50,030 bases of DNA from Alphaproteobacteria bacterium (GTDB taxonomy: Bacteria > Pseudomonadota > Alphaproteobacteria > TMED109), in the NCBI GenBank assembly GCA_022825235.1, contig JAJDYI010000024.1, forward strand, positions 1 through 50,030, read 5' to 3'. The stretch's first letter is position 1, and each line of letters opens with the position of its first letter. The translations under genes were made by a program, and so were the position numbers. This document shows, in pieces, positions 1 through 50,030 of the stretch. The notes under the pieces are model-generated. The model ran no database searches. It was not told the DNA's origin and was given only the letters and a program-made list of their open reading frames with translations.

Positions 1-162
1 CGGACGGCGGCTGAACTCCGTCCCGGTCTCTACCGGCGCTATGCGAAGACCGAACGCCGCATCGGCCACACGCTGTCGCCAACGGGCAGGCCCCTGCCGG
101 AGTTGACCGGCATTGCGCCTGCCCGCCGCCCGGAAGACCCCGCCGACCCGGACCGCGTCTGA
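1..162 (+). CDS. C-terminal end of an unidentified protein, cut by the window edge
   Basis: An open frame enters from the left edge and ends at a TGA at 160-162, giving 53 residues with a charged run (YRRYAKTERRIGH) followed by a Pro-rich tail. I do not recognise the family. It sits tail to tail with the minus-strand ATP-binding protein and may be the last part of another plasmid gene brought next to it by rearrangement. Bases 163-330 between the two contain no convincing gene. The call rests only on an open frame with high-GC third positions, so it is weak. Confidence 0.3.
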   Translation, partial: RTAAELRPGLYRRYAKTERRIGHTLSPTGRPLPELTGIAPARRPEDPADPDRV

Positions 163-1565
163 CAGACCCGCGGGCCGGCACAGCCGCGACACGCCGGGGT
201 GGCGCCCGCCCCGCGCGCCGCGCACCGGCGGCATGCCCCGAAGCACAAGGAGAGGAGGCCGGCCCTGGCCGGGCGAAGGCCGGGCGCTCGGAGGGTGCCC
301 GCGCCCCCGTTCCCCATTCCGGAGACCCGGACGGTGATCTCCGTCACCCGGTCGAGCCGGTCGTACCAGCTGTAGCCTTCCAGCCTCCGGTCGGCCTCGA
401 CCAGGCGCGATGCGAAGCCGTCCCGTTCGGCGGCGCGCCAGAGCGTCTGCGCCTCCGGCGGTTCCGGGTCGCGGTCCATGACCAGCGCGTCAGTGCCGAC
501 GTCCGCGAGCTTGGCCGGGTCGCGCCAGTCGTTGCAGTCGGCGACCGAGGGCCGCCAGGGCCGCAGCACGGCCGGCGGCGGCGCGATCTCGATGCCGGCC
601 TCGCGTGCCCGCGTCCAGTCCTCGAAGGCCGGGCGCGGAGAGGGATCGGCCGCCATGGCGCGGTAGATCGCGAGCCGCGCGGCATCGCGCATGTCCTTGA
701 GGAAGGCGTTCTCGACGGCTTCCTTGCGCGCCGGCAGGACCAGTTCGAGGTCCGGGCAGTCGTCCACGTCCGCCAATACGCTCCAGGTTGCGCCGTGGAC
801 GGTCTCGACCTTGGGCAGGCCGGACGTCAGGGTGAGGCCGAAGAAGTTGAGGTCGGGGTCCCTGTAACCGTCGCGGCGATTACGGAAGACGCCGAAGACG
901 AGACCCCGCCATTGCTCGGCATGGACCGCGCCGTCGAGGAAGGCGCGGCGCGGCAGCTCTTCGGCGGCGGTCCCCTCCTCCGTGGCATCGTCGAACACGA
1001 CGGGGAGCGGGTAATGGCGGGCGGCGTTCTCCGCCGCGTTGCGGATCGCGGCGATGGCCTCGGTCGCCTCGTACGAAATCGACGTCCCACAGGGGTACGG
1101 CGCCTCATCGTGGGCATGCACCTCGGCGTCGGCCTCCCCGAGAAAATGCTCGGGCGCCAGTTGGACGCGCCAGCCGGGCACCATCTCCCCGTCCAGCGAG
1201 CGCGGCCGCGAGGAGACGGCGCAGCCGCGCCGCGCCAGGCTGGCGAAGCCGAAGCCGGCGGCGTCCTCGCGCTCGACCAGCGCATCGTCCCAGCCGTTCT
1301 CGCCGAAGCTCAGCAGCACGGCGGGATTGGCGATTCCCGCGCCGTCGTCGGTGATAGTGACGGTGAGCGGCGTCTCTCCCGTCGTGGCGGCGGATTTATC
1401 CAGCCTGGCGACGGGGTCGGAAACCGAAATACGCACCCGCGCGGCGTCGGCGCGGCGGCTGTTCTGCAAGGTCTCGGCGAAGATGTCGGCAAGGGTGGCG
1501 GCATAGATGCGGGTGACCCGCTTGACGGCGGTTTCGTGGATGCGGGCTCGGATCGTCCGGGTCAT
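39..1565 (-). CDS. GHKL-type ATP-binding protein with an apparently replaced C-terminus
   Basis: The ATG at 1565 was chosen because GGAGGT lies six bases upstream; an in-frame ATG 18 bases earlier has no such site. The protein shows Bergerat-fold ATP-binding features: an N-box around ETLQNSRRA (residues 31-39), DDGAG at 73-77 and a Gly-rich lid GFGFAS at 104-109. Such stand-alone GHKL proteins commonly lie beside ParB-like and Strawberry-notch genes on alphaproteobacterial plasmids, and the same neighbours are found here; their function is not established. Family-like sequence runs to about residue 408 (near base 340, around SWYDRLDRVTEITVRV). After that come about 100 residues of Gly/Ala/Arg/Cys-rich sequence unlike the rest, reading antisense to another open frame. 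I infer that the true C-terminus was lost by a rearrangement near 300-340. The ATPase fold is fairly sure; the biological role is unknown. Confidence 0.72.
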   Translation of the reverse strand: MTRTIRARIHETAVKRVTRIYAATLADIFAETLQNSRRADAARVRISVSDPVARLDKSAATTGETPLTVTITDDGAGIANPAVLLSFGENGWDDALVEREDAAGFGFASLARRGCAVSSRPRSLDGEMVPGWRVQLAPEHFLGEADAEVHAHDEAPYPCGTSISYEATEAIAAIRNAAENAARHYPLPVVFDDATEEGTAAEELPRRAFLDGAVHAEQWRGLVFGVFRNRRDGYRDPDLNFFGLTLTSGLPKVETVHGATWSVLADVDDCPDLELVLPARKEAVENAFLKDMRDAARLAIYRAMAADPSPRPAFEDWTRAREAGIEIAPPPAVLRPWRPSVADCNDWRDPAKLADVGTDALVMDRDPEPPEAQTLWRAAERDGFASRLVEADRRLEGYSWYDRLDRVTEITVRVSGMGNGGAGTLRAPGLRPARAGLLSLCFGACRRCAARGAGATPACRGCAGPRVCQTRSGSAGSSGRRAGAMPVNSGRGLPVGDSVWPMRRSVFA

Positions 1566-1596
1566 GGACGGACCTCCATGCAATTGCTGAAACGAA

Positions 1597-1632
1597 AACG
1601 CCCCGCCGGCGGAAGTGTGCCGGCGGGGCGTT
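1597..1632 (-). terminator. Strong hairpin between the ParB-like and ATP-binding genes
   Basis: A perfect 14-bp inverted repeat (AACGCCCCGCCGGC at 1597-1610 and its complement at 1619-1632, 8-base loop) lies in the 87-bp gap after the ParB-like stop. On the minus strand it is followed by TTTTCGTTTC, so it can act as an intrinsic terminator or an attenuator before the downstream ATP-binding gene. Confidence 0.55.
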
Positions 1633-1652
1633 CTGGCGGGGCCTGAGGCGGC

Positions 1653-3464
1653 CTAGTGGACGCGGCGGAGGAACTCGGGGATCTCCATCGGGTCCGGCGG
1701 CGCGCCGTGCCCGTTGACCGGACCGGTTGCCGCGATGCCGTCCGGCCCGCCCGCGACGGCCGGATCGGGATCGGCCCCACCGGTATCGCGGGCATCGGCG
1801 TCCGCACCGGGGTCAACCGCCTCAGTGGCGCCGTTGCCGGCATTCGCCGCCGCACCGTCCGAGCCTTCCGGTTCGGGAGCGGCCTCGGTCGTATGGCCGT
1901 TGCCGGCCGGCGCAGCCTCCGCCGGATCGGTGCCGGCGTCGGCAGTCGGTTCCGCGGGTTCCGGGGTCGCATCGGGCCCGGACGGTGCGGTCCCGGCGTC
2001 GGCGGTCGCAGCGTCGCCAATCGTCCGGCCCGTGTCGAACGCCGTGAAGCCGGGTGGCGTCCAGGCGAGCGCCTCGGCGTGCATCGCGGCGCTCACGCCG
2101 ACCGGCGGATCGCCAGCCGCGAAAGCGGCCTCCATCGCTTCGGCGAGCGCGGGCTTCCTGTACTTGGACCGCGCCGACGCCCAGTTCAGGCCGAACACCG
2201 TGCGGGCGATGTCGAGGACGCGCGCCTTGGCGATCCGCGACCACAGCATCGGCCCCGTCGGGCGCACGAGCTTCGCGAAGTCGATGTCGAGCCGGGCCAC
2301 CGTGGCTTCGAGCTCGGGCCGGGCCTGGGGCTCGAAGGCGAGCTGGCCCTTCACCGTGCGCGCGACGCAGGCCGCGAACAGCGCTTCCTTCTCGGCCCGA
2401 GGCAAGGCCCTGAGCGCCGCGAACGAGTCGCCGCCGTCCTCGATGGTGAGCCAGTCGAGCGACAGGTGCGAGCGGTCTTCCAGCATGGCCTCGCCCGGCG
2501 ACCAGTCCGCGAAGTCCTGGTCGTTCATGCGGATGTTGGGCCGGTCCGGGGTTTCCTTGACCGCGATGTCGAGCGCGTGATCGTGATAGCCCGGCGCGAA
2601 CACGGCGCGGCCCATCTGGAACAGCGCGAGGTCGAAGGCGGCCTCGAAGTCGCCGGCGAGATACGCCTTGACGATCGCGGTGCGGATCGAGCGCAGATCG
2701 TCGGCAAGGCCGATGCCGACACCGGCCTCCTTGCGCGCCTCGGCCTCGCGGTCCTTGGGCGGCGCCATCGGCCCCGAAACGGACGGATTGACGGACGGGG
2801 CGGCGGTGTGAACGGCGTGACCGGCGACGCCATTGGCAGCGGCATCCGGGTCGTGACCGTTTGCTGCCGGGCTGCCGGCCTCGCCGGTTACCGCCTGCTT
2901 CGGCATGTCCTCGGGCTTGACCAGCCCGGCGATCACCTGCAGCGCGCCGCTATTGTCGACGGTGACGATGCAGCCGGCCATCGCGAAGTCCTCGCGGCGG
3001 AAGACGGCGCGCGCCTCGACGGCGCCCCCGATCTCGTCGAGGCGGGCCTCGATGCGCCCGGCCTCCTCGAGCAGTTCCTCGGTCCACTCGTCGTCGTCCA
3101 GGCCGCGGATCTCGTCGTAGCGGGTCTCCAGCTTCTCGCTCTCGGCTTTCTCCTCGTCGGTCGGAACCCCGGGCTGCGGCTGGACGCGGCCGTAGGAGGC
3201 GGTGTCGCTCCAGTTGGCCTCGATCATGGGGACGGCCCACTTCCAGCGGGTCGCCAGCTCGTCGGCGGCGGCCTGGAGCTTGTCGGTCGCCAGCTTCTCC
3301 AGCAGCACCGGGTCCTCGAACCAGACGCCGTGCTCGTGTTCGTCGGCGAACAGGTCGCGCATGACCTGGCCGCCCGCGGCCTCGTAGGCGTCCACGCCGA
3401 CGAAACGGGCGACGGCCGATGCGCCCGGCACGCGCTCTTCGGTGAGCAGGCGCTTCCAGCACGG
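1653..3464 (-). CDS. ParB-like partition/regulatory protein, N-terminal half missing
   Basis: The sequence from RLLTEE through RFVGVDAYEAAGG, MRDLF, the Trp-rich and acidic middle and a long Ala/Pro/Gly linker matches the region downstream of the HTH in plasmid-type ParB/RepB/Spo0J-like proteins. The N-terminal ParB nuclease-like domain and most of the HTH, roughly the first 250-300 residues, are absent. The similarity stops at about 3464, right where the ribosome-binding site of the divergent Strawberry-notch gene begins. Upstream codons in this frame (to a GTG at 3509) read antisense to that gene and look non-coding. The C-terminus, from about 2900 down, is a low-complexity Ala/Gly/Pro/Asp-rich stretch around one short conserved block. 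Without the DNA-binding half it is probably not functional as a ParB. Family assignment is fairly sure; whether it is expressed is doubtful. Confidence 0.65.
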   Translation of the reverse strand, partial: PCWKRLLTEERVPGASAVARFVGVDAYEAAGGQVMRDLFADEHEHGVWFEDPVLLEKLATDKLQAAADELATRWKWAVPMIEANWSDTASYGRVQPQPGVPTDEEKAESEKLETRYDEIRGLDDDEWTEELLEEAGRIEARLDEIGGAVEARAVFRREDFAMAGCIVTVDNSGALQVIAGLVKPEDMPKQAVTGEAGSPAANGHDPDAAANGVAGHAVHTAAPSVNPSVSGPMAPPKDREAEARKEAGVGIGLADDLRSIRTAIVKAYLAGDFEAAFDLALFQMGRAVFAPGYHDHALDIAVKETPDRPNIRMNDQDFADWSPGEAMLEDRSHLSLDWLTIEDGGDSFAALRALPRAEKEALFAACVARTVKGQLAFEPQARPELEATVARLDIDFAKLVRPTGPMLWSRIAKARVLDIARTVFGLNWASARSKYRKPALAEAMEAAFAAGDPPVGVSAAMHAEALAWTPPGFTAFDTGRTIGDAATADAGTAPSGPDATPEPAEPTADAGTDPAEAAPAGNGHTTEAAPEPEGSDGAAANAGNGATEAVDPGADADARDTGGADPDPAVAGGPDGIAATGPVNGHGAPPDPMEIPEFLRRVH

Positions 3465-3472
3465 AGCCTGCC

Positions 3473-5194
3473 ATGCTCGACGCCCCCACGGCGCCGGACG
3501 CCCTCGCACGTCCTCTTCCTCCCGCAGTCCCCATCCACCCGGCCGCGGGCGACGCCCTGTTCGCCACCGCCCGAACTCTGGTGCCGGTGCTGGAGGCCGG
3601 CCGGTCCCTCGATGCCGCGACCCTCCGGGACGCCATGACCCGGGCCTTCGGCGCGGCCGACGCCGAGGGCGGATGGGTCTGGAAGGACGCCTACGAGGCC
3701 GCCGAAGCGGCCGTCGTGATCTTCATGCAGCGCTACGGCCGGGGCATGCGCCGCAATGCGGGTGCCGGCGGGCCGCGCCGCATGCTGGCGATGCTGGAGG
3801 CCCTCGCGGCGCTGGAGCCCTCGCATACCAGGCGCTCCGAGGAGCAGGTGCGGCTCCAGCAATTCTCGACCCCGCTGCCGCTCGCCTATGCCACGCTCCA
3901 GGCCGCCGCGATCCGGCCGGGCGATGTCGTGCTGGAGCCCTCGGCCGGCACCGGGATGCTGGCCGTGATGGCGCAGTGCGCGCTGGGCAATTCCGCCGCC
4001 GGCAATCTCCATCTCAACGAATACGCTCGCGTCAGGGCCCGATTGCTGACGCAGCTCTTCCCCGAAGCCGTGGTCACCGCGTTCAACGCCGAGACCATCG
4101 CCGACCGGCTGCGCGACGTCCGGCCGACCGTGGTGCTGATGAACCCGCCGTTTTCGGCGACGCCCGGCGTCGACCGCATCACCCGCGACGCCGACCTCCG
4201 TCATGTCCGCTCGGCCGCCTCGATGCTGCCACCGGGCGGGCGGCTGGTGACGATCACCTCGGCCCATTGCGCGCCGGGCGACACGGTCGGCCGCCTCGAT
4301 CCCCCGGCCCGCTGCGTCTTCACCATGGCCATCGACGGGCGCGCCTATGCCCGCCGGGGCACCGGCTTCGACACCCGCCTCACCGTGCTGGAGCGCGGCA
4401 CCGGGGCCGCTGTCGAACTGGACGGAACGGCGCGCGCCGAAAACGCCGCCGAGCTGCTGGATGCGGTTATTTCGCGGGTGCCGCCTCGGTCACCCATCAT
4501 GGTGCCGCCAGTCCCGGCCGGACCCGCGCGAGACCTCTTCGGCAAGCCGGTCGCACCGAAGCCCGAGACCCGGCGCGGCCCCAAGGCGGTATCGACCCTC
4601 GAGACCCGGCAGGCCCATGACTGGGGGCCGGTATCGGAGCTGGCCGTCGATACCGGCCCGGTCGCGGCCGCGACAGCCCATGCCGATACGTCAGCCAACG
4701 ACGCCGGTCCTTACGCGCCGTGGCGGCCCAGCGTCGTTCGCGTGCCGGGTGCGGCCGAGCATCCAACGCCGCTGGTGCAGTCCGCCGCAATGGCGGCCGT
4801 ATCCCATCCGGCGCCGGCCTGGCGCCCGATGCTGCCCGAGAGGATTGTCACCGAGGGGCTGCTGTCCGACGCCCAGCTGGAGAGCGTCGTATTGGCGGGG
4901 GAAGCCCATTCCCGCCATCTCGCCGCGGAGTACCGTATCGGCTCCCTGTGGGAGACCGTTCACCGCTGCCCAAAGGACGGCGAGGACAACGCGGAGGAGG
5001 TCGATACCTCTTTCGTCACCCAGGAAGGCGAGACCCTGTCGGAGCCGGTCCGCTTCCGCCGGGGCTGGATGCTCGGCGACGGCACCGGCTGCGGTAAGGG
5101 GCGCGAGGTGGCGGGGATGATCCTCGACAATCCTCGAGCACGGCGCCGCTCGCCGGCTTGTCGTAGCGCACCCGCAGCGTCTCGCCCAAGGTGA
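3473..5194 (+). CDS. Strawberry-notch-type methylase/helicase protein, truncated after the Walker A region
   Basis: The ATG at 3473 is preceded by GGAG at six bases. Residues 1-330 form a class I methyltransferase-like domain with the SAM motif EPSAGTGM (155-162) and an N6-adenine-type NPPF motif (224-227). After a Pro-rich linker the protein starts a Strawberry-notch-like SF2 helicase domain, with GDGTGCGKGREVAGMILDN at about 535-553. Full-length relatives on alphaproteobacterial plasmids are around 1400 residues. Here similarity stops at base 5131, where the sequence changes to the antisense of a surface-protein gene, and the frame closes 60 bases later. The missing part holds nearly all helicase motifs, so the product, if made, would be a methylase-like domain with a dead helicase stub. 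Neighbours are the ParB-like and GHKL genes, the usual plasmid companions. Confidence 0.72.
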   Translation: MLDAPTAPDALARPLPPAVPIHPAAGDALFATARTLVPVLEAGRSLDAATLRDAMTRAFGAADAEGGWVWKDAYEAAEAAVVIFMQRYGRGMRRNAGAGGPRRMLAMLEALAALEPSHTRRSEEQVRLQQFSTPLPLAYATLQAAAIRPGDVVLEPSAGTGMLAVMAQCALGNSAAGNLHLNEYARVRARLLTQLFPEAVVTAFNAETIADRLRDVRPTVVLMNPPFSATPGVDRITRDADLRHVRSAASMLPPGGRLVTITSAHCAPGDTVGRLDPPARCVFTMAIDGRAYARRGTGFDTRLTVLERGTGAAVELDGTARAENAAELLDAVISRVPPRSPIMVPPVPAGPARDLFGKPVAPKPETRRGPKAVSTLETRQAHDWGPVSELAVDTGPVAAATAHADTSANDAGPYAPWRPSVVRVPGAAEHPTPLVQSAAMAAVSHPAPAWRPMLPERIVTEGLLSDAQLESVVLAGEAHSRHLAAEYRIGSLWETVHRCPKDGEDNAEEVDTSFVTQEGETLSEPVRFRRGWMLGDGTGCGKGREVAGMILDNPRARRRSPACRSAPAASRPR

Positions 5195-6327
5195 CCGCCG
5201 AGGTAAGCGTCGCGGTCACCCTGTTGCCCACGATGGAAACCAACGCGCTCGCGCCCGCGATGGTGCGGCTCGACCCGGCTTTCGCGGCGATCACCGCGAA
5301 CGCGCTGCTCGCGGGCTTCGACTCCGCGTTCAGCGTCGTGTCGAAGATGACGTTGAGCGTCTTCCCGTCCACCCGCGCGGCCGTCACCCCACCCGGAACG
5401 CGCCGCCCGCCGGCACCGAGGTTTCGTCCAGGAGCCTGGGCAACTGGACCGTCAGCGTCTTCCCGTTCACCGTTGCGCCGACCGTGAGCCACGGGACCTG
5501 CGGCGGCGCGGGGCCCGGCGGAGAGTAGGCGGGCCCCGGGTTGGGGTTGCTCACCGGCTGGTCGGTGAAGCTCGCCACCTCGGTGGTGCCGATGGTGAGC
5601 ACGGACCCAATCACGACGCCAGTAGCAAAACGATGCGCCGCCTTGGTTTTGTCGTAGCTCACCTTGTACGTCTGCGCGCTGCTTGGCGTGCTGTGCGTCA
5701 CCCCGTTGCGCGTGGTCTTGTCGGGCAGCCAGAGCAACACGGAACTCGTCTCGCAGCGCAGGGAACCAGGTTTGAAGTCCGTGCCGTCGATATCGATGGT
5801 CCAGGCCTGGAGTGCGGGGCAACCGCTGCGGTTCCCGGTGAGCGTGACCGTCACCTTCAAACCGTCCACGGTCGCGCTGGAGAACCCCACCGTCTGCGCC
5901 TGTGCGGTCCCGGCGCCGAGCAGCAGGGCGAGCGCCGCGGCGGGCAGGCACGCCGCCGCGCGCCACCCGCGCGCGAGGCGGGCGGGCCGGAGAAACCGGA
6001 AGCGGGAAGGAGAGGGAGAAGAAGCGGGGAGCGCAGGCGCCGCCGGGCGGCGGGCGCCGAGGCTCAGCCGGCGGCGGGGCTCCCGCGGGCGGCCCGAAGC
6101 CTGCCCCGAGCCAGTCGATGGAGAGCGGCCCACGGCGTCACCCGCGCGCCGCACGAGGCGCCGGAGGAAGCCGCCCGGCGCGCGGGCGCAGGAATGGCTC
6201 GGCTCGGCTCGGCTCGGCTCGGCTCGGCTCGGCTCGGCTCGGCTCGGCTCGGCTCGGCTCGGCTCGGCTCAATTATCGAGCGGGAAACAACCGCGAGCGT
6301 AAACCGCCCGACAGGAACCGGACCCAT
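5132..6327 (-). pseudogene. SwmB-repeat secreted/surface protein, 3'-truncated, frameshifted and phase-variable in its leader
   Basis: The best start is the ATG at 6327, seven bases after GGAGGAG (6335-6341). From it the frame runs straight into 15 copies of a five-base repeat. With 15 copies it continues out of frame and stops at 6064; with 14 or 17 copies it would join the frame holding a hydrophobic signal sequence (AALALLLGAGTAQA, cleavage before QTVGF) and the mature protein. The mature part has two SwmB-like repeats (VNGKTLTVQL...; VDGKTLNVIFDTTL... to RVRYDKPASGAVLED), a fold common in cell-surface proteins. At about 5385-5395 a GTGGGGTG run causes a one-base frameshift; restoring one base gives AFRVGVTAARVDGK. 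The gene is cut at about 5132 by the junction with the Strawberry-notch gene, so its C-terminal anchor is unknown. Role: probably a secreted surface or adhesin-type protein. Confidence 0.6.
6196..6270. repeat. Tandem pentanucleotide repeat (GGCTC)15
   Basis: Fifteen perfect copies of GGCTC (GAGCC on the coding strand) lie between the strong ribosome-binding site/ATG of the SwmB-type gene and its signal-peptide region. Five-base units shift frame by two for each copy gained or lost. No reading frame of the repeat contains a stop codon. Confidence 0.97.
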
Positions 6328-6341
6328 CGATTCACTCCTCC
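6325..6341 (-). promoter_or_regulatory. Strong ribosome-binding site and start codon feeding into the GGCTC repeat
   Basis: On the minus strand GGAGGAG, seven bases, then ATG. This is a good Shine-Dalgarno match and the only good initiation site upstream of the signal-peptide frame. The GTG at 6154, which is already in that frame, has none. Confidence 0.7.
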
Positions 6342-6434
6342 GCTGCACCGCGCGGACCGGGGCCGGAGGCTCCGCCGGACCGCGACGGTTTCCTGTTCGG
6401 ACGAAGCGTAATCGGGACCGGGAGCCTGTAAAAT

Positions 6435-6450
6435 CCTCCCAGGCGGGAGG
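6435..6450. promoter_or_regulatory. Palindrome CCTCCC-N4-GGGAGG upstream of the surface-protein gene
   Basis: A perfect 6-4-6 palindrome lies 108-123 bases upstream of the surface-protein ATG and just beyond the 3' end of the LuxR-type gene. Together with its flanks (ATCCTCCCA...GGGAGGT) it matches the site at 7885-7900 at 16 of 19 positions. Likely an operator, plausibly for the neighbouring LuxR-type protein. Confidence 0.55.
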
Positions 6451-6522
6451 TGCCGAACCCCGGTTCGAGGGCCGGTGACGGCGGCGCGGGGAGCGGCGGG
6501 AACGCCGGCTCCCCGCTGTCGG

Positions 6523-7668
6523 TCAGCGCCCCGGCAGGGCGTCCACCGCCAGGACCTGGCGCACCAGGGCGACCTGCCCCGACACGTCCAGCTTCCGGTA
6601 GACCTGCTTGGCCAGCCAGCGCACGTAGTCCTCGCTCCAGCCCTGGGCCGCGGCGATCTCGCGCATGGTCAGCCCCTCGGCCAGCAATGCCGCCATGCGG
6701 CCCTCGGACGCCGTCAGGCCGAGCATCACCGCCACCCGCTGCGCGTTGATCGGTGGACGGCGCGCCGGATCGACCAGCAGCACCAGCACCGCCACCCGGC
6801 GCCCTCCGAAGTCCGCCGCCGCGTCGCCCACCGGCATGACGTGCAGCCCCAGCCGCGACCGCCCCGAGGGGCGCTGCACCGTCATCGAGCCGCCGCCCGG
6901 GGCCTCCCCCAGGAACTCCGGCAGCGCCCGCGCCAGCAGCCGGCGCAGGCGGCTGCGGTCCGCCGGCAGCGCGGCCTCCAGGGTCCCGTCGCGGTCGACC
7001 AGTCCGTCGCCCCGGCGCAGGATCTCCAGCGCCGGCGCGTTCGCCTCCAGCACCCGCCCGGCGCGATCGAGCTGCACCGTGCCGATCCGGTCCTTGTCCA
7101 GAAGACCCGCCAGGCCGGCGCCCAGCGCATCGGCCCCCGCCAGCGCCTGCCGGATCAGGACCGACCGGTGGAGATGCGGCAGCAACCGCTCGATCATCTC
7201 CATCCGGTCGGACTGCCAGCCGTCGTTGCCGACCGGGTCGCCGACGCCCCAGACGATGCGCAGGCCGTCCGGCCCGTCGAAGCGCACATACAGACCGTTC
7301 CTGCTGCCGAGGTCGCGCAGGCCCTCGTTGTACGCCGGCGACCTCTTCAGCTCGTCATCGGTGTAGAGGTCGCGGACGCGCGCCAGCCGGCCGTGGGGCA
7401 GCTGCCTCAGGCGCGGCATCCCCTCGTCGTGCGGGTGGTAGGCGTTGAAGTACGCGCGCGCCTGCTCATGCACGCTCTCGCCGCGGCGGAGATAGCGGGC
7501 GAAGTGGATGCGCACGTCGTCGTCGAGACCTTCGCCGACGATCAGGGCGTTCCCGCTGGCGCCGACGGCCTCCTCGATCAGCGCCGTGGCGGCGGGCCAG
7601 CGGACGTCGTCGAGGGCGGCCTCGTACAGCGCCGCCAGGCTGCGCTCGAAGGCGCCGTCCGGGTTCAC
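6523..7668 (-). CDS. LuxR-type HTH transcriptional regulator with a PAS-like sensor region
   Basis: The protein is 381 residues from a GTG at 7668, which follows a GGGGGG run at six bases; a longer frame to 7842 exists but its extra residues are Arg/Pro-rich and look non-coding. The C-terminal 70 residues carry a LuxR/GerE-type helix-turn-helix (LTASEGRMAALLAEGLTMREIA, then WSEDYVRWLAKQVYRKLDV). The N-terminal 300 residues include a PAS-like stretch (GTVQLDRAGRVLEANAPALEIL) but no receiver domain and no typical acyl-homoserine-lactone pocket. It should be a cytoplasmic regulator answering to an unknown ligand. It is divergent from the P450 gene, with one palindrome in the shared upstream region and a second just past its own 3' end before the surface-protein gene, suggesting it controls both neighbours. 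Family sure, targets inferred. Confidence 0.85.
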   Translation of the reverse strand: MNPDGAFERSLAALYEAALDDVRWPAATALIEEAVGASGNALIVGEGLDDDVRIHFARYLRRGESVHEQARAYFNAYHPHDEGMPRLRQLPHGRLARVRDLYTDDELKRSPAYNEGLRDLGSRNGLYVRFDGPDGLRIVWGVGDPVGNDGWQSDRMEMIERLLPHLHRSVLIRQALAGADALGAGLAGLLDKDRIGTVQLDRAGRVLEANAPALEILRRGDGLVDRDGTLEAALPADRSRLRRLLARALPEFLGEAPGGGSMTVQRPSGRSRLGLHVMPVGDAAADFGGRRVAVLVLLVDPARRPPINAQRVAVMLGLTASEGRMAALLAEGLTMREIAAAQGWSEDYVRWLAKQVYRKLDVSGQVALVRQVLAVDALPGR

Positions 7669-7884
7669 GCCGTACCCCCCCGGCGGCGCGGGCCTGCCCG
7701 CGTAACCCCCGACCCGGCTTGCTGAATGACGACGCCTCCGATCACGGTCCTCCCCGGGCGGGCGAATCAGCCGGAAACCGCTCCGAACGACCGCCGTCCC
7801 CGCCGCCGGCGGCCGCTGAGCCCAGACAGGCCCGGTGCGCACATCGCGCAGCCCAACCTATGCAAAACCGGGGAGCGCCGCCAT

Positions 7885-7900
7885 CCTCCCAAATGGGAGG
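7885..7900. promoter_or_regulatory. Palindrome CCTCCC-N4-GGGAGG in the LuxR/P450 divergent region
   Basis: Second copy of the 6-4-6 palindrome (central AAAT), 217 bases upstream of the LuxR-type start and 159-355 bases upstream of the possible P450 starts. A shared operator for both divergent genes is likely. The rest of 7669-8254 shows no separate gene; an A-rich run (CAAAAAAATTTCCC) follows the palindrome. Confidence 0.55.
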
Positions 7901-8254
7901 TATCGCCAAAAACGGGGCAAAAAAATTTCCCTTCCATGACGCTCCGCCCCGCGCCGGGCGGTGCCCGCAGCCCTGTCGATCGACGCTTCGGGCTCCGGCG
8001 CCCGGACCGGGAAGATCCCGCGCGCCGAAGTTTGACGATCGCGGCGCGGCTTTGTGAATATGCCGGCCCATGCTCAGGATCTTCCATATGCAGACCATCG
8101 CCCGGGAGGTACAGCCGATGCGCCCGCGCACCCGGATTCCCGCCCCGCAGACCGGCAAGCGGCTCCCCTCGTCCCTGCCGGGTCCGCGCAGCCGGCGCCG
8201 GTCGTGACCGCGGCGGCGCGCGCGGCGCGGTCGCCCGGCGCGGGGGGCGCGGCG

Positions 8255-9520
8255 ATGGACCGGCTCGGGGAGACGGTGCGCTCGGTGCTGGCCCGCGTGG
8301 TCGTTTCGGGCGAACGCCGGCGGACCGGGGTGGCCTACAATCCCCTGTCGGCGGACATGGTCCAGAACCCCTATCCGGTCTATGCGGCGCTCCGCGCCCG
8401 CCCCACGGTGCATCGCAGCCGGCTGATGAACGCCTGGCTGTTCGCGCGCCACGCCGACGCGGACGCGATCCTGCGCGACCACCGCAACTTCGCCAACGAT
8501 CCGCGCCTGGGCACACTGACCCGCCGCCAGCAGGCCATGCTGCCGCCGGCGGACGAGTACACCCTGCTGTTTCTCGACCCGCCCGACCACAAGCGGCTCC
8601 GGGCCCTGGTGAGCAAGGCCTTCACCTCCAGGGCGGTCGACGCCATGGAGCCCCGCATCCGGGCGATCGCGGCCGCGCTCCTGGACGACATCGACGACGC
8701 GAGCGGCTTCGACCTCCTCGCGGCCGTCGCCCAGCCGCTGCCGATCATCGTGGTCGCCGAGATGCTGGGCGTCCCGGCCGAGGACCGGGACCGCTTCAAG
8801 CTCTGGTCGGTGCAGCGCGCCCGCCTGCTGGAGCCGACGGTGAGCCGCCGCGAGCGCGCGATCGCCCAGGAAGCGTCGCGGGAGTTCGACGCGTATTTCC
8901 GGGCGATCATCGCGGAGCGACGGAACGCGCCCCGCGACGACATCCTGAGCGCGCTGGCCCACGCCGAGGACGGCGGCGAGCGGCTGAGCGAGCGCGAGAT
9001 GCTGAACATCCTGCGCCTCCTGCTGGTCGCCGGCAACGAGACCACCACCAACCTGATCGGCAACGGCATGCTCGCGCTGCTCGACAACCCGGACCAGCTC
9101 TTCCGGCTCCGGGACGATCCGGGCCTCATGCCGGCGGCCGTCGAGGAGCTGCTGCGCTACGATTCCCCGGTGCAGACGACGTTCCGGCGCGTTCGCGCCG
9201 ACTGCGCGGTGAACGGCTTCGAGCTCCGCGCGCGCGACAACATCGCCGTCGTGGTCGGCGCCGCCAACCGCGACCCGGATGTCTTCGACGAGCCCGACCG
9301 TCTCGATGTCGGCCGCGCGGTCTGTCCCCACCTCTCGCTCGGGCGCGGCATCCACCACTGCCTCGGCGCGCCGCTTGCGCGCCTGGAAGGAAGGATCGCG
9401 TTCGAGATGCTGCTGGAGCGCTTTGCGCGGATCGACCTGCTCGGCTCACGCCCGAAGTACCGCAACGGCATCGTGCTGCGCGGCCTCCGCTCGCTGCCGC
9501 TCAGCTGCACGCGCGCCTGA
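8255..9520 (+). CDS. Cytochrome P450
   Basis: A bacterial class P450 of 421 residues. Visible landmarks are the I-helix oxygen-binding motif AGNETTTN (about 258-265), the K-helix ExxR in EELLR (about 297-301) and the heme loop LGRGIHHCLGAPLAR with the thiolate ligand at Cys369. The heme loop has Leu where Phe is usual. The ATG at 8255 was chosen because it gives the usual family length and is preceded by GGGGGG. The frame is open back to GTG 8054/ATG 8060, but the first of those codons have mixed third bases, unlike the gene body. It would insert oxygen into an unknown substrate using separate ferredoxin partners, none of which is in the window. Divergent from the LuxR-type regulator, with a palindrome between them. 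Confidence 0.9.
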   Translation: MDRLGETVRSVLARVVVSGERRRTGVAYNPLSADMVQNPYPVYAALRARPTVHRSRLMNAWLFARHADADAILRDHRNFANDPRLGTLTRRQQAMLPPADEYTLLFLDPPDHKRLRALVSKAFTSRAVDAMEPRIRAIAAALLDDIDDASGFDLLAAVAQPLPIIVVAEMLGVPAEDRDRFKLWSVQRARLLEPTVSRRERAIAQEASREFDAYFRAIIAERRNAPRDDILSALAHAEDGGERLSEREMLNILRLLLVAGNETTTNLIGNGMLALLDNPDQLFRLRDDPGLMPAAVEELLRYDSPVQTTFRRVRADCAVNGFELRARDNIAVVVGAANRDPDVFDEPDRLDVGRAVCPHLSLGRGIHHCLGAPLARLEGRIAFEMLLERFARIDLLGSRPKYRNGIVLRGLRSLPLSCTRA

Positions 9521-9782
9521 CTCGCCGCCATGCCGGACCTCTGCCGGAAGCACTGCCACCGGGCGAGCCGCCCTGTGCTCGGGTTCGCACCTTCAGGTCA
9601 TGGACCTAACAGGTGCGAGCTTGCGTCTGCCTAGAGCTGCCGGTGCACTGGAGTTTGGCGATGAGCATTGGCCACTATGATCTCGCCGGTCTGCTTGCCG
9701 TCTGAACTCCCCTGCGGGCTTCCTGGATACCTGTCGCAGACCGCACTCAAGCCGCATTCGGACCGCTCTGCGTTCGTCCTGC

Positions 9783-10427
9783 TCAGCCTACCTCGACCTG
9801 GATTGCATTCAATTGCTCCATTAGGGCGTGCACCATGTCGTCGGTAACGACAAGGAAGCCTGTCGAGATACTGCCCCAGATAAGGGATAGGAGCGGGGCG
9901 GAAAATCCATTCGGTACCATCCCGTTGTCATGGACGATGACGTTCCTAACAAGCCTCACCTCGCCCATCAGTGAGCATCGGATCTCGTTCTTTTTCAGTG
10001 CAAGTGCCAGAGCGATCCGATACCTATACCACTCTTCCCACCGGTGGTAGAGCATCACGACGAGCGCCTTGTTCTGCAAATCCTCGAAGTCGCCGCCTTT
10101 CGCTAGAGAATCGAGGAGTTGCCCTTGGGTCAACGCAGCAATGGTGGATTTGCCTGGCTTCTGTTCCCCATCGGGGAAGGCCGAACCGGCGGAGACCCGC
10201 GCCTCTCTCTTTGTCATAAACCTCTGGAACTTTTCCGACGCATCGTGGCGTCCGTTCACCACTCCGTTGAACGCGAAATAGGCTTTGTGGCACTCCGCGC
10301 GGAAGTCTTCCAGGACGTCTATCGCTTTCGCCAGATCCTCCGACGAAAACGCTCCCGGAGCATGCAGGAGCCGGACGCGGAATGGGCCGCCTGACCAGTA
10401 GGCTTGAATTGCGTCGTCTCTAACCAT
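9783..10427 (-). CDS. Hypothetical protein with a HEPN-like RxxxxH motif
   Basis: A 214-residue protein. The ATG at 10427 follows GGGGA; the frame extends upstream to 10655 but that part is low-complexity. The C-terminal half is helical (LVVMLYHRWEEWYRYRIALALALKK) and carries VRNVIVHDNG near residues 159-168, resembling the R-x4-6-H active site of HEPN-superfamily ribonucleases and LRN-type loops in related proteins. HEPN proteins often act as toxins or anti-phage RNases; here no partner gene is adjacent. GC content is visibly lower than in the P450 and LuxR genes, pointing to transfer. It lies just outside the tRNA remnant next to the integrase. The HEPN assignment rests on one motif and the helical context. 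The 262 bases between the P450 and this gene hold nothing recognisable. Confidence 0.55.
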   Translation of the reverse strand: MVRDDAIQAYWSGGPFRVRLLHAPGAFSSEDLAKAIDVLEDFRAECHKAYFAFNGVVNGRHDASEKFQRFMTKREARVSAGSAFPDGEQKPGKSTIAALTQGQLLDSLAKGGDFEDLQNKALVVMLYHRWEEWYRYRIALALALKKNEIRCSLMGEVRLVRNVIVHDNGMVPNGFSAPLLSLIWGSISTGFLVVTDDMVHALMEQLNAIQVEVG

Positions 10428-10695
10428 GCCTGTCCCCTGCCAGTACGCTTTCAAGCAGCCTGGGCATTGTCCGGTTGGCCCCAAGTTGGACCCCCCTGAC
10501 GCTCGATCTCCGCGCGCTGCGGCAACACCCAAACCTCCGTTCGTTGAAGTCGGCGCGCCCCAACGGAACGCGTACCCGCTCCGTCCACGTCCCCAACACT
10601 TCATGCCCAGGACGGCGCATGCGCCGCCTCCCGTTCGAACCAAAATGTTTGCCAATAGTTTGCCAGCTTGCCAGATCGGCCATCCGACAAAAATG

Positions 10696-10733
10696 AAAAA
10701 GCCCTCGAAAACTCAATGTTTTCAAGGGCTTTC
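10696..10733. terminator. Intrinsic terminator downstream of the tRNA-fMet remnant
   Basis: Inverted repeat of AAAGCCCTCGAAAAC type with a short loop and T/A runs on both sides, immediately after the CCA end of the minus-strand tRNA remnant. A close copy is at 31136-31174. Confidence 0.7.
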
Positions 10734-10735
10734 AG

Positions 10736-10780
10736 TGGTTGCGGGGGTAGGATTTGAACCTACGACCTTCAGGTTATGAG
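10736..10780 (-). other. 3' fragment of initiator tRNA-fMet, probable integrase attachment site
   Basis: On the minus strand, 45 bases match the 3' part of an alphaproteobacterial initiator tRNA: anticodon loop CTCATAA (CAT anticodon at 10776-10778), variable region AAGGTCG, T-arm GGTTCAAATCC, acceptor CCCCCGCAA and encoded CCA at 10736-10738. The 5' half is missing; sequence changes just 5' of the anticodon stem. An intrinsic terminator follows. A tyrosine integrase gene starts 194 bases inside. This is what is left when an element integrates into the anticodon region of a tRNA gene and displaces the original 3' end. Confidence 0.8.
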
Positions 10781-10973
10781 ACTCGTGTTGATGTTGCGGC
10801 CATACGCGGCCAAAGCGGACAGTAGAGCGGCCCAAACGGCCTTTTTCCAATAGGTTAGTATAGGTTCTCCCGGCCCTCAAAAGGGCCAAACGCGTCCAAG
10901 CGCGGCCACCGAGTTCTTTTCTGGTGTTGACTGTGGTGTTGACCGTAAACCTGACGGTCGCTACTGTCCCGCC

Positions 10974-12233
10974 ATGGACACCAGCACCGGAAAACGCACC
11001 GCGAGGGTGCGCACGAACCTCACCAAGCGGACCGTCGACGCCCTCAAGCCGGCCGAGAAGTCCTGGATCGCATGGGACGCAAAGCTCACAGGTTTCGGCG
11101 TCCGTATCCACCCCTCCGGGACCAAGGCCTTCATCGTCAACTACCGGAGCGGCGACGGCGGCAGGAAGGCGCCCAACAAGCGCGTCGTGATCGGCCGCTA
11201 CGGCCCGGTCACCGCCGACCAGGCGCGGCGGAAGGCGCAGGAGCTCCTCGGCAAGGTTGCCGGCGGCGACGATCCGGCCGGAGAGCGCGCCGAGGCCCGG
11301 GGGATGCCCACGCTCGGCGATACCTTCGAGCAGTACATGGCGGCAAACCCCAACCGCTCGAAGCGGACGAACGAGCTCTATCGCTACGAGGCCAACCGCT
11401 ATCTCGGCGACTGGCTCCCCCGCCCGCTCGACGCCATCGGCCGCGCGGACGTCGAGGCCCGGTTCAACGGCATCACCGCCGATCATGGCTGGTCGGCCGC
11501 CAACCGGGCGATGTCCCTGCTGCGCTCGATCTACCGCCGGCCCTGCGTCGACCATGACGGCCTGCGCAATCCGGTCGACCTCTGGCTCGCGGGCGGCGGC
11601 AAGTTCCACCGCAAGGCGCGGCGCAAAATTTCGGCGCCGTCCGAGGTGCTGCCGTGCTGGCGCGCCGGCATCGAGGCCGAAGTCAACAACCCGGCGATCC
11701 GCGACGCCCTCTGGTTCGGGCTCTACACCGGCATGCGCCGGGACGAGGTGCTGACGCTCCGCTGGGAGCGGGTCGACATGGACGCGCTCACCTTCCGGGT
11801 CGAGGAGACGAAGACCGGCGTGCCCCTGGAGCTTCCGATCACCCGGCAACTCGCGGCCATTCTCGAACGCCGCCTGACCGCCGCCGAGGATCTGCCCGAA
11901 GGCGCCCGGGAGTGGGTGTTCCCGTCACCGACCAGTGCCACCGGCCATGTCCAGGACCCGCATCATCTCTACGCCCGCATCGGCAAGGCCGGCGGAGCCA
12001 AGTTCTGGTTCCACGGCCTGCGCAATTCATTCATCACGGTTGCCGAGCGCGAACTGATGCTGCCCCCCTCGCTCACCAAGCGGCTGGTCAACCACGCCCG
12101 GCCCAACGACGTGACCCAAGGATACGCCGCGGACTGGACAATCGCGCAGCTTCGCGAGCCCGCACAGAGGATCGCCGATCGCATCGAGGCACTCATGCGT
12201 CCGGGGGCATCACCCGTGGATGCTGCTGCATAG
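10974..12233 (+). CDS. Tyrosine-type site-specific integrase (phage/island type)
   Basis: A 419-residue protein starting at ATG 10974. The N-terminus has the DUF4102-type arm-binding domain (LTKRTVDALKPAEKSWIAWDAKLTGFGVRI), followed by a core-binding domain and the catalytic domain. The catalytic residues are visible: Arg in TGMRRDEVLTLRWERV, Lys in EETKTGV, His-x-x-Arg in HGLRNSF, His in LVNHARPND and Tyr in TQGYA. It integrates and excises DNA at a tRNA target, and the adjacent tRNA-fMet remnant fits its attachment site. No excisionase is recognised. It may define one end of the accessory block that runs through the defence genes. High-GC codon use matches the backbone. The 193 bases upstream contain a doubled GTGTTGAC motif of unknown meaning. 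Confidence 0.92.
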   Translation: MDTSTGKRTARVRTNLTKRTVDALKPAEKSWIAWDAKLTGFGVRIHPSGTKAFIVNYRSGDGGRKAPNKRVVIGRYGPVTADQARRKAQELLGKVAGGDDPAGERAEARGMPTLGDTFEQYMAANPNRSKRTNELYRYEANRYLGDWLPRPLDAIGRADVEARFNGITADHGWSAANRAMSLLRSIYRRPCVDHDGLRNPVDLWLAGGGKFHRKARRKISAPSEVLPCWRAGIEAEVNNPAIRDALWFGLYTGMRRDEVLTLRWERVDMDALTFRVEETKTGVPLELPITRQLAAILERRLTAAEDLPEGAREWVFPSPTSATGHVQDPHHLYARIGKAGGAKFWFHGLRNSFITVAERELMLPPSLTKRLVNHARPNDVTQGYAADWTIAQLREPAQRIADRIEALMRPGASPVDAAA

Positions 12234-12591
12234 GTCTGAGGTGGCTTCGGGCTTCGGCACAGCGCAGCCATCGCACGGAAGACGCCGCCGATATAGTGAT
12301 CCACGCGGTGGAGCACGCTGAGATAGCTGAGAACCGCGAGGTGCCCGACGACCTGCTGATGTAACGACGAAGCGCTGGCGCTGGTCGTCCCGAAGCCGGG
12401 CCTAGTCGTCCGCCACGACTACCACGGGCCCCATGAGGCCACCGTCCGTCTCGGAAGGACAACACAAACCTTACGCCTGAACATGGAAGGGCGGTTCCAC
12501 CAGACGATTTTTCAAACGGTGCGCGGTTGAAATCTGCAGGACAGCGTCAGATATTCACCGCAGCTTTCAGTTCATGCACGGAGCAGTGCCA
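12234..12591. other. Intergenic region after the integrase
   Basis: 358 bases without a convincing gene. Short open frames here lack ribosome-binding sites and family features. Confidence 0.5.
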
Positions 12592-12846
12592 GTGACCAAG
12601 AAGCGAACGACCCTAACGTATGACCTGAAGAAGGGGCGAGAGGTCGTGTACCGAGGAACCACGAACGACCCCGAACGCCGGGAACGTGAACATCGCGACG
12701 CCGGTCTCGACTTTGATCGCTTGCTACCGACTTCGCGCCGAATGACTCCCCAAGGAGCCAAGGACCGCGAGGCGGAAAATTTGGAACGGTATCGGCGCAA
12801 TCATGGCGGTCGCAACCCGCGCTACAACAAAGACAGTGACGGCTAG
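12592..12846 (+). CDS. Small GIY-YIG-like protein
   Basis: An 84-residue protein from a GTG at 12592 with GGAG eight bases upstream; a longer frame starts at 12574 without one. The sequence YDLKKGREVVYRGTTND followed by PERREREH, a TPQGAKDREAENL helix and an RNPRYN end resembles the compact GIY-YIG nuclease-like fold, as found in small proteins of phages and mobile islands. The usual GIY is reduced to V-V-Y-R-G, so catalytic activity is uncertain. It follows the integrase on the same strand after about 360 bases and is likely island cargo. The call is by motif memory only. Confidence 0.5.
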   Translation: MTKKRTTLTYDLKKGREVVYRGTTNDPERREREHRDAGLDFDRLLPTSRRMTPQGAKDREAENLERYRRNHGGRNPRYNKDSDG

Positions 12847-13027
12847 TGTCTAATCAGGGGCTCCCACCCCACAAGACACTCGATCGAAGTCCCAGACCAA
12901 TCTTGCCGGCGACGGTGTCGGCAGCCGCCACCTCGATGCCACAATGGGTCCAGCCGTAATCAGCGAGCAGGGACCAAGGCGGCGCAAATTGGTCGTCATG
13001 ACGACACGCTCTTCTTCGCGTTCGACC

Positions 13028-16003
13028 TCACCGTTCGAGCCGAACACGGAGCCGCCGAGCCCGCTCCCGGAAGGCAGCCTCGCCACCCTCAAGGATATCG
13101 CAAACAGCCTTGCGAATTGCTGCGTTCTCCACTCCACCTGCCACGTAGCTAATCGGCGGAAGGCCACCTGACGGATGTGGGCCTGCTTCGGCCACGATGA
13201 TCTGATCCGCGTCGGTGTTGACGACGAGGTTCGCGTTGTGCGTCACAATGATCACCTGACGCTTCGCCTTGGCCGCCACGAAGAGCGCGACCAGCTCGTC
13301 GAAGACAGACTTCGGATCGAGGTTCTCTTCGGGTTGATCGATGATCAGCGGTCGATCGTCTGAATCGTCCAGCGCAAGATAGAGCAGCAGCAGCACGATA
13401 CCGCGCGTCCCGGGCGAGAGCTTGCGGATGTCAACGCCGTCATATGCAATCTCGTACCGCACGGTGATGTGGTCGGTGCCGAAAAGCCAGTGCGCGAACT
13501 GTTTCGACCATGTCCGGTATTCGACTTGCTGCGCGGGCGCATAAGGCGCATGCGACAGCAGGTCCTTGAGGTATTTGGCCATAAAGGCGGTCATGGCGGC
13601 CTGAACTTCGGCCGCCGAGCCGGATTCCCACGCCGGTTTGAGCGCCTTCATCGCGACTCCGATCAGTGCGCCGCGGCCGTAGAAGGGCCCGGTCTTGCGC
13701 CGGTCTAGGAGCTCTTCCTCCGCAACCGAGCCCCAGGCATGGATGTCGACGATCCTTCGAACCGAGAAGCTGAGCTTGTTGAGTGTGCCCGAAGACGCAG
13801 CAAGCCGAGCCATCAGTGGCGCGTAGAGTCCAGCAAGCGCATTCTGTTCGTTGATGATCGCCTCGAAGACCCTGCCGTAGGTGTCATCGCGCTCCCTCTG
13901 GAGGTCCTTCCGGCGCGTCGCAGCGCCCTGCGCATCGGTGAGCCGTTTTTCTAGGGTCTGGAGCGCAGAATTTTCCTGCGTGATGCGGCCGGTCAGTGCC
14001 GTGTACTGGTCACGAACCAGCTTATCCCTGCTGAACAGCGCTTCGAGGCGAGTCATTTCAGCAGCGATCGGGGCGAGCGGGAGCGTGGAGAGATCGGCAT
14101 TCTCGGGGATGAGCGCGACGTTCGGGTTACCGGGCGGCGGCGCATCGCCATTGAGTTTGCGGACCTCGCCATCGGCCCACTCGATATAAGCCGTCAGACT
14201 CTTGTCGACGTCGCCCTTGTAGATCAGCAGGAAGTCGTCCCACTGCTTGGCGTCGAGACCGCTGTTGCCGTGCCGAGCCTGGGTTTGGCGGAGCATTTCC
14301 GGTGCGCCCGTGGCACGCATGCTCCGAACCTCGTCCTGCAAGGCGACGAAGGTGCGGCGCTGGTTCCCGAACCTCTGGATCTTGTTTCGGAGATTCTGGG
14401 CCGCCTCGCTGAGCTTGGCGTGTCGGGCCACCTGCGCCTCGGTTCCCTTGACGACCAGCTTCGCGCGGTCCGCTGTGTAGTCCGCAATCAGTTTCTTCTT
14501 TTGCCCGACCTGCTTGGTCAGGGTGGCCAGGAGGCTCTCCTTCTCGAACTCGGAGGCGATCCGTTCGGAGATGTCGGAGATCGCCTCGGCCTCCCGCTCG
14601 CGCGCCTGCCGGAACCGTGCGGTCTGCTGGTTGCGCAGTTCTGCGAAGTCGAGCGCCCACTCGCGATCATCCTGCGAGTGCGACTCGAAGATTACGCGCT
14701 CTATCTCCTCTACCAAGCCGTCCGAGACACCTTTCGCCGAGCAAAGCTCTTCGACGAACTGCTGGGAAAGATACCGGGCACGCGGAAACGACATGTGGCC
14801 GTCGGCGTCGCTACCGTCGAGAGCGCGCGTGACCGTTGCGCCACCGCCCCAACTGAGCGTGGTGGTCGCGTTGCCGATCAACCGGCGCGCTCGCGCCAAG
14901 AACGAGGGGCTTATGCTCTCGTCAGCCTCCCAGCCCGCCGGCGTGATCGCATCGCAGCCCGCCGCGATTACGTCGGCCAAGGCCGTCTTGCCCGATCCCC
15001 GCGCGCCTATGATGGCAACAAGGCCCGGATTGAGCGCGATTTCGGGCGTGATGGCCCAATCCGCGTTCTCTATCTTGACGTGGGAAATGACTTGCGACGG
15101 CATGGCCGAGCGCGGCGGCTGCTCGCCTACGAACGCGCGGCCCTCCGGGTCGATGCAGGCTTGACGCAGGGCATCGAACACAAGGTCGCCCTTGATCCAC
15201 GAGAAGCGATTATCGGCCGGCTGGCCCACGGATTGTTGGTCATGAGCATCGCTCCCATGCAGACAGGGCTTGCACCCGTCGTATCGTGCGCGCAGCTCCT
15301 CGATTGTCGCGCCCCGCTGACCGATCCAGAACTCGCGCTGCGCTGAACTGCTCGAGAGGATGATGTGCGCGAACTTCTCGATCTCCTGGCGGACGGTCGC
15401 ATCGGCAGCCTGCCGGACCCCTGACGTGCCGTCCCCCGTGCCGCCGGCAACAGCGATCAGAATGTTTTTCTTCGCCCAATCGCTTTCGTCGATGACCTTG
15501 CGCAGTTGGTCGAAATTCACCTTGAACTGCGTCGCGCCATGTTCGAGCGCCGCGCCATCATCGGTGATCGCCGGGTCGGCGCGTTTGCCGAGCTTGATCA
15601 GTTCGTCCCGCGTGCAGTCGAAGCGGTCGTCGAAGGCATGAAATTGCAGGCGCTTGAGGATTCGTGTCACTTCAGACAGGTGGTCTGGGTCTTCGGGGCT
15701 GATTAGAAGGTGGATGTTCACAAAGCCCGACTTCGCTGCCACGTCAAGACGCAGCTCGATATTCGGGAAGAGCAGCATCACACCGGGCAATCGGCCGGTC
15801 GCCCTATATTTGAGAAATTCTTCATAGGTATCCGTAACGTAGTAGTCGGTGACGGCGATGGCCTCAATCTTGGGCGTCGCGTTTTCGAGCGTCGTAAGGT
15901 AGGCACCCCATGGATCGGCAGCGCCAAACTGGTCGTTGAGGACTGTATTGGGCGTATGGATGTGCGGCTCCCATCGGTGCCATTCTGAGCCGCGAGTTAT
16001 CAT
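13028..16003 (-). CDS. PHP-domain/SMC-like ATPase (TrlF-type defence protein)
   Basis: A 991-residue protein with a fused architecture. Residues 1-300 form a PHP-type metallo-phosphoesterase-like domain (HIHT at 14-17, further acidic and His residues, HGSDAHD near 250). An ABC/SMC-type ATPase follows, with Walker A GARGSGKT near 332, a long coiled coil from about 440 to 700, signature LSPGTRG near 860, Walker B LIIDQPEENLD near 885 and the switch His in VTHNAN. This matches what NCBI names the TrlF family AAA-like ATPase, related to nuclease-ATPase anti-phage proteins. The likely role is an ATP-driven sensor of foreign or damaged nucleic acid coupled to a PHP nuclease; this is family inference. 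The ATG at 16003 has AGGGAA six bases upstream. It lies with the RloB pair next to an integrase, all on the minus strand. Confidence 0.82.
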   Translation of the reverse strand: MITRGSEWHRWEPHIHTPNTVLNDQFGAADPWGAYLTTLENATPKIEAIAVTDYYVTDTYEEFLKYRATGRLPGVMLLFPNIELRLDVAAKSGFVNIHLLISPEDPDHLSEVTRILKRLQFHAFDDRFDCTRDELIKLGKRADPAITDDGAALEHGATQFKVNFDQLRKVIDESDWAKKNILIAVAGGTGDGTSGVRQAADATVRQEIEKFAHIILSSSSAQREFWIGQRGATIEELRARYDGCKPCLHGSDAHDQQSVGQPADNRFSWIKGDLVFDALRQACIDPEGRAFVGEQPPRSAMPSQVISHVKIENADWAITPEIALNPGLVAIIGARGSGKTALADVIAAGCDAITPAGWEADESISPSFLARARRLIGNATTTLSWGGGATVTRALDGSDADGHMSFPRARYLSQQFVEELCSAKGVSDGLVEEIERVIFESHSQDDREWALDFAELRNQQTARFRQAREREAEAISDISERIASEFEKESLLATLTKQVGQKKKLIADYTADRAKLVVKGTEAQVARHAKLSEAAQNLRNKIQRFGNQRRTFVALQDEVRSMRATGAPEMLRQTQARHGNSGLDAKQWDDFLLIYKGDVDKSLTAYIEWADGEVRKLNGDAPPPGNPNVALIPENADLSTLPLAPIAAEMTRLEALFSRDKLVRDQYTALTGRITQENSALQTLEKRLTDAQGAATRRKDLQRERDDTYGRVFEAIINEQNALAGLYAPLMARLAASSGTLNKLSFSVRRIVDIHAWGSVAEEELLDRRKTGPFYGRGALIGVAMKALKPAWESGSAAEVQAAMTAFMAKYLKDLLSHAPYAPAQQVEYRTWSKQFAHWLFGTDHITVRYEIAYDGVDIRKLSPGTRGIVLLLLYLALDDSDDRPLIIDQPEENLDPKSVFDELVALFVAAKAKRQVIIVTHNANLVVNTDADQIIVAEAGPHPSGGLPPISYVAGGVENAAIRKAVCDILEGGEAAFRERARRLRVRLER

Positions 16004-16483
16004 GCGTTCCCTACCAAGTTGTTCGAACTGCAGTCTGCGTGTCGATCATCAGCTCGCCGTCTCGATATCCCTATCGCAAGCACCACCCTCGTACTTGTCC
16101 ACCCAAATCCGAATCAAATTTCGAGCCTGTCCGTGGTAGCGCGCTTTCGCCTGTACATCCCCACCTATCCCCTCCAGTTAGCATCGGAAGCCCGATCACG
16201 AAGGAAGGTCTATCCTCTCCCTACGAACATGTCCATGACTGACAAACCGCTCGGTCCCTTGCAGGTGTCGACCACTGCTCTCTACTCACACGTTACCGAT
16301 GAGCCCACTAAGCGCCCCGCTTGAGAGTTGGACAAAGAACTGGCGTGCCTATCGCTTCGCTATAATCCCTGCGTCTTGTTGCCACCTCGTCACACTAAAT
16401 GACGCTGTTTTCTGACAGCTCAGACAGATACGATTTCGCAACTACATAATTCACCTCATTTCGCCTTTAACCAATCTCCAATT
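16004..16483. other. Low-GC intergenic region between the TrlF-type and RloB-type genes
   Basis: 480 bases, clearly AT-richer than the backbone, with no convincing open frame on either strand. It should contain the promoter of the minus-strand TrlF-type gene and the end of the RloB operon. No strong terminator hairpin was seen. Confidence 0.5.
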
Positions 16484-17143
16484 TCATTCCTTCCTTCGCA
16501 CCCTACGATCCGCTTTCCTAATTGCCTTCGTCAATTCACCAACCGTAGTAGAAGGTCGTCCATGAGGCTCCATTTCGTCCTCGCGCCGCTGGCGCAAGAC
16601 CTCTCCTCGCTCTTCTGCATCCGCAACCCGAGCCACCATTTCTTCGCAGTCCGGCACCTTCGCTCCCGCCCCATCGTATTCTGGCCGTATTCGTTGCAAC
16701 TCGCTTTGTACCTGATGCCGGTCATCAGGCCGATCGTAGTCTTGTTCGTGCAAGATCAACCAGACCTCAAAACATGGATTCGATCTAGCAACTCCTATGC
16801 CGTTGGTCTCGCAAATGTTTACCGCTTCTTCATATCTTTCGTGTTCGTCTCGATCGAATACAGCCCAAACCTCGTCCTTTTCTTCAAACAAATTCCGTCG
16901 CCGTCTTGCACCTCGTACCAATCCCTCCGATTTGGCAAACTCCAGTGCCTCTTGTGCTATTGTAATCGGGACCCCAACACCACGACGACTCTCGATTGAA
17001 ACCAGAGCACCGGTCCAAACTTTCTTTATCGCAGAAAAATATGCGGGCTCTGTATTTCTTCCTTCGCAAAATAGAATAAATCGAACCTTAGGCTCTCTTC
17101 TCGATCCTCGTCGCCTAATTCTCCCGGTCCGACGTTTTGCCAT
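16484..17143 (-). CDS. RloB-family protein (TOPRIM-like; AbiL/RloAB-type defence pair)
   Basis: A 219-residue protein. The ATG at 17143 lies one base after the stop of the upstream ATPase gene (TAA-A-ATG), so translation is probably coupled; an in-frame TTG at 17158 would overlap it. The basic N-terminus is followed by FILFCEGRNTEPAYF, with the conserved Glu-Gly-x-x-Glu of RloB proteins, then VWAVFDRDEHERYEEAV (acidic DxD-like motif) and ARSNPCFEVWLILHEQ, all RloB hallmarks (TOPRIM-like fold). RloB is usually the effector nuclease partner of an AAA ATPase, as in the lactococcal AbiL pair and the RloA-RloB pairs found within type I restriction loci. Base composition is markedly lower in GC than the surroundings, so it came by transfer. 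Confidence 0.85.
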   Translation of the reverse strand: MAKRRTGRIRRRGSRREPKVRFILFCEGRNTEPAYFSAIKKVWTGALVSIESRRGVGVPITIAQEALEFAKSEGLVRGARRRRNLFEEKDEVWAVFDRDEHERYEEAVNICETNGIGVARSNPCFEVWLILHEQDYDRPDDRHQVQSELQRIRPEYDGAGAKVPDCEEMVARVADAEERGEVLRQRREDEMEPHGRPSTTVGELTKAIRKADRRVRRKE

Positions 17144-17144
17144 T

Positions 17145-18422
17145 TTAGCAGGACTCAAGTAACGCAGCTACGGGATCATCACTGGGTACTGCTCCGTACC
17201 GTCCCTGCAGGTATCCCAACTCAACGTTGTCTCCCTTCCGCGTTCGAATGTCTGTTAGCGGATATATCTCCGTCGCTCCTTCATTATTCTTGTCCGCAAA
17301 CCAAAGCTGGTCCCGTCGCAGTACATGGGATTTCATTAGATTCGTATCATGAGTTGTCGCTATGAGTTGGGCACCCCTCTTGTTCACCTTCGAGGAACAA
17401 AACAGACGCAGTACCGCCTCACTCGCATAGGTGTGTAGGCTGGCATCTAGCTCATCAATAAAGACCGGCAGCCCTTCATCTATCGCATTGAACGTTTGAC
17501 TGAGAATGATTAGTAGTCTTCTTGTTCCTGCGCTCTCCAGGTCTAAATCGAAATGTACCACTTCCCCGCCTCTCCCACGGTGGGCAAGTTCAATTTGCAC
17601 CATTTTCTCTTCGTCGTCTGGCTTCAGTTCTATCGTCCCTCCAGAGATCCTTTCAAGCACTGCCTTGAGTTCACGATGTTTTGCTCGGAAATCTTCCGAC
17701 AATTCAGTCTCTGTTTTCTGGTATCCGATAACTCCGGTGTTGATAGATTTTAGGAACTCAATTACACGGTCATCAAGCCCATCTCCCTTGACCCGAGAGG
17801 AAGCTTCAACCCCTGGTACGGAAATTGAACCGGAGAATGCGATATCTTGAAAGTACTTATAGATACGAAACAGTTGTTCATGACCATTTTGCGCGGCAGC
17901 AGAAAGAAACAAACTATTTGAACGTGTGAGTCTAGCAATATTGTGGTTCTGCCCCTTCAGCCAGCGGCCGAACTCAAAATCCTGCGCCTCTCGTTCATAG
18001 AGTTTTCTACGGTGCGCCTTTGGGATTTCGTACAACCACTCCGACGTAAATGCCTCATCGGTTGCTTCGAATCCATAGTGATAGCGAATACCATCAAGTA
18101 TGAAGTCGATTTCGAAGCATGAAGGCTTCTCAGAGAAACGCGGGTCTAGCAAATACTCGTGACGTGGCACTCCACCGCCGGGTTCACCCTTGGTCTGCGA
18201 CCACAGGACCAACATCTTCATAGTCGATAAAGCGTTCACGAAGTTCGTCTTGCCAGATGCATTGGCGCCGTAGATCACGACGGCTGGCACGACCGCCCCG
18301 CTGTCCACAGCTTCACAGGCGATCAACCCATCGCTTTGATCCTTCAGCGATGACGCCGCGAACGACAGTTCTTGCCTCTCGCAGATAGAGAGGTGGTTCT
18401 CGACGGCGAAGCGCAATAGCAT
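17145..18422 (-). CDS. AAA-family ATPase partner of RloB (RloA/AbiLi-like)
   Basis: A 425-residue ATPase from ATG 18422, preceded by GGGGAGGG; the frame is open to 18542 but without a better start. The N-terminus LLRFAVENHLSICERQELSF is typical of the COG1106/AAA_15 group that senses phage. Walker A YGANASGKTN is at 51-60, a signature-like LESAGTRRLL near 295, Walker B GLPVFIDELDASLH near 315, and TTHDTNLM after it. These ATPases are thought to detect infection and release or activate the RloB-type nuclease. The two genes form an operon with a one-base gap and a good promoter upstream. The low GC content matches RloB and contrasts with the flanking genes. Confidence 0.85.
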   Translation of the reverse strand: MLLRFAVENHLSICERQELSFAASSLKDQSDGLIACEAVDSGAVVPAVVIYGANASGKTNFVNALSTMKMLVLWSQTKGEPGGGVPRHEYLLDPRFSEKPSCFEIDFILDGIRYHYGFEATDEAFTSEWLYEIPKAHRRKLYEREAQDFEFGRWLKGQNHNIARLTRSNSLFLSAAAQNGHEQLFRIYKYFQDIAFSGSISVPGVEASSRVKGDGLDDRVIEFLKSINTGVIGYQKTETELSEDFRAKHRELKAVLERISGGTIELKPDDEEKMVQIELAHRGRGGEVVHFDLDLESAGTRRLLIILSQTFNAIDEGLPVFIDELDASLHTYASEAVLRLFCSSKVNKRGAQLIATTHDTNLMKSHVLRRDQLWFADKNNEGATEIYPLTDIRTRKGDNVELGYLQGRYGAVPSDDPVAALLESC

Positions 18423-18456
18423 CTGATTGGCCCTCCCCTGCCCGCTAATCGGCAGA

Positions 18457-18486
18457 GTTATAGCAGTATTCGTGGAATTTGTGCAA
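18457..18486 (-). promoter_or_regulatory. Sigma-70-like promoter of the RloA/RloB operon
   Basis: On the minus strand TTGCAC (18481-18486), an 18-base spacer and TATAAC (18457-18462), about 35 bases before the ATPase start codon. Good match to the -35/-10 consensus in an AT-rich stretch. Confidence 0.5.
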
Positions 18487-18996
18487 ATTACCGCCTTTCC
18501 TGCATCCATATATGCTTCGCCGGGTGACGATTCAAGGTCCACAACCGTCAGAGCAGTCGTTTCCCATCGACTACGTCACCGCTTCACCGCCAATACGCCA
18601 CGGACCCGGCGTCTCTCGTCGCACGGTGTCGAGGGGCTGCCTCCAGGGTTTTCTCACGGCGGGCTTCCCCATCCGGCGCCCCTCCCCGATCCCGCACGGG
18701 GCTTGTAGCGCCGGTCTCAAACGCATCCTGACCGATAGCGAAATGTACCGTCCACGGGCGGGGTTTCCAGTCCAGTCCCGATTGTGCGGAACAGTTGCTC
18801 CATCCTCCCGTCTGCCGTCGCCTGTTCTGCCGGCCCCCCGCGTGCTGCGCCGTCGCCACGCAGCCGTCTCCATCCACGCGCCCTTCTCCACCGAGAGGGG
18901 AGTTTGGGCCGTGAACAGGGCGGCGGTCGGGCGTCCGGGGGAGGATGTCCGGCCGCCGTTTTCGGGAGGGTGTCCCGGCCAGGTGCTGTCCCTGCG
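18487..18996. other. Intergenic region before the DUF2493 fragment
   Basis: About 510 bases with only short shadow frames. The composition rises from AT-rich next to the defence operon to the high GC of the backbone, marking an edge of the acquired defence block. Confidence 0.45.
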
Positions 18997-19301
18997 CGCG
19001 CGTGCCCCAACAGGACATCACATCGGGGATGGGCCCCGAGCGTGCAACCGATCAGGAGATCGACATGACCTTCGATATCGACACCATCGAGACCGGCGGG
19101 CAGTCCGCCACCGCGGCCATCTGCGAGAGCGCGCAGCTCTTCGGTGCGACGCCGGAGCGTGGCGAGTTCGACACCCGCGAGGTGTGGGACCGCGACGACG
19201 CCACCGACGCGGTGAGCGAAGCGTTCCGCATCCTGGCCCAGGGCGTCGCGCCGGACGGGTTCCAGCTCGCCGACGAGCGCGAGAGCCTGCTGTGGGGTTT
19301 C
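18997..19301. repeat. Inverted duplicate of the DUF2493 promoter and 5' coding region
   Basis: This stretch is nearly identical to the reverse complement of about 49619-49923: leader GCGCGCGTG, CATCACATCGGGGATGGG, the AGGAG ribosome-binding site and the first 79 codons. The two copies differ by scattered substitutions and a small indel in the leader, so they are diverged copies, not a simple assembly duplicate. Confidence 0.85.
19065..19301 (+). pseudogene. 5' fragment of a DUF2493/YspA-type SLOG protein gene
   Basis: The ATG at 19065 has AGGAG six bases upstream and encodes MTFDIDTIET... through ERESLLWGF, closely matching residues 1-79 of the complete gene at 48935-49855. After GF the sequence changes abruptly to the antisense of the Calx-beta gene, so the SLOG domain (residues 190-306 of the full protein) is absent. 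It is the remnant of a second plasmid-type locus joined head-on to the surface-protein gene. Not functional. Confidence 0.85.
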
Positions 19302-22300
19302 ATCGTCTCCTCGCCCTCGTCATGGGCGTCGTCGAGCACCGCGACCGAAACGGTCTTGACCGTCTCGCCCGCCGCGAAGGAGAGGGTCCCGCTCGCGCCC
19401 GTGAAGTCCTCGCCCGCCTTGGCCGTCCCGTCGGCCGTCGCGTAGTCCACGCTCACCGGCCCGCCGGCCGTGCGGCTCAAGGACACCTCGAATTCCAGCA
19501 CCGCGTCCGCCGCTTCCCTCACGCGCGCGTCCGCCACGTCGATCGCCACCGGCCCCTTGATCGTCGCGCTCAGCGTGTTCGAGAGCACCTCGCCCCCGGC
19601 CGTGCAGATCGCTCCGGTGGTGCCGCAGGCACGCCCGCCCGCGAGCGTCACCGCCACGTCGTCCCATCCCGCCGGCGCGACATGGATCTCGCGGAGATCG
19701 TTCCGCCCGTCCACGCGCTTCGCCTTGCGCACGGCACCGCCCGTCACCGCGAAGGACTGGTCGCGCAGCACCTTGTAGCTAACGTCCGGCTCCTTGTTGA
19801 AGAACACACGGAAGGTGAACGTCCCCGAGTCCGGCCCGCCATGCTCCGCGGGCACGTCCTGGAAGAGGGCCGTCAACGCGTCGGACTCGACCGCCGGCGT
19901 CTCGGCCGCCACCACCGTGAACGAGACCGAGAGCGTCTGCAGCGCGTCGCCCCCGGCGTCCGATTCGCCGTAGGCCGTCGCCGTCAGCGTGTAGGCTCCG
20001 GCGGGCAACCCCCCGCCAAGCACGGCGCCGTTCTCGTTGCCGTAGAGCGACCACGGCGCCGCGTTCAGCGTGCGCGACGCGGTCTTCGCGCCCGCAAGCT
20101 CGAGACGCACGCTGCCCACGACCGCATCCGCGGCGGTCGCCACCAGCACCCCGAAGCTCCCGTTCGCCGGATCGTCGAGCGTCACCTCGCCACCATCGGC
20201 AAGCGCGCCGACCTCGGATCCCGATGAGGCGTCCACCAGCGTGAAGCCCGTGAGCGGCTCGGCCGGCGCCACCGTCTCCGGTGGCTCCACCGCGTTCCCG
20301 ATCCCAGGATGCTTCAGATCCGCATCGCGGTCCGCCGCGTCCCTGATCGTTCCGCCATTCAACGCCAGGCTGTCGGCCGCGACCGACACCGCACTCACGG
20401 TCCCGTCGTCCGACGTCGCGCTGTACGTAAACACGAGCGAGGCCGTCTCGGAACCCTCCACGTACGAAGCCTGTCTCGCGTTGCCGCCGAGCCCCAGCCC
20501 GATCGTCGGCGTGCCGCTTGCCGTCTCCACCGTCACCGGCTCGGTGAAGGCGAGCGTCACACGGACCGCATCGCCATCCGACCAGCTCCCATCCGACTCC
20601 GCCGCCAGCGTCACCTCCGTGACCGCTGGTCCGGACACCGCAACCGCGTTGCCTTCGGCGTCGACGTCCACCGCCAGAACCGCCGCCGTGCTGCGCCGTG
20701 CACCGGCCTCCGCCGCTTCCGCGGCAACCCGCACGACGTAGCGCCCGGCGCCGTCCGTCGCGACCGCAGCTGTCCACGCGCGGCCCGCTTCGGCCTCGGC
20801 CAGATCCGACACCGCCGCCGTCTCTCCGCCGACTTCGAGCGCGCTCAACTCATCTACGGCAAGCCCCGACACGGCCTCCGCGAACGACACCCGCACCTGG
20901 AATTTCTCCGAATCCGGCGCCGTATCGCCCACCGAGAGCGTCGCCGCCACCGGCCGCGTGTCCTCCGGCACCGCCGCCGTCGCCTCGCTGAGGATGGTCT
21001 CCTCGCCACCGGCTTCATCGGTAAAGGTCATCCGCACCCGCAGCGTCTTGCCGACCTCGGCCGCGGTTAGCGTGTAGCTCGCCTCCGTCGCGCCCGCGAT
21101 CTCCGCCTCCGAGCTCCCGTCCTCGGCGCTCCCGTCGTCCGAGAGCCACTGCCACACGAACTCGACTCCTTCGAGCCCGTCGGCGTCGGCGATTCCTTCC
21201 TTCGACGCCGTCAGCGTCTCGCCCACCTCAACCGTGCCGTCGATGACCGGCACACCCGTCGCAGGCGTGTTCACCGCCGCCGTCGCCTCGCTCGTCAGCG
21301 TTTCCTCGGTCTCGCCCTCGTCGGTGAAGGTCACGCGCACCCGGACCGTCTTTCCGGCCTCGGCCGCGGTGAGCGTGTAGCTCGCCTCCGTCGCGCCCGC
21401 GATCTCGGTCTCCGAGCTCCCGTCCTCGGCGCTCCCGTCGTCCGAGAGCCACTGCCATGCGAACTCGACTCCTTCGAGCCCGTCGGCGTCCTCGATCCCG
21501 TCCTTCGACGCCGTCAGCGTCTCGCCGACGCGCGGCGTCCCGGAGATCACGGGGAGTCCCGTCGGCGCGGAATTGGCGGCCGCGTCGACGAGCGCCACCG
21601 TCGTGCTCGACGTGTCTCCAGCAACCATCCCGTCGGGCAGTGTCCCGAATCCGAGCACCACGGTCTCGCCGTCTTCGTCGGCCTCGTCCGCCACGGCGCT
21701 CACCGTGACCGTCTTCACCAGATCCCCGCCGGCCTGGAAGGCCACCTCGGCCACGACCTCGAAGTCCCCGGTCTCGGCGCCGCCCCCGGGCGTCGCCGTC
21801 AGCGGCACCGTCACCGCCTTTCCGGGATCGCGGCTCAGGCTCACCGTCACTTCTGCCGCGCCGCCTTCGGTCGCCGTATACGACGGCGCGCCGAACGCGA
21901 CGCGGACCAGGCCTTCGCCGGGCGCCACGACCATGCGGTAGTCCCGCGTCGTCACCCCGTCGGCTGCCGTCACCGTCGCGACGACCAAGGTTTCCGCCGA
22001 ACCGACCGCCACCTGGTGGCCGGCGAGTTCCGTGTCGGCATCCGCATTCGGTCCGAACGCGACCGCCGCACCGCTGTCCGTGGTCTCCGCCGTCACCGTC
22101 ACCGTCGCGGCATCCGCCTCCGCGCGGTACACCAACACCCCGGCCTCGAACTCGGGATCGAGCACGGCGCCCTCCACGGTCAGCGCGCTCAGCGTCGCAT
22201 CCGTCGAAAGCGCGTTCTCGGCCGGCTTCATCAGGTACACCGGAACCGTCTCGCCCGCCTTCCACTCGGCGTCGACGTCATTCCACCCGAAGCTGTAGCC

Positions 22301-25300
22301 GTCGCCGCTCGCTTCGGTCATCGGCAGCGCGACACTCCCCACCTGGAGTGTCATCGCCTCCCAATCGTCCACACCCGACTTGAAGGCCAGATGGAGCTTC
22401 CTCCCCAAGGCCTCGTACCAGAGCCACTTCACCTCGAGCCCAGCCGTGCCCCCGACATTCGAGAACAGGTCCGCGCTCGTCGCCCCGACGTTGCCGGCCG
22501 CGTATTCCGCCACTTCCATGTCCGCCGACCACACGATGTCGCCCGGCGGCGCCGCGGGCGGCGCCGCGTCGTCGTCGAGCACCGTCACCGACGCCGCCGA
22601 CGCATCCTGCGAGAGCGTGTAGGCCTGCCCGGCCTCGAGCGTCGCGGTCACGGTCGCGTCCGCCTCGTGCGCCGAGTCATCCTCGGTCGGCACCCTGAGC
22701 TCGACCTCCCGCACACCCTCCGGGAACGACACGCGCTTCGGCGGAGAAGCGCCCAGCATCGCCCCGTCCTCGGCGATCGATACGCCCACCGTGAACGCCG
22801 GCAACACATTACCCGAGCGGGAAACCGTGAACACCGCGTCGGCGCCCTCCTGCCCGTAGGCCGACGCCGCGGCGATCGACACCTCCGGCGGCTCGTCGTT
22901 GTCGATATGGCCTTGCACCTCGGTCGAGGCGAGCAACGCATTCGAGGACACGTTCTTGAATTTGAGGGTGAACGTCTCGTCGTCGTCCGAAACGTTGTCG
23001 TCGGTGATGGGAACCTCGATCCGTTTCACTCTCTCGCCCTGCGCGAAGGTCAGCGTGCCGCTGGTCGCCGTATAGTCCGTGCCGGCCGCGGCCGTGTCGT
23101 CTCCCGTGGTCTCCGTCTCGTATTCCACCGTCACCGTCGAATCCGCGTACGGGTCGAGGTAGACGATGAACTCCATGGGACCCTCGCCCTCCGTCGCCCG
23201 CCCCGGAGTCGGATAGAGCGTCGGCTTTTCCGGAGCGCCGGCCGGCAGGATGAGCCCTGTCGCCTCGTCGTTGGCGACACTCGCGCCGGACACCTTCGTG
23301 AGCTTCAGCTTGAACGCCTCCCCTCCGGCGTCCACCGTGTGGTCGGGGATGGTCACCTTGACCGTCGCCGTCCGTTCCTCCTCGGGGCCTCTCGGGAAAA
23401 CCAGCCTGCCCGTCCTGGCGGTGTAGTCCGACCCCGCCGTAGCGGTGCCGTCCTCGGTCGCGTACTCCACTTCCACGTCGTGCCACACCGTCCCCTGCAG
23501 GGTGACGGTAAACCTCATCTCCTTCGCACCGCCCGCCACGGCCATGCGCGTCGAGGCGTCGTCCACCGAGACCGTCGCCATATCGTGGATGGCGCCAACC
23601 GCCAAACTCCTCTCGAGCACCGCTCCCGTGGCGTTGCTGAGCCTGAGCGCGAACGTCTCTATCCCAGCATAAAGCCCCTCCGAAACGTCGTCAGGGAGCA
23701 CCGGCACGGACACGCGCCATTCCCTGTCGCCTGGCGCGAAGGTGATCGTTCCCGTCAAGGCGGCGTAGTCCGACCCCGCCCTCGCCGTGCCATCGGCGCC
23801 GTCCTCGGTCGCGTAGTCCACCGTCACCGGCTCGCTGGCCGCGCGGTTCAGCTTCACGAAGAACCTGGCGCGGGAGTCCCCCGTCGGATGCTCGGTCGCC
23901 ACCGCGTCCGATACCGAGACAGTGAGATCGGTCGTCTCCTCCCCCGTCACCTTGAAGATGGGGGAAATGCCGTAGAAGGGCCTTAGGTCGTTGGGATTCT
24001 CGGCTCGTGTTTCATGATGTGGAGAAGCGGATACGAATCCAAACCAATCGCGGGGATTCCCCACATGGACGCCGTAGCCGCGATCCGCGGGTTCAAGATC
24101 ATTTCCAAGCGGGTGCGTGCCGCCAACTCCCCGCACCGCCGTACCGGTCCACACAAGCAGATCCTTGCTCGTCAGATCTTCGCTCGTGCCGTCCGAATAC
24201 GTCGCATTATTGAGGTTGAGAAACCAGAGGTAGTAATACTGGTAGTTCGGGGCCACCAGCGCCGGGTTTTGTACGCGGCCGTGTATCCCGAAGGCTACGT
24301 GGGGGGTCACATCTCCCAAAATCGGGTCGGCCGACAGCGCCTGGCTGTTCATCCAGTAGATAGGCAGGCCTCTCTTCGCGCGTGTCCAATTCGTGTACGT
24401 GTTGTCCATCGCACTCGTGCCACTGGCGAGCTTCTGGGTACTGCCCACGGCCCTGAAATCCGAGCAGTAGGGCTGGATGGCCTGGACACCCCCGGACACG
24501 CATGCGCTCTGCACGAAAGTGTTGTAGTCCGCGATGTTCTTGGACGTCGCATCACGCGTCGTCTTGGTGATGAAGTGCAGCCGGAAGCGGTCGCCCACCC
24601 CCAGACCGGCGGGCTTGAGGGGCCAGTCGTAGGGCACCTCCTTGACGACTATGCCCGTATTGACAGGCGCGGGCGGTGCTTCATTCACGTACCCGCAGGA
24701 AGTCTTCGCTTTCGCACCGATGAATATCCGGATGGTGTCCTCGGACTCAAGCCAGGCGCCATTCCCCGTCGAGCCGCGCAGGCGATAAAAGCTCGTATCG
24801 TCGATCTTCCACTTGTTCTCGCCCATCCAGTGCGCTTCGTTCGACCGCGTCCGCGCTTCGTCGTCGCTTGCAGTCAGGCTCACCGCCGCCGTGCTCACAT
24901 AGGCATCCGTCGAGGAATCGCCGGCGTCCCCGCTCACATTAGGATCCACCAGCTTCAGCCCATACTTGGTATCGGGCTGCAGGGTGACCGGGCTCGTCGG
25001 CACATACGTCGCATAGGTCAAGTAGCGCCCGCTTTCCGGATGCCACTTCTTGACGATTCGGGACTGCTGCTGACGGAGCGTCGCGAGCCGGTTTCCCGGC
25101 TCGAACCCGGCTTTGTCGTGAAGCGTCAGCACCAGGCGATCCTCCTTGTCGCCCTGCGTCGACGGCTCTTGAAACTTGATCCCGACCATACTCAGCTGCC
25201 ACCCGTCGCCCCCGACGCACGCCCCTGTCTTGAAACGCTGCCCCCATTCCTTGCTGATCATCGGCTGGTAATCGGGGCTCCCCGGATCGATGTACTTCTC

Positions 25301-25726
25301 ATCCTCGTGCCAACTCGCAATCGTGCGGACGTGGCCCTCGGCCTGCGCCACGCCTCCCGTGCCCGGCAGCAAGGGAAGGGCCAAGGACACCGAGAGCACC
25401 AGCGCCACCCCGACCGCTGCGCGGCGGGACCGCGACGCCAGCGGAGCGAGGAGGCGTCGCCATCGACGATGAGCGCGGGCAACGGCCTCGACCGCGCGGC
25501 GGGCCATCCTGCCCGGCGAGTCGGGAGCGGGGCAGATCTCGCGGGACCGCAGTCGCGCGAACGCGGCTGAAGACAGGGGGGACCCAGCGCAGGAAGGGCC
25601 GCTCCGTGCCGTTCGAGACCCGGTCACGGACGCACCTCGAGACCCGGCTCGACCTCGCTCGTACGGAGCGTCTCGATCCTGTCCGCTTTGCCCGAAGGCT
25701 CCTCCCCAAGCACCACTGGTCTTCAT
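19302..25726 (-). CDS. Giant Calx-beta/cadherin-like secreted surface protein, 3' end missing
   Basis: The ATG at 25726 has AAGGGG seven bases upstream and about 2140 residues follow before the junction. A long basic N-region precedes a hydrophobic core (VGVALVLSVSLALPLL, 105-120) and a likely cleavage after AQA129; a start at Met74 would give a more usual signal peptide. Next come a 400-residue N-terminal part, several Calx-beta repeats (for example VTVDYATEDG, SDYAALTGTITFAPG), a cadherin-like sandwich, another Calx-beta unit, two 101-residue tandem repeats (TASK-GI-DADGLEGVEF), SwmB-type segments and a last Calx-beta unit ending ...HDEGEETM. Calx-beta repeats bind calcium and mediate adhesion. 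The frame then runs into antisense DUF2493 sequence to a stop at 19052, so the natural C-terminal anchor is lost. The start codon lies 140 bases from an invertible-type site. Confidence 0.85.
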
Positions 25727-25865
25727 GTCACACCCCTTGTTGACCGTGACGACGGCGCCTGGCCCGCCTTCCGCTTCGCTCGAAGGCGCCGAACGCATTT
25801 CGCCGTGCCGACATCGCCCCTGGCTCTTGGCCCGTGCTCCTAGACGGACGCGCTGTCACTCACGT

Positions 25866-25897
25866 TTGCTCGCGATAACGGTATTAATCGCGAGTAA
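25866..25897. repeat. Inverted recombination-type site, left copy
   Basis: A 32-bp near-palindrome: a CTCGCGATAA arm, six-base spacer CGGTAT and a TAATCGCGAG arm, with TTG/TAA flanks. Its reverse complement equals the site at 27312-27343 with one mismatch. Arm-6-arm geometry is like Xer/dif sites. It sits between the Calx-beta start codon (25726) and the recombinase start codon (25936). Confidence 0.85.
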
Positions 25898-25935
25898 AAC
25901 GGCGGGCCGTGTTCAGGAGGTGCGGAGGCCCATCG

Positions 25936-26931
25936 ATGTTTCTCGAACCCCCGTTCGATGCTCCCCCGGCGTCCGCGCCGGCCCCCGGGCCGGCGCTGGA
26001 GCCGGAGATCGAGGAGCAGCTCGGGCGCTACGTCCGGGCAGCCCAAGGCGGGTTCAGCCGCAACACCGAGCGGGCGATCAGGTCGGACCTCGGCATCTAC
26101 GCGGAATGGTGTTCGCGGGAGGGTGTGAGGGCGCTGCCCGCGAGCGCGGAGACGGTGGCGGCGTTCGTCGACGCGATGGCCGAGACGCGCAAGCCGGCGA
26201 CGGTGCGCCGCTACGTCGCCAGCATCGCCGTCGCCCACAAGGCGATCGGGCGCGGGAAGACGCTGGAGAACCCCGTGGTGCGCCTCGCGCTCAAGCGCAT
26301 GCACCGGCGCAAGGGCCGCCGGCAGGCGCAGGCGCAAGGGCTCACCTGGCCGCTGCGCCTGCGCCTGCTCGAAGCGGCGGGCGACCGCCTCATCGACGAC
26401 CGCAACCGGGCGCTGCTCGCCGTGGCCTATGACGCCATGCTGCGCCGGGCAGAGCTTGCGGCGCTGGAAGTATCTGACTTGTTTGTAGAAATGCCCGGTG
26501 ACGCGACCCTTCTGGTGCGCCGTTCAAAGACCGACACCGAGGGTCGGGGCGAGATGGCTTACCTCGCCTGCGACACCGTGAGGCTCGTCCGCGCCTGGCT
26601 GGAGCGCAGCGGCGTCAACGACGGACGGCTGTTCCGCTCGGTGCACAAGTGCGGCGCGCTCGGCGAGGGGCTCGACCCGAGCCAGGTGCCGCGCATCTTC
26701 AAGGAGATGGCATGCCGGGCGGGACTGCCCGAGGTCCTGGTCGAGGGGCTGTCGGGACACAGCGCCCGGGTCGGCGCGGCCCAGGACATGATCGCCGCCG
26801 GCATCAAGCTGCCGGCGATCCTGCAGGCGGGGCGGTGGAAGACGACCTCGATGGTCAACCGCTACGGCGAGCGGCTGCTCGCCCGGCGCAGCGGCGCGGC
26901 GCAGCTCGCGCGGATGCAGGAGCGCACATGA
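25936..26931 (+). CDS. Xer-like tyrosine recombinase inside inverted dif-like sites
   Basis: A 331-residue protein. The ATG at 25936 has GGAGG eight bases upstream. The N-terminal part is a SAM-like core-binding domain (GGFSRNTERAIRSDLGIYAEWC). Catalytic residues are visible: Arg170/171 in AMLRRAEL, Lys in RRSKTDTEGRG, His275 and Arg278 in SGHSARVGA, Trp in AGRWKTTSM and the nucleophile Tyr310 in NRYGERL. It lacks the arm-binding domain of phage integrases and so resembles Xer and invertase-type recombinases. The gene and the small frame after it are bracketed by two inverted 32-bp sites (25866-25897, 27312-27343), the arrangement of a self-inverting DNA switch. The giant surface-protein gene starts outward from the left site, so inversion could alter its expression. 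Confidence 0.88.
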   Translation: MFLEPPFDAPPASAPAPGPALEPEIEEQLGRYVRAAQGGFSRNTERAIRSDLGIYAEWCSREGVRALPASAETVAAFVDAMAETRKPATVRRYVASIAVAHKAIGRGKTLENPVVRLALKRMHRRKGRRQAQAQGLTWPLRLRLLEAAGDRLIDDRNRALLAVAYDAMLRRAELAALEVSDLFVEMPGDATLLVRRSKTDTEGRGEMAYLACDTVRLVRAWLERSGVNDGRLFRSVHKCGALGEGLDPSQVPRIFKEMACRAGLPEVLVEGLSGHSARVGAAQDMIAAGIKLPAILQAGRWKTTSMVNRYGERLLARRSGAAQLARMQERT

Positions 26932-27212
26932 CCGTGCTCTGCTGCCCTGTCTGCGGACGGCCGCGCGAGCCCGTCTGTAATTGCAAGAATCCCGGACTGT
27001 TCATAGACGGTCGCCGTGACGGCTGCCTAGCGTGGAGTGCCGTGCGCGTCGGGTGCCGCCTGGGGATCCCGCCGGTCAAGAAGGGGGAATCCGGAAGCTC
27101 CCGCATTACTCCGATGCGAATGCGAAAAGTTGTTATCGCGAGTAAAAACTCGGCGCCCGAAATGTGCCTGCCGTTTCGCCGCCCGCTGACGCAGCACGCC
27201 GAAGCCCCGTAA
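26928..27212 (+). CDS. Small Cys-rich protein coupled to the recombinase gene
   Basis: The ATG at 26928 overlaps the recombinase stop (ATGA) and has AGGAG five bases upstream, a good sign of translation. The 94-residue product begins MTVLCCPVCGRPREPVCNCK, with a CPVC and CNC arrangement that could bind zinc, followed by a basic, less ordered tail. A half-copy of the recombination-site arm (27133-27145) lies inside the tail, so the C-terminal part may have been changed by past recombination. It could be a directionality or accessory factor for the recombinase, but no family was recognised. Confidence 0.45.
   Translation: MTVLCCPVCGRPREPVCNCKNPGLFIDGRRDGCLAWSAVRVGCRLGIPPVKKGESGSSRITPMRMRKVVIASKNSAPEMCLPFRRPLTQHAEAP
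27133..27145. repeat. Half-site of the recombinase target
   Basis: TTATCGCGAGTAA matches one arm plus flank of the two full sites (as in the left copy with one mismatch). The partner arm on the other side of a six-base spacer is not conserved, so this is a degenerate or half site inside the cassette. Confidence 0.55.
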
Positions 27213-27311
27213 ATCTTGCGTGATTTCAATGATATAGCTTTTCGTGGCGGTCCCTGACCGACCCTGGCGACGGAGGGCCCGCGGGCGGTCGCAAAAGTAA
27301 TCTTGACCTTC

Positions 27312-27343
27312 TTACTCGCGATAAATACCGTTATCGCGAGCAA
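27312..27343. repeat. Inverted recombination-type site, right copy
   Basis: A CTCGCGATAA arm, spacer ATACCG and a TTATCGCGAG arm. The spacer is the reverse complement of the left copy's spacer, so the two sites are true inverted repeats 1.4 kb apart, 31 of 32 positions agreeing. Confidence 0.85.
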
Positions 27344-28407
27344 CCCGGCTGCGTAGGACGCACGTCCGAACCGCTCCAATCGCGGCATAACTCTTTGTTT
27401 TATGGTGTCTTTCGGCCCACGGTCCCGGCCAGCGGCCCGGCGTCGCGCAAGTCCGCCCCGACCCAGGCGCGAGCAACCCGCCCGACATCCGTGAGGGAGC
27501 GATCCGCACCCTTCTCACGGCAGCGCGGCGCTCCCGAAACCCGCTATCGAGAGCCGACAGCGGGACAGCGTCGAGGAGCGATTTGGGCCGCCGCGTCCCG
27601 CGATCCGGGACCCGTCCGGCCTTTCCGCATTCGGCGTCTCGTGCGTCCATCGCCTGCCTCGCCGCGCCCCGGCGGGGCGCCTAGAAGAAGGATGCGCCTC
27701 AGGATCACGTGGGACCGGGTCGCGCCGCCGCCAGTCAGATCTTTTGATGGCGCCAATTGGAAAGGTTTATGGGCCCTCGCGGGCCCCGACCCCGCCCGGC
27801 AAACCGCCCCCGAACGATCGACCCTCCCCGGCACGCACCGCCTTCCGGTTGAACCGGCCTCGGGAGCACGCCGGCCAGTTGCCCCGCGTTCTCCCTTGGC
27901 CTCCTCCAATCCGTAGAGGTCCCAGGCTCGAAAAGAAAATGCCGTATCGCACAGAATCCATGCCCGGCCCGTATTGGCCGGGACGAGGGAGGAACGCGTG
28001 CCCGGCGCCCTTCGCTGCTTCGGCCGACCGCGAGCGCCATGACGGACCGCCCGGAGAAGTCTTGCCAGTAGCCCGCCGTCCGGGCGACGGCGGCGGCTTA
28101 CTGCACAACGCTATACGCGGGTGCAGCCGAAACGCAGGTTGAATCGAAACGGCCTGCTGGCGCAGTGCATCGACAAGGCCATCGCAAGAGTGGCGCTTTC
28201 CGACGTCTACGCGAATCATTTCGACGCAGCCGCCCTGCAGCACCGCAACAAGACCTAGCGAAGGTGCCCGCTCTGCGCCGCGAGCCGGGCGCGCCAACGA
28301 GGGTATGCCGCCGCATCTGTTCGCGCACCGAGAAGCTTGATGTAGCGTCCCTCGGGCTTGTCCTATGCGCTCTCGTTGCCGATGCGGTGCGTCAGTGTGA
28401 ACATGCC
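27344..28407. other. Long intergenic region after the recombinase cassette
   Basis: About 1.06 kb. Several open frames exist on both strands, but their products are Arg/Pro/Gly-rich, without ribosome-binding sites or recognisable motifs, and I treat them as shadows. A small hairpin GGGCCC-TCGC-GGGCCC is at 27771-27786. No RNA gene was recognised. Confidence 0.45.
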
Positions 28408-29781
28408 TTAGTCCTCGTCCGCGCCGAGCACGAGTTCGCCCCAATCCTTCGGAGGTCCCTCGCCAAGGAGCTTGAGAATCCCCTTCCGGCACAGGTCCTG
28501 TGGGGCGGACAGCGCCGGCCTCGCTTTCGTAGGCAGATCGCCTTCATGCACGGCCTTCGACGCCGTGTCGTACGCATCGCGCAACGTCTTGCGAATGGAA
28601 CGTCTCTGGTTGAAGTCCCCGCCCAGGTGCCACGCACCGAAAAGCGCGAGTCTGAATCGCATCTCCTGGCTGTGTTCGTTCACAAAGTCTTTGAGGTAAA
28701 GCGCCTCGAGGGCGACCCGGAGATCGATGTATCGATCTTCCAGCTGAGCATTCTCGGCGATCGACCGTCGCCACCGGTCAACCGCAATTTGCAGCTTCCT
28801 GTCTGCGCCCTGCAGTGCGCTTATGGTCGCTTCGACCTCCCGCGGATTGATGACGTCCGGTGTCGTGTCGTCGGGTAGCGTGATCGTCGTCGGCCCCGCC
28901 CCAGTTCTCATCGACTTCCACTGTCTCCGATTAGGTCTGTCCGATCCTATCGACGACGTGGGACCCGACACGCAGAACCCCGATGCCGTCGGGTATTCGA
29001 GCCAGATCCGGCCGAGAGCCACGTGCCGGTTCGTCACCAGCGACAGCGCGTCGCGTAAAAGCTGGAGATTGATCCCGCGGGACGACTGGGCTCGGACAAT
29101 CTCCCGATTCCCATCGGGGCGTCGGAACACTGCCGGAGATGCAGACAACGCCAGCCTCACCAGGGTGAGCCCAAGGTAGTCAATCTCCCTGTCCCCCTCG
29201 AACATTGGCAATCGGGGAAGCCCGGCGGTCGAGAGCCCCAAGGGCACCAGTTCGATACCGTCCCCGAGCGTCACCGTCTCGTCCAGAAGCAGCCCGCTGA
29301 CAACCGTAGCCATTAGGACTTCCACAGCTTCTCCCTGGCTCCAGGCGGCCAATGCGTCGGTCGTCAACTGCACACCAGTGATCGCCGCGGCCTGAACGAG
29401 CGCTCGCGCGAAATTCGGCAGGTCCGAGTAATATTCGTCGCGACACAACAGATCCGACTGCTCACCGAACGCATGCTCAGCAGCGCCTCCCTGGATCCGA
29501 AACGTGTGTCCGATCCTGCCTGTTCCCGGGTCGATAACCGGCTCCAGATCAACTCGCAACGCCTCTATCAGATCGGCCATGAGTTCGGCCGGCGCCTGCT
29601 GGGCAACGGAGATCCTGATGTTTCGTCCTTCCACCTCACGCAGGTAGACATCGCGAAATTCATTCGAATCTGCGTCCCGATACTCTCCCCATCTCAACGG
29701 GCTAGTACCGTACTGGCTATAATCGAAGGCGAAGCGCGTCTCCTCCAGAACCGCTTTCAACTTGTCACGCACCTGTTCCAT
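28408..29781 (-). CDS. Hypothetical protein with a C-terminal Apea-like HEPN domain
   Basis: A 457-residue protein from ATG 29781, preceded by GGAG. The first 300 residues are not recognised. The C-terminal 130 residues (DRYIDLRVALEALYLKD, then RLALFGAWHLGG, RKTLRDAYDTASKAVHEGD and LCRKGILKLLGEG) have the helical pattern and the R...D-x-R...H layout of Apea-like HEPN domains, which occur in predicted anti-phage and stress RNases. AVHEGD would supply the conserved His. GC content is moderate, lower than the Calx-beta gene. It stands alone on the minus strand, with no obvious partner within 400 bases on either side. Confidence 0.6.
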   Translation of the reverse strand: MEQVRDKLKAVLEETRFAFDYSQYGTSPLRWGEYRDADSNEFRDVYLREVEGRNIRISVAQQAPAELMADLIEALRVDLEPVIDPGTGRIGHTFRIQGGAAEHAFGEQSDLLCRDEYYSDLPNFARALVQAAAITGVQLTTDALAAWSQGEAVEVLMATVVSGLLLDETVTLGDGIELVPLGLSTAGLPRLPMFEGDREIDYLGLTLVRLALSASPAVFRRPDGNREIVRAQSSRGINLQLLRDALSLVTNRHVALGRIWLEYPTASGFCVSGPTSSIGSDRPNRRQWKSMRTGAGPTTITLPDDTTPDVINPREVEATISALQGADRKLQIAVDRWRRSIAENAQLEDRYIDLRVALEALYLKDFVNEHSQEMRFRLALFGAWHLGGDFNQRRSIRKTLRDAYDTASKAVHEGDLPTKARPALSAPQDLCRKGILKLLGEGPPKDWGELVLGADED

Positions 29782-30174
29782 TCCTCTCTCCGCCTATCGA
29801 ACGACCAACGCTGGTCGTTCCGGTTCTGACCGTGTCGTGCCCATCCCGCATTCTGCCTTGCGCTTGAGTTGTACGCCGTCGGTGCCGCAATTGAGTATTC
29901 GGACCGCCCCAAGGGAATATGGCTGGACGCTCACCGATAGTGGGCGCTATCGACCTCAGGAACCTTGCCACAGGCTGTAGCCCCAAACCGGCCCACCACA
30001 AGGGCGGTGACACTCGACGGTTACGAACTTCGCCAGCTAGTCAAGCTGAGAGGTAACCCTCCGGTGAGGACCGCATGCGACTCAAGCACGACATCGACCA
30101 ATCGCTCCCAGAGCGTCAGGAGAGATTACCCCGGCGGGAAACGGCCACGCACTGCCCCGATTCGACCAGGGACT
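29782..30174. other. Intergenic region
   Basis: 393 bases with no supported gene or RNA. It should hold the promoter of the Apea/HEPN-like gene on the minus strand. Confidence 0.4.
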
Positions 30175-30681
30175 TCAACCTTCCTTGGTGCTCACCAGCT
30201 GGCATTCTTCGTACACCGAACAAGCGTCAATATGTATGTCTATCCTGCGATGAATGAAGTCACGAAAATCCTCCAAAGCCGACGGCTTCACAGATTGGGG
30301 GGACACTTTCAATATGCTCTTTGTGTCACCTACTCCGAGGTAGCTTCCATCCTTCAAACCTAGATAAGATCCGTTCGCCTCGGGAGACAGCGCGCCCTCT
30401 TCGATCATGCGAGCGACAATCGTCTTCATGTCGGTAAGCTTTTCATCCAACGTCACTGCCTCATAGTCGATCTTGGCAGGACCGGTCCCGACATTCCTCA
30501 GAAAGATGCCCCACGTCTCTTCCAAAGGGTCGTCCGTGACGTGAGGCAAGACCATCGGTGTCGCCGTGAGCCTGTAATGCTTTCGCGTCTCGTAGCCTTG
30601 CCAAGCTGCAACTCCCGCCGCGATGGTGGCCACTACCAAACCGCCCCAAGCTATCCAAGCATTCGGTTTTAGAGGCTTCAT
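30175..30681 (-). CDS. Small membrane-anchored hypothetical protein
   Basis: A 168-residue protein. The ATG at 30681 follows GGGGAG at eight bases; a GTG at 30690 is too close to it. A single hydrophobic segment (AWIAWGGLVVATIAAGVAAW, about residues 7-26) should anchor it in the inner membrane, followed by a mostly soluble part of about 140 residues (RKHYRLTATPMVLPHV, FLRNVGTGPAKIDYEAV). The latter pattern resembles small proteins in which an N-terminal helix precedes a beta-rich domain. No function is assigned. GC content is low compared with the backbone. Confidence 0.6.
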   Translation of the reverse strand: MKPLKPNAWIAWGGLVVATIAAGVAAWQGYETRKHYRLTATPMVLPHVTDDPLEETWGIFLRNVGTGPAKIDYEAVTLDEKLTDMKTIVARMIEEGALSPEANGSYLGLKDGSYLGVGDTKSILKVSPQSVKPSALEDFRDFIHRRIDIHIDACSVYEECQLVSTKEG

Positions 30682-31135
30682 AGAATCCACTCCCCTTGTT
30701 TAGGTCACGAGCATGCAGTGAAGAAGACGGATCGGGGAATCCGTAATGTCATTGCGATCCACCGTGAGGCCGAGAGCCGCAACCGCTCCGGCTTCGGGGC
30801 CGGGACACAAGCTGAGGGCCGCCCTGCACCCTCTACGGCGGCGCAGGACGAGCAATCTTCACCCTTCGCCGACGAAAATCTGAATCCCATTGTCTACCGG
30901 TTCACCGAAGCAATTCCACGCGACGCTTCCTGCGGACCCGGTCCCTGACTTGTCAACTGCACGCCAAGACTCTCGGCATAGCGGGCCAATCAACACCAGC
31001 ACGCCAGCACGAGAGTCCGAGAGTCAACGCCGATCCGCTCTGCAGCGCTGAGAGCCCGGTGTCCCGTCCGTACCGCTCGCATGACGGTGTTGACTATGTG
31101 TTGACTGCGCGAATTGTGACCAAATTCAATGAATC
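30682..31135. other. Intergenic region before the second terminator copy
   Basis: 454 bases with no supported gene. At 31086-31110 a doubled GTGTTGACT motif resembles the doubled GTGTTGAC motif just before the integrase at 10922-10946, suggesting a remnant of a related integrase locus. Confidence 0.4.
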
Positions 31136-31188
31136 AAAAAGCCCTCGAAAACGTCAATGTTTTCAAGGGCTTTTGTTGGTTGCGGGGG
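31136..31188. repeat. Direct repeat of the tRNA-fMet terminator and acceptor end
   Basis: 53 bases closely match 10696-10747 in the same orientation: the terminator hairpin and then TGGTTGCGGGGG, the complement of the last 12 bases of tRNA-fMet. Beyond the five Gs the copies diverge; here a CGCAACC follows, forming its own small inverted repeat. It is likely an old or partial attachment site. Confidence 0.7.
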
Positions 31189-31190
31189 CT

Positions 31191-31577
31191 CGCAACCACC
31201 GAGACCGACATTTGATCGAAGTCGCGGTCTGAACTGCATCAACCTTTTGACTTTCAAAGAGAATCCGATCTGGTGGGGACTCCTGCCTCTCCTCGCGCAA
31301 ACCTCTGGTACAGGCTACGCAAACAAACTACCCCCGAAAATTCGTACGTCCATGCGGTGTATTGACGAAACGTTGCGCGGATGACGGCATCGCGTGCGGT
31401 AAGCTGATGAGGCTCAGTGTGTGCGCACGCAACGCGGCTCGCTGCCAATTCAACGACCCCGGCCTCCGCCCCGGCCGTTTCGGGCAGGTAGACCGCCTTC
31501 AGGTGGGGTTCGCTCGCCGCACTTTGAGGCGAGCCAAACTAGGCGTGTCAGCCATTGGCGAAACTCTAGCCGCGAGC
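31191..31577. other. Intergenic region
   Basis: About 390 bases without a supported gene. Short frames on both strands lack start signals. Confidence 0.4.
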
Positions 31578-32471
31578 TCAGAATCCGATTTCCTCCAATT
31601 CGCGAACACTGAAATATTCCTGTCGATCTTCCTCGTTAGTTTGCCGGAGTGTGCGCTGGCTAACAGCAAGGTAGAGATCGATCAGCTGGGCGTGAGCTTT
31701 GTCTGAATATTTCCCAGGATTGTTTCGGAGCTCAGCCATATGACCCGTGAACCGCCGGAAAAAAATGAGCGGGTTGCAATATTCATCGATATCGTCCCAT
31801 CCATCCGAAAATCCCAAACGCTGGAGGCGCGCAGACACCTTAGTGTCGCATGAACCCTTGCAAACGAAATGGACAGTATGGATCACTTCGTCCTTCTCCG
31901 CAAAAATAAGGATGCCGAGTTTATTGTTCCGTACACTCTGCTTTAGCAGATCCTTTCCGCAATTTTCACATTGGAGTGGAACGTATTCCTTCAAGAGAGG
32001 ATGAATTGGGCGCAGCGACGTATGACTTACGGGCAAATGCTGAAGTAAGACGCCTGACAGCCCAATATCGTGAAATCCGGTCTCGATGCGAGCACCGTCG
32101 TAGATTTTAAATTCTTCGATTTTCATTTGAGTTCGGAGGTCCTTTAGACGTTCAATCAAGGCGGCGCTCGCGACTGTCGAGTAAAAGCCAATGAAACCAT
32201 GGGCTTCGTGTTGCGCGAGCCGATCAGTGATGTTGGTCTCATCTTCCGTTCCGACGGATTTGCCACTTTGAGCATAGTGCTTGCAGGACACGAGCCAAGT
32301 GAAGGGACGCGTTACAAGCGTTCCCTTGAGTTGCTCCTTGACCAAAAGATCGCGTCCTCCATCCGGACCACGACCTGGGGGGATTTCCACGACGAGGTCT
32401 TGAGCGACAAGGTAGTCACGGCAAAACGACTCCCACGCGTCACTATTATCTATTTCGCGGTAGTCTATCAT
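31578..32471 (-). CDS. Mrr-like restriction endonuclease with a zinc-binding C-terminal part
   Basis: A 297-residue protein. The N-terminal 70 residues match an Mrr-type PD-(D/E)XK fold: AWESFCRDYL helix, GRGPDGGRDLLV with the catalytic Asp41, and WLVSCKH with Lys64 (Ser-Cys-Lys in place of Glu-x-Lys). ITDRLAQHEAHGFIGFYST continues the Mrr pattern. After residue 160, CENC and CKGSC can bind zinc. The C-terminus is all helical. Mrr-like proteins cut modified or foreign DNA. GC content is among the lowest of the window. It is downstream of the restriction operon on the same strand but 146 bases from it, and may be an independent defence gene. Confidence 0.72.
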   Translation of the reverse strand: MIDYREIDNSDAWESFCRDYLVAQDLVVEIPPGRGPDGGRDLLVKEQLKGTLVTRPFTWLVSCKHYAQSGKSVGTEDETNITDRLAQHEAHGFIGFYSTVASAALIERLKDLRTQMKIEEFKIYDGARIETGFHDIGLSGVLLQHLPVSHTSLRPIHPLLKEYVPLQCENCGKDLLKQSVRNNKLGILIFAEKDEVIHTVHFVCKGSCDTKVSARLQRLGFSDGWDDIDEYCNPLIFFRRFTGHMAELRNNPGKYSDKAHAQLIDLYLAVSQRTLRQTNEEDRQEYFSVRELEEIGF

Positions 32472-32617
32472 TGGTTTTTCAGACCTTAGTTGTCATGAGT
32501 AGGCCACAAGGCGAGAGAGTTGCTGAAGTCTGACTCAACGAGGTTGGGGGCTAACTCTTCCCGGGATCGATGAGGACTGCGTGATCGCTGGGCGTGTCGT
32601 GAGGATGTCGATGTCCA

Positions 32618-33478
32618 TCAGTTGTCAGTTATCATGCTATCGCGCTGAAGCATCGTTTGTATTTCAACTACGCTGAACGGCGGATCGCGACGATGGGCGA
32701 CTGCGTGGCAGTTCGGGCAAAGAGGAACCAGATCGCGGGCAGGGTCGACTACTGTGCCCGGATTGAGCGCGGAAACCGGGGTAATATGATGCACTTCGAT
32801 GAAGCCCGCCGCCGCTTCTCCATACCGAACTCCAAAATCCAGCCCGCACGCCTGGCAATGGCTACCCCAGATCGCGATGGCAGCTGCCCGGTTGCGTCGA
32901 TCACGTTCGTAACGCGTAACCCGCTGGATACTTGCTCCGCCTTCTTCGTAGCCGCTCGCGCCCGGAAGGTCTCCGTCATCGTCATCCTGGACAGGCAGCA
33001 GAGCAAGAATGGCTGCGGCAAATCTGCCCGTCCAGGCCACGGCAGCGTCAAAGTCCGGACCGGTGCCGTCGACCCCAGGTTCCAAGCGGCTCCGCAATGA
33101 AATGGACACCTGTTTCCAGTGCGCTGGCCAGTCCATCCCGTTGGCAGGATCGACAGGCGAGCCGTTAACCTGAAAGTGGAGCGTAGCGCCCCGACTTGAA
33201 CACTCGCCAAGGATTGCCCGGAAGGCTGAGCGTCCGATGTTGTCTGCGGCGCCCATGGCAGAAACCAGTTCGCCCGCAAACCTCCCGGGCTCGAAGTCTA
33301 TGACGACACTGCGCCACCGAAGCGTGGTGCGAATGGCAAAAGCATGATCTGCTGGATGACCCGAGGGTCGAAGCGTGTACCAGTGGTTGGCACGCTCGTC
33401 CACTCCGTGACTCACGTCGCAGGCAAGTCCCGTCTCGCTGAGAACATGCAGGGCGAGGTGTTGCGGTTGGGGGTCCAC
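32618..33478 (-). CDS. HNH endonuclease, last gene of the EcoRII/GHKL operon
   Basis: A 286-residue protein from a GTG at 33478, seven bases after the GHKL stop, with GGAG upstream. The C-terminal 100 residues are a typical HNH nuclease: CQACGLDFG, FIEVHHITPVSAL with the catalytic His pair, and DLVPLCPNCHAVAHR, where two CxxC pairs bind zinc. The N-terminal 160 residues form a separate domain (HWYTLRPSGHPADHAFAIRTTLRWRSVVIDFEPG) that I know only as a companion of such nucleases. By position it is a second nuclease of the operon, beside the EcoRII-type enzyme. It likely nicks or cuts DNA under control of the GHKL/SNF2 proteins; that control is inference. Confidence 0.82.
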   Translation of the reverse strand: MDPQPQHLALHVLSETGLACDVSHGVDERANHWYTLRPSGHPADHAFAIRTTLRWRSVVIDFEPGRFAGELVSAMGAADNIGRSAFRAILGECSSRGATLHFQVNGSPVDPANGMDWPAHWKQVSISLRSRLEPGVDGTGPDFDAAVAWTGRFAAAILALLPVQDDDDGDLPGASGYEEGGASIQRVTRYERDRRNRAAAIAIWGSHCQACGLDFGVRYGEAAAGFIEVHHITPVSALNPGTVVDPARDLVPLCPNCHAVAHRRDPPFSVVEIQTMLQRDSMITDN

Positions 33479-33485
33479 TCGCTAT

Positions 33486-35090
33486 CTACTCCAGGTCGGA
33501 ATCTGGCGGATCGGGAAGCCCTTCGACGAGCTTTCTCAGTATCCGGGAAACCTCGTAGCGCACATCGCCAAACAGCTCGATCGTGTCGTCGGAGGTGGCA
33601 CTCAGTTCCGCAACGCAGAGACCCCAGAGGAGCGAGTCCAGTCCCTGCACCGTTACGCTGTCGTTGAAATTGGGAATATAGACCTTGTGGTAATATGGAT
33701 GGTTCGTGTTGATCCGCACGGCCTTGTGCATCTCGATAATGGCCGGTTCGAACAGGAGGCCGTCGGTGATGTCGTCGACGGGCTGCACATGTACCTGTCC
33801 CGGGGCTTCTGCGGAACCAACCGGAAGCTTGAGGGTCACGGTGCCCTGCCTGTTGGTCACCTCAACTTCACCGGTCGCCGGGTTCGTGACAGAAACTTTC
33901 GGGCCGCCGACCTGAGACTCCTTGTTCGCAATTGCCCGGTTGGATTCCTGATGACCGCCCTTTTTGCCCTTCCGCGATATGTCGCTTGCCCGTCCCTTGC
34001 GGTAACGGCGATCGGCTTCCCGGCGTGGCGCCGTAAGGAACTGTTCGCGCAGCCATCTCAGCAGGGTGTCGTCGAGGACAATCTGTGACTTGCGGATATC
34101 GAGCTGAAGCGCACTGTCCAGATGGTGGTCGAACGAGAATTCTATCCTGAGAAGGTTCGAGTGAGGTTCCTTGCGGAACATACCGAGCCAGGTGCCGGCG
34201 TGGATCAGCCGTTGTTCCCGGTAGATGTAGATGCCCTGCATGTCGGGGGAGATCCGGGCGGCATCGGCCTGTTCGTCGTCGGGAAACTCTTCACGGCGTG
34301 GAATGATGTATGCGCGGATCGTGAATTGAGCGCGCGTTCCGTTCTCCAGTTCGACCTCTTTGGTCGCGTCCGCTACCAGTTCGGAAAGACCTTTCAGGAA
34401 GGGATCCCACGGGCTGAGGGGTGCGCCATTAAGGCGGATGCGGATGTTCGGTGCCCGTTGGTCCTTCGGATCGAGGAAGCGCTGGAAGGTCATGGCCAAG
34501 TGCTGACCCAGGGTCTCGCAGCGCGACTTGAAGGCACGCTTAGCGTGAGAACCGGTCGGGTTGCTGTAGTTTCGCAGCAGACGGTCCACCCTTGTCCACA
34601 ATACAACTGTCCCGGCCCGCTCGGGCGCGGTTTGGTTCAGGTGTTCCGCAGCCTCCTGGTCTGGTTCATCGGAGACTTGGAGGAGCCACTCGCTCTGCTC
34701 GGCAACAAAGTCCAGATCCCATGTCGCCATCGTTGCCGGGCCGTCGGGCGGACGGGATATCACGGAGAGACGGCGGCACCATGCGGTAGATGCCGTCTTG
34801 AGCCCAAGTCCGAACTTTCCGAGGCTGGCTGGATCGGGCCGCTGTGGCGATCCGTAAGTCATTGCCTGTACAAGCTCGTCGCGGTCCATGCCACAGCCGT
34901 TGTCTGCGATGGACAGCCTGACTTCACCGCGAAAATCGAGCTGCACCCTGACATCGACGACCGTAGCATCAGCGGCAATTGAGTTGTCGATGAGATCCGC
35001 GACGGATGTCTCGAAACTGTATCCTGTGTCCCGGAGGCCTTCAGTCGTACGGCCTGGGTCTGGAATTACCGCAATGGCGGTTTCGGGCAT
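33486..35090 (-). CDS. GHKL ATPase of the MORC/MutL-like restriction-associated type
   Basis: A 534-residue protein from ATG 35090 with GTGGAG upstream. The Bergerat ATP-binding fold is complete: N-box DLIDNS (32-37), G1 ADNGCGM (62-68) and lid GKFGLGLKTAS (91-101), then a transducer-like half and a charged linker (RRYRKGRASDISRKGKKGG). Prokaryotic GHKL ATPases of this kind, related to eukaryotic MORC proteins, were described in restriction operons together with SNF2 helicases and cytosine methylases. The neighbours here fit that exactly. They may act as ATP-gated clamps on target DNA. The gene starts 18 bases after the EcoRII-N-like gene and is followed at once by the HNH gene. Confidence 0.85.
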   Translation of the reverse strand: MPETAIAVIPDPGRTTEGLRDTGYSFETSVADLIDNSIAADATVVDVRVQLDFRGEVRLSIADNGCGMDRDELVQAMTYGSPQRPDPASLGKFGLGLKTASTAWCRRLSVISRPPDGPATMATWDLDFVAEQSEWLLQVSDEPDQEAAEHLNQTAPERAGTVVLWTRVDRLLRNYSNPTGSHAKRAFKSRCETLGQHLAMTFQRFLDPKDQRAPNIRIRLNGAPLSPWDPFLKGLSELVADATKEVELENGTRAQFTIRAYIIPRREEFPDDEQADAARISPDMQGIYIYREQRLIHAGTWLGMFRKEPHSNLLRIEFSFDHHLDSALQLDIRKSQIVLDDTLLRWLREQFLTAPRREADRRYRKGRASDISRKGKKGGHQESNRAIANKESQVGGPKVSVTNPATGEVEVTNRQGTVTLKLPVGSAEAPGQVHVQPVDDITDGLLFEPAIIEMHKAVRINTNHPYYHKVYIPNFNDSVTVQGLDSLLWGLCVAELSATSDDTIELFGDVRYEVSRILRKLVEGLPDPPDSDLE

Positions 35091-35108
35091 GATTGAAACT
35101 CCACGTTC

Positions 35109-35537
35109 CTAAAGGTCGATGATTCGCCATCCGCCGCCGAGGCGGAGCACCCCAGTCTCGTTCTCTGATGAGACGTCAACGTCCCGTGCGTAGTTGTGCT
35201 CAATGGAGTACTCACCTTCGGCATCGCGGTGGAGAACTACTTCGTCGCCGCTCGACATTCCGGCCTGGCGAATGTAGTTCGTCATTCGGGTCAGGCGGTA
35301 CTCGTTGCGCGTTCCGCCAAAACGGATGTTGTTGTAGTAGATGAACGCGAATTCCCATAGCTGACCCGCGGGATCTTCAAATACGATGTGAGCTCTGGGA
35401 TTACGCCTGTTGCTCCTGAGCCGGGGAAAGAATGTGAGAATTCTTTGGTCTTTCGGTATGAGAATGCCGGCCTGATGCGTCCCGGTCTCTCCCGCATCAT
35501 TGGGACTCAAGGTCTTTCTGATCGTGAGAGGATTCAT
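35109..35537 (-). CDS. Stand-alone EcoRII-N-like (B3-type) DNA-binding protein
   Basis: A 142-residue protein whose ATG overlaps the SNF2 stop (ATGA). It shares with the N-terminal domain of the EcoRII-type enzyme in the same operon the block LSPNDAGETGTHQAG...PK (in the enzyme LSANDTLATGAHQAG...PK), a following FFP, and YYNN...GGTRNEYRLTR (in EcoRII itself YYNSRHFGKTRNEKRITR). That domain is the B3-like effector-site reader that binds CCWGG in EcoRII. The nuclease domain is absent. It probably gives target recognition to the SNF2/GHKL proteins whose genes flank it. The similarity is plain by eye; the partner role is inferred. Confidence 0.78.
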   Translation of the reverse strand: MNPLTIRKTLSPNDAGETGTHQAGILIPKDQRILTFFPRLRSNRRNPRAHIVFEDPAGQLWEFAFIYYNNIRFGGTRNEYRLTRMTNYIRQAGMSSGDEVVLHRDAEGEYSIEHNYARDVDVSSENETGVLRLGGGWRIIDL

Positions 35538-37426
35538 GGGGTCCGGACGGGCGACCGCGAAAGTGCGGCTACTATGTCAGGGTAGTCGGAAGACTCGCCG
35601 CGCACGCCAACGACGGCCGTTCCAGCCACGTTCCTCTTACGCTGAAGCCGTTCGTCCATGACCTCCTCGACCGTGCCGGCAACGATCAGTCTGCGAACGG
35701 TTACCGGGCGTGTCTGTCCGCGACGGTGTGCACGGGCGGCGGCCTGATCCTCTACCGCTGGATTCCACTCCGGATTGTACTGGATGACATGATTGGCGGC
35801 GGCAATATTGAGACCTGTACCGCCCGCACGGGGATTAAGAACGAGAGCGGCCGGGCCGTCATAAGAAGAGAACTGATCTATCAGTGGCTGGCGATCGGAT
35901 ACGGGAAGGCGCCCGTCAAGAGTGGCTGAGAGGACACCGAATTCTCGCTGCACGGTCGTGGCGATTCGGTCGGCCATAGCGGTGAAGGTCGTGAACACGA
36001 GTGCCTTTTCGCGTCGGGAAAAAACCTCGGCAAGGAGGGTCGCCAAACGCGCAAACTTTGAATACTCACGGTTTCGACGCCATCCCCCCAGGAGACCCGG
36101 GTGCGAGCAGAACTGCCGGAGTCTGAGCAGGGAGACCAGTGTGGCTGCGGTGCCGTGTTCACTGTAGACCGCTGCGCGGACACCCTCGTATTCGAGCGCC
36201 TCGCTTTCGTCCAACTCAAGGATCTCGGGTATGTCTATCCTGGGCGGCAGTTCGTCGGCGACTTCCTGCACGCGACGGCGGAGTACAAGAGGGGACACGA
36301 GGGGCTCCAGCCTGGCAGCGTCTGCATCCGTGTCACCGTACCGAGCCTCGAAGTCGCGAAGGTCACCCAGATAGCCGGGCATTACAAAGTCCATAATGGA
36401 CCAGAGATCACGTAACCGGTTCTCCACCGGAGTACCTGTAACCGCGATGGAGGTCCTCCTGCCGATCTGCTTTACCGCCGCGGTGCGTCTGGCGTCGGGA
36501 TTCCGGATGTTCTGGGCTTCGTCGAGGACAACGGCATCCCATCGAATCATGTTGAGGAGCGAAAGGTCGCGCACGGCGGTCTCGTAGGAGGTGACGACGA
36601 CGTCGGGTTCCCGGATTTCGGCGGGACTTCCGGTGCGATCGGCACCATGGTGCTTCAGTGCGACGAGATCGGGGCAGAACCGGGCAATCTCACGCATCCA
36701 GTTTTCCAGCAGCGATCCTGGTGCGACGACAAGCGACGTGGCAGGGCCTTGGCCGCCCCGGTCACAAAGCGCGCAGATGACCTGGAGTGTCTTGCCAAGT
36801 CCCATTTCGTCCGCAAGCACGCCGCCAGCGTTCCCGGCCATCAGGAAACGGAGCCACTGCCACCCGTGAACCTGGTAAGGATAGAGAGATGCGGCAATTC
36901 CCGACGGCTTGCGGCCTGCTTCCGTTTCCGACAGGTTCATCAGGGCGTCGTCTGGCAGCCGGTCGATTACCGGTTCTCCCTCGGCGGCGGCCTTGCGAAG
37001 CGTGAGGCATTGCCTGAGGGTCGAAGGGCAAGGCACGGGTAGCTCCGCCAGCCCCGTCTCATTCAGCAGGGACATGATGGCATCGGCGTCGTCGGCAGAA
37101 ACCGGATACCAGGTTCCTTCATGTACCAGGTGACCATGGATGACTGCCTCGCCGGACAGTGGAAACTGCTCGCCCTGCTGTGATTGGCCCTGGAAGCCGA
37201 GCGCCGGCCGCCCATCCTCACCGGCATACATGACAAGTGCGGCCTCGACTGGATACGGCGAGAAACGCAGGTCCGAAGCGGCCCCAGACCTGCCCCCGGG
37301 GAGGTCATCCCAGACAGGGGTTCCTTCAACGATTGAAGCGTAGACCTGTTCGGCGGCAGCCGGAGACCATTGCCTGCCGCTTGACACGCCGAGCACTCCG
37401 GCGGGCGAGAGGACCCAGGCTCTCAT
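35534..37426 (-). CDS. SNF2-family helicase-like ATPase
   Basis: A 630-residue protein from ATG 37426, overlapping the EcoRII-type stop by four bases (ATGA); the frame extends upstream to 37651 but only antisense to that gene. Motifs in order: LYPYQVHGWQWL, Walker A DEMGLGKT, VVTSYE, DEAQNIRN (DEAQ box), AVTGTPVENRLRDLWSIMDF, then LVFTTFTAMADRI, LNPRAGGTGLNI and DQAAARAHRRGQTRPV. This is a complete Swi2/Snf2 motor. The N-terminal 220 residues are family-specific. In restriction operons such motors translocate on DNA. Tight overlaps with both neighbours indicate co-translation in one complex or pathway. Confidence 0.92.
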   Translation of the reverse strand: MRAWVLSPAGVLGVSSGRQWSPAAAEQVYASIVEGTPVWDDLPGGRSGAASDLRFSPYPVEAALVMYAGEDGRPALGFQGQSQQGEQFPLSGEAVIHGHLVHEGTWYPVSADDADAIMSLLNETGLAELPVPCPSTLRQCLTLRKAAAEGEPVIDRLPDDALMNLSETEAGRKPSGIAASLYPYQVHGWQWLRFLMAGNAGGVLADEMGLGKTLQVICALCDRGGQGPATSLVVAPGSLLENWMREIARFCPDLVALKHHGADRTGSPAEIREPDVVVTSYETAVRDLSLLNMIRWDAVVLDEAQNIRNPDARRTAAVKQIGRRTSIAVTGTPVENRLRDLWSIMDFVMPGYLGDLRDFEARYGDTDADAARLEPLVSPLVLRRRVQEVADELPPRIDIPEILELDESEALEYEGVRAAVYSEHGTAATLVSLLRLRQFCSHPGLLGGWRRNREYSKFARLATLLAEVFSRREKALVFTTFTAMADRIATTVQREFGVLSATLDGRLPVSDRQPLIDQFSSYDGPAALVLNPRAGGTGLNIAAANHVIQYNPEWNPAVEDQAAARAHRRGQTRPVTVRRLIVAGTVEEVMDERLQRKRNVAGTAVVGVRGESSDYPDIVAALSRSPVRTP

Positions 37427-38652
37427 GCGGACGCGCTTGGCCGGAGAACCCGGAGATCGCCGATAAAGCTCTCCAGAGTAATGAGGTCGGGCCGAACGGC
37501 CCGAGGATATTGGGTCACGAGTCCAGCCGGCACGACGAGATGGATACCGGCCTCCTGCATCTGTCTGAACTGATTGTCGGAGACGCCCTCCTGGAGGGTA
37601 AGGAGATGTTTGCGGGGAATGCGGTCCGCTTCCTGGATTACCTGACGCCACCGGTCACGGCAGGTTGTCTTCACGGCGAGCATGCGCAGGTGGTGCGCCG
37701 GATAGTCGGGGTCCCGGTAGCACTGTTCTGAAGGAAAGAGGAAGTCAGGCCGCTTGCCCATCTCGGACTCACCACCGTGGGTGAAGTCCTGCCCCGCCCT
37801 GAGCTGCTCTTCTTCGAGTATCTGCCGCGCATGAAGTTCGAGAGAGCGGCCAGAGCGGACCCGGCGCCGCTGGAGGATGGACTGAGCGAAGGAGAGAAAC
37901 TGCTCCATGGTGGTGAATCCCTGGCGAACCACGGGGAGAGCTGTCGCTTCCTCCACGCTTCTGAAGAGCTCATACTCGCAGTCTCTTCTGCGGATCAGTC
38001 GTTCGTCCGGATCCAGACCGGGCAGTGGGCGCAGCTTGAGGACCTCGGCGATCAATGCGTCCATTTCCGGGAACTCGTCCAGCCATCCCGGAGGCATCTC
38101 TTCGGGGGAGAGAAAACAGCCGCGGTCCAGCTCGTCAGCAATGCCCGGGAGAAGTGGTGGAGTATCGCGGCCCGCGAAGCGGAACCTGCCGGGCTCGACC
38201 GGTCCAACCGCGTCCTCGACGAGATCCTCTTCGGGTGCGGAATCGCACACCCAGACATGACATTCCCTTTCAGCTTCCTGCTGCGGCGGACGAAAGACGA
38301 ATACGGCGAGGGCCCCCGTGCTGTCAGGATCCAGGAGGGCAGAGCTTGCACCACCGAGACGTGTAATCCGTGTCTCGTCGCGGGACCTGCTGTTGTACCA
38401 GACGCCGCGGGCGCGGCGATGGTCTGCGTGGGAATCGAGATAAAGATCAAATTCGATGTCCGGGTTGCTGTCGTGTGGCCGTTCGATCTCGGGGAATATC
38501 TCGAACAGGAATCCCTTTGGGAGGTAGGGGCCAGCCTGGTGGGCGCCGGTGGCGAGCGTGTCATTTGCGGAGAGGCGCTTGAGGCACCAGACCGCGTCGT
38601 CACGCGCGAAGTGGTTGTCCCTGATCCAATCCGTGAGATCGACGACCGCCAT
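37423..38652 (-). CDS. EcoRII-type type II (IIE) restriction endonuclease
   Basis: A 409-residue protein, the same size as EcoRII (about 404). The N-terminal B3-like effector domain shows RLSANDTLATGAHQAG (27-42) and YNSRS...ETRITRLG (86-100). The C-terminal catalytic PD-(D/E)XK domain shows GKRPDFLFP with Asp303, Tyr312, LRMLAVKTTCRDRWRQ with Lys328 and Arg334, and HLLTLQEGVS. The spacing matches the EcoRII active site as I recall it. The expected target is CCWGG, cut 5' of the first C, with activation by a second site bound by the N-domain. The adjacent Dcm-type methylase would protect the host. It starts 38 bases after the methylase stop and overlaps the SNF2 gene. Confidence 0.92.
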   Translation of the reverse strand: MAVVDLTDWIRDNHFARDDAVWCLKRLSANDTLATGAHQAGPYLPKGFLFEIFPEIERPHDSNPDIEFDLYLDSHADHRRARGVWYNSRSRDETRITRLGGASSALLDPDSTGALAVFVFRPPQQEAERECHVWVCDSAPEEDLVEDAVGPVEPGRFRFAGRDTPPLLPGIADELDRGCFLSPEEMPPGWLDEFPEMDALIAEVLKLRPLPGLDPDERLIRRRDCEYELFRSVEEATALPVVRQGFTTMEQFLSFAQSILQRRRVRSGRSLELHARQILEEEQLRAGQDFTHGGESEMGKRPDFLFPSEQCYRDPDYPAHHLRMLAVKTTCRDRWRQVIQEADRIPRKHLLTLQEGVSDNQFRQMQEAGIHLVVPAGLVTQYPRAVRPDLITLESFIGDLRVLRPSASA

Positions 38653-38690
38653 CGGAAGACCGCCCCCTGGGTCGCAGGTGTGGTGAAGGG

Positions 38691-39944
38691 TTAGAGGCTG
38701 GGTTCCGTCGTGTCAGTCGCGGCGGGAACACCGGAAGACATCAGCCATGGTTTCATGTGATGGGCGACGGCCGCTGCTACGGGAACAACAACGGCGTTAC
38801 CAAACTGGCGATACGCCTGGGTATCCGATACGGGAATTCGAAAGGGCGGGCGACCGGGGCGGTCGAACCCCATCAGTCTGGAGCATTCTCTCGGCGTCAG
38901 CCGGCGCGGTCGTCCTCTGCCCCGGCGGATGAGGATTTCCGACCCATCCTTGAAGTAGCGCGCGGAGAGTGTTCGGGCGATGTCGTCTGGCCCAAAGAGC
39001 CCAAATCCGAATCCGTTGCCTTTCTTGCGATGCTTGTCGGCGTAGTCCTGAAGGTACTTCCACAGATGCTCTGACAGGGTGTAGCGGGGATGTACCTTGC
39101 CGGACTCACCCAGGGTGTATCCGGCCTCAGGAGGCTCGGAACCGTCTTCAGGATGGAGGACCGAAGTCAGACGGGGGGCGGCGGACGTATCGGGAATCGG
39201 GAGGTCATCAAATGAAAAACCGGTATCGTCTAGGAACCCTGCGATGAAAATGCGTTCACGGTGCTGCGGAACCCAGTGTCGGGCATTCAGTATGCGGACG
39301 TGCACGCGGTAACCAAGCTCCTCTTCCAGCGTTTCCCTGATTACGCGAAAGGTGCGCCCCCCATCATGGTTGACGAGGTTCTTGACGTTCTCCAGAAGGA
39401 AGAACCGGGGGCGCCGGAACTCAAGGATGCGCGCCACGTCGAAGAAAAGCGTTCCCTGGGTCTCACACCGGAATCCGTGGGGCTGGTTGAGCGCGTTCTT
39501 CTTCGAAACACCGGCGATCGAGAATGGCTGGCAGGGGAACCCTGCCAGAAGCATGTCGTGTTCAGGGATGTCCTGTACTGGCAGTTCGGTGATATCGCCG
39601 GCAAGCGTGTGGCCGTCACCATAGTTCGCCTCGTAGGTCACCTGGCAGAACCGGTCCCACTCCGACGAGAAAATGCACTTGCCTCCGATTTCTTCGAAAC
39701 CCTGACGCAGTCCACCGATTCCGGCAAAGAGATCGATGAACGTGAAGCGGGGAGAGTCGGCGCCGCACCGGCGCACGTGAGAGCTCAGACAGTCGACGGC
39801 TGCCTTCCGCGGGCGAATCTCCCCGCGGTCCCAGCGATAGATGGTACGCTCGGAATAGCCCGTTTCCACGGCAGCCTGGGCGATCGTTAGCCCAGCCTGC
39901 TGCCTGAGGCGACGGAAGTCGGCACCTGCGTCCATCGAATCCAT
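38691..39944 (-). CDS. C5-cytosine DNA methyltransferase of the Dcm/M.EcoRII type
   Basis: A 417-residue protein from ATG 39944; the frame is open to 40100 but that part is not family-like. An N-terminal HTH (FRRLRQQAGLTIAQAAVETGYSERTIYRW, 10-38) may let it autoregulate, as in Dcm relatives with N-terminal extensions. Methylase motifs: I DLFAGIGG (71-78), IV GFPCQPFS with catalytic Cys138, VI ENVKN (185-189), VIII QHRERIFIAG (227-236), X QFGNAVVVPV. SKKN...HGFRCETQGTLFFDVARI is specific to the Dcm/M.EcoRII group, so the target is expected to be CCWGG (inner C methylated). First gene of the operon, divergent from the Vsr gene over about 220 bases. Confidence 0.93.
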   Translation of the reverse strand: MDSMDAGADFRRLRQQAGLTIAQAAVETGYSERTIYRWDRGEIRPRKAAVDCLSSHVRRCGADSPRFTFIDLFAGIGGLRQGFEEIGGKCIFSSEWDRFCQVTYEANYGDGHTLAGDITELPVQDIPEHDMLLAGFPCQPFSIAGVSKKNALNQPHGFRCETQGTLFFDVARILEFRRPRFFLLENVKNLVNHDGGRTFRVIRETLEEELGYRVHVRILNARHWVPQHRERIFIAGFLDDTGFSFDDLPIPDTSAAPRLTSVLHPEDGSEPPEAGYTLGESGKVHPRYTLSEHLWKYLQDYADKHRKKGNGFGFGLFGPDDIARTLSARYFKDGSEILIRRGRGRPRRLTPRECSRLMGFDRPGRPPFRIPVSDTQAYRQFGNAVVVPVAAAVAHHMKPWLMSSGVPAATDTTEPSL

Positions 39945-40166
39945 GGGACGAATTCTGCCATATTGGCGAGAATCGGGCAAATTCGGGGTCGGGACAGTAA
40001 GACTGAGGATGAAGGAAGGCAACGGGCATGCGGTGAACCGGCGCATGTCATGATTTCGCCGTACCCCAAGCGATTCGCTGGCGGCGCTTCGTGGTTGCAC
40101 ATCATCGGCTACATCCCGCTACGATGCACCTGCCACTCTGGGGCCGCGCTACAAGGGTAAAAGTGC

Positions 40167-40634
40167 TTGTCCGACATTGTTGATCAGGCGACGCGCAGCC
40201 GGATGATGGCCGGCATCCGGAGCCGGAACACCCGTCCCGAATTGGCGGTGCGCAGAGCGCTCCATGCGCGCGGCTTCCGATACCGCCTTCACATGCAGGG
40301 GCTTCCTGGAAAGCCGGACATGGTGCTCCGGAAGTACAGTGCGGTCATCCTCATCCATGGCTGCTTCTGGCATGGACATGACTGCCCACTCTTCAGGCTT
40401 CCGGGAACCAGGACAAATTTCTGGAAGGAGAAGATCGACCGGAACCGCGAGCGCGATGTCGAGGTCCGTGTCTCACTGGAGTCGGCGGGTTGGCGGTGCC
40501 TGACCATCTGGGAGTGTGCGATGCGCGGCCGGGAACGCTGGAAATTCGAGAGTCTCATTGGGACAGTCGCCGCGTGGCTGGAGACAGGGGAACGGAGCAA
40601 GGAAATCCGGGGGCAACGGGCGGCTACCCTCTAG
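40167..40634 (+). CDS. vsr: Very short patch repair endonuclease
   Basis: A 155-residue protein from a TTG at 40167 with AAGGG nine bases upstream; no nearer ATG is in frame. Vsr motifs are clear: RSRMMAGIRSRNTRPELAVRRALHARGFRYRLH, GLPGKPDMVL with the catalytic Asp, and ILIHGCFWHGHDCPLF with the His and Cys residues. Vsr nicks beside T in the T:G mismatch left when 5-methylcytosine in CCWGG deaminates. Its divergent placement next to a Dcm-type methylase is the usual pairing and supports CCWGG specificity. The shared 220-bp upstream region may carry both promoters, open to control by the methylase HTH. Confidence 0.95.
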   Translation: MSDIVDQATRSRMMAGIRSRNTRPELAVRRALHARGFRYRLHMQGLPGKPDMVLRKYSAVILIHGCFWHGHDCPLFRLPGTRTNFWKEKIDRNRERDVEVRVSLESAGWRCLTIWECAMRGRERWKFESLIGTVAAWLETGERSKEIRGQRAATL

Positions 40635-40962
40635 CGGTTCCCAGGGTCGGTGGGACAGCGGACCCATACCGACGATCCGCCCGGCCCTCACGCCGACGGA
40701 TTCGGCAACGGCAATTTAGGAAACGGGGCCGAATCGGTATCGGCGGAAGTCCTGTTCGCTCGTCCATACACCGGGGCGAAGATTCTTCGGTGCCTTGAGC
40801 CGACATGCGGCATACGGGACCCGATGCATTGGAGCACTGAGCCAAGTTTTTTCACCGCCCTGATGCGGCATGCGGGGCCTAGCGGGGCCCAGGGTATGAA
40901 TCGCAGGAATTGCCATACCGAAAGCGGTTTTCCGATTCTCCCGTCGCCCCTATCTATGCCGG
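40635..40962. other. Intergenic region between the restriction locus and transfer genes
   Basis: 328 bases with no supported gene. It marks the passage from the restriction locus to backbone transfer genes and should hold the promoter of the HTH gene. Confidence 0.4.
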
Positions 40963-41688
40963 ATGAGCATACCGACTTCAGATCCCGGCGGCGTCCTCGA
41001 TGCCCGGTTTCTGCGGGCGATCGAGGCCTGGTGTGCCCGAAACGGGATGAGCGCAGGGGCGTTCGGCGCCGCCGTCTGCCGCGACCGCGGCTTCGTCGCC
41101 TCGCTGCGCGACGGACGCAGTCCGCGGCTCAGGACGGTGGACCGGGCGCTCGCCGTGATGGGCGAACCGCCGGCCGGCCCCGCCTTCCTCGGGGAGGTAG
41201 AGGCGTTTCTCGCAGTGACGGGGGTCAAGCGCTCGCTGCTCGGACGGGAAGCGACGGGCAACCCCTCCTTCGTCGCGCAACTGCTCGGGGGCGTATCGCC
41301 GAAACTGGCGACGGTGGACGCGGTGCGCGCGGCGATGAAGTCGCACGCCAGCCCTGCCGAGCGGCGCGAGATTCGTGCCCGCGCCGGCGCGATGCCGGCG
41401 ATCCTGACCGGCGCGCGGCTGCCGTCTCCAGAGCCGCCTGCCCGGCCCGAAGATCGCGATCCCGGTCCGGCTCGGCCGGCCCGCCGCCACGAGGACCGGG
41501 GCTATGTGGACACCCGCGAGGCGGCGGAGCGGCTGGGGCTGTCCCCCAGCACGCTGGCCCGATACCGGATCACCGGGGCGGGTCCCTGGTATTACCGTTT
41601 CGGGGGCTGCGTGCGCTACACGGAGACGGACCTGGAGGTATGGGCCGCCGGCCGCGGGCGCGAGGCCGCGCGGCAGGCATCGTCGTGA
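40963..41688 (+). CDS. HTH protein with a C-terminal excisionase/MerR-like domain
   Basis: A 241-residue protein from ATG 40963. Two N-terminal segments (AIEAWCARNGMSAGAFGAAVCRDRGFVASLRDGRSPRLRTVDRAL and a second, EAFLAVTGVKRSLLGREATG...SPKLATVDAVRAAM) look like tandem lambda-repressor-type helices. The C-terminus YVDTREAAERLGLSPSTLARYRITGAGP...YTETDLEVWAAGR is a winged HTH of the excisionase/MerR type (HTH_17). Such a gene stands just before the relaxase genes in several alphaproteobacterial elements. It probably controls transfer or replication genes. The next gene starts 34 bases downstream, so they may share a transcript. Confidence 0.72.
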   Translation: MSIPTSDPGGVLDARFLRAIEAWCARNGMSAGAFGAAVCRDRGFVASLRDGRSPRLRTVDRALAVMGEPPAGPAFLGEVEAFLAVTGVKRSLLGREATGNPSFVAQLLGGVSPKLATVDAVRAAMKSHASPAERREIRARAGAMPAILTGARLPSPEPPARPEDRDPGPARPARRHEDRGYVDTREAAERLGLSPSTLARYRITGAGPWYYRFGGCVRYTETDLEVWAAGRGREAARQASS

Positions 41689-41721
41689 GCTTCGGCGTCT
41701 CCGGGTTCCGGGACGGCTGAT

Positions 41722-42522
41722 ATGACGGGCGCGCTCTGGCCGCGCCGCATGGTCCGGCTGGGGCTGCTTGGCGTCGTCGCGATGACGCTGGCGGTACCCG
41801 GCATCCTGCTGGCGCGTGGGACCACCGGTCATGACTGGTACTCGGCCGCGAAGCTCACGGCGGTCGAGATCGCGCTCGCCGTCGGCTTCAGCAAATACAC
41901 GCCGGTGGCGTACCGCGATGAGCGTGGCGACGGCTGGAACATCAGCCGCGTAGGGTTCGTCGAGTTCGGACCACCGGTGTGGGCCCAGCGGCGCATCCTG
42001 GCGGCGATCGGCGACGGCGTCATGCTGGGCGCCGGCGTCGGCGGGACGATGTTCTTCCTGATGCTGCTCGGGGCCGCGGGCCATGGACGTCGCGGCCGGA
42101 CCGGGACGGCGCTGGAGCCGGTCGAGTATCCCCATCGTCATCTGCCGGCGGCGGGCCCGGCGGGACGCGTTGCCGAGTGGGTCCGGCCCGGCCTGCGGGC
42201 GCGGATCGCGCTGCTGGTGGTGTCTCCGGCGGAGCTCGAACGCCTGCTGGCGCCGCTCGGCCACAGGCGGCGTCCGGGATTCGTCGATTTGCCGGGACCG
42301 TACGATGCAGAACCCACGGATGCCGACGGCGAACTCCTGGAGCGGACGGAAGCGCCACCCCTGCCGCCGGCGGAGACAGGCAAGCCGGGCTCCGATTCCG
42401 CTGTCCCGGCGAAACCGCCCCCCGCCGATCCCGTAAGCCGCCCGGACACGACAGAGGCGGACAAGCCGGCCGGGAGCAAAGCAGTTGGGCGCAGGCGCGA
42501 GCCGGGCGAGCAGTTCTTCTGA
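41722..42522 (+). CDS. Small membrane protein resembling the N-terminus of a TraD-type coupling protein
   Basis: A 266-residue protein. One membrane helix near residues 8-32 (RMVRLGLLGVVAMTLAVPGIL), a periplasmic loop with YSAAKLTAVEIALAVGFSKY, then a second helix near 96-116 (GDGVMLGAGVGGTMFFLMLLG) reproduce the two-helix N-terminus of TraD/VirD4-like coupling proteins. The ATPase motor expected after it is absent; a short soluble domain and an acidic, Pro-rich tail follow. Its stop overlaps the relaxase start (TGATG), so the two are co-translated. It may tether the relaxosome to the membrane or regulate a separate coupling protein. Function unproved. Confidence 0.6.
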   Translation: MTGALWPRRMVRLGLLGVVAMTLAVPGILLARGTTGHDWYSAAKLTAVEIALAVGFSKYTPVAYRDERGDGWNISRVGFVEFGPPVWAQRRILAAIGDGVMLGAGVGGTMFFLMLLGAAGHGRRGRTGTALEPVEYPHRHLPAAGPAGRVAEWVRPGLRARIALLVVSPAELERLLAPLGHRRRPGFVDLPGPYDAEPTDADGELLERTEAPPLPPAETGKPGSDSAVPAKPPPADPVSRPDTTEADKPAGSKAVGRRREPGEQFF

Positions 42523-45509
42523 TGGTCGCCTCGATCGGCGCCGTCGCCGCGCCGTCCCAGGGTGTGAGCTATTATGAGCGTGACGGCTATTACGCGAAGG
42601 ACGATCCCGATCATCGCGACGCCAGCGCCTGGGCCGGCAAGGGCGCGGACGATCTCGGCCTTTCCGGCCCGGTCGATCCGGACGTGTTCACCGCGATCCT
42701 CGAGGGACGCGTGCCGGACGGGCCGCGACTGGGTCGCCCCGGCAAGGACGGCGAAATCGTCCACCGTCCCGGCCGCGATGTAACGCTGTCCGCCCCGAAA
42801 TCGGTATCTCTCGCCGCGCTGGTGGGCGGCGACGCCCGCGTCGCGGAGGCCCATGGACGGGCGGTGGAGCGGACGCTCACCTGGGTCGAGGAACGCGCCG
42901 TCGAGACCCGGATGAAGGATCCGGACGGCGGGGGAATGATCCGCGCCGGGGACCAGAAGGCGGTGATCGCCACCTTCACCCACGAGACCTCGCGCAATCT
43001 CGACCCTCAGCTCCATACCCATGCGGTGATGGCCAACATGGTGCAGGGCGAGGACGGCAAGTGGCGCACCATGGCCAACGAGAAGCTCTATTCCTCCAAA
43101 ATGCTAATCGGCGCGCTCTACCGGGGCGAGCTCGCGCGGGAACTGGGGAAGCTTGGCTACGGCATCGAGAAGACACATGCCGACGGGCGGTTCGAAGTCG
43201 CGGGCGTCTCGCGGGACGTGATCGATGCCTTCTCCACGCGCCGGGCGGAGATCGAAGCGGCGATGGACGGGCGCGGCCTCGGGACTCCGGCGGAGAACCA
43301 GCGCGCCGCCCAGCGCGCGGCGCTGATGACCCGGGCGGCAAAGCGCGACGTCGATCGTGCCGAACTGCGGGAGATGTGGCAGCGCCAGGCGGACGGGCTG
43401 GGCTTCGACGCGAAGGCGCTGACGGCCGATGCGATGGAGCACAGCCAGGACGCCGCGGGCAAGGATCGCGGGGTTGGCAGGGACGCCGCACCGGACGACG
43501 CGGCGGTTCGCCAGGCGGACCTGTTCGATCCCCTGCCGCAATCTCCGGCGGACGCGGCGATGACCTGGGCGGTGGAACACCTGTCCGAGCGCGAGGCCGT
43601 GTTCGCGAAGACCGACCTGCTCGCCGCCGCGCTGGCGTGGAAACCGGGATCGGTGACCATCAGAGAAGCGGAGGCCGCCGTCGCGCGGCTGGAGAAGGAA
43701 GGGACGCTGCACCCCTGCGGCCTGCCGCAATGGGGCGAGTCGCTCACCACGGACAAGGCGGTGGCGGACGAGAAGGAAACCATCGCGCTGATGGAACGCG
43801 GCCAGGGCGTATCGCGCCCCGTGATGCGGAGCTGGATCGCCGGGCCGCTGCTGCACAACGGGCGGCTCACCGTGGGCCAGAAGGAGGCGGTCAAGACGAT
43901 CCTGTCCTCGAAGGACCGGGTGGTCGGCGTGCAGGGCTATGCCGGCACCGGCAAGACCACCATGCTCGACCGCGCAAGGCAGCTCGCGGCGAAGAGCGGC
44001 TACCGCACGATCGGCGTCGCGCCGTCGGCTTCGGCCGCGCGGACGCTGGCGGCCGAGGCCGGGATCGAGACCGAAACCCTGCAGCGCTTCCTCGCCCGCA
44101 ACGCGGGCATCGCCGAGGGACGGCTGACCCGGAAGGGCGCGCGCGACATGCGCGCCGCGTTCCGGAAGACCGTGCTGGTGGTCGACGAGGGCTCCCTCGC
44201 CTCCACAGTGCAGGCCCGCGACCTGCTCCGGATCGCCGCCGCCATCCGCATCCCCCGCGTGGTGCTGGTGGGCGATCGGAAGCAGCTCGATGCCGTGGAT
44301 GCCGGCAAGCCGTTTGCCCAGCTCCAGGCCGCCGGCATGAAGACGGCGGTGATGGACGAAATCCTGCGCCAGAAGGACGCCGAACTGAAGGCGGCGGTGC
44401 GCGCGAGCCTCGCGGGCGAAATCGGCCGGGCCTTCGGGAAGCTCGGCGACCGGGTGGCGGAGGTCAATCCGGACAACCTGGCCGGCGCGGCCGCGGCGCG
44501 CTGGCTGAAACTCTCGGCCCACGAACGCGAGAATACCGGGCTGATGGCGCCGAGCCATGCGCTGCGCACCGAGATCAACGGCCACATCCGCGAGCGCCTC
44601 GCCCGCGACGGGGTCATCCGCGGCCCCGCCTTCGAGGCCGAGCGGCTGGTCTCCCACGGCTATACCAGTGCCGAGAAGACGGTCGCGGCGAACTATTCCG
44701 TCGGCGACGTCGTCGCCTTCCATCGGGATTACAGGTCGCTCGGCGTCGCGAAGGGCGACGAACGGCGCGTCGCCGGGGTCGATCACCACAAGGGCACGGT
44801 GACGCTGGAAGGGCCGGACGGACAATCCGTCCCCTGGAGGCCGCGCGCGGTCGGCGCGAAGCGCGGCGCGGTCGAGGTCTACCGGACGGAGAGCATGGAA
44901 CTCCGCGCCGGCGACCGCATCCGCTGGACCCGAAACGACACCGGCCTCGGGCTGGTGAACAGCGACACGGCGGAAGTCATGCGGGTCCAGGGCGACCGCG
45001 TCGCCTTCCGGCTCGGCGACGGGCGGATGCTGGAGCTCGGAAAAAACGATCCGCAGCTGCGCCATCTCGACCATGCCTGGGCCTCGACCGTGCATGCGTT
45101 TCAGGGGCGTACCGTCGACAACGTGATCGCGGTGATGGAGGCGAAACACCCGAAACTGTCGACGCAGAAGAGCTTCTACGTCGAGATCAGCCGCGCCCGC
45201 CACAATGCCGAGATGGTCACCGACGATGCGAAGGAGTTGCGCGAGACCCTGGAAGCTGCCACCGGCGAGCGGGTTTCCGCGCTCGAAGGGATCGGCGCGG
45301 CCGACAGGGCGCTCGCAGAAGAGAGGGGGCGCAGCGATAAGAAAGAGCACGGGCGCGGGCTGGAGGGACAGCTGGAGCGGCCCGCCGGAACCCAAGCCGG
45401 GGCGCAAGACAAGGGCCGCGAGCCCGAGCGGGAGAAAGTCCCGGAGCCGGAACGCACCGCGGAGCTGGACAAGTCCCGCGGATCGCGCGGCATCGAGATG
45501 GAGATGTGA
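42522..45509 (+). CDS. MobF-family conjugative relaxase/helicase (TrwC/TraI type)
   Basis: A 995-residue protein. The ATG at 42522 overlaps the previous stop; the frame is open upstream but only antisense or shadow. The relaxase domain is at residues 1-300, with paired tyrosines SYYERDGYY (Tyr17/18 and Tyr23/24), DVTLSAPKSVS and the metal-binding LHTHAVMAN (His165, His167). The SF1/RecD-like helicase follows, with Walker A GYAGTGKTT (472-480), VVDEGSL, and late motifs STVHAFQGRTVDNVI and YVEISRARH. The C-terminal 90 residues are charged and disordered. It nicks at oriT, binds covalently to the 5' end and unwinds the strand for transfer. No mating-pair genes are in the window. A candidate oriT is 2.7 kb downstream. 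Confidence 0.95.
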   Translation: MVASIGAVAAPSQGVSYYERDGYYAKDDPDHRDASAWAGKGADDLGLSGPVDPDVFTAILEGRVPDGPRLGRPGKDGEIVHRPGRDVTLSAPKSVSLAALVGGDARVAEAHGRAVERTLTWVEERAVETRMKDPDGGGMIRAGDQKAVIATFTHETSRNLDPQLHTHAVMANMVQGEDGKWRTMANEKLYSSKMLIGALYRGELARELGKLGYGIEKTHADGRFEVAGVSRDVIDAFSTRRAEIEAAMDGRGLGTPAENQRAAQRAALMTRAAKRDVDRAELREMWQRQADGLGFDAKALTADAMEHSQDAAGKDRGVGRDAAPDDAAVRQADLFDPLPQSPADAAMTWAVEHLSEREAVFAKTDLLAAALAWKPGSVTIREAEAAVARLEKEGTLHPCGLPQWGESLTTDKAVADEKETIALMERGQGVSRPVMRSWIAGPLLHNGRLTVGQKEAVKTILSSKDRVVGVQGYAGTGKTTMLDRARQLAAKSGYRTIGVAPSASAARTLAAEAGIETETLQRFLARNAGIAEGRLTRKGARDMRAAFRKTVLVVDEGSLASTVQARDLLRIAAAIRIPRVVLVGDRKQLDAVDAGKPFAQLQAAGMKTAVMDEILRQKDAELKAAVRASLAGEIGRAFGKLGDRVAEVNPDNLAGAAAARWLKLSAHERENTGLMAPSHALRTEINGHIRERLARDGVIRGPAFEAERLVSHGYTSAEKTVAANYSVGDVVAFHRDYRSLGVAKGDERRVAGVDHHKGTVTLEGPDGQSVPWRPRAVGAKRGAVEVYRTESMELRAGDRIRWTRNDTGLGLVNSDTAEVMRVQGDRVAFRLGDGRMLELGKNDPQLRHLDHAWASTVHAFQGRTVDNVIAVMEAKHPKLSTQKSFYVEISRARHNAEMVTDDAKELRETLEAATGERVSALEGIGAADRALAEERGRSDKKEHGRGLEGQLERPAGTQAGAQDKGREPEREKVPEPERTAELDKSRGSRGIEMEM

Positions 45510-45570
45510 CGCAACACGGGGACAGACGAATGGCGGCACTCAATTTTCGCGCTTGATCGAGCCAAGACAA

Positions 45571-46134
45571 TCAATCCAGCGATCTGACGAACTTGTCGAT
45601 CTCTTTCAACTCGTCCGAAATCTCCGAAGCGATCCGGCCGGGCCCATCTTCGAGAAGTCTTGTCAGGAACCGCTCGCCACTCCAGTCTCGCAGCTCTCCT
45701 TCAAGGTACTTGTACGCACCCGGCTCATCCTCCGAGGCCTCAATGGTATGCCCACTATTGGCCAAACGTGCCATCGTTTTCTTAACGGGCTGGACTCTCG
45801 GCGAGGCTCGTTCGGTGAAGTAGAGGCCGATCCACACTCTTTTCCAACCTGGCTGATCCGAGCCCAGCCAAATGGAGGCTTCATCCCGATACGTTTTCCA
45901 GTCACTGCTTCTGAGCAAGAGCTGGGCGTTTCGTGCCATCACGTCCTGCATTCTTGACCGATCGATGGTCCATTCCGGTTGGGGGAAGCACCCTTCCACG
46001 GCTTCCAGCGCAACCCTGACGTAGTGTTCCCTCACGGAGGGCATCGCTCTTTCGACCTGTAAGGCGAGCTTCAGATTGGATTCGCTGCTTCGAATGAAGT
46101 CCGCTGTCACGTCGAGAATGACGTCTTCGGTCAC
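45571..46134 (-). CDS. Hypothetical protein coupled to a PD-(D/E)XK nuclease gene
   Basis: A 187-residue protein from a GTG at 46134 that overlaps the upstream stop (GTGA), with GGGAGA upstream. The protein is helical and charged with several Trp (IWLGSDQPGWKRVWIGLYF, ELRDWSGERFLTRLLEDG). No family was recognised. Operon position suggests that it works with the upstream nuclease, perhaps as an immunity, recognition or regulatory partner. Convergent with the relaxase gene, about 60 bases apart. Confidence 0.6.
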   Translation of the reverse strand: MTEDVILDVTADFIRSSESNLKLALQVERAMPSVREHYVRVALEAVEGCFPQPEWTIDRSRMQDVMARNAQLLLRSSDWKTYRDEASIWLGSDQPGWKRVWIGLYFTERASPRVQPVKKTMARLANSGHTIEASEDEPGAYKYLEGELRDWSGERFLTRLLEDGPGRIASEISDELKEIDKFVRSLD

Positions 46135-46946
46135 GATCGATCTCCCGTCCCGGTGGGCTCGGCGGGCTCGAACCACTTCCGTATGTACTCGAGCAGGTCC
46201 GTGAGGAACCAGCGAACCCGTTCCGCTTCGCACTCGATGCGGCATTTCTCCACCCAGTTTTCCAGCGATGGAGAAGCGTGTTCGGCGCCTCTATAGGGCA
46301 GGGTCGGGCAGCGCATCCGATCCTTTGCGGCGTCCGGCAGGGTCTCGGGCCGCCTGCCGTCACCGCTCAGATAGACAAGCCACGCGTCCGGATCGGTCTC
46401 CGGGCACGCTCTGGTCCGCAGGTATTTCAGGTAGTCGCTGACCTGATCGGGTTGTTCTCCAGCCCACGGCTTGTTCTCGATCCCGATCCAGGTGTCGCCG
46501 CGCACCCTGACGACGATGTCGATGCTTCGCCCCGCATCCGTGCGGTGTTCGAGAAAGACCCGGTCGTCACGCAGATTCCCGGCCGGGAAACGTCCATGTA
46601 CTTCACCATCGAGAACTTCTCGGACCTCGTCGAGGAACAGCCGAAGAAACGTATCGCCCTGACCGTGCGTCCCGGCTGGATCGAGGAGGCCCCCGAATAC
46701 GCGCGACAAATCCGTTTCCCGTTCGTGGAAGAAGTCGAACAGCGAGAAGCGGGTCGCGGCCCGCCGGTCAAGTTCGGCCTGCGCGCGCCGGGCAATACGG
46801 ACGGCCGGGCCGAGACCGGCGAAGAAAGCCTGCAATTCGGCTTTGTGGGAACTCGCCGCCAGGTTGGTCTCGTTCGCGAGGCCCTCGAAAAAAGCCGACA
46901 AACCGGTCGAGTGGGCCGACACATCCTGCTCGGAATGGTTCTTCAT
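46131..46946 (-). CDS. PD-(D/E)XK-superfamily nuclease (PDDEXK_4-like)
   Basis: A 271-residue protein from ATG 46946 (the frame is open to 47030). FSLFDFFHERETDLSRVFGGLLDP with GTHGQGDTFLRLFLDEV, then SIDIVVRVRGDTWIGIENKPWAGEQPDQVSDYLKYL, is the pattern of PDDEXK_4-type proteins: Asp near 143 and Glu-Asn-Lys near 155-157 form the catalytic core. Many members lie in defence islands, though their targets are not known. It is translationally coupled to the next gene and 126 bases after another PD-(D/E)XK-like gene, which makes an unusual nuclease pair inside a conjugation region. Confidence 0.75.
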   Translation of the reverse strand: MKNHSEQDVSAHSTGLSAFFEGLANETNLAASSHKAELQAFFAGLGPAVRIARRAQAELDRRAATRFSLFDFFHERETDLSRVFGGLLDPAGTHGQGDTFLRLFLDEVREVLDGEVHGRFPAGNLRDDRVFLEHRTDAGRSIDIVVRVRGDTWIGIENKPWAGEQPDQVSDYLKYLRTRACPETDPDAWLVYLSGDGRRPETLPDAAKDRMRCPTLPYRGAEHASPSLENWVEKCRIECEAERVRWFLTDLLEYIRKWFEPAEPTGTGDRS

Positions 46947-47072
46947 GCCGACCAGCCCAAGCGGGGTACGTCCTGGAGGCGAGCAACGATCGGGCGCGAA
47001 CGGCTCATTGGGCCCCAGTCCCCGTCCCATGGAATCCGGAATCGCGGCTTGCGGATGCGCCGCACGATACCC

Positions 47073-47756
47073 CTATCCCATTCTTCGTTCGATCCTGTTG
47101 ACGGACAGGTGCCGGTATCTTTCCCCGTCATGATCGCATCGGGTGACCTTGACCAGGTCTTCAGGCAGCGGGAGAGGAAGCCACAGGGGTTCGCCGTTCG
47201 GCTTCATCCACGAGGGCCATCCCCTCTTTGTGAGGGACGTCGGGCGTGTCGGAGACATCAGGAGGAAATGGGGCGTGATCGAGTCGCTCCAGGGTCTATC
47301 GCCGGAGAATATCCACTTCAGCCTCTCGGCCTTCCTGTTCAACTGTTCGTTGCGCCAGCCCGTATCGCCCTTGGCCTCGATCATGACCAGGTGCGTCGTC
47401 GCGCCATCCGGAAACGCGACGAGCAAGTCCACGTCCTGCTGCGTCCCCGATACCAGCCCGTCATTTGCAATACGCTTTGGCGGGAACAGGTCGGGACGGG
47501 GACGCTCCGGTTCGTCGGCGGCGAAACGGAGCGCCATCCCGATCCAGTCGAGATGGTAATCCATCGCCACGAACGCGTCGGGCGGGATCGACGCGTCGCC
47601 GCGGGAAGAGTCCCTCAGGCAGGATTGGAGCCCGGTGCGGAAGCACTCAGACAAGCGGAAAGTCGCTTCGCCCAGCGCCTCGCACAGTAAGTGGAAGCGT
47701 TCCTTCCTGTTGAGAAGCCGCAAATATTCAATCGTGTCGGGCAAGGCCGTCTCCAT
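47073..47756 (-). CDS. Second PD-(D/E)XK-like nuclease of the operon
   Basis: A 227-residue protein from ATG 47756. TQQDVDLLVAFPDGATTHLVMIEAKGD carries Asp110 and Glu127-x-Lys129 in the spacing of the PD-(D/E)XK fold, followed by WRNEQLNRKAERLKWIF. The first 100 residues are helical. I do not know a named family, but the core is convincing. It starts 33 bases after the ribbon-helix-helix gene, so the four minus-strand genes may be one transcript. Context suggests a defence or DNA-processing module on the element. Confidence 0.65.
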   Translation of the reverse strand: METALPDTIEYLRLLNRKERFHLLCEALGEATFRLSECFRTGLQSCLRDSSRGDASIPPDAFVAMDYHLDWIGMALRFAADEPERPRPDLFPPKRIANDGLVSGTQQDVDLLVAFPDGATTHLVMIEAKGDTGWRNEQLNRKAERLKWIFSGDRPWSDSITPHFLLMSPTRPTSLTKRGWPSWMKPNGEPLWLPLPLPEDLVKVTRCDHDGERYRHLSVNRIERRMG

Positions 47757-47789
47757 GACAGTCGCCCCGGTGCCCTTCGTGGGCGGGGA

Positions 47790-48134
47790 CTATCGTGAAT
47801 TGCTACTCGAGTCCGGTGAGCCGAGTGTCTTGTTCTGAGCGATGCGAGCGTCTTCGGCAGCCCTGTCGAAGAGCGTTTCCCTGTCGGATCCGTCGAGCTC
47901 TTCCTGCTTCAGGCAAGTGAGCAGGTAGACGCCGCGGAAGGTGTGCTTGATCAGCTCGGCCAGTTCCGGCGTCAGGCCGCCGCCATAGAGATAAAGATCG
48001 TCGGCCGCGGCCCGCGCGGCGGCCTTGCGCACGTACGAGCCGGGAGTGATTCCAGCCTTCTCGGCGGCCTCGACCACGGCAGCCCACTCGTTTTCCGTGA
48101 ACCGGATCGAGCGCTGGAAGCTCCTGATCGCCAT
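47790..48134 (-). CDS. Ribbon-helix-helix protein of the relaxosome accessory (MobC/TraJ-like) type
   Basis: A 114-residue protein from ATG 48134 with a very strong site (GGGGAGGT five bases upstream). RSIRFTENEWAAVVEAAEKAGITPGSYVRKAA is the beta-helix-helix DNA-binding motif seen in relaxosome accessory proteins that bind oriT and aid nicking, and that repress their own promoter. A set of inverted repeats lies 120-205 bases upstream. The later part (GLTPELAELIKHTFRGVYLLTCLKQEEL) is helical and typical of the group. It is a likely partner of the MobF relaxase. Confidence 0.75.
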   Translation of the reverse strand: MAIRSFQRSIRFTENEWAAVVEAAEKAGITPGSYVRKAAARAAADDLYLYGGGLTPELAELIKHTFRGVYLLTCLKQEELDGSDRETLFDRAAEDARIAQNKTLGSPDSSSNSR

Positions 48135-48254
48135 CGTTACCTCCCCTGTTCAAGCGTTGCACCGGCCGCGCCGGGAGCGGAATGCCGACCGGTTTCGGAC
48201 TGCCATGGGGCTGATTCCCGGTCCATTGGCCTACCTGCCCGCGAGCGGCAACCC

Positions 48255-48338
48255 TGTGTTTTTTCCGTCCCTGACCGCATTGCGCGCGCAATGCGCGCGG
48301 TTCTCTGGAGCATACACTGCAACCACGGAAAAAACACA
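48255..48338. other. Candidate oriT or operator: nested inverted repeats
   Basis: A perfect 14-bp inverted repeat (TGTGTTTTTTCCGT at 48255-48268; complement at 48325-48338) encloses 56 bases holding a perfect 20-bp palindrome at 48276-48295 (CGCATTGCGC and its complement). It lies upstream of the ribbon-helix-helix gene in a transfer region, with an AT-rich, structured layout like relaxase targets. Confidence 0.5.
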
Positions 48339-48934
48339 TTCAGTGATTCCAGAGGCTTGGCCGTAACACAAAGCGCACTACAGGTTCCCATCATACGGTA
48401 GGCCCCGTTTGGCGCCTTGAGGCGCCGAGAGGCCCCACGAGGACACGCATGCGCCCCATTGCAGCCTGCTGCGTCGGGTGTGAGGAAACCGCGCCCTCCG
48501 GGCGTGGAAGGCACCAAATCGAGCAACGATTTTCATGGGGAATGGTCGCCGGCAAGAGCGGCGGATCGGAGCCGCCACGGCGATTGAGTGGGCGGCCTCG
48601 CCGACGCGAGCGAGGGCCGCGGTGCGAAGCACCGTGCCGAGCGGGCCGGCACCAGCGTCGGCAGTCATGCCGGCGATGGTGCAACGGCGAGTGACGCGAC
48701 AGCGGAACGGCGCGGCGACGGCGCCGAAGGCAGGAGCGCGCAGCGCGATGCCGGAGGCGTCCGGAGCGGTGCGAGCGAAGCGAACGCACCAGCGATCGGC
48801 GAGCGACAGCGAGCCGGAGCACGAGCGCGGCGCGAAGCGCGCGAGGGGTCGGCGGTGCCGCGCGACCGGTGTGCGAACGCGAAAACGGGCCACGCCGCCG
48901 CGGGAGCGACGACGCGGCCCGCGATGCCCTGTGG
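48339..48934. other. Structured, very GC-rich intergenic region
   Basis: 596 bases with no gene I can support. A short hairpin GGCGCC-TTGA-GGCGCC is at 48411-48426. From about 48590 to 48880 the plus strand is crowded with GCGA/GGCG-type words. Long open frames here on both strands give Arg/Ala-rich products and are consequences of base composition. Confidence 0.45.
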
Positions 48935-49855
48935 TCACGCGGCCATCACCGGGATGCCGAGCTGGCGCGCACGGTCGACGAGGTTCTCGGTGATGCCGGA
49001 GCCGGGGAAGGCGATGACGCCCTTCGGCAGGAGTTGCAGCAGCTCCTCGTTGCGGCGGAACGGGGCGGCGCGGCCGTGGCGGTCCCAGTCGGGCTTGCAC
49101 ACGACCTGGTCGACGCCGTTCCGCTCGGCCCAGCGCGCCGCGATCCGCTCGACGCCGGGGCCGCCGCCATGCACGAGCACGATGTCGGCATACTTGGCCC
49201 GCGTCTGGTCGAGCTTGGCGATCACCGCCGCCGGGTCCTGCACGTCCTTCCCGCCGGCGATGGCGACCAGCGTCCCCTGCGGCAGGTGGGCGGTGGTCTC
49301 GCGGTCCTTCCTCGCGCGCTGGAAGTCGCGGGCGTCGATCGCCGCCGAAGTCAGCTTGCCGGTCTGGCTCGCGTGCGATCCGCGCCGGGGCCGCCAGGTG
49401 TCGCCGGTGTCCGCGCGGTAGGCTTCGGCGGCGGCGTCGCGCATGATCTCGAAGGCGTCGCGGCGGTGGGTGAGGTTCTGCGCGCGATCCGTCACCAGCT
49501 CCAGCTCGCGCGACTTGATCTCGGTGCCGTCCTGGGCGCGCTGGAGGTCGCGCAGCTCGGGCATCAGCCGGTCGGCGGCGCGGTCGAGGCGTCTGGTCTG
49601 GCTGTCGAGCATGTTGACGAAGCCCCACAGCAGGCTCTCGCGCTCGTCGGCGAGCTGGAACCCGTCCGGCGCGACGCCCTGGGCGAGGATGCGGAACGAC
49701 TCCGCCACGGCGTCCAGCGCGTCGTCGCGGTCCCACACCTCGCGGCTGTCGAACTCACCGCGCTCGGGCGCCGCGCCGAAGAGCTGTGCGTTCTCGCAGA
49801 TGGCCGCGGTGGCGGACTGCGCGGCGGTCTCGATGGTGTCGATATCGAAGCTCAT
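48935..49855 (-). CDS. DUF2493/YspA-type SLOG-family protein
   Basis: A 306-residue protein. The ATG at 49855 has AGGAG six bases upstream; the longer frame to 50026 is antisense leader. Residues 1-185 are helical and specific to this plasmid group. Residues 190-306 form the cpYpsA-related SLOG domain: LVAIAGGKDVQDPAAV, VLVHGGGPGVERIAARWA, FRRNEELLQLLPKGVIAFPGSGITENLVDRARQLGIPV. SLOG folds bind nucleotides or their derivatives and are linked to signalling and defence. This gene is common next to conjugation genes of alphaproteobacteria, with unknown role. Its first 79 codons and leader are repeated, inverted, at 18997-19301. Confidence 0.88.
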   Translation of the reverse strand: MSFDIDTIETAAQSATAAICENAQLFGAAPERGEFDSREVWDRDDALDAVAESFRILAQGVAPDGFQLADERESLLWGFVNMLDSQTRRLDRAADRLMPELRDLQRAQDGTEIKSRELELVTDRAQNLTHRRDAFEIMRDAAAEAYRADTGDTWRPRRGSHASQTGKLTSAAIDARDFQRARKDRETTAHLPQGTLVAIAGGKDVQDPAAVIAKLDQTRAKYADIVLVHGGGPGVERIAARWAERNGVDQVVCKPDWDRHGRAAPFRRNEELLQLLPKGVIAFPGSGITENLVDRARQLGIPVMAA

Positions 49856-49923
49856 GTCGATCTCCTGATCGGTTGCACGCTCGGGGCCCATCCCCGATGT
49901 GATGGTTCTTTGGGACACGCGCG
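49619..49923. repeat. Second copy of the inverted DUF2493 5' duplication
   Basis: Partner of 18997-19301 in inverted orientation, about 30 kb apart. It includes the leader, ribosome-binding site and first 79 codons of the intact gene. The conserved leader outside the coding part suggests that it holds the promoter or a control site. Homologous recombination between the copies would invert the 30 kb between them. Confidence 0.85.
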
Positions 49924-50030
49924 CGCAACGGAGCCACGGGGGGATTGGTGGAGCTTGGCGTCGCGTCGGGGCGATGGTGCGGGCGCAAGGCCCTATCGGA
50001 GCTTGGCCCGCGCCTGCGCGGGCCATAGCG

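Follow-up and report, generated by a model that had tools for sequence, protein, structure and literature searches.

A 1.4-kb segment in the stretch of alphaproteobacterial DNA analysed here (the window, 50,030 nucleotides) is probably a phase-variation switch in which a Cre-family recombinase inverts a promoter and thereby turns surface proteins on or off. The segment encloses the recombinase gene and adjoins the presumed target, a giant surface-protein gene on the minus strand (19052–25726) with Calx-beta repeats (1.1e-74), Ig-like sequence and a hydrophobic signal-like stretch, for which position 25726 is one of several possible starts. Judging from the geometry of the locus and the matching of the spacers, the recombinase would bind two inverted lox-like sites and invert the DNA between them. 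At the distal end of the segment would lie the −35 element of an outward-facing promoter, with a −10-like part composed of the spacer and the adjoining outer arm. In the assembled orientation this promoter would face away from the Calx-beta gene (OFF), and inversion would place it upstream of the gene and facing it (ON). The module also appears to have moved between lineages and to have become linked with surface genes of several unrelated kinds.

The proximal site (25866–25897, with 13-bp arms around the spacer CGGTAT) and the distal site (27312–27343, spacer ATACCG) are inverted copies of each other, identical at 31 of 32 positions. A degenerate search of the window with three mismatches allowed returned these two sites only, against an expectation of 0.00 from 100 shuffles, and the core of the site is confined to the same two places in the whole genome. 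The pair and its reverse-complementary spacers, both described in the initial annotation, were thus borne out, and the arms, given there as 10-6-10, are better described by a 13-6-13 architecture with an asymmetric 6-bp spacer. Homologues of the proximal site were found at 12 other loci. Inverted sites with reverse-complement spacers are recombined by tyrosine recombinases to give inversion and not excision. Because the window spacers are mutual reverse complements, recombination between the two sites is expected to invert the segment without excising it.

The recombinase (25936–26931, plus strand, 331 aa) matches the Phage_integrase profile (4.5e-14), has an intact frame and contains all six residues of the catalytic set R-K-H-R-W-Y. 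Its best relatives among solved structures are without exception P1 Cre or engineered forms of it (phmmer 2e-26, residues 26–329; about 29% identity to P1 Cre), and XerD is the only other match among them (6e-6). The enzyme had been called Xer-like, yet membership of XerC or XerD was rejected, with scores of 35 and 31 bits against curated cut-offs of 335 and 330, about ten times too low. Likewise, a serine invertase of the Hin/Gin type was rejected, as Phage_integrase was the only domain found and no serine recombinase (resolvase) domain was present. By its sequence and the structure of its sites, the protein is therefore assigned to the Cre family. The ATG at 25936 replaces the GTG at 25909 as the preferred start, since homologues open with MFLEPPF or MYLEPPF. 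An apparent internal TGA in the recombinases of L002, L008 and L020 was discounted because it lies upstream of this conserved start, and those enzymes are intact. The small Cys-rich frame (26928–27212), regarded earlier as coupled to the recombinase, is an open frame, but it has homologues at none of the other loci and probably stands outside the system.

Within the window segment, the −35-like hexamer TTGACC (27303–27308, plus strand) is directed outward across the distal site, with the Calx-beta gene behind it, and is followed after 17 nt by the −10-like TACCGT (27326–27331, plus strand), which is made of spacer and outer arm. The two hexamers form a putative promoter, and the same −10-like hexamer would arise on the proximal side once the segment inverts. 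Repeat search also disclosed a single internal half-site, TTATCGCGAGTAA, at 27133–27145, which could be an operator or a bias element. A half-site is also present about 135 bp past the recombinase stop at L006, L017, L010, L011, L024 and L025. Neither the half-site nor the −35-like hexamer figured in the initial annotation, and both are conserved at related loci. A candidate IHF site occupies the same position inside the segment in six loci, with one or two mismatches from the consensus and per-locus p values of 0.02–0.47, and is a hint only.

Inverted site pairs were found at 12 loci in eight genomes, and only in genomes that encode the enzyme. These loci are the window and L006 (contig C33) in the source genome G000, L017 (G389), L010 (G425), L011 and L028 (G411), L024 (G410), L025 (G412), L046 (C11) and L018 (C55) in G304, and L059 and L060 (G420). 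The layout of a recombinase-driven surface switch, proposed from the window alone, is supported by this comparison: profile search identified domains of surface or secreted proteins in the gene outside the proximal site at ten of the 12 loci, and two more were recognised by inspection. Calx-beta domains, the type singled out in the initial annotation, recur at several loci beside such sites, together with unrelated surface types. The neighbour in the window is Calx-beta; that of L006 is a large, divergently oriented gene with SWM, Calx-beta and fn3 domains. Calx-beta/SWM is found at L010, fn3/He_PIG/SWM at L011, choice-of-anchor R at L024, Calx-beta/fn3 at L025 and L046, fn3/He_PIG at L018, PPC/cadherin at L060 and a Slam-dependent TbpB-like lipoprotein at L059. 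Inspection revealed at L028 a start resembling that of a lipoprotein, with no profile matched, and at L017 a short fragment with a signal peptide, which runs into a TrwC relaxase frame. These families are unrelated and of at least three types (fibronectin/Calx-beta, PPC/cadherin and Slam lipoprotein); the pairing of switch and surface gene thus arose more than once. Next to the proximal site, most loci have in common a short leader containing a GGAGG-like motif, after which the sequences diverge.

Several regularities across the loci point to inversion of a promoter. Although spacers vary between loci, the two spacers of a pair are exact reverse complements at 11 of the 12 loci, compared with a mean of 2.4 and a highest value of 9 when the pairs were shuffled 100,000 times (permutation P < 1e-5). 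The idea that flipping connects or disconnects a promoter gained a concrete candidate element, with TTGAC[ACG] standing inside the segment 15–17 nt before the spacer at all 13 distal sites, including one unpaired end, and no TTGAC within 60 bp of the proximal sites. After inversion, the predicted read toward the neighbouring gene is TTGACA-17-GACAGT or similar, and the final T of this −10 is supplied by the proximal outer arm, in which all 12 paired loci have T at that position. Several observations count against the switch, among them the uniform orientation of the assembled loci and the possible 3′ truncation of the Calx-beta gene in the window. The −10-like match is weak, usually GACAGT; the pair on contig C232 of G420, the only one with mismatched spacers, may be locked; and at L013 and L014, whose recombinases belong to the same clade, such sites are missing. 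The recombinase genes of these two loci diverge from the gene of a GAF-type sensor, and the recombinase at 8001 is preceded by a different conserved AT-rich intergenic stretch, possibly another type of target.

The assembled loci share a single orientation in which the promoter-like end faces away from the surface gene, and a composite TTGAC-site search of 385 genomes of the class recovered no ON-oriented locus. As such uniformity is improbable for an even switch, it implies a strong OFF bias, rare flipping or flipping that has ceased. The same search matched enzyme genomes only, apart from two single matches (G383 and G142) whose spacers are unrelated and which look like chance. At most loci only about 40–50 bp of DNA lie upstream of the recombinase inside the segment, so its promoter would have to overlap the site or lie beyond it and would differ between orientations, which, as a speculation, could bias the switch. 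Combining these points, a more specific version can be put forward tentatively, though it is rather doubtful as a whole: a horizontally moving, Cre-powered module that is OFF-biased and self-reverting, borrows a different recombinase promoter in each orientation and has repeatedly become attached to unrelated surface genes, for giant adhesin-like proteins, PPC-cadherin proteins and Slam lipoproteins.

The segment and its enzyme are not always found together. In G304, the enzyme gene lacks flanking sites, and two site pairs lie elsewhere, 334 and 344 bp apart, enclosing short recombinase-free segments with the same promoter-like end, each adjoining a surface gene. On contig C179 of G420, the enzyme is encoded just outside a 355-bp segment. 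By analogy, this trans layout is a fimS-like geometry that separates the presumed switch from the recombinase gene, a separation not predicted if the unit were a transposon.

An inversion with two targets, in which the promoter alternates between the giant proximal protein and a distal gene and the latter is ON in the assembled state, is unlikely. It draws on the conservation of the distal outer flank (27344–27500 in the window, from an alignment of seven loci) and on L006, L017 and L024, at which a gene resembling a beta-barrel outer-membrane protein follows some 800 bp past the distal site, in the direction in which the promoter-like end points. However, this distance is long, and the kind of distal gene varies at other loci, being on the opposite strand in the window and LysR-like at C55 of G304. 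Moreover, in six of the 12 paired loci the distal outer arm has C instead of T at the last −10 position, which weakens the −10 read in that direction. A structured RNA in the conserved distal flank was considered and rejected, the covariation term being unfavourable and no convincing structure emerging.

It is very unlikely that the cassette is a small mobile element, that is, a recombinase with terminal inverted repeats lying near surface genes by chance, with nothing being switched. Its patchy distribution and horizontal movement, the lack of the enzyme in the 27 other family genomes and the two non-sister copies in one genome (G000) would suit such an element. The initial annotation had itself allowed that the recombinase might never adjoin surface genes in homologues and that the sites might only mark element ends. 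Both points were checked, with the opposite outcome: related cassettes do adjoin surface genes, and homology between copies does not stop at the repeats. In an alignment of seven loci it extends about 150 bp past the distal site, and L006, L017 and L024 share more than 1.5 kb there. The sites are therefore not element ends, and an insertion sequence or transposon bounded by the repeats was rejected. The segments of about 340 bp that bear the same ends without a recombinase, the matching of spacers within loci and the surface-gene neighbours at nearly every locus argue further against it.

Highly improbable is an idle former dimer-resolution system of the lox-cre type that arrived with plasmid DNA and left the inverted pairs as relics: the wider family does occur as single genes on alphaproteobacterial plasmids, and an Azospirillum relative with 54% identity has one site-like palindrome upstream, but all 12 pairs have the inverted arrangement, which is wrong for resolution, spacers diverge between loci yet stay matched within pairs, the enzymes are intact, and the linkage to surface genes would be left without explanation. 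The plasmid relatives (37–50% identity), several of them near replication, partition or toxin-antitoxin genes, have contexts consistent with dimer resolution, and no palindromic site pair was found near the six examined. The viral contigs searched contained no relative of the enzyme, and the phages searched gave distant P1-Cre-like matches only (about 29–30%).

The proposed promoter-inversion switch can be compared with several characterised systems. In the H segment of Salmonella, which governs flagellar phase variation, the gene for the recombinase Hin and an outward promoter lie inside the invertible segment, with the target surface gene immediately beyond one of the sites. The layout of the window is alike, with the enzyme inside its own segment and a surface gene beside one site, but Hin is a serine recombinase acting on hix sites with a Fis-bound enhancer, whereas the window has a Cre-like tyrosine recombinase and 13-6-13 sites. 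The fimS element of E. coli, inverted by FimB and FimE, shares a tyrosine recombinase and a short invertible promoter segment, and its geometry is matched by the G304 segments of about 340 bp with the enzyme elsewhere; an involvement of IHF is no more than a hint at the loci described here. FimB and FimE are not Cre-like and the fim repeats are short, while most loci described here hold the enzyme inside the segment. Phage P1 Cre/loxP has in common the enzyme family, the catalytic residues and sites whose 13-bp arms flank an asymmetric spacer, but loxP has an 8-bp spacer and is present in a single copy on P1 for dimer resolution, in contrast to the 6-bp spacers and inverted chromosomal pairs found here. 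By analogy, the proposed switch would work like the Hin and fimS inversion switches while falling outside both enzyme families. In Clostridioides difficile, site-specific inversion is the ON/OFF device for CwpV, the largest cell-wall surface protein of that organism (PMC2784873). The principle proposed here is the same, with a different phylum, recombinase and sites.

Literature searches of partial coverage found no description of such a Cre-family inversion switch. Few DNA tools are used more than Cre, whose relatives have been described chiefly from the resolution of plasmid dimers. If the proposed switch is real, the Cre family would have a regulatory role in chromosomes, through a natural inversion switch beside surface proteins, and uncultured bacteria would have a way to vary very large surface proteins. 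The loci also supply a natural set of lox-like sites with differing spacers and arms.

The source genome (3.85 Mb in 87 contigs) holds, besides the window, a second copy on contig C33 (L006) with a 71% identical enzyme flanked by inverted sites. Elsewhere in the class the enzyme occurs in scattered genomes, one of them a Silicimonas MAG. Phylogenetic analysis gathered the site-bearing loci into a single supported group (100/99) that also includes the siteless L013 and L014. The two copies in G000 are not sisters, and the one on C33 nests among copies from another family with 86–91% identity. These non-sister copies, with the patchy distribution, indicate horizontal movement of the module between lineages. 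The same genome also contains a 47-codon recombinase remnant, 70% identical, on contig C52 (L003, 1501–1641).

Some further features of the surface genes were observed. In the window, the frame of the Calx-beta gene ends, after the last repeat, in unrelated residues without a recognisable domain (19052–19310), and its 3′ end may be truncated, replaced or lost. At L017 (56–1276) the surface gene stops after a short N-terminal part and continues in frame into TrwC-relaxase-like sequence, which could be a rearrangement or a misassembly. Tetranucleotide tandem repeats, (GCCT)14 at L011, (GCCT)17 at L025 and (GCCA)8 at L018, lie in the surface-gene leader or early reading region about 100 bp from the proximal site and are a possible second, slippage-type phase-variation device at these loci. 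In G304, the distal flanks of L047 (contig C67, 9233–9831) and L046 (C11) are near-identical, and C67 breaks off soon past the site, where its sequence is similar to the C-terminal portion of the surface protein on C11; it may be a partial duplicate or a rearranged copy. The surroundings of the window cassette look like a variable region rich in defence genes, with AAA_21/SMC-like ATPases, an Mrr-like nuclease domain and a HATPase_c_3 protein distributed on both sides (13028–18542 and 31578–35090).
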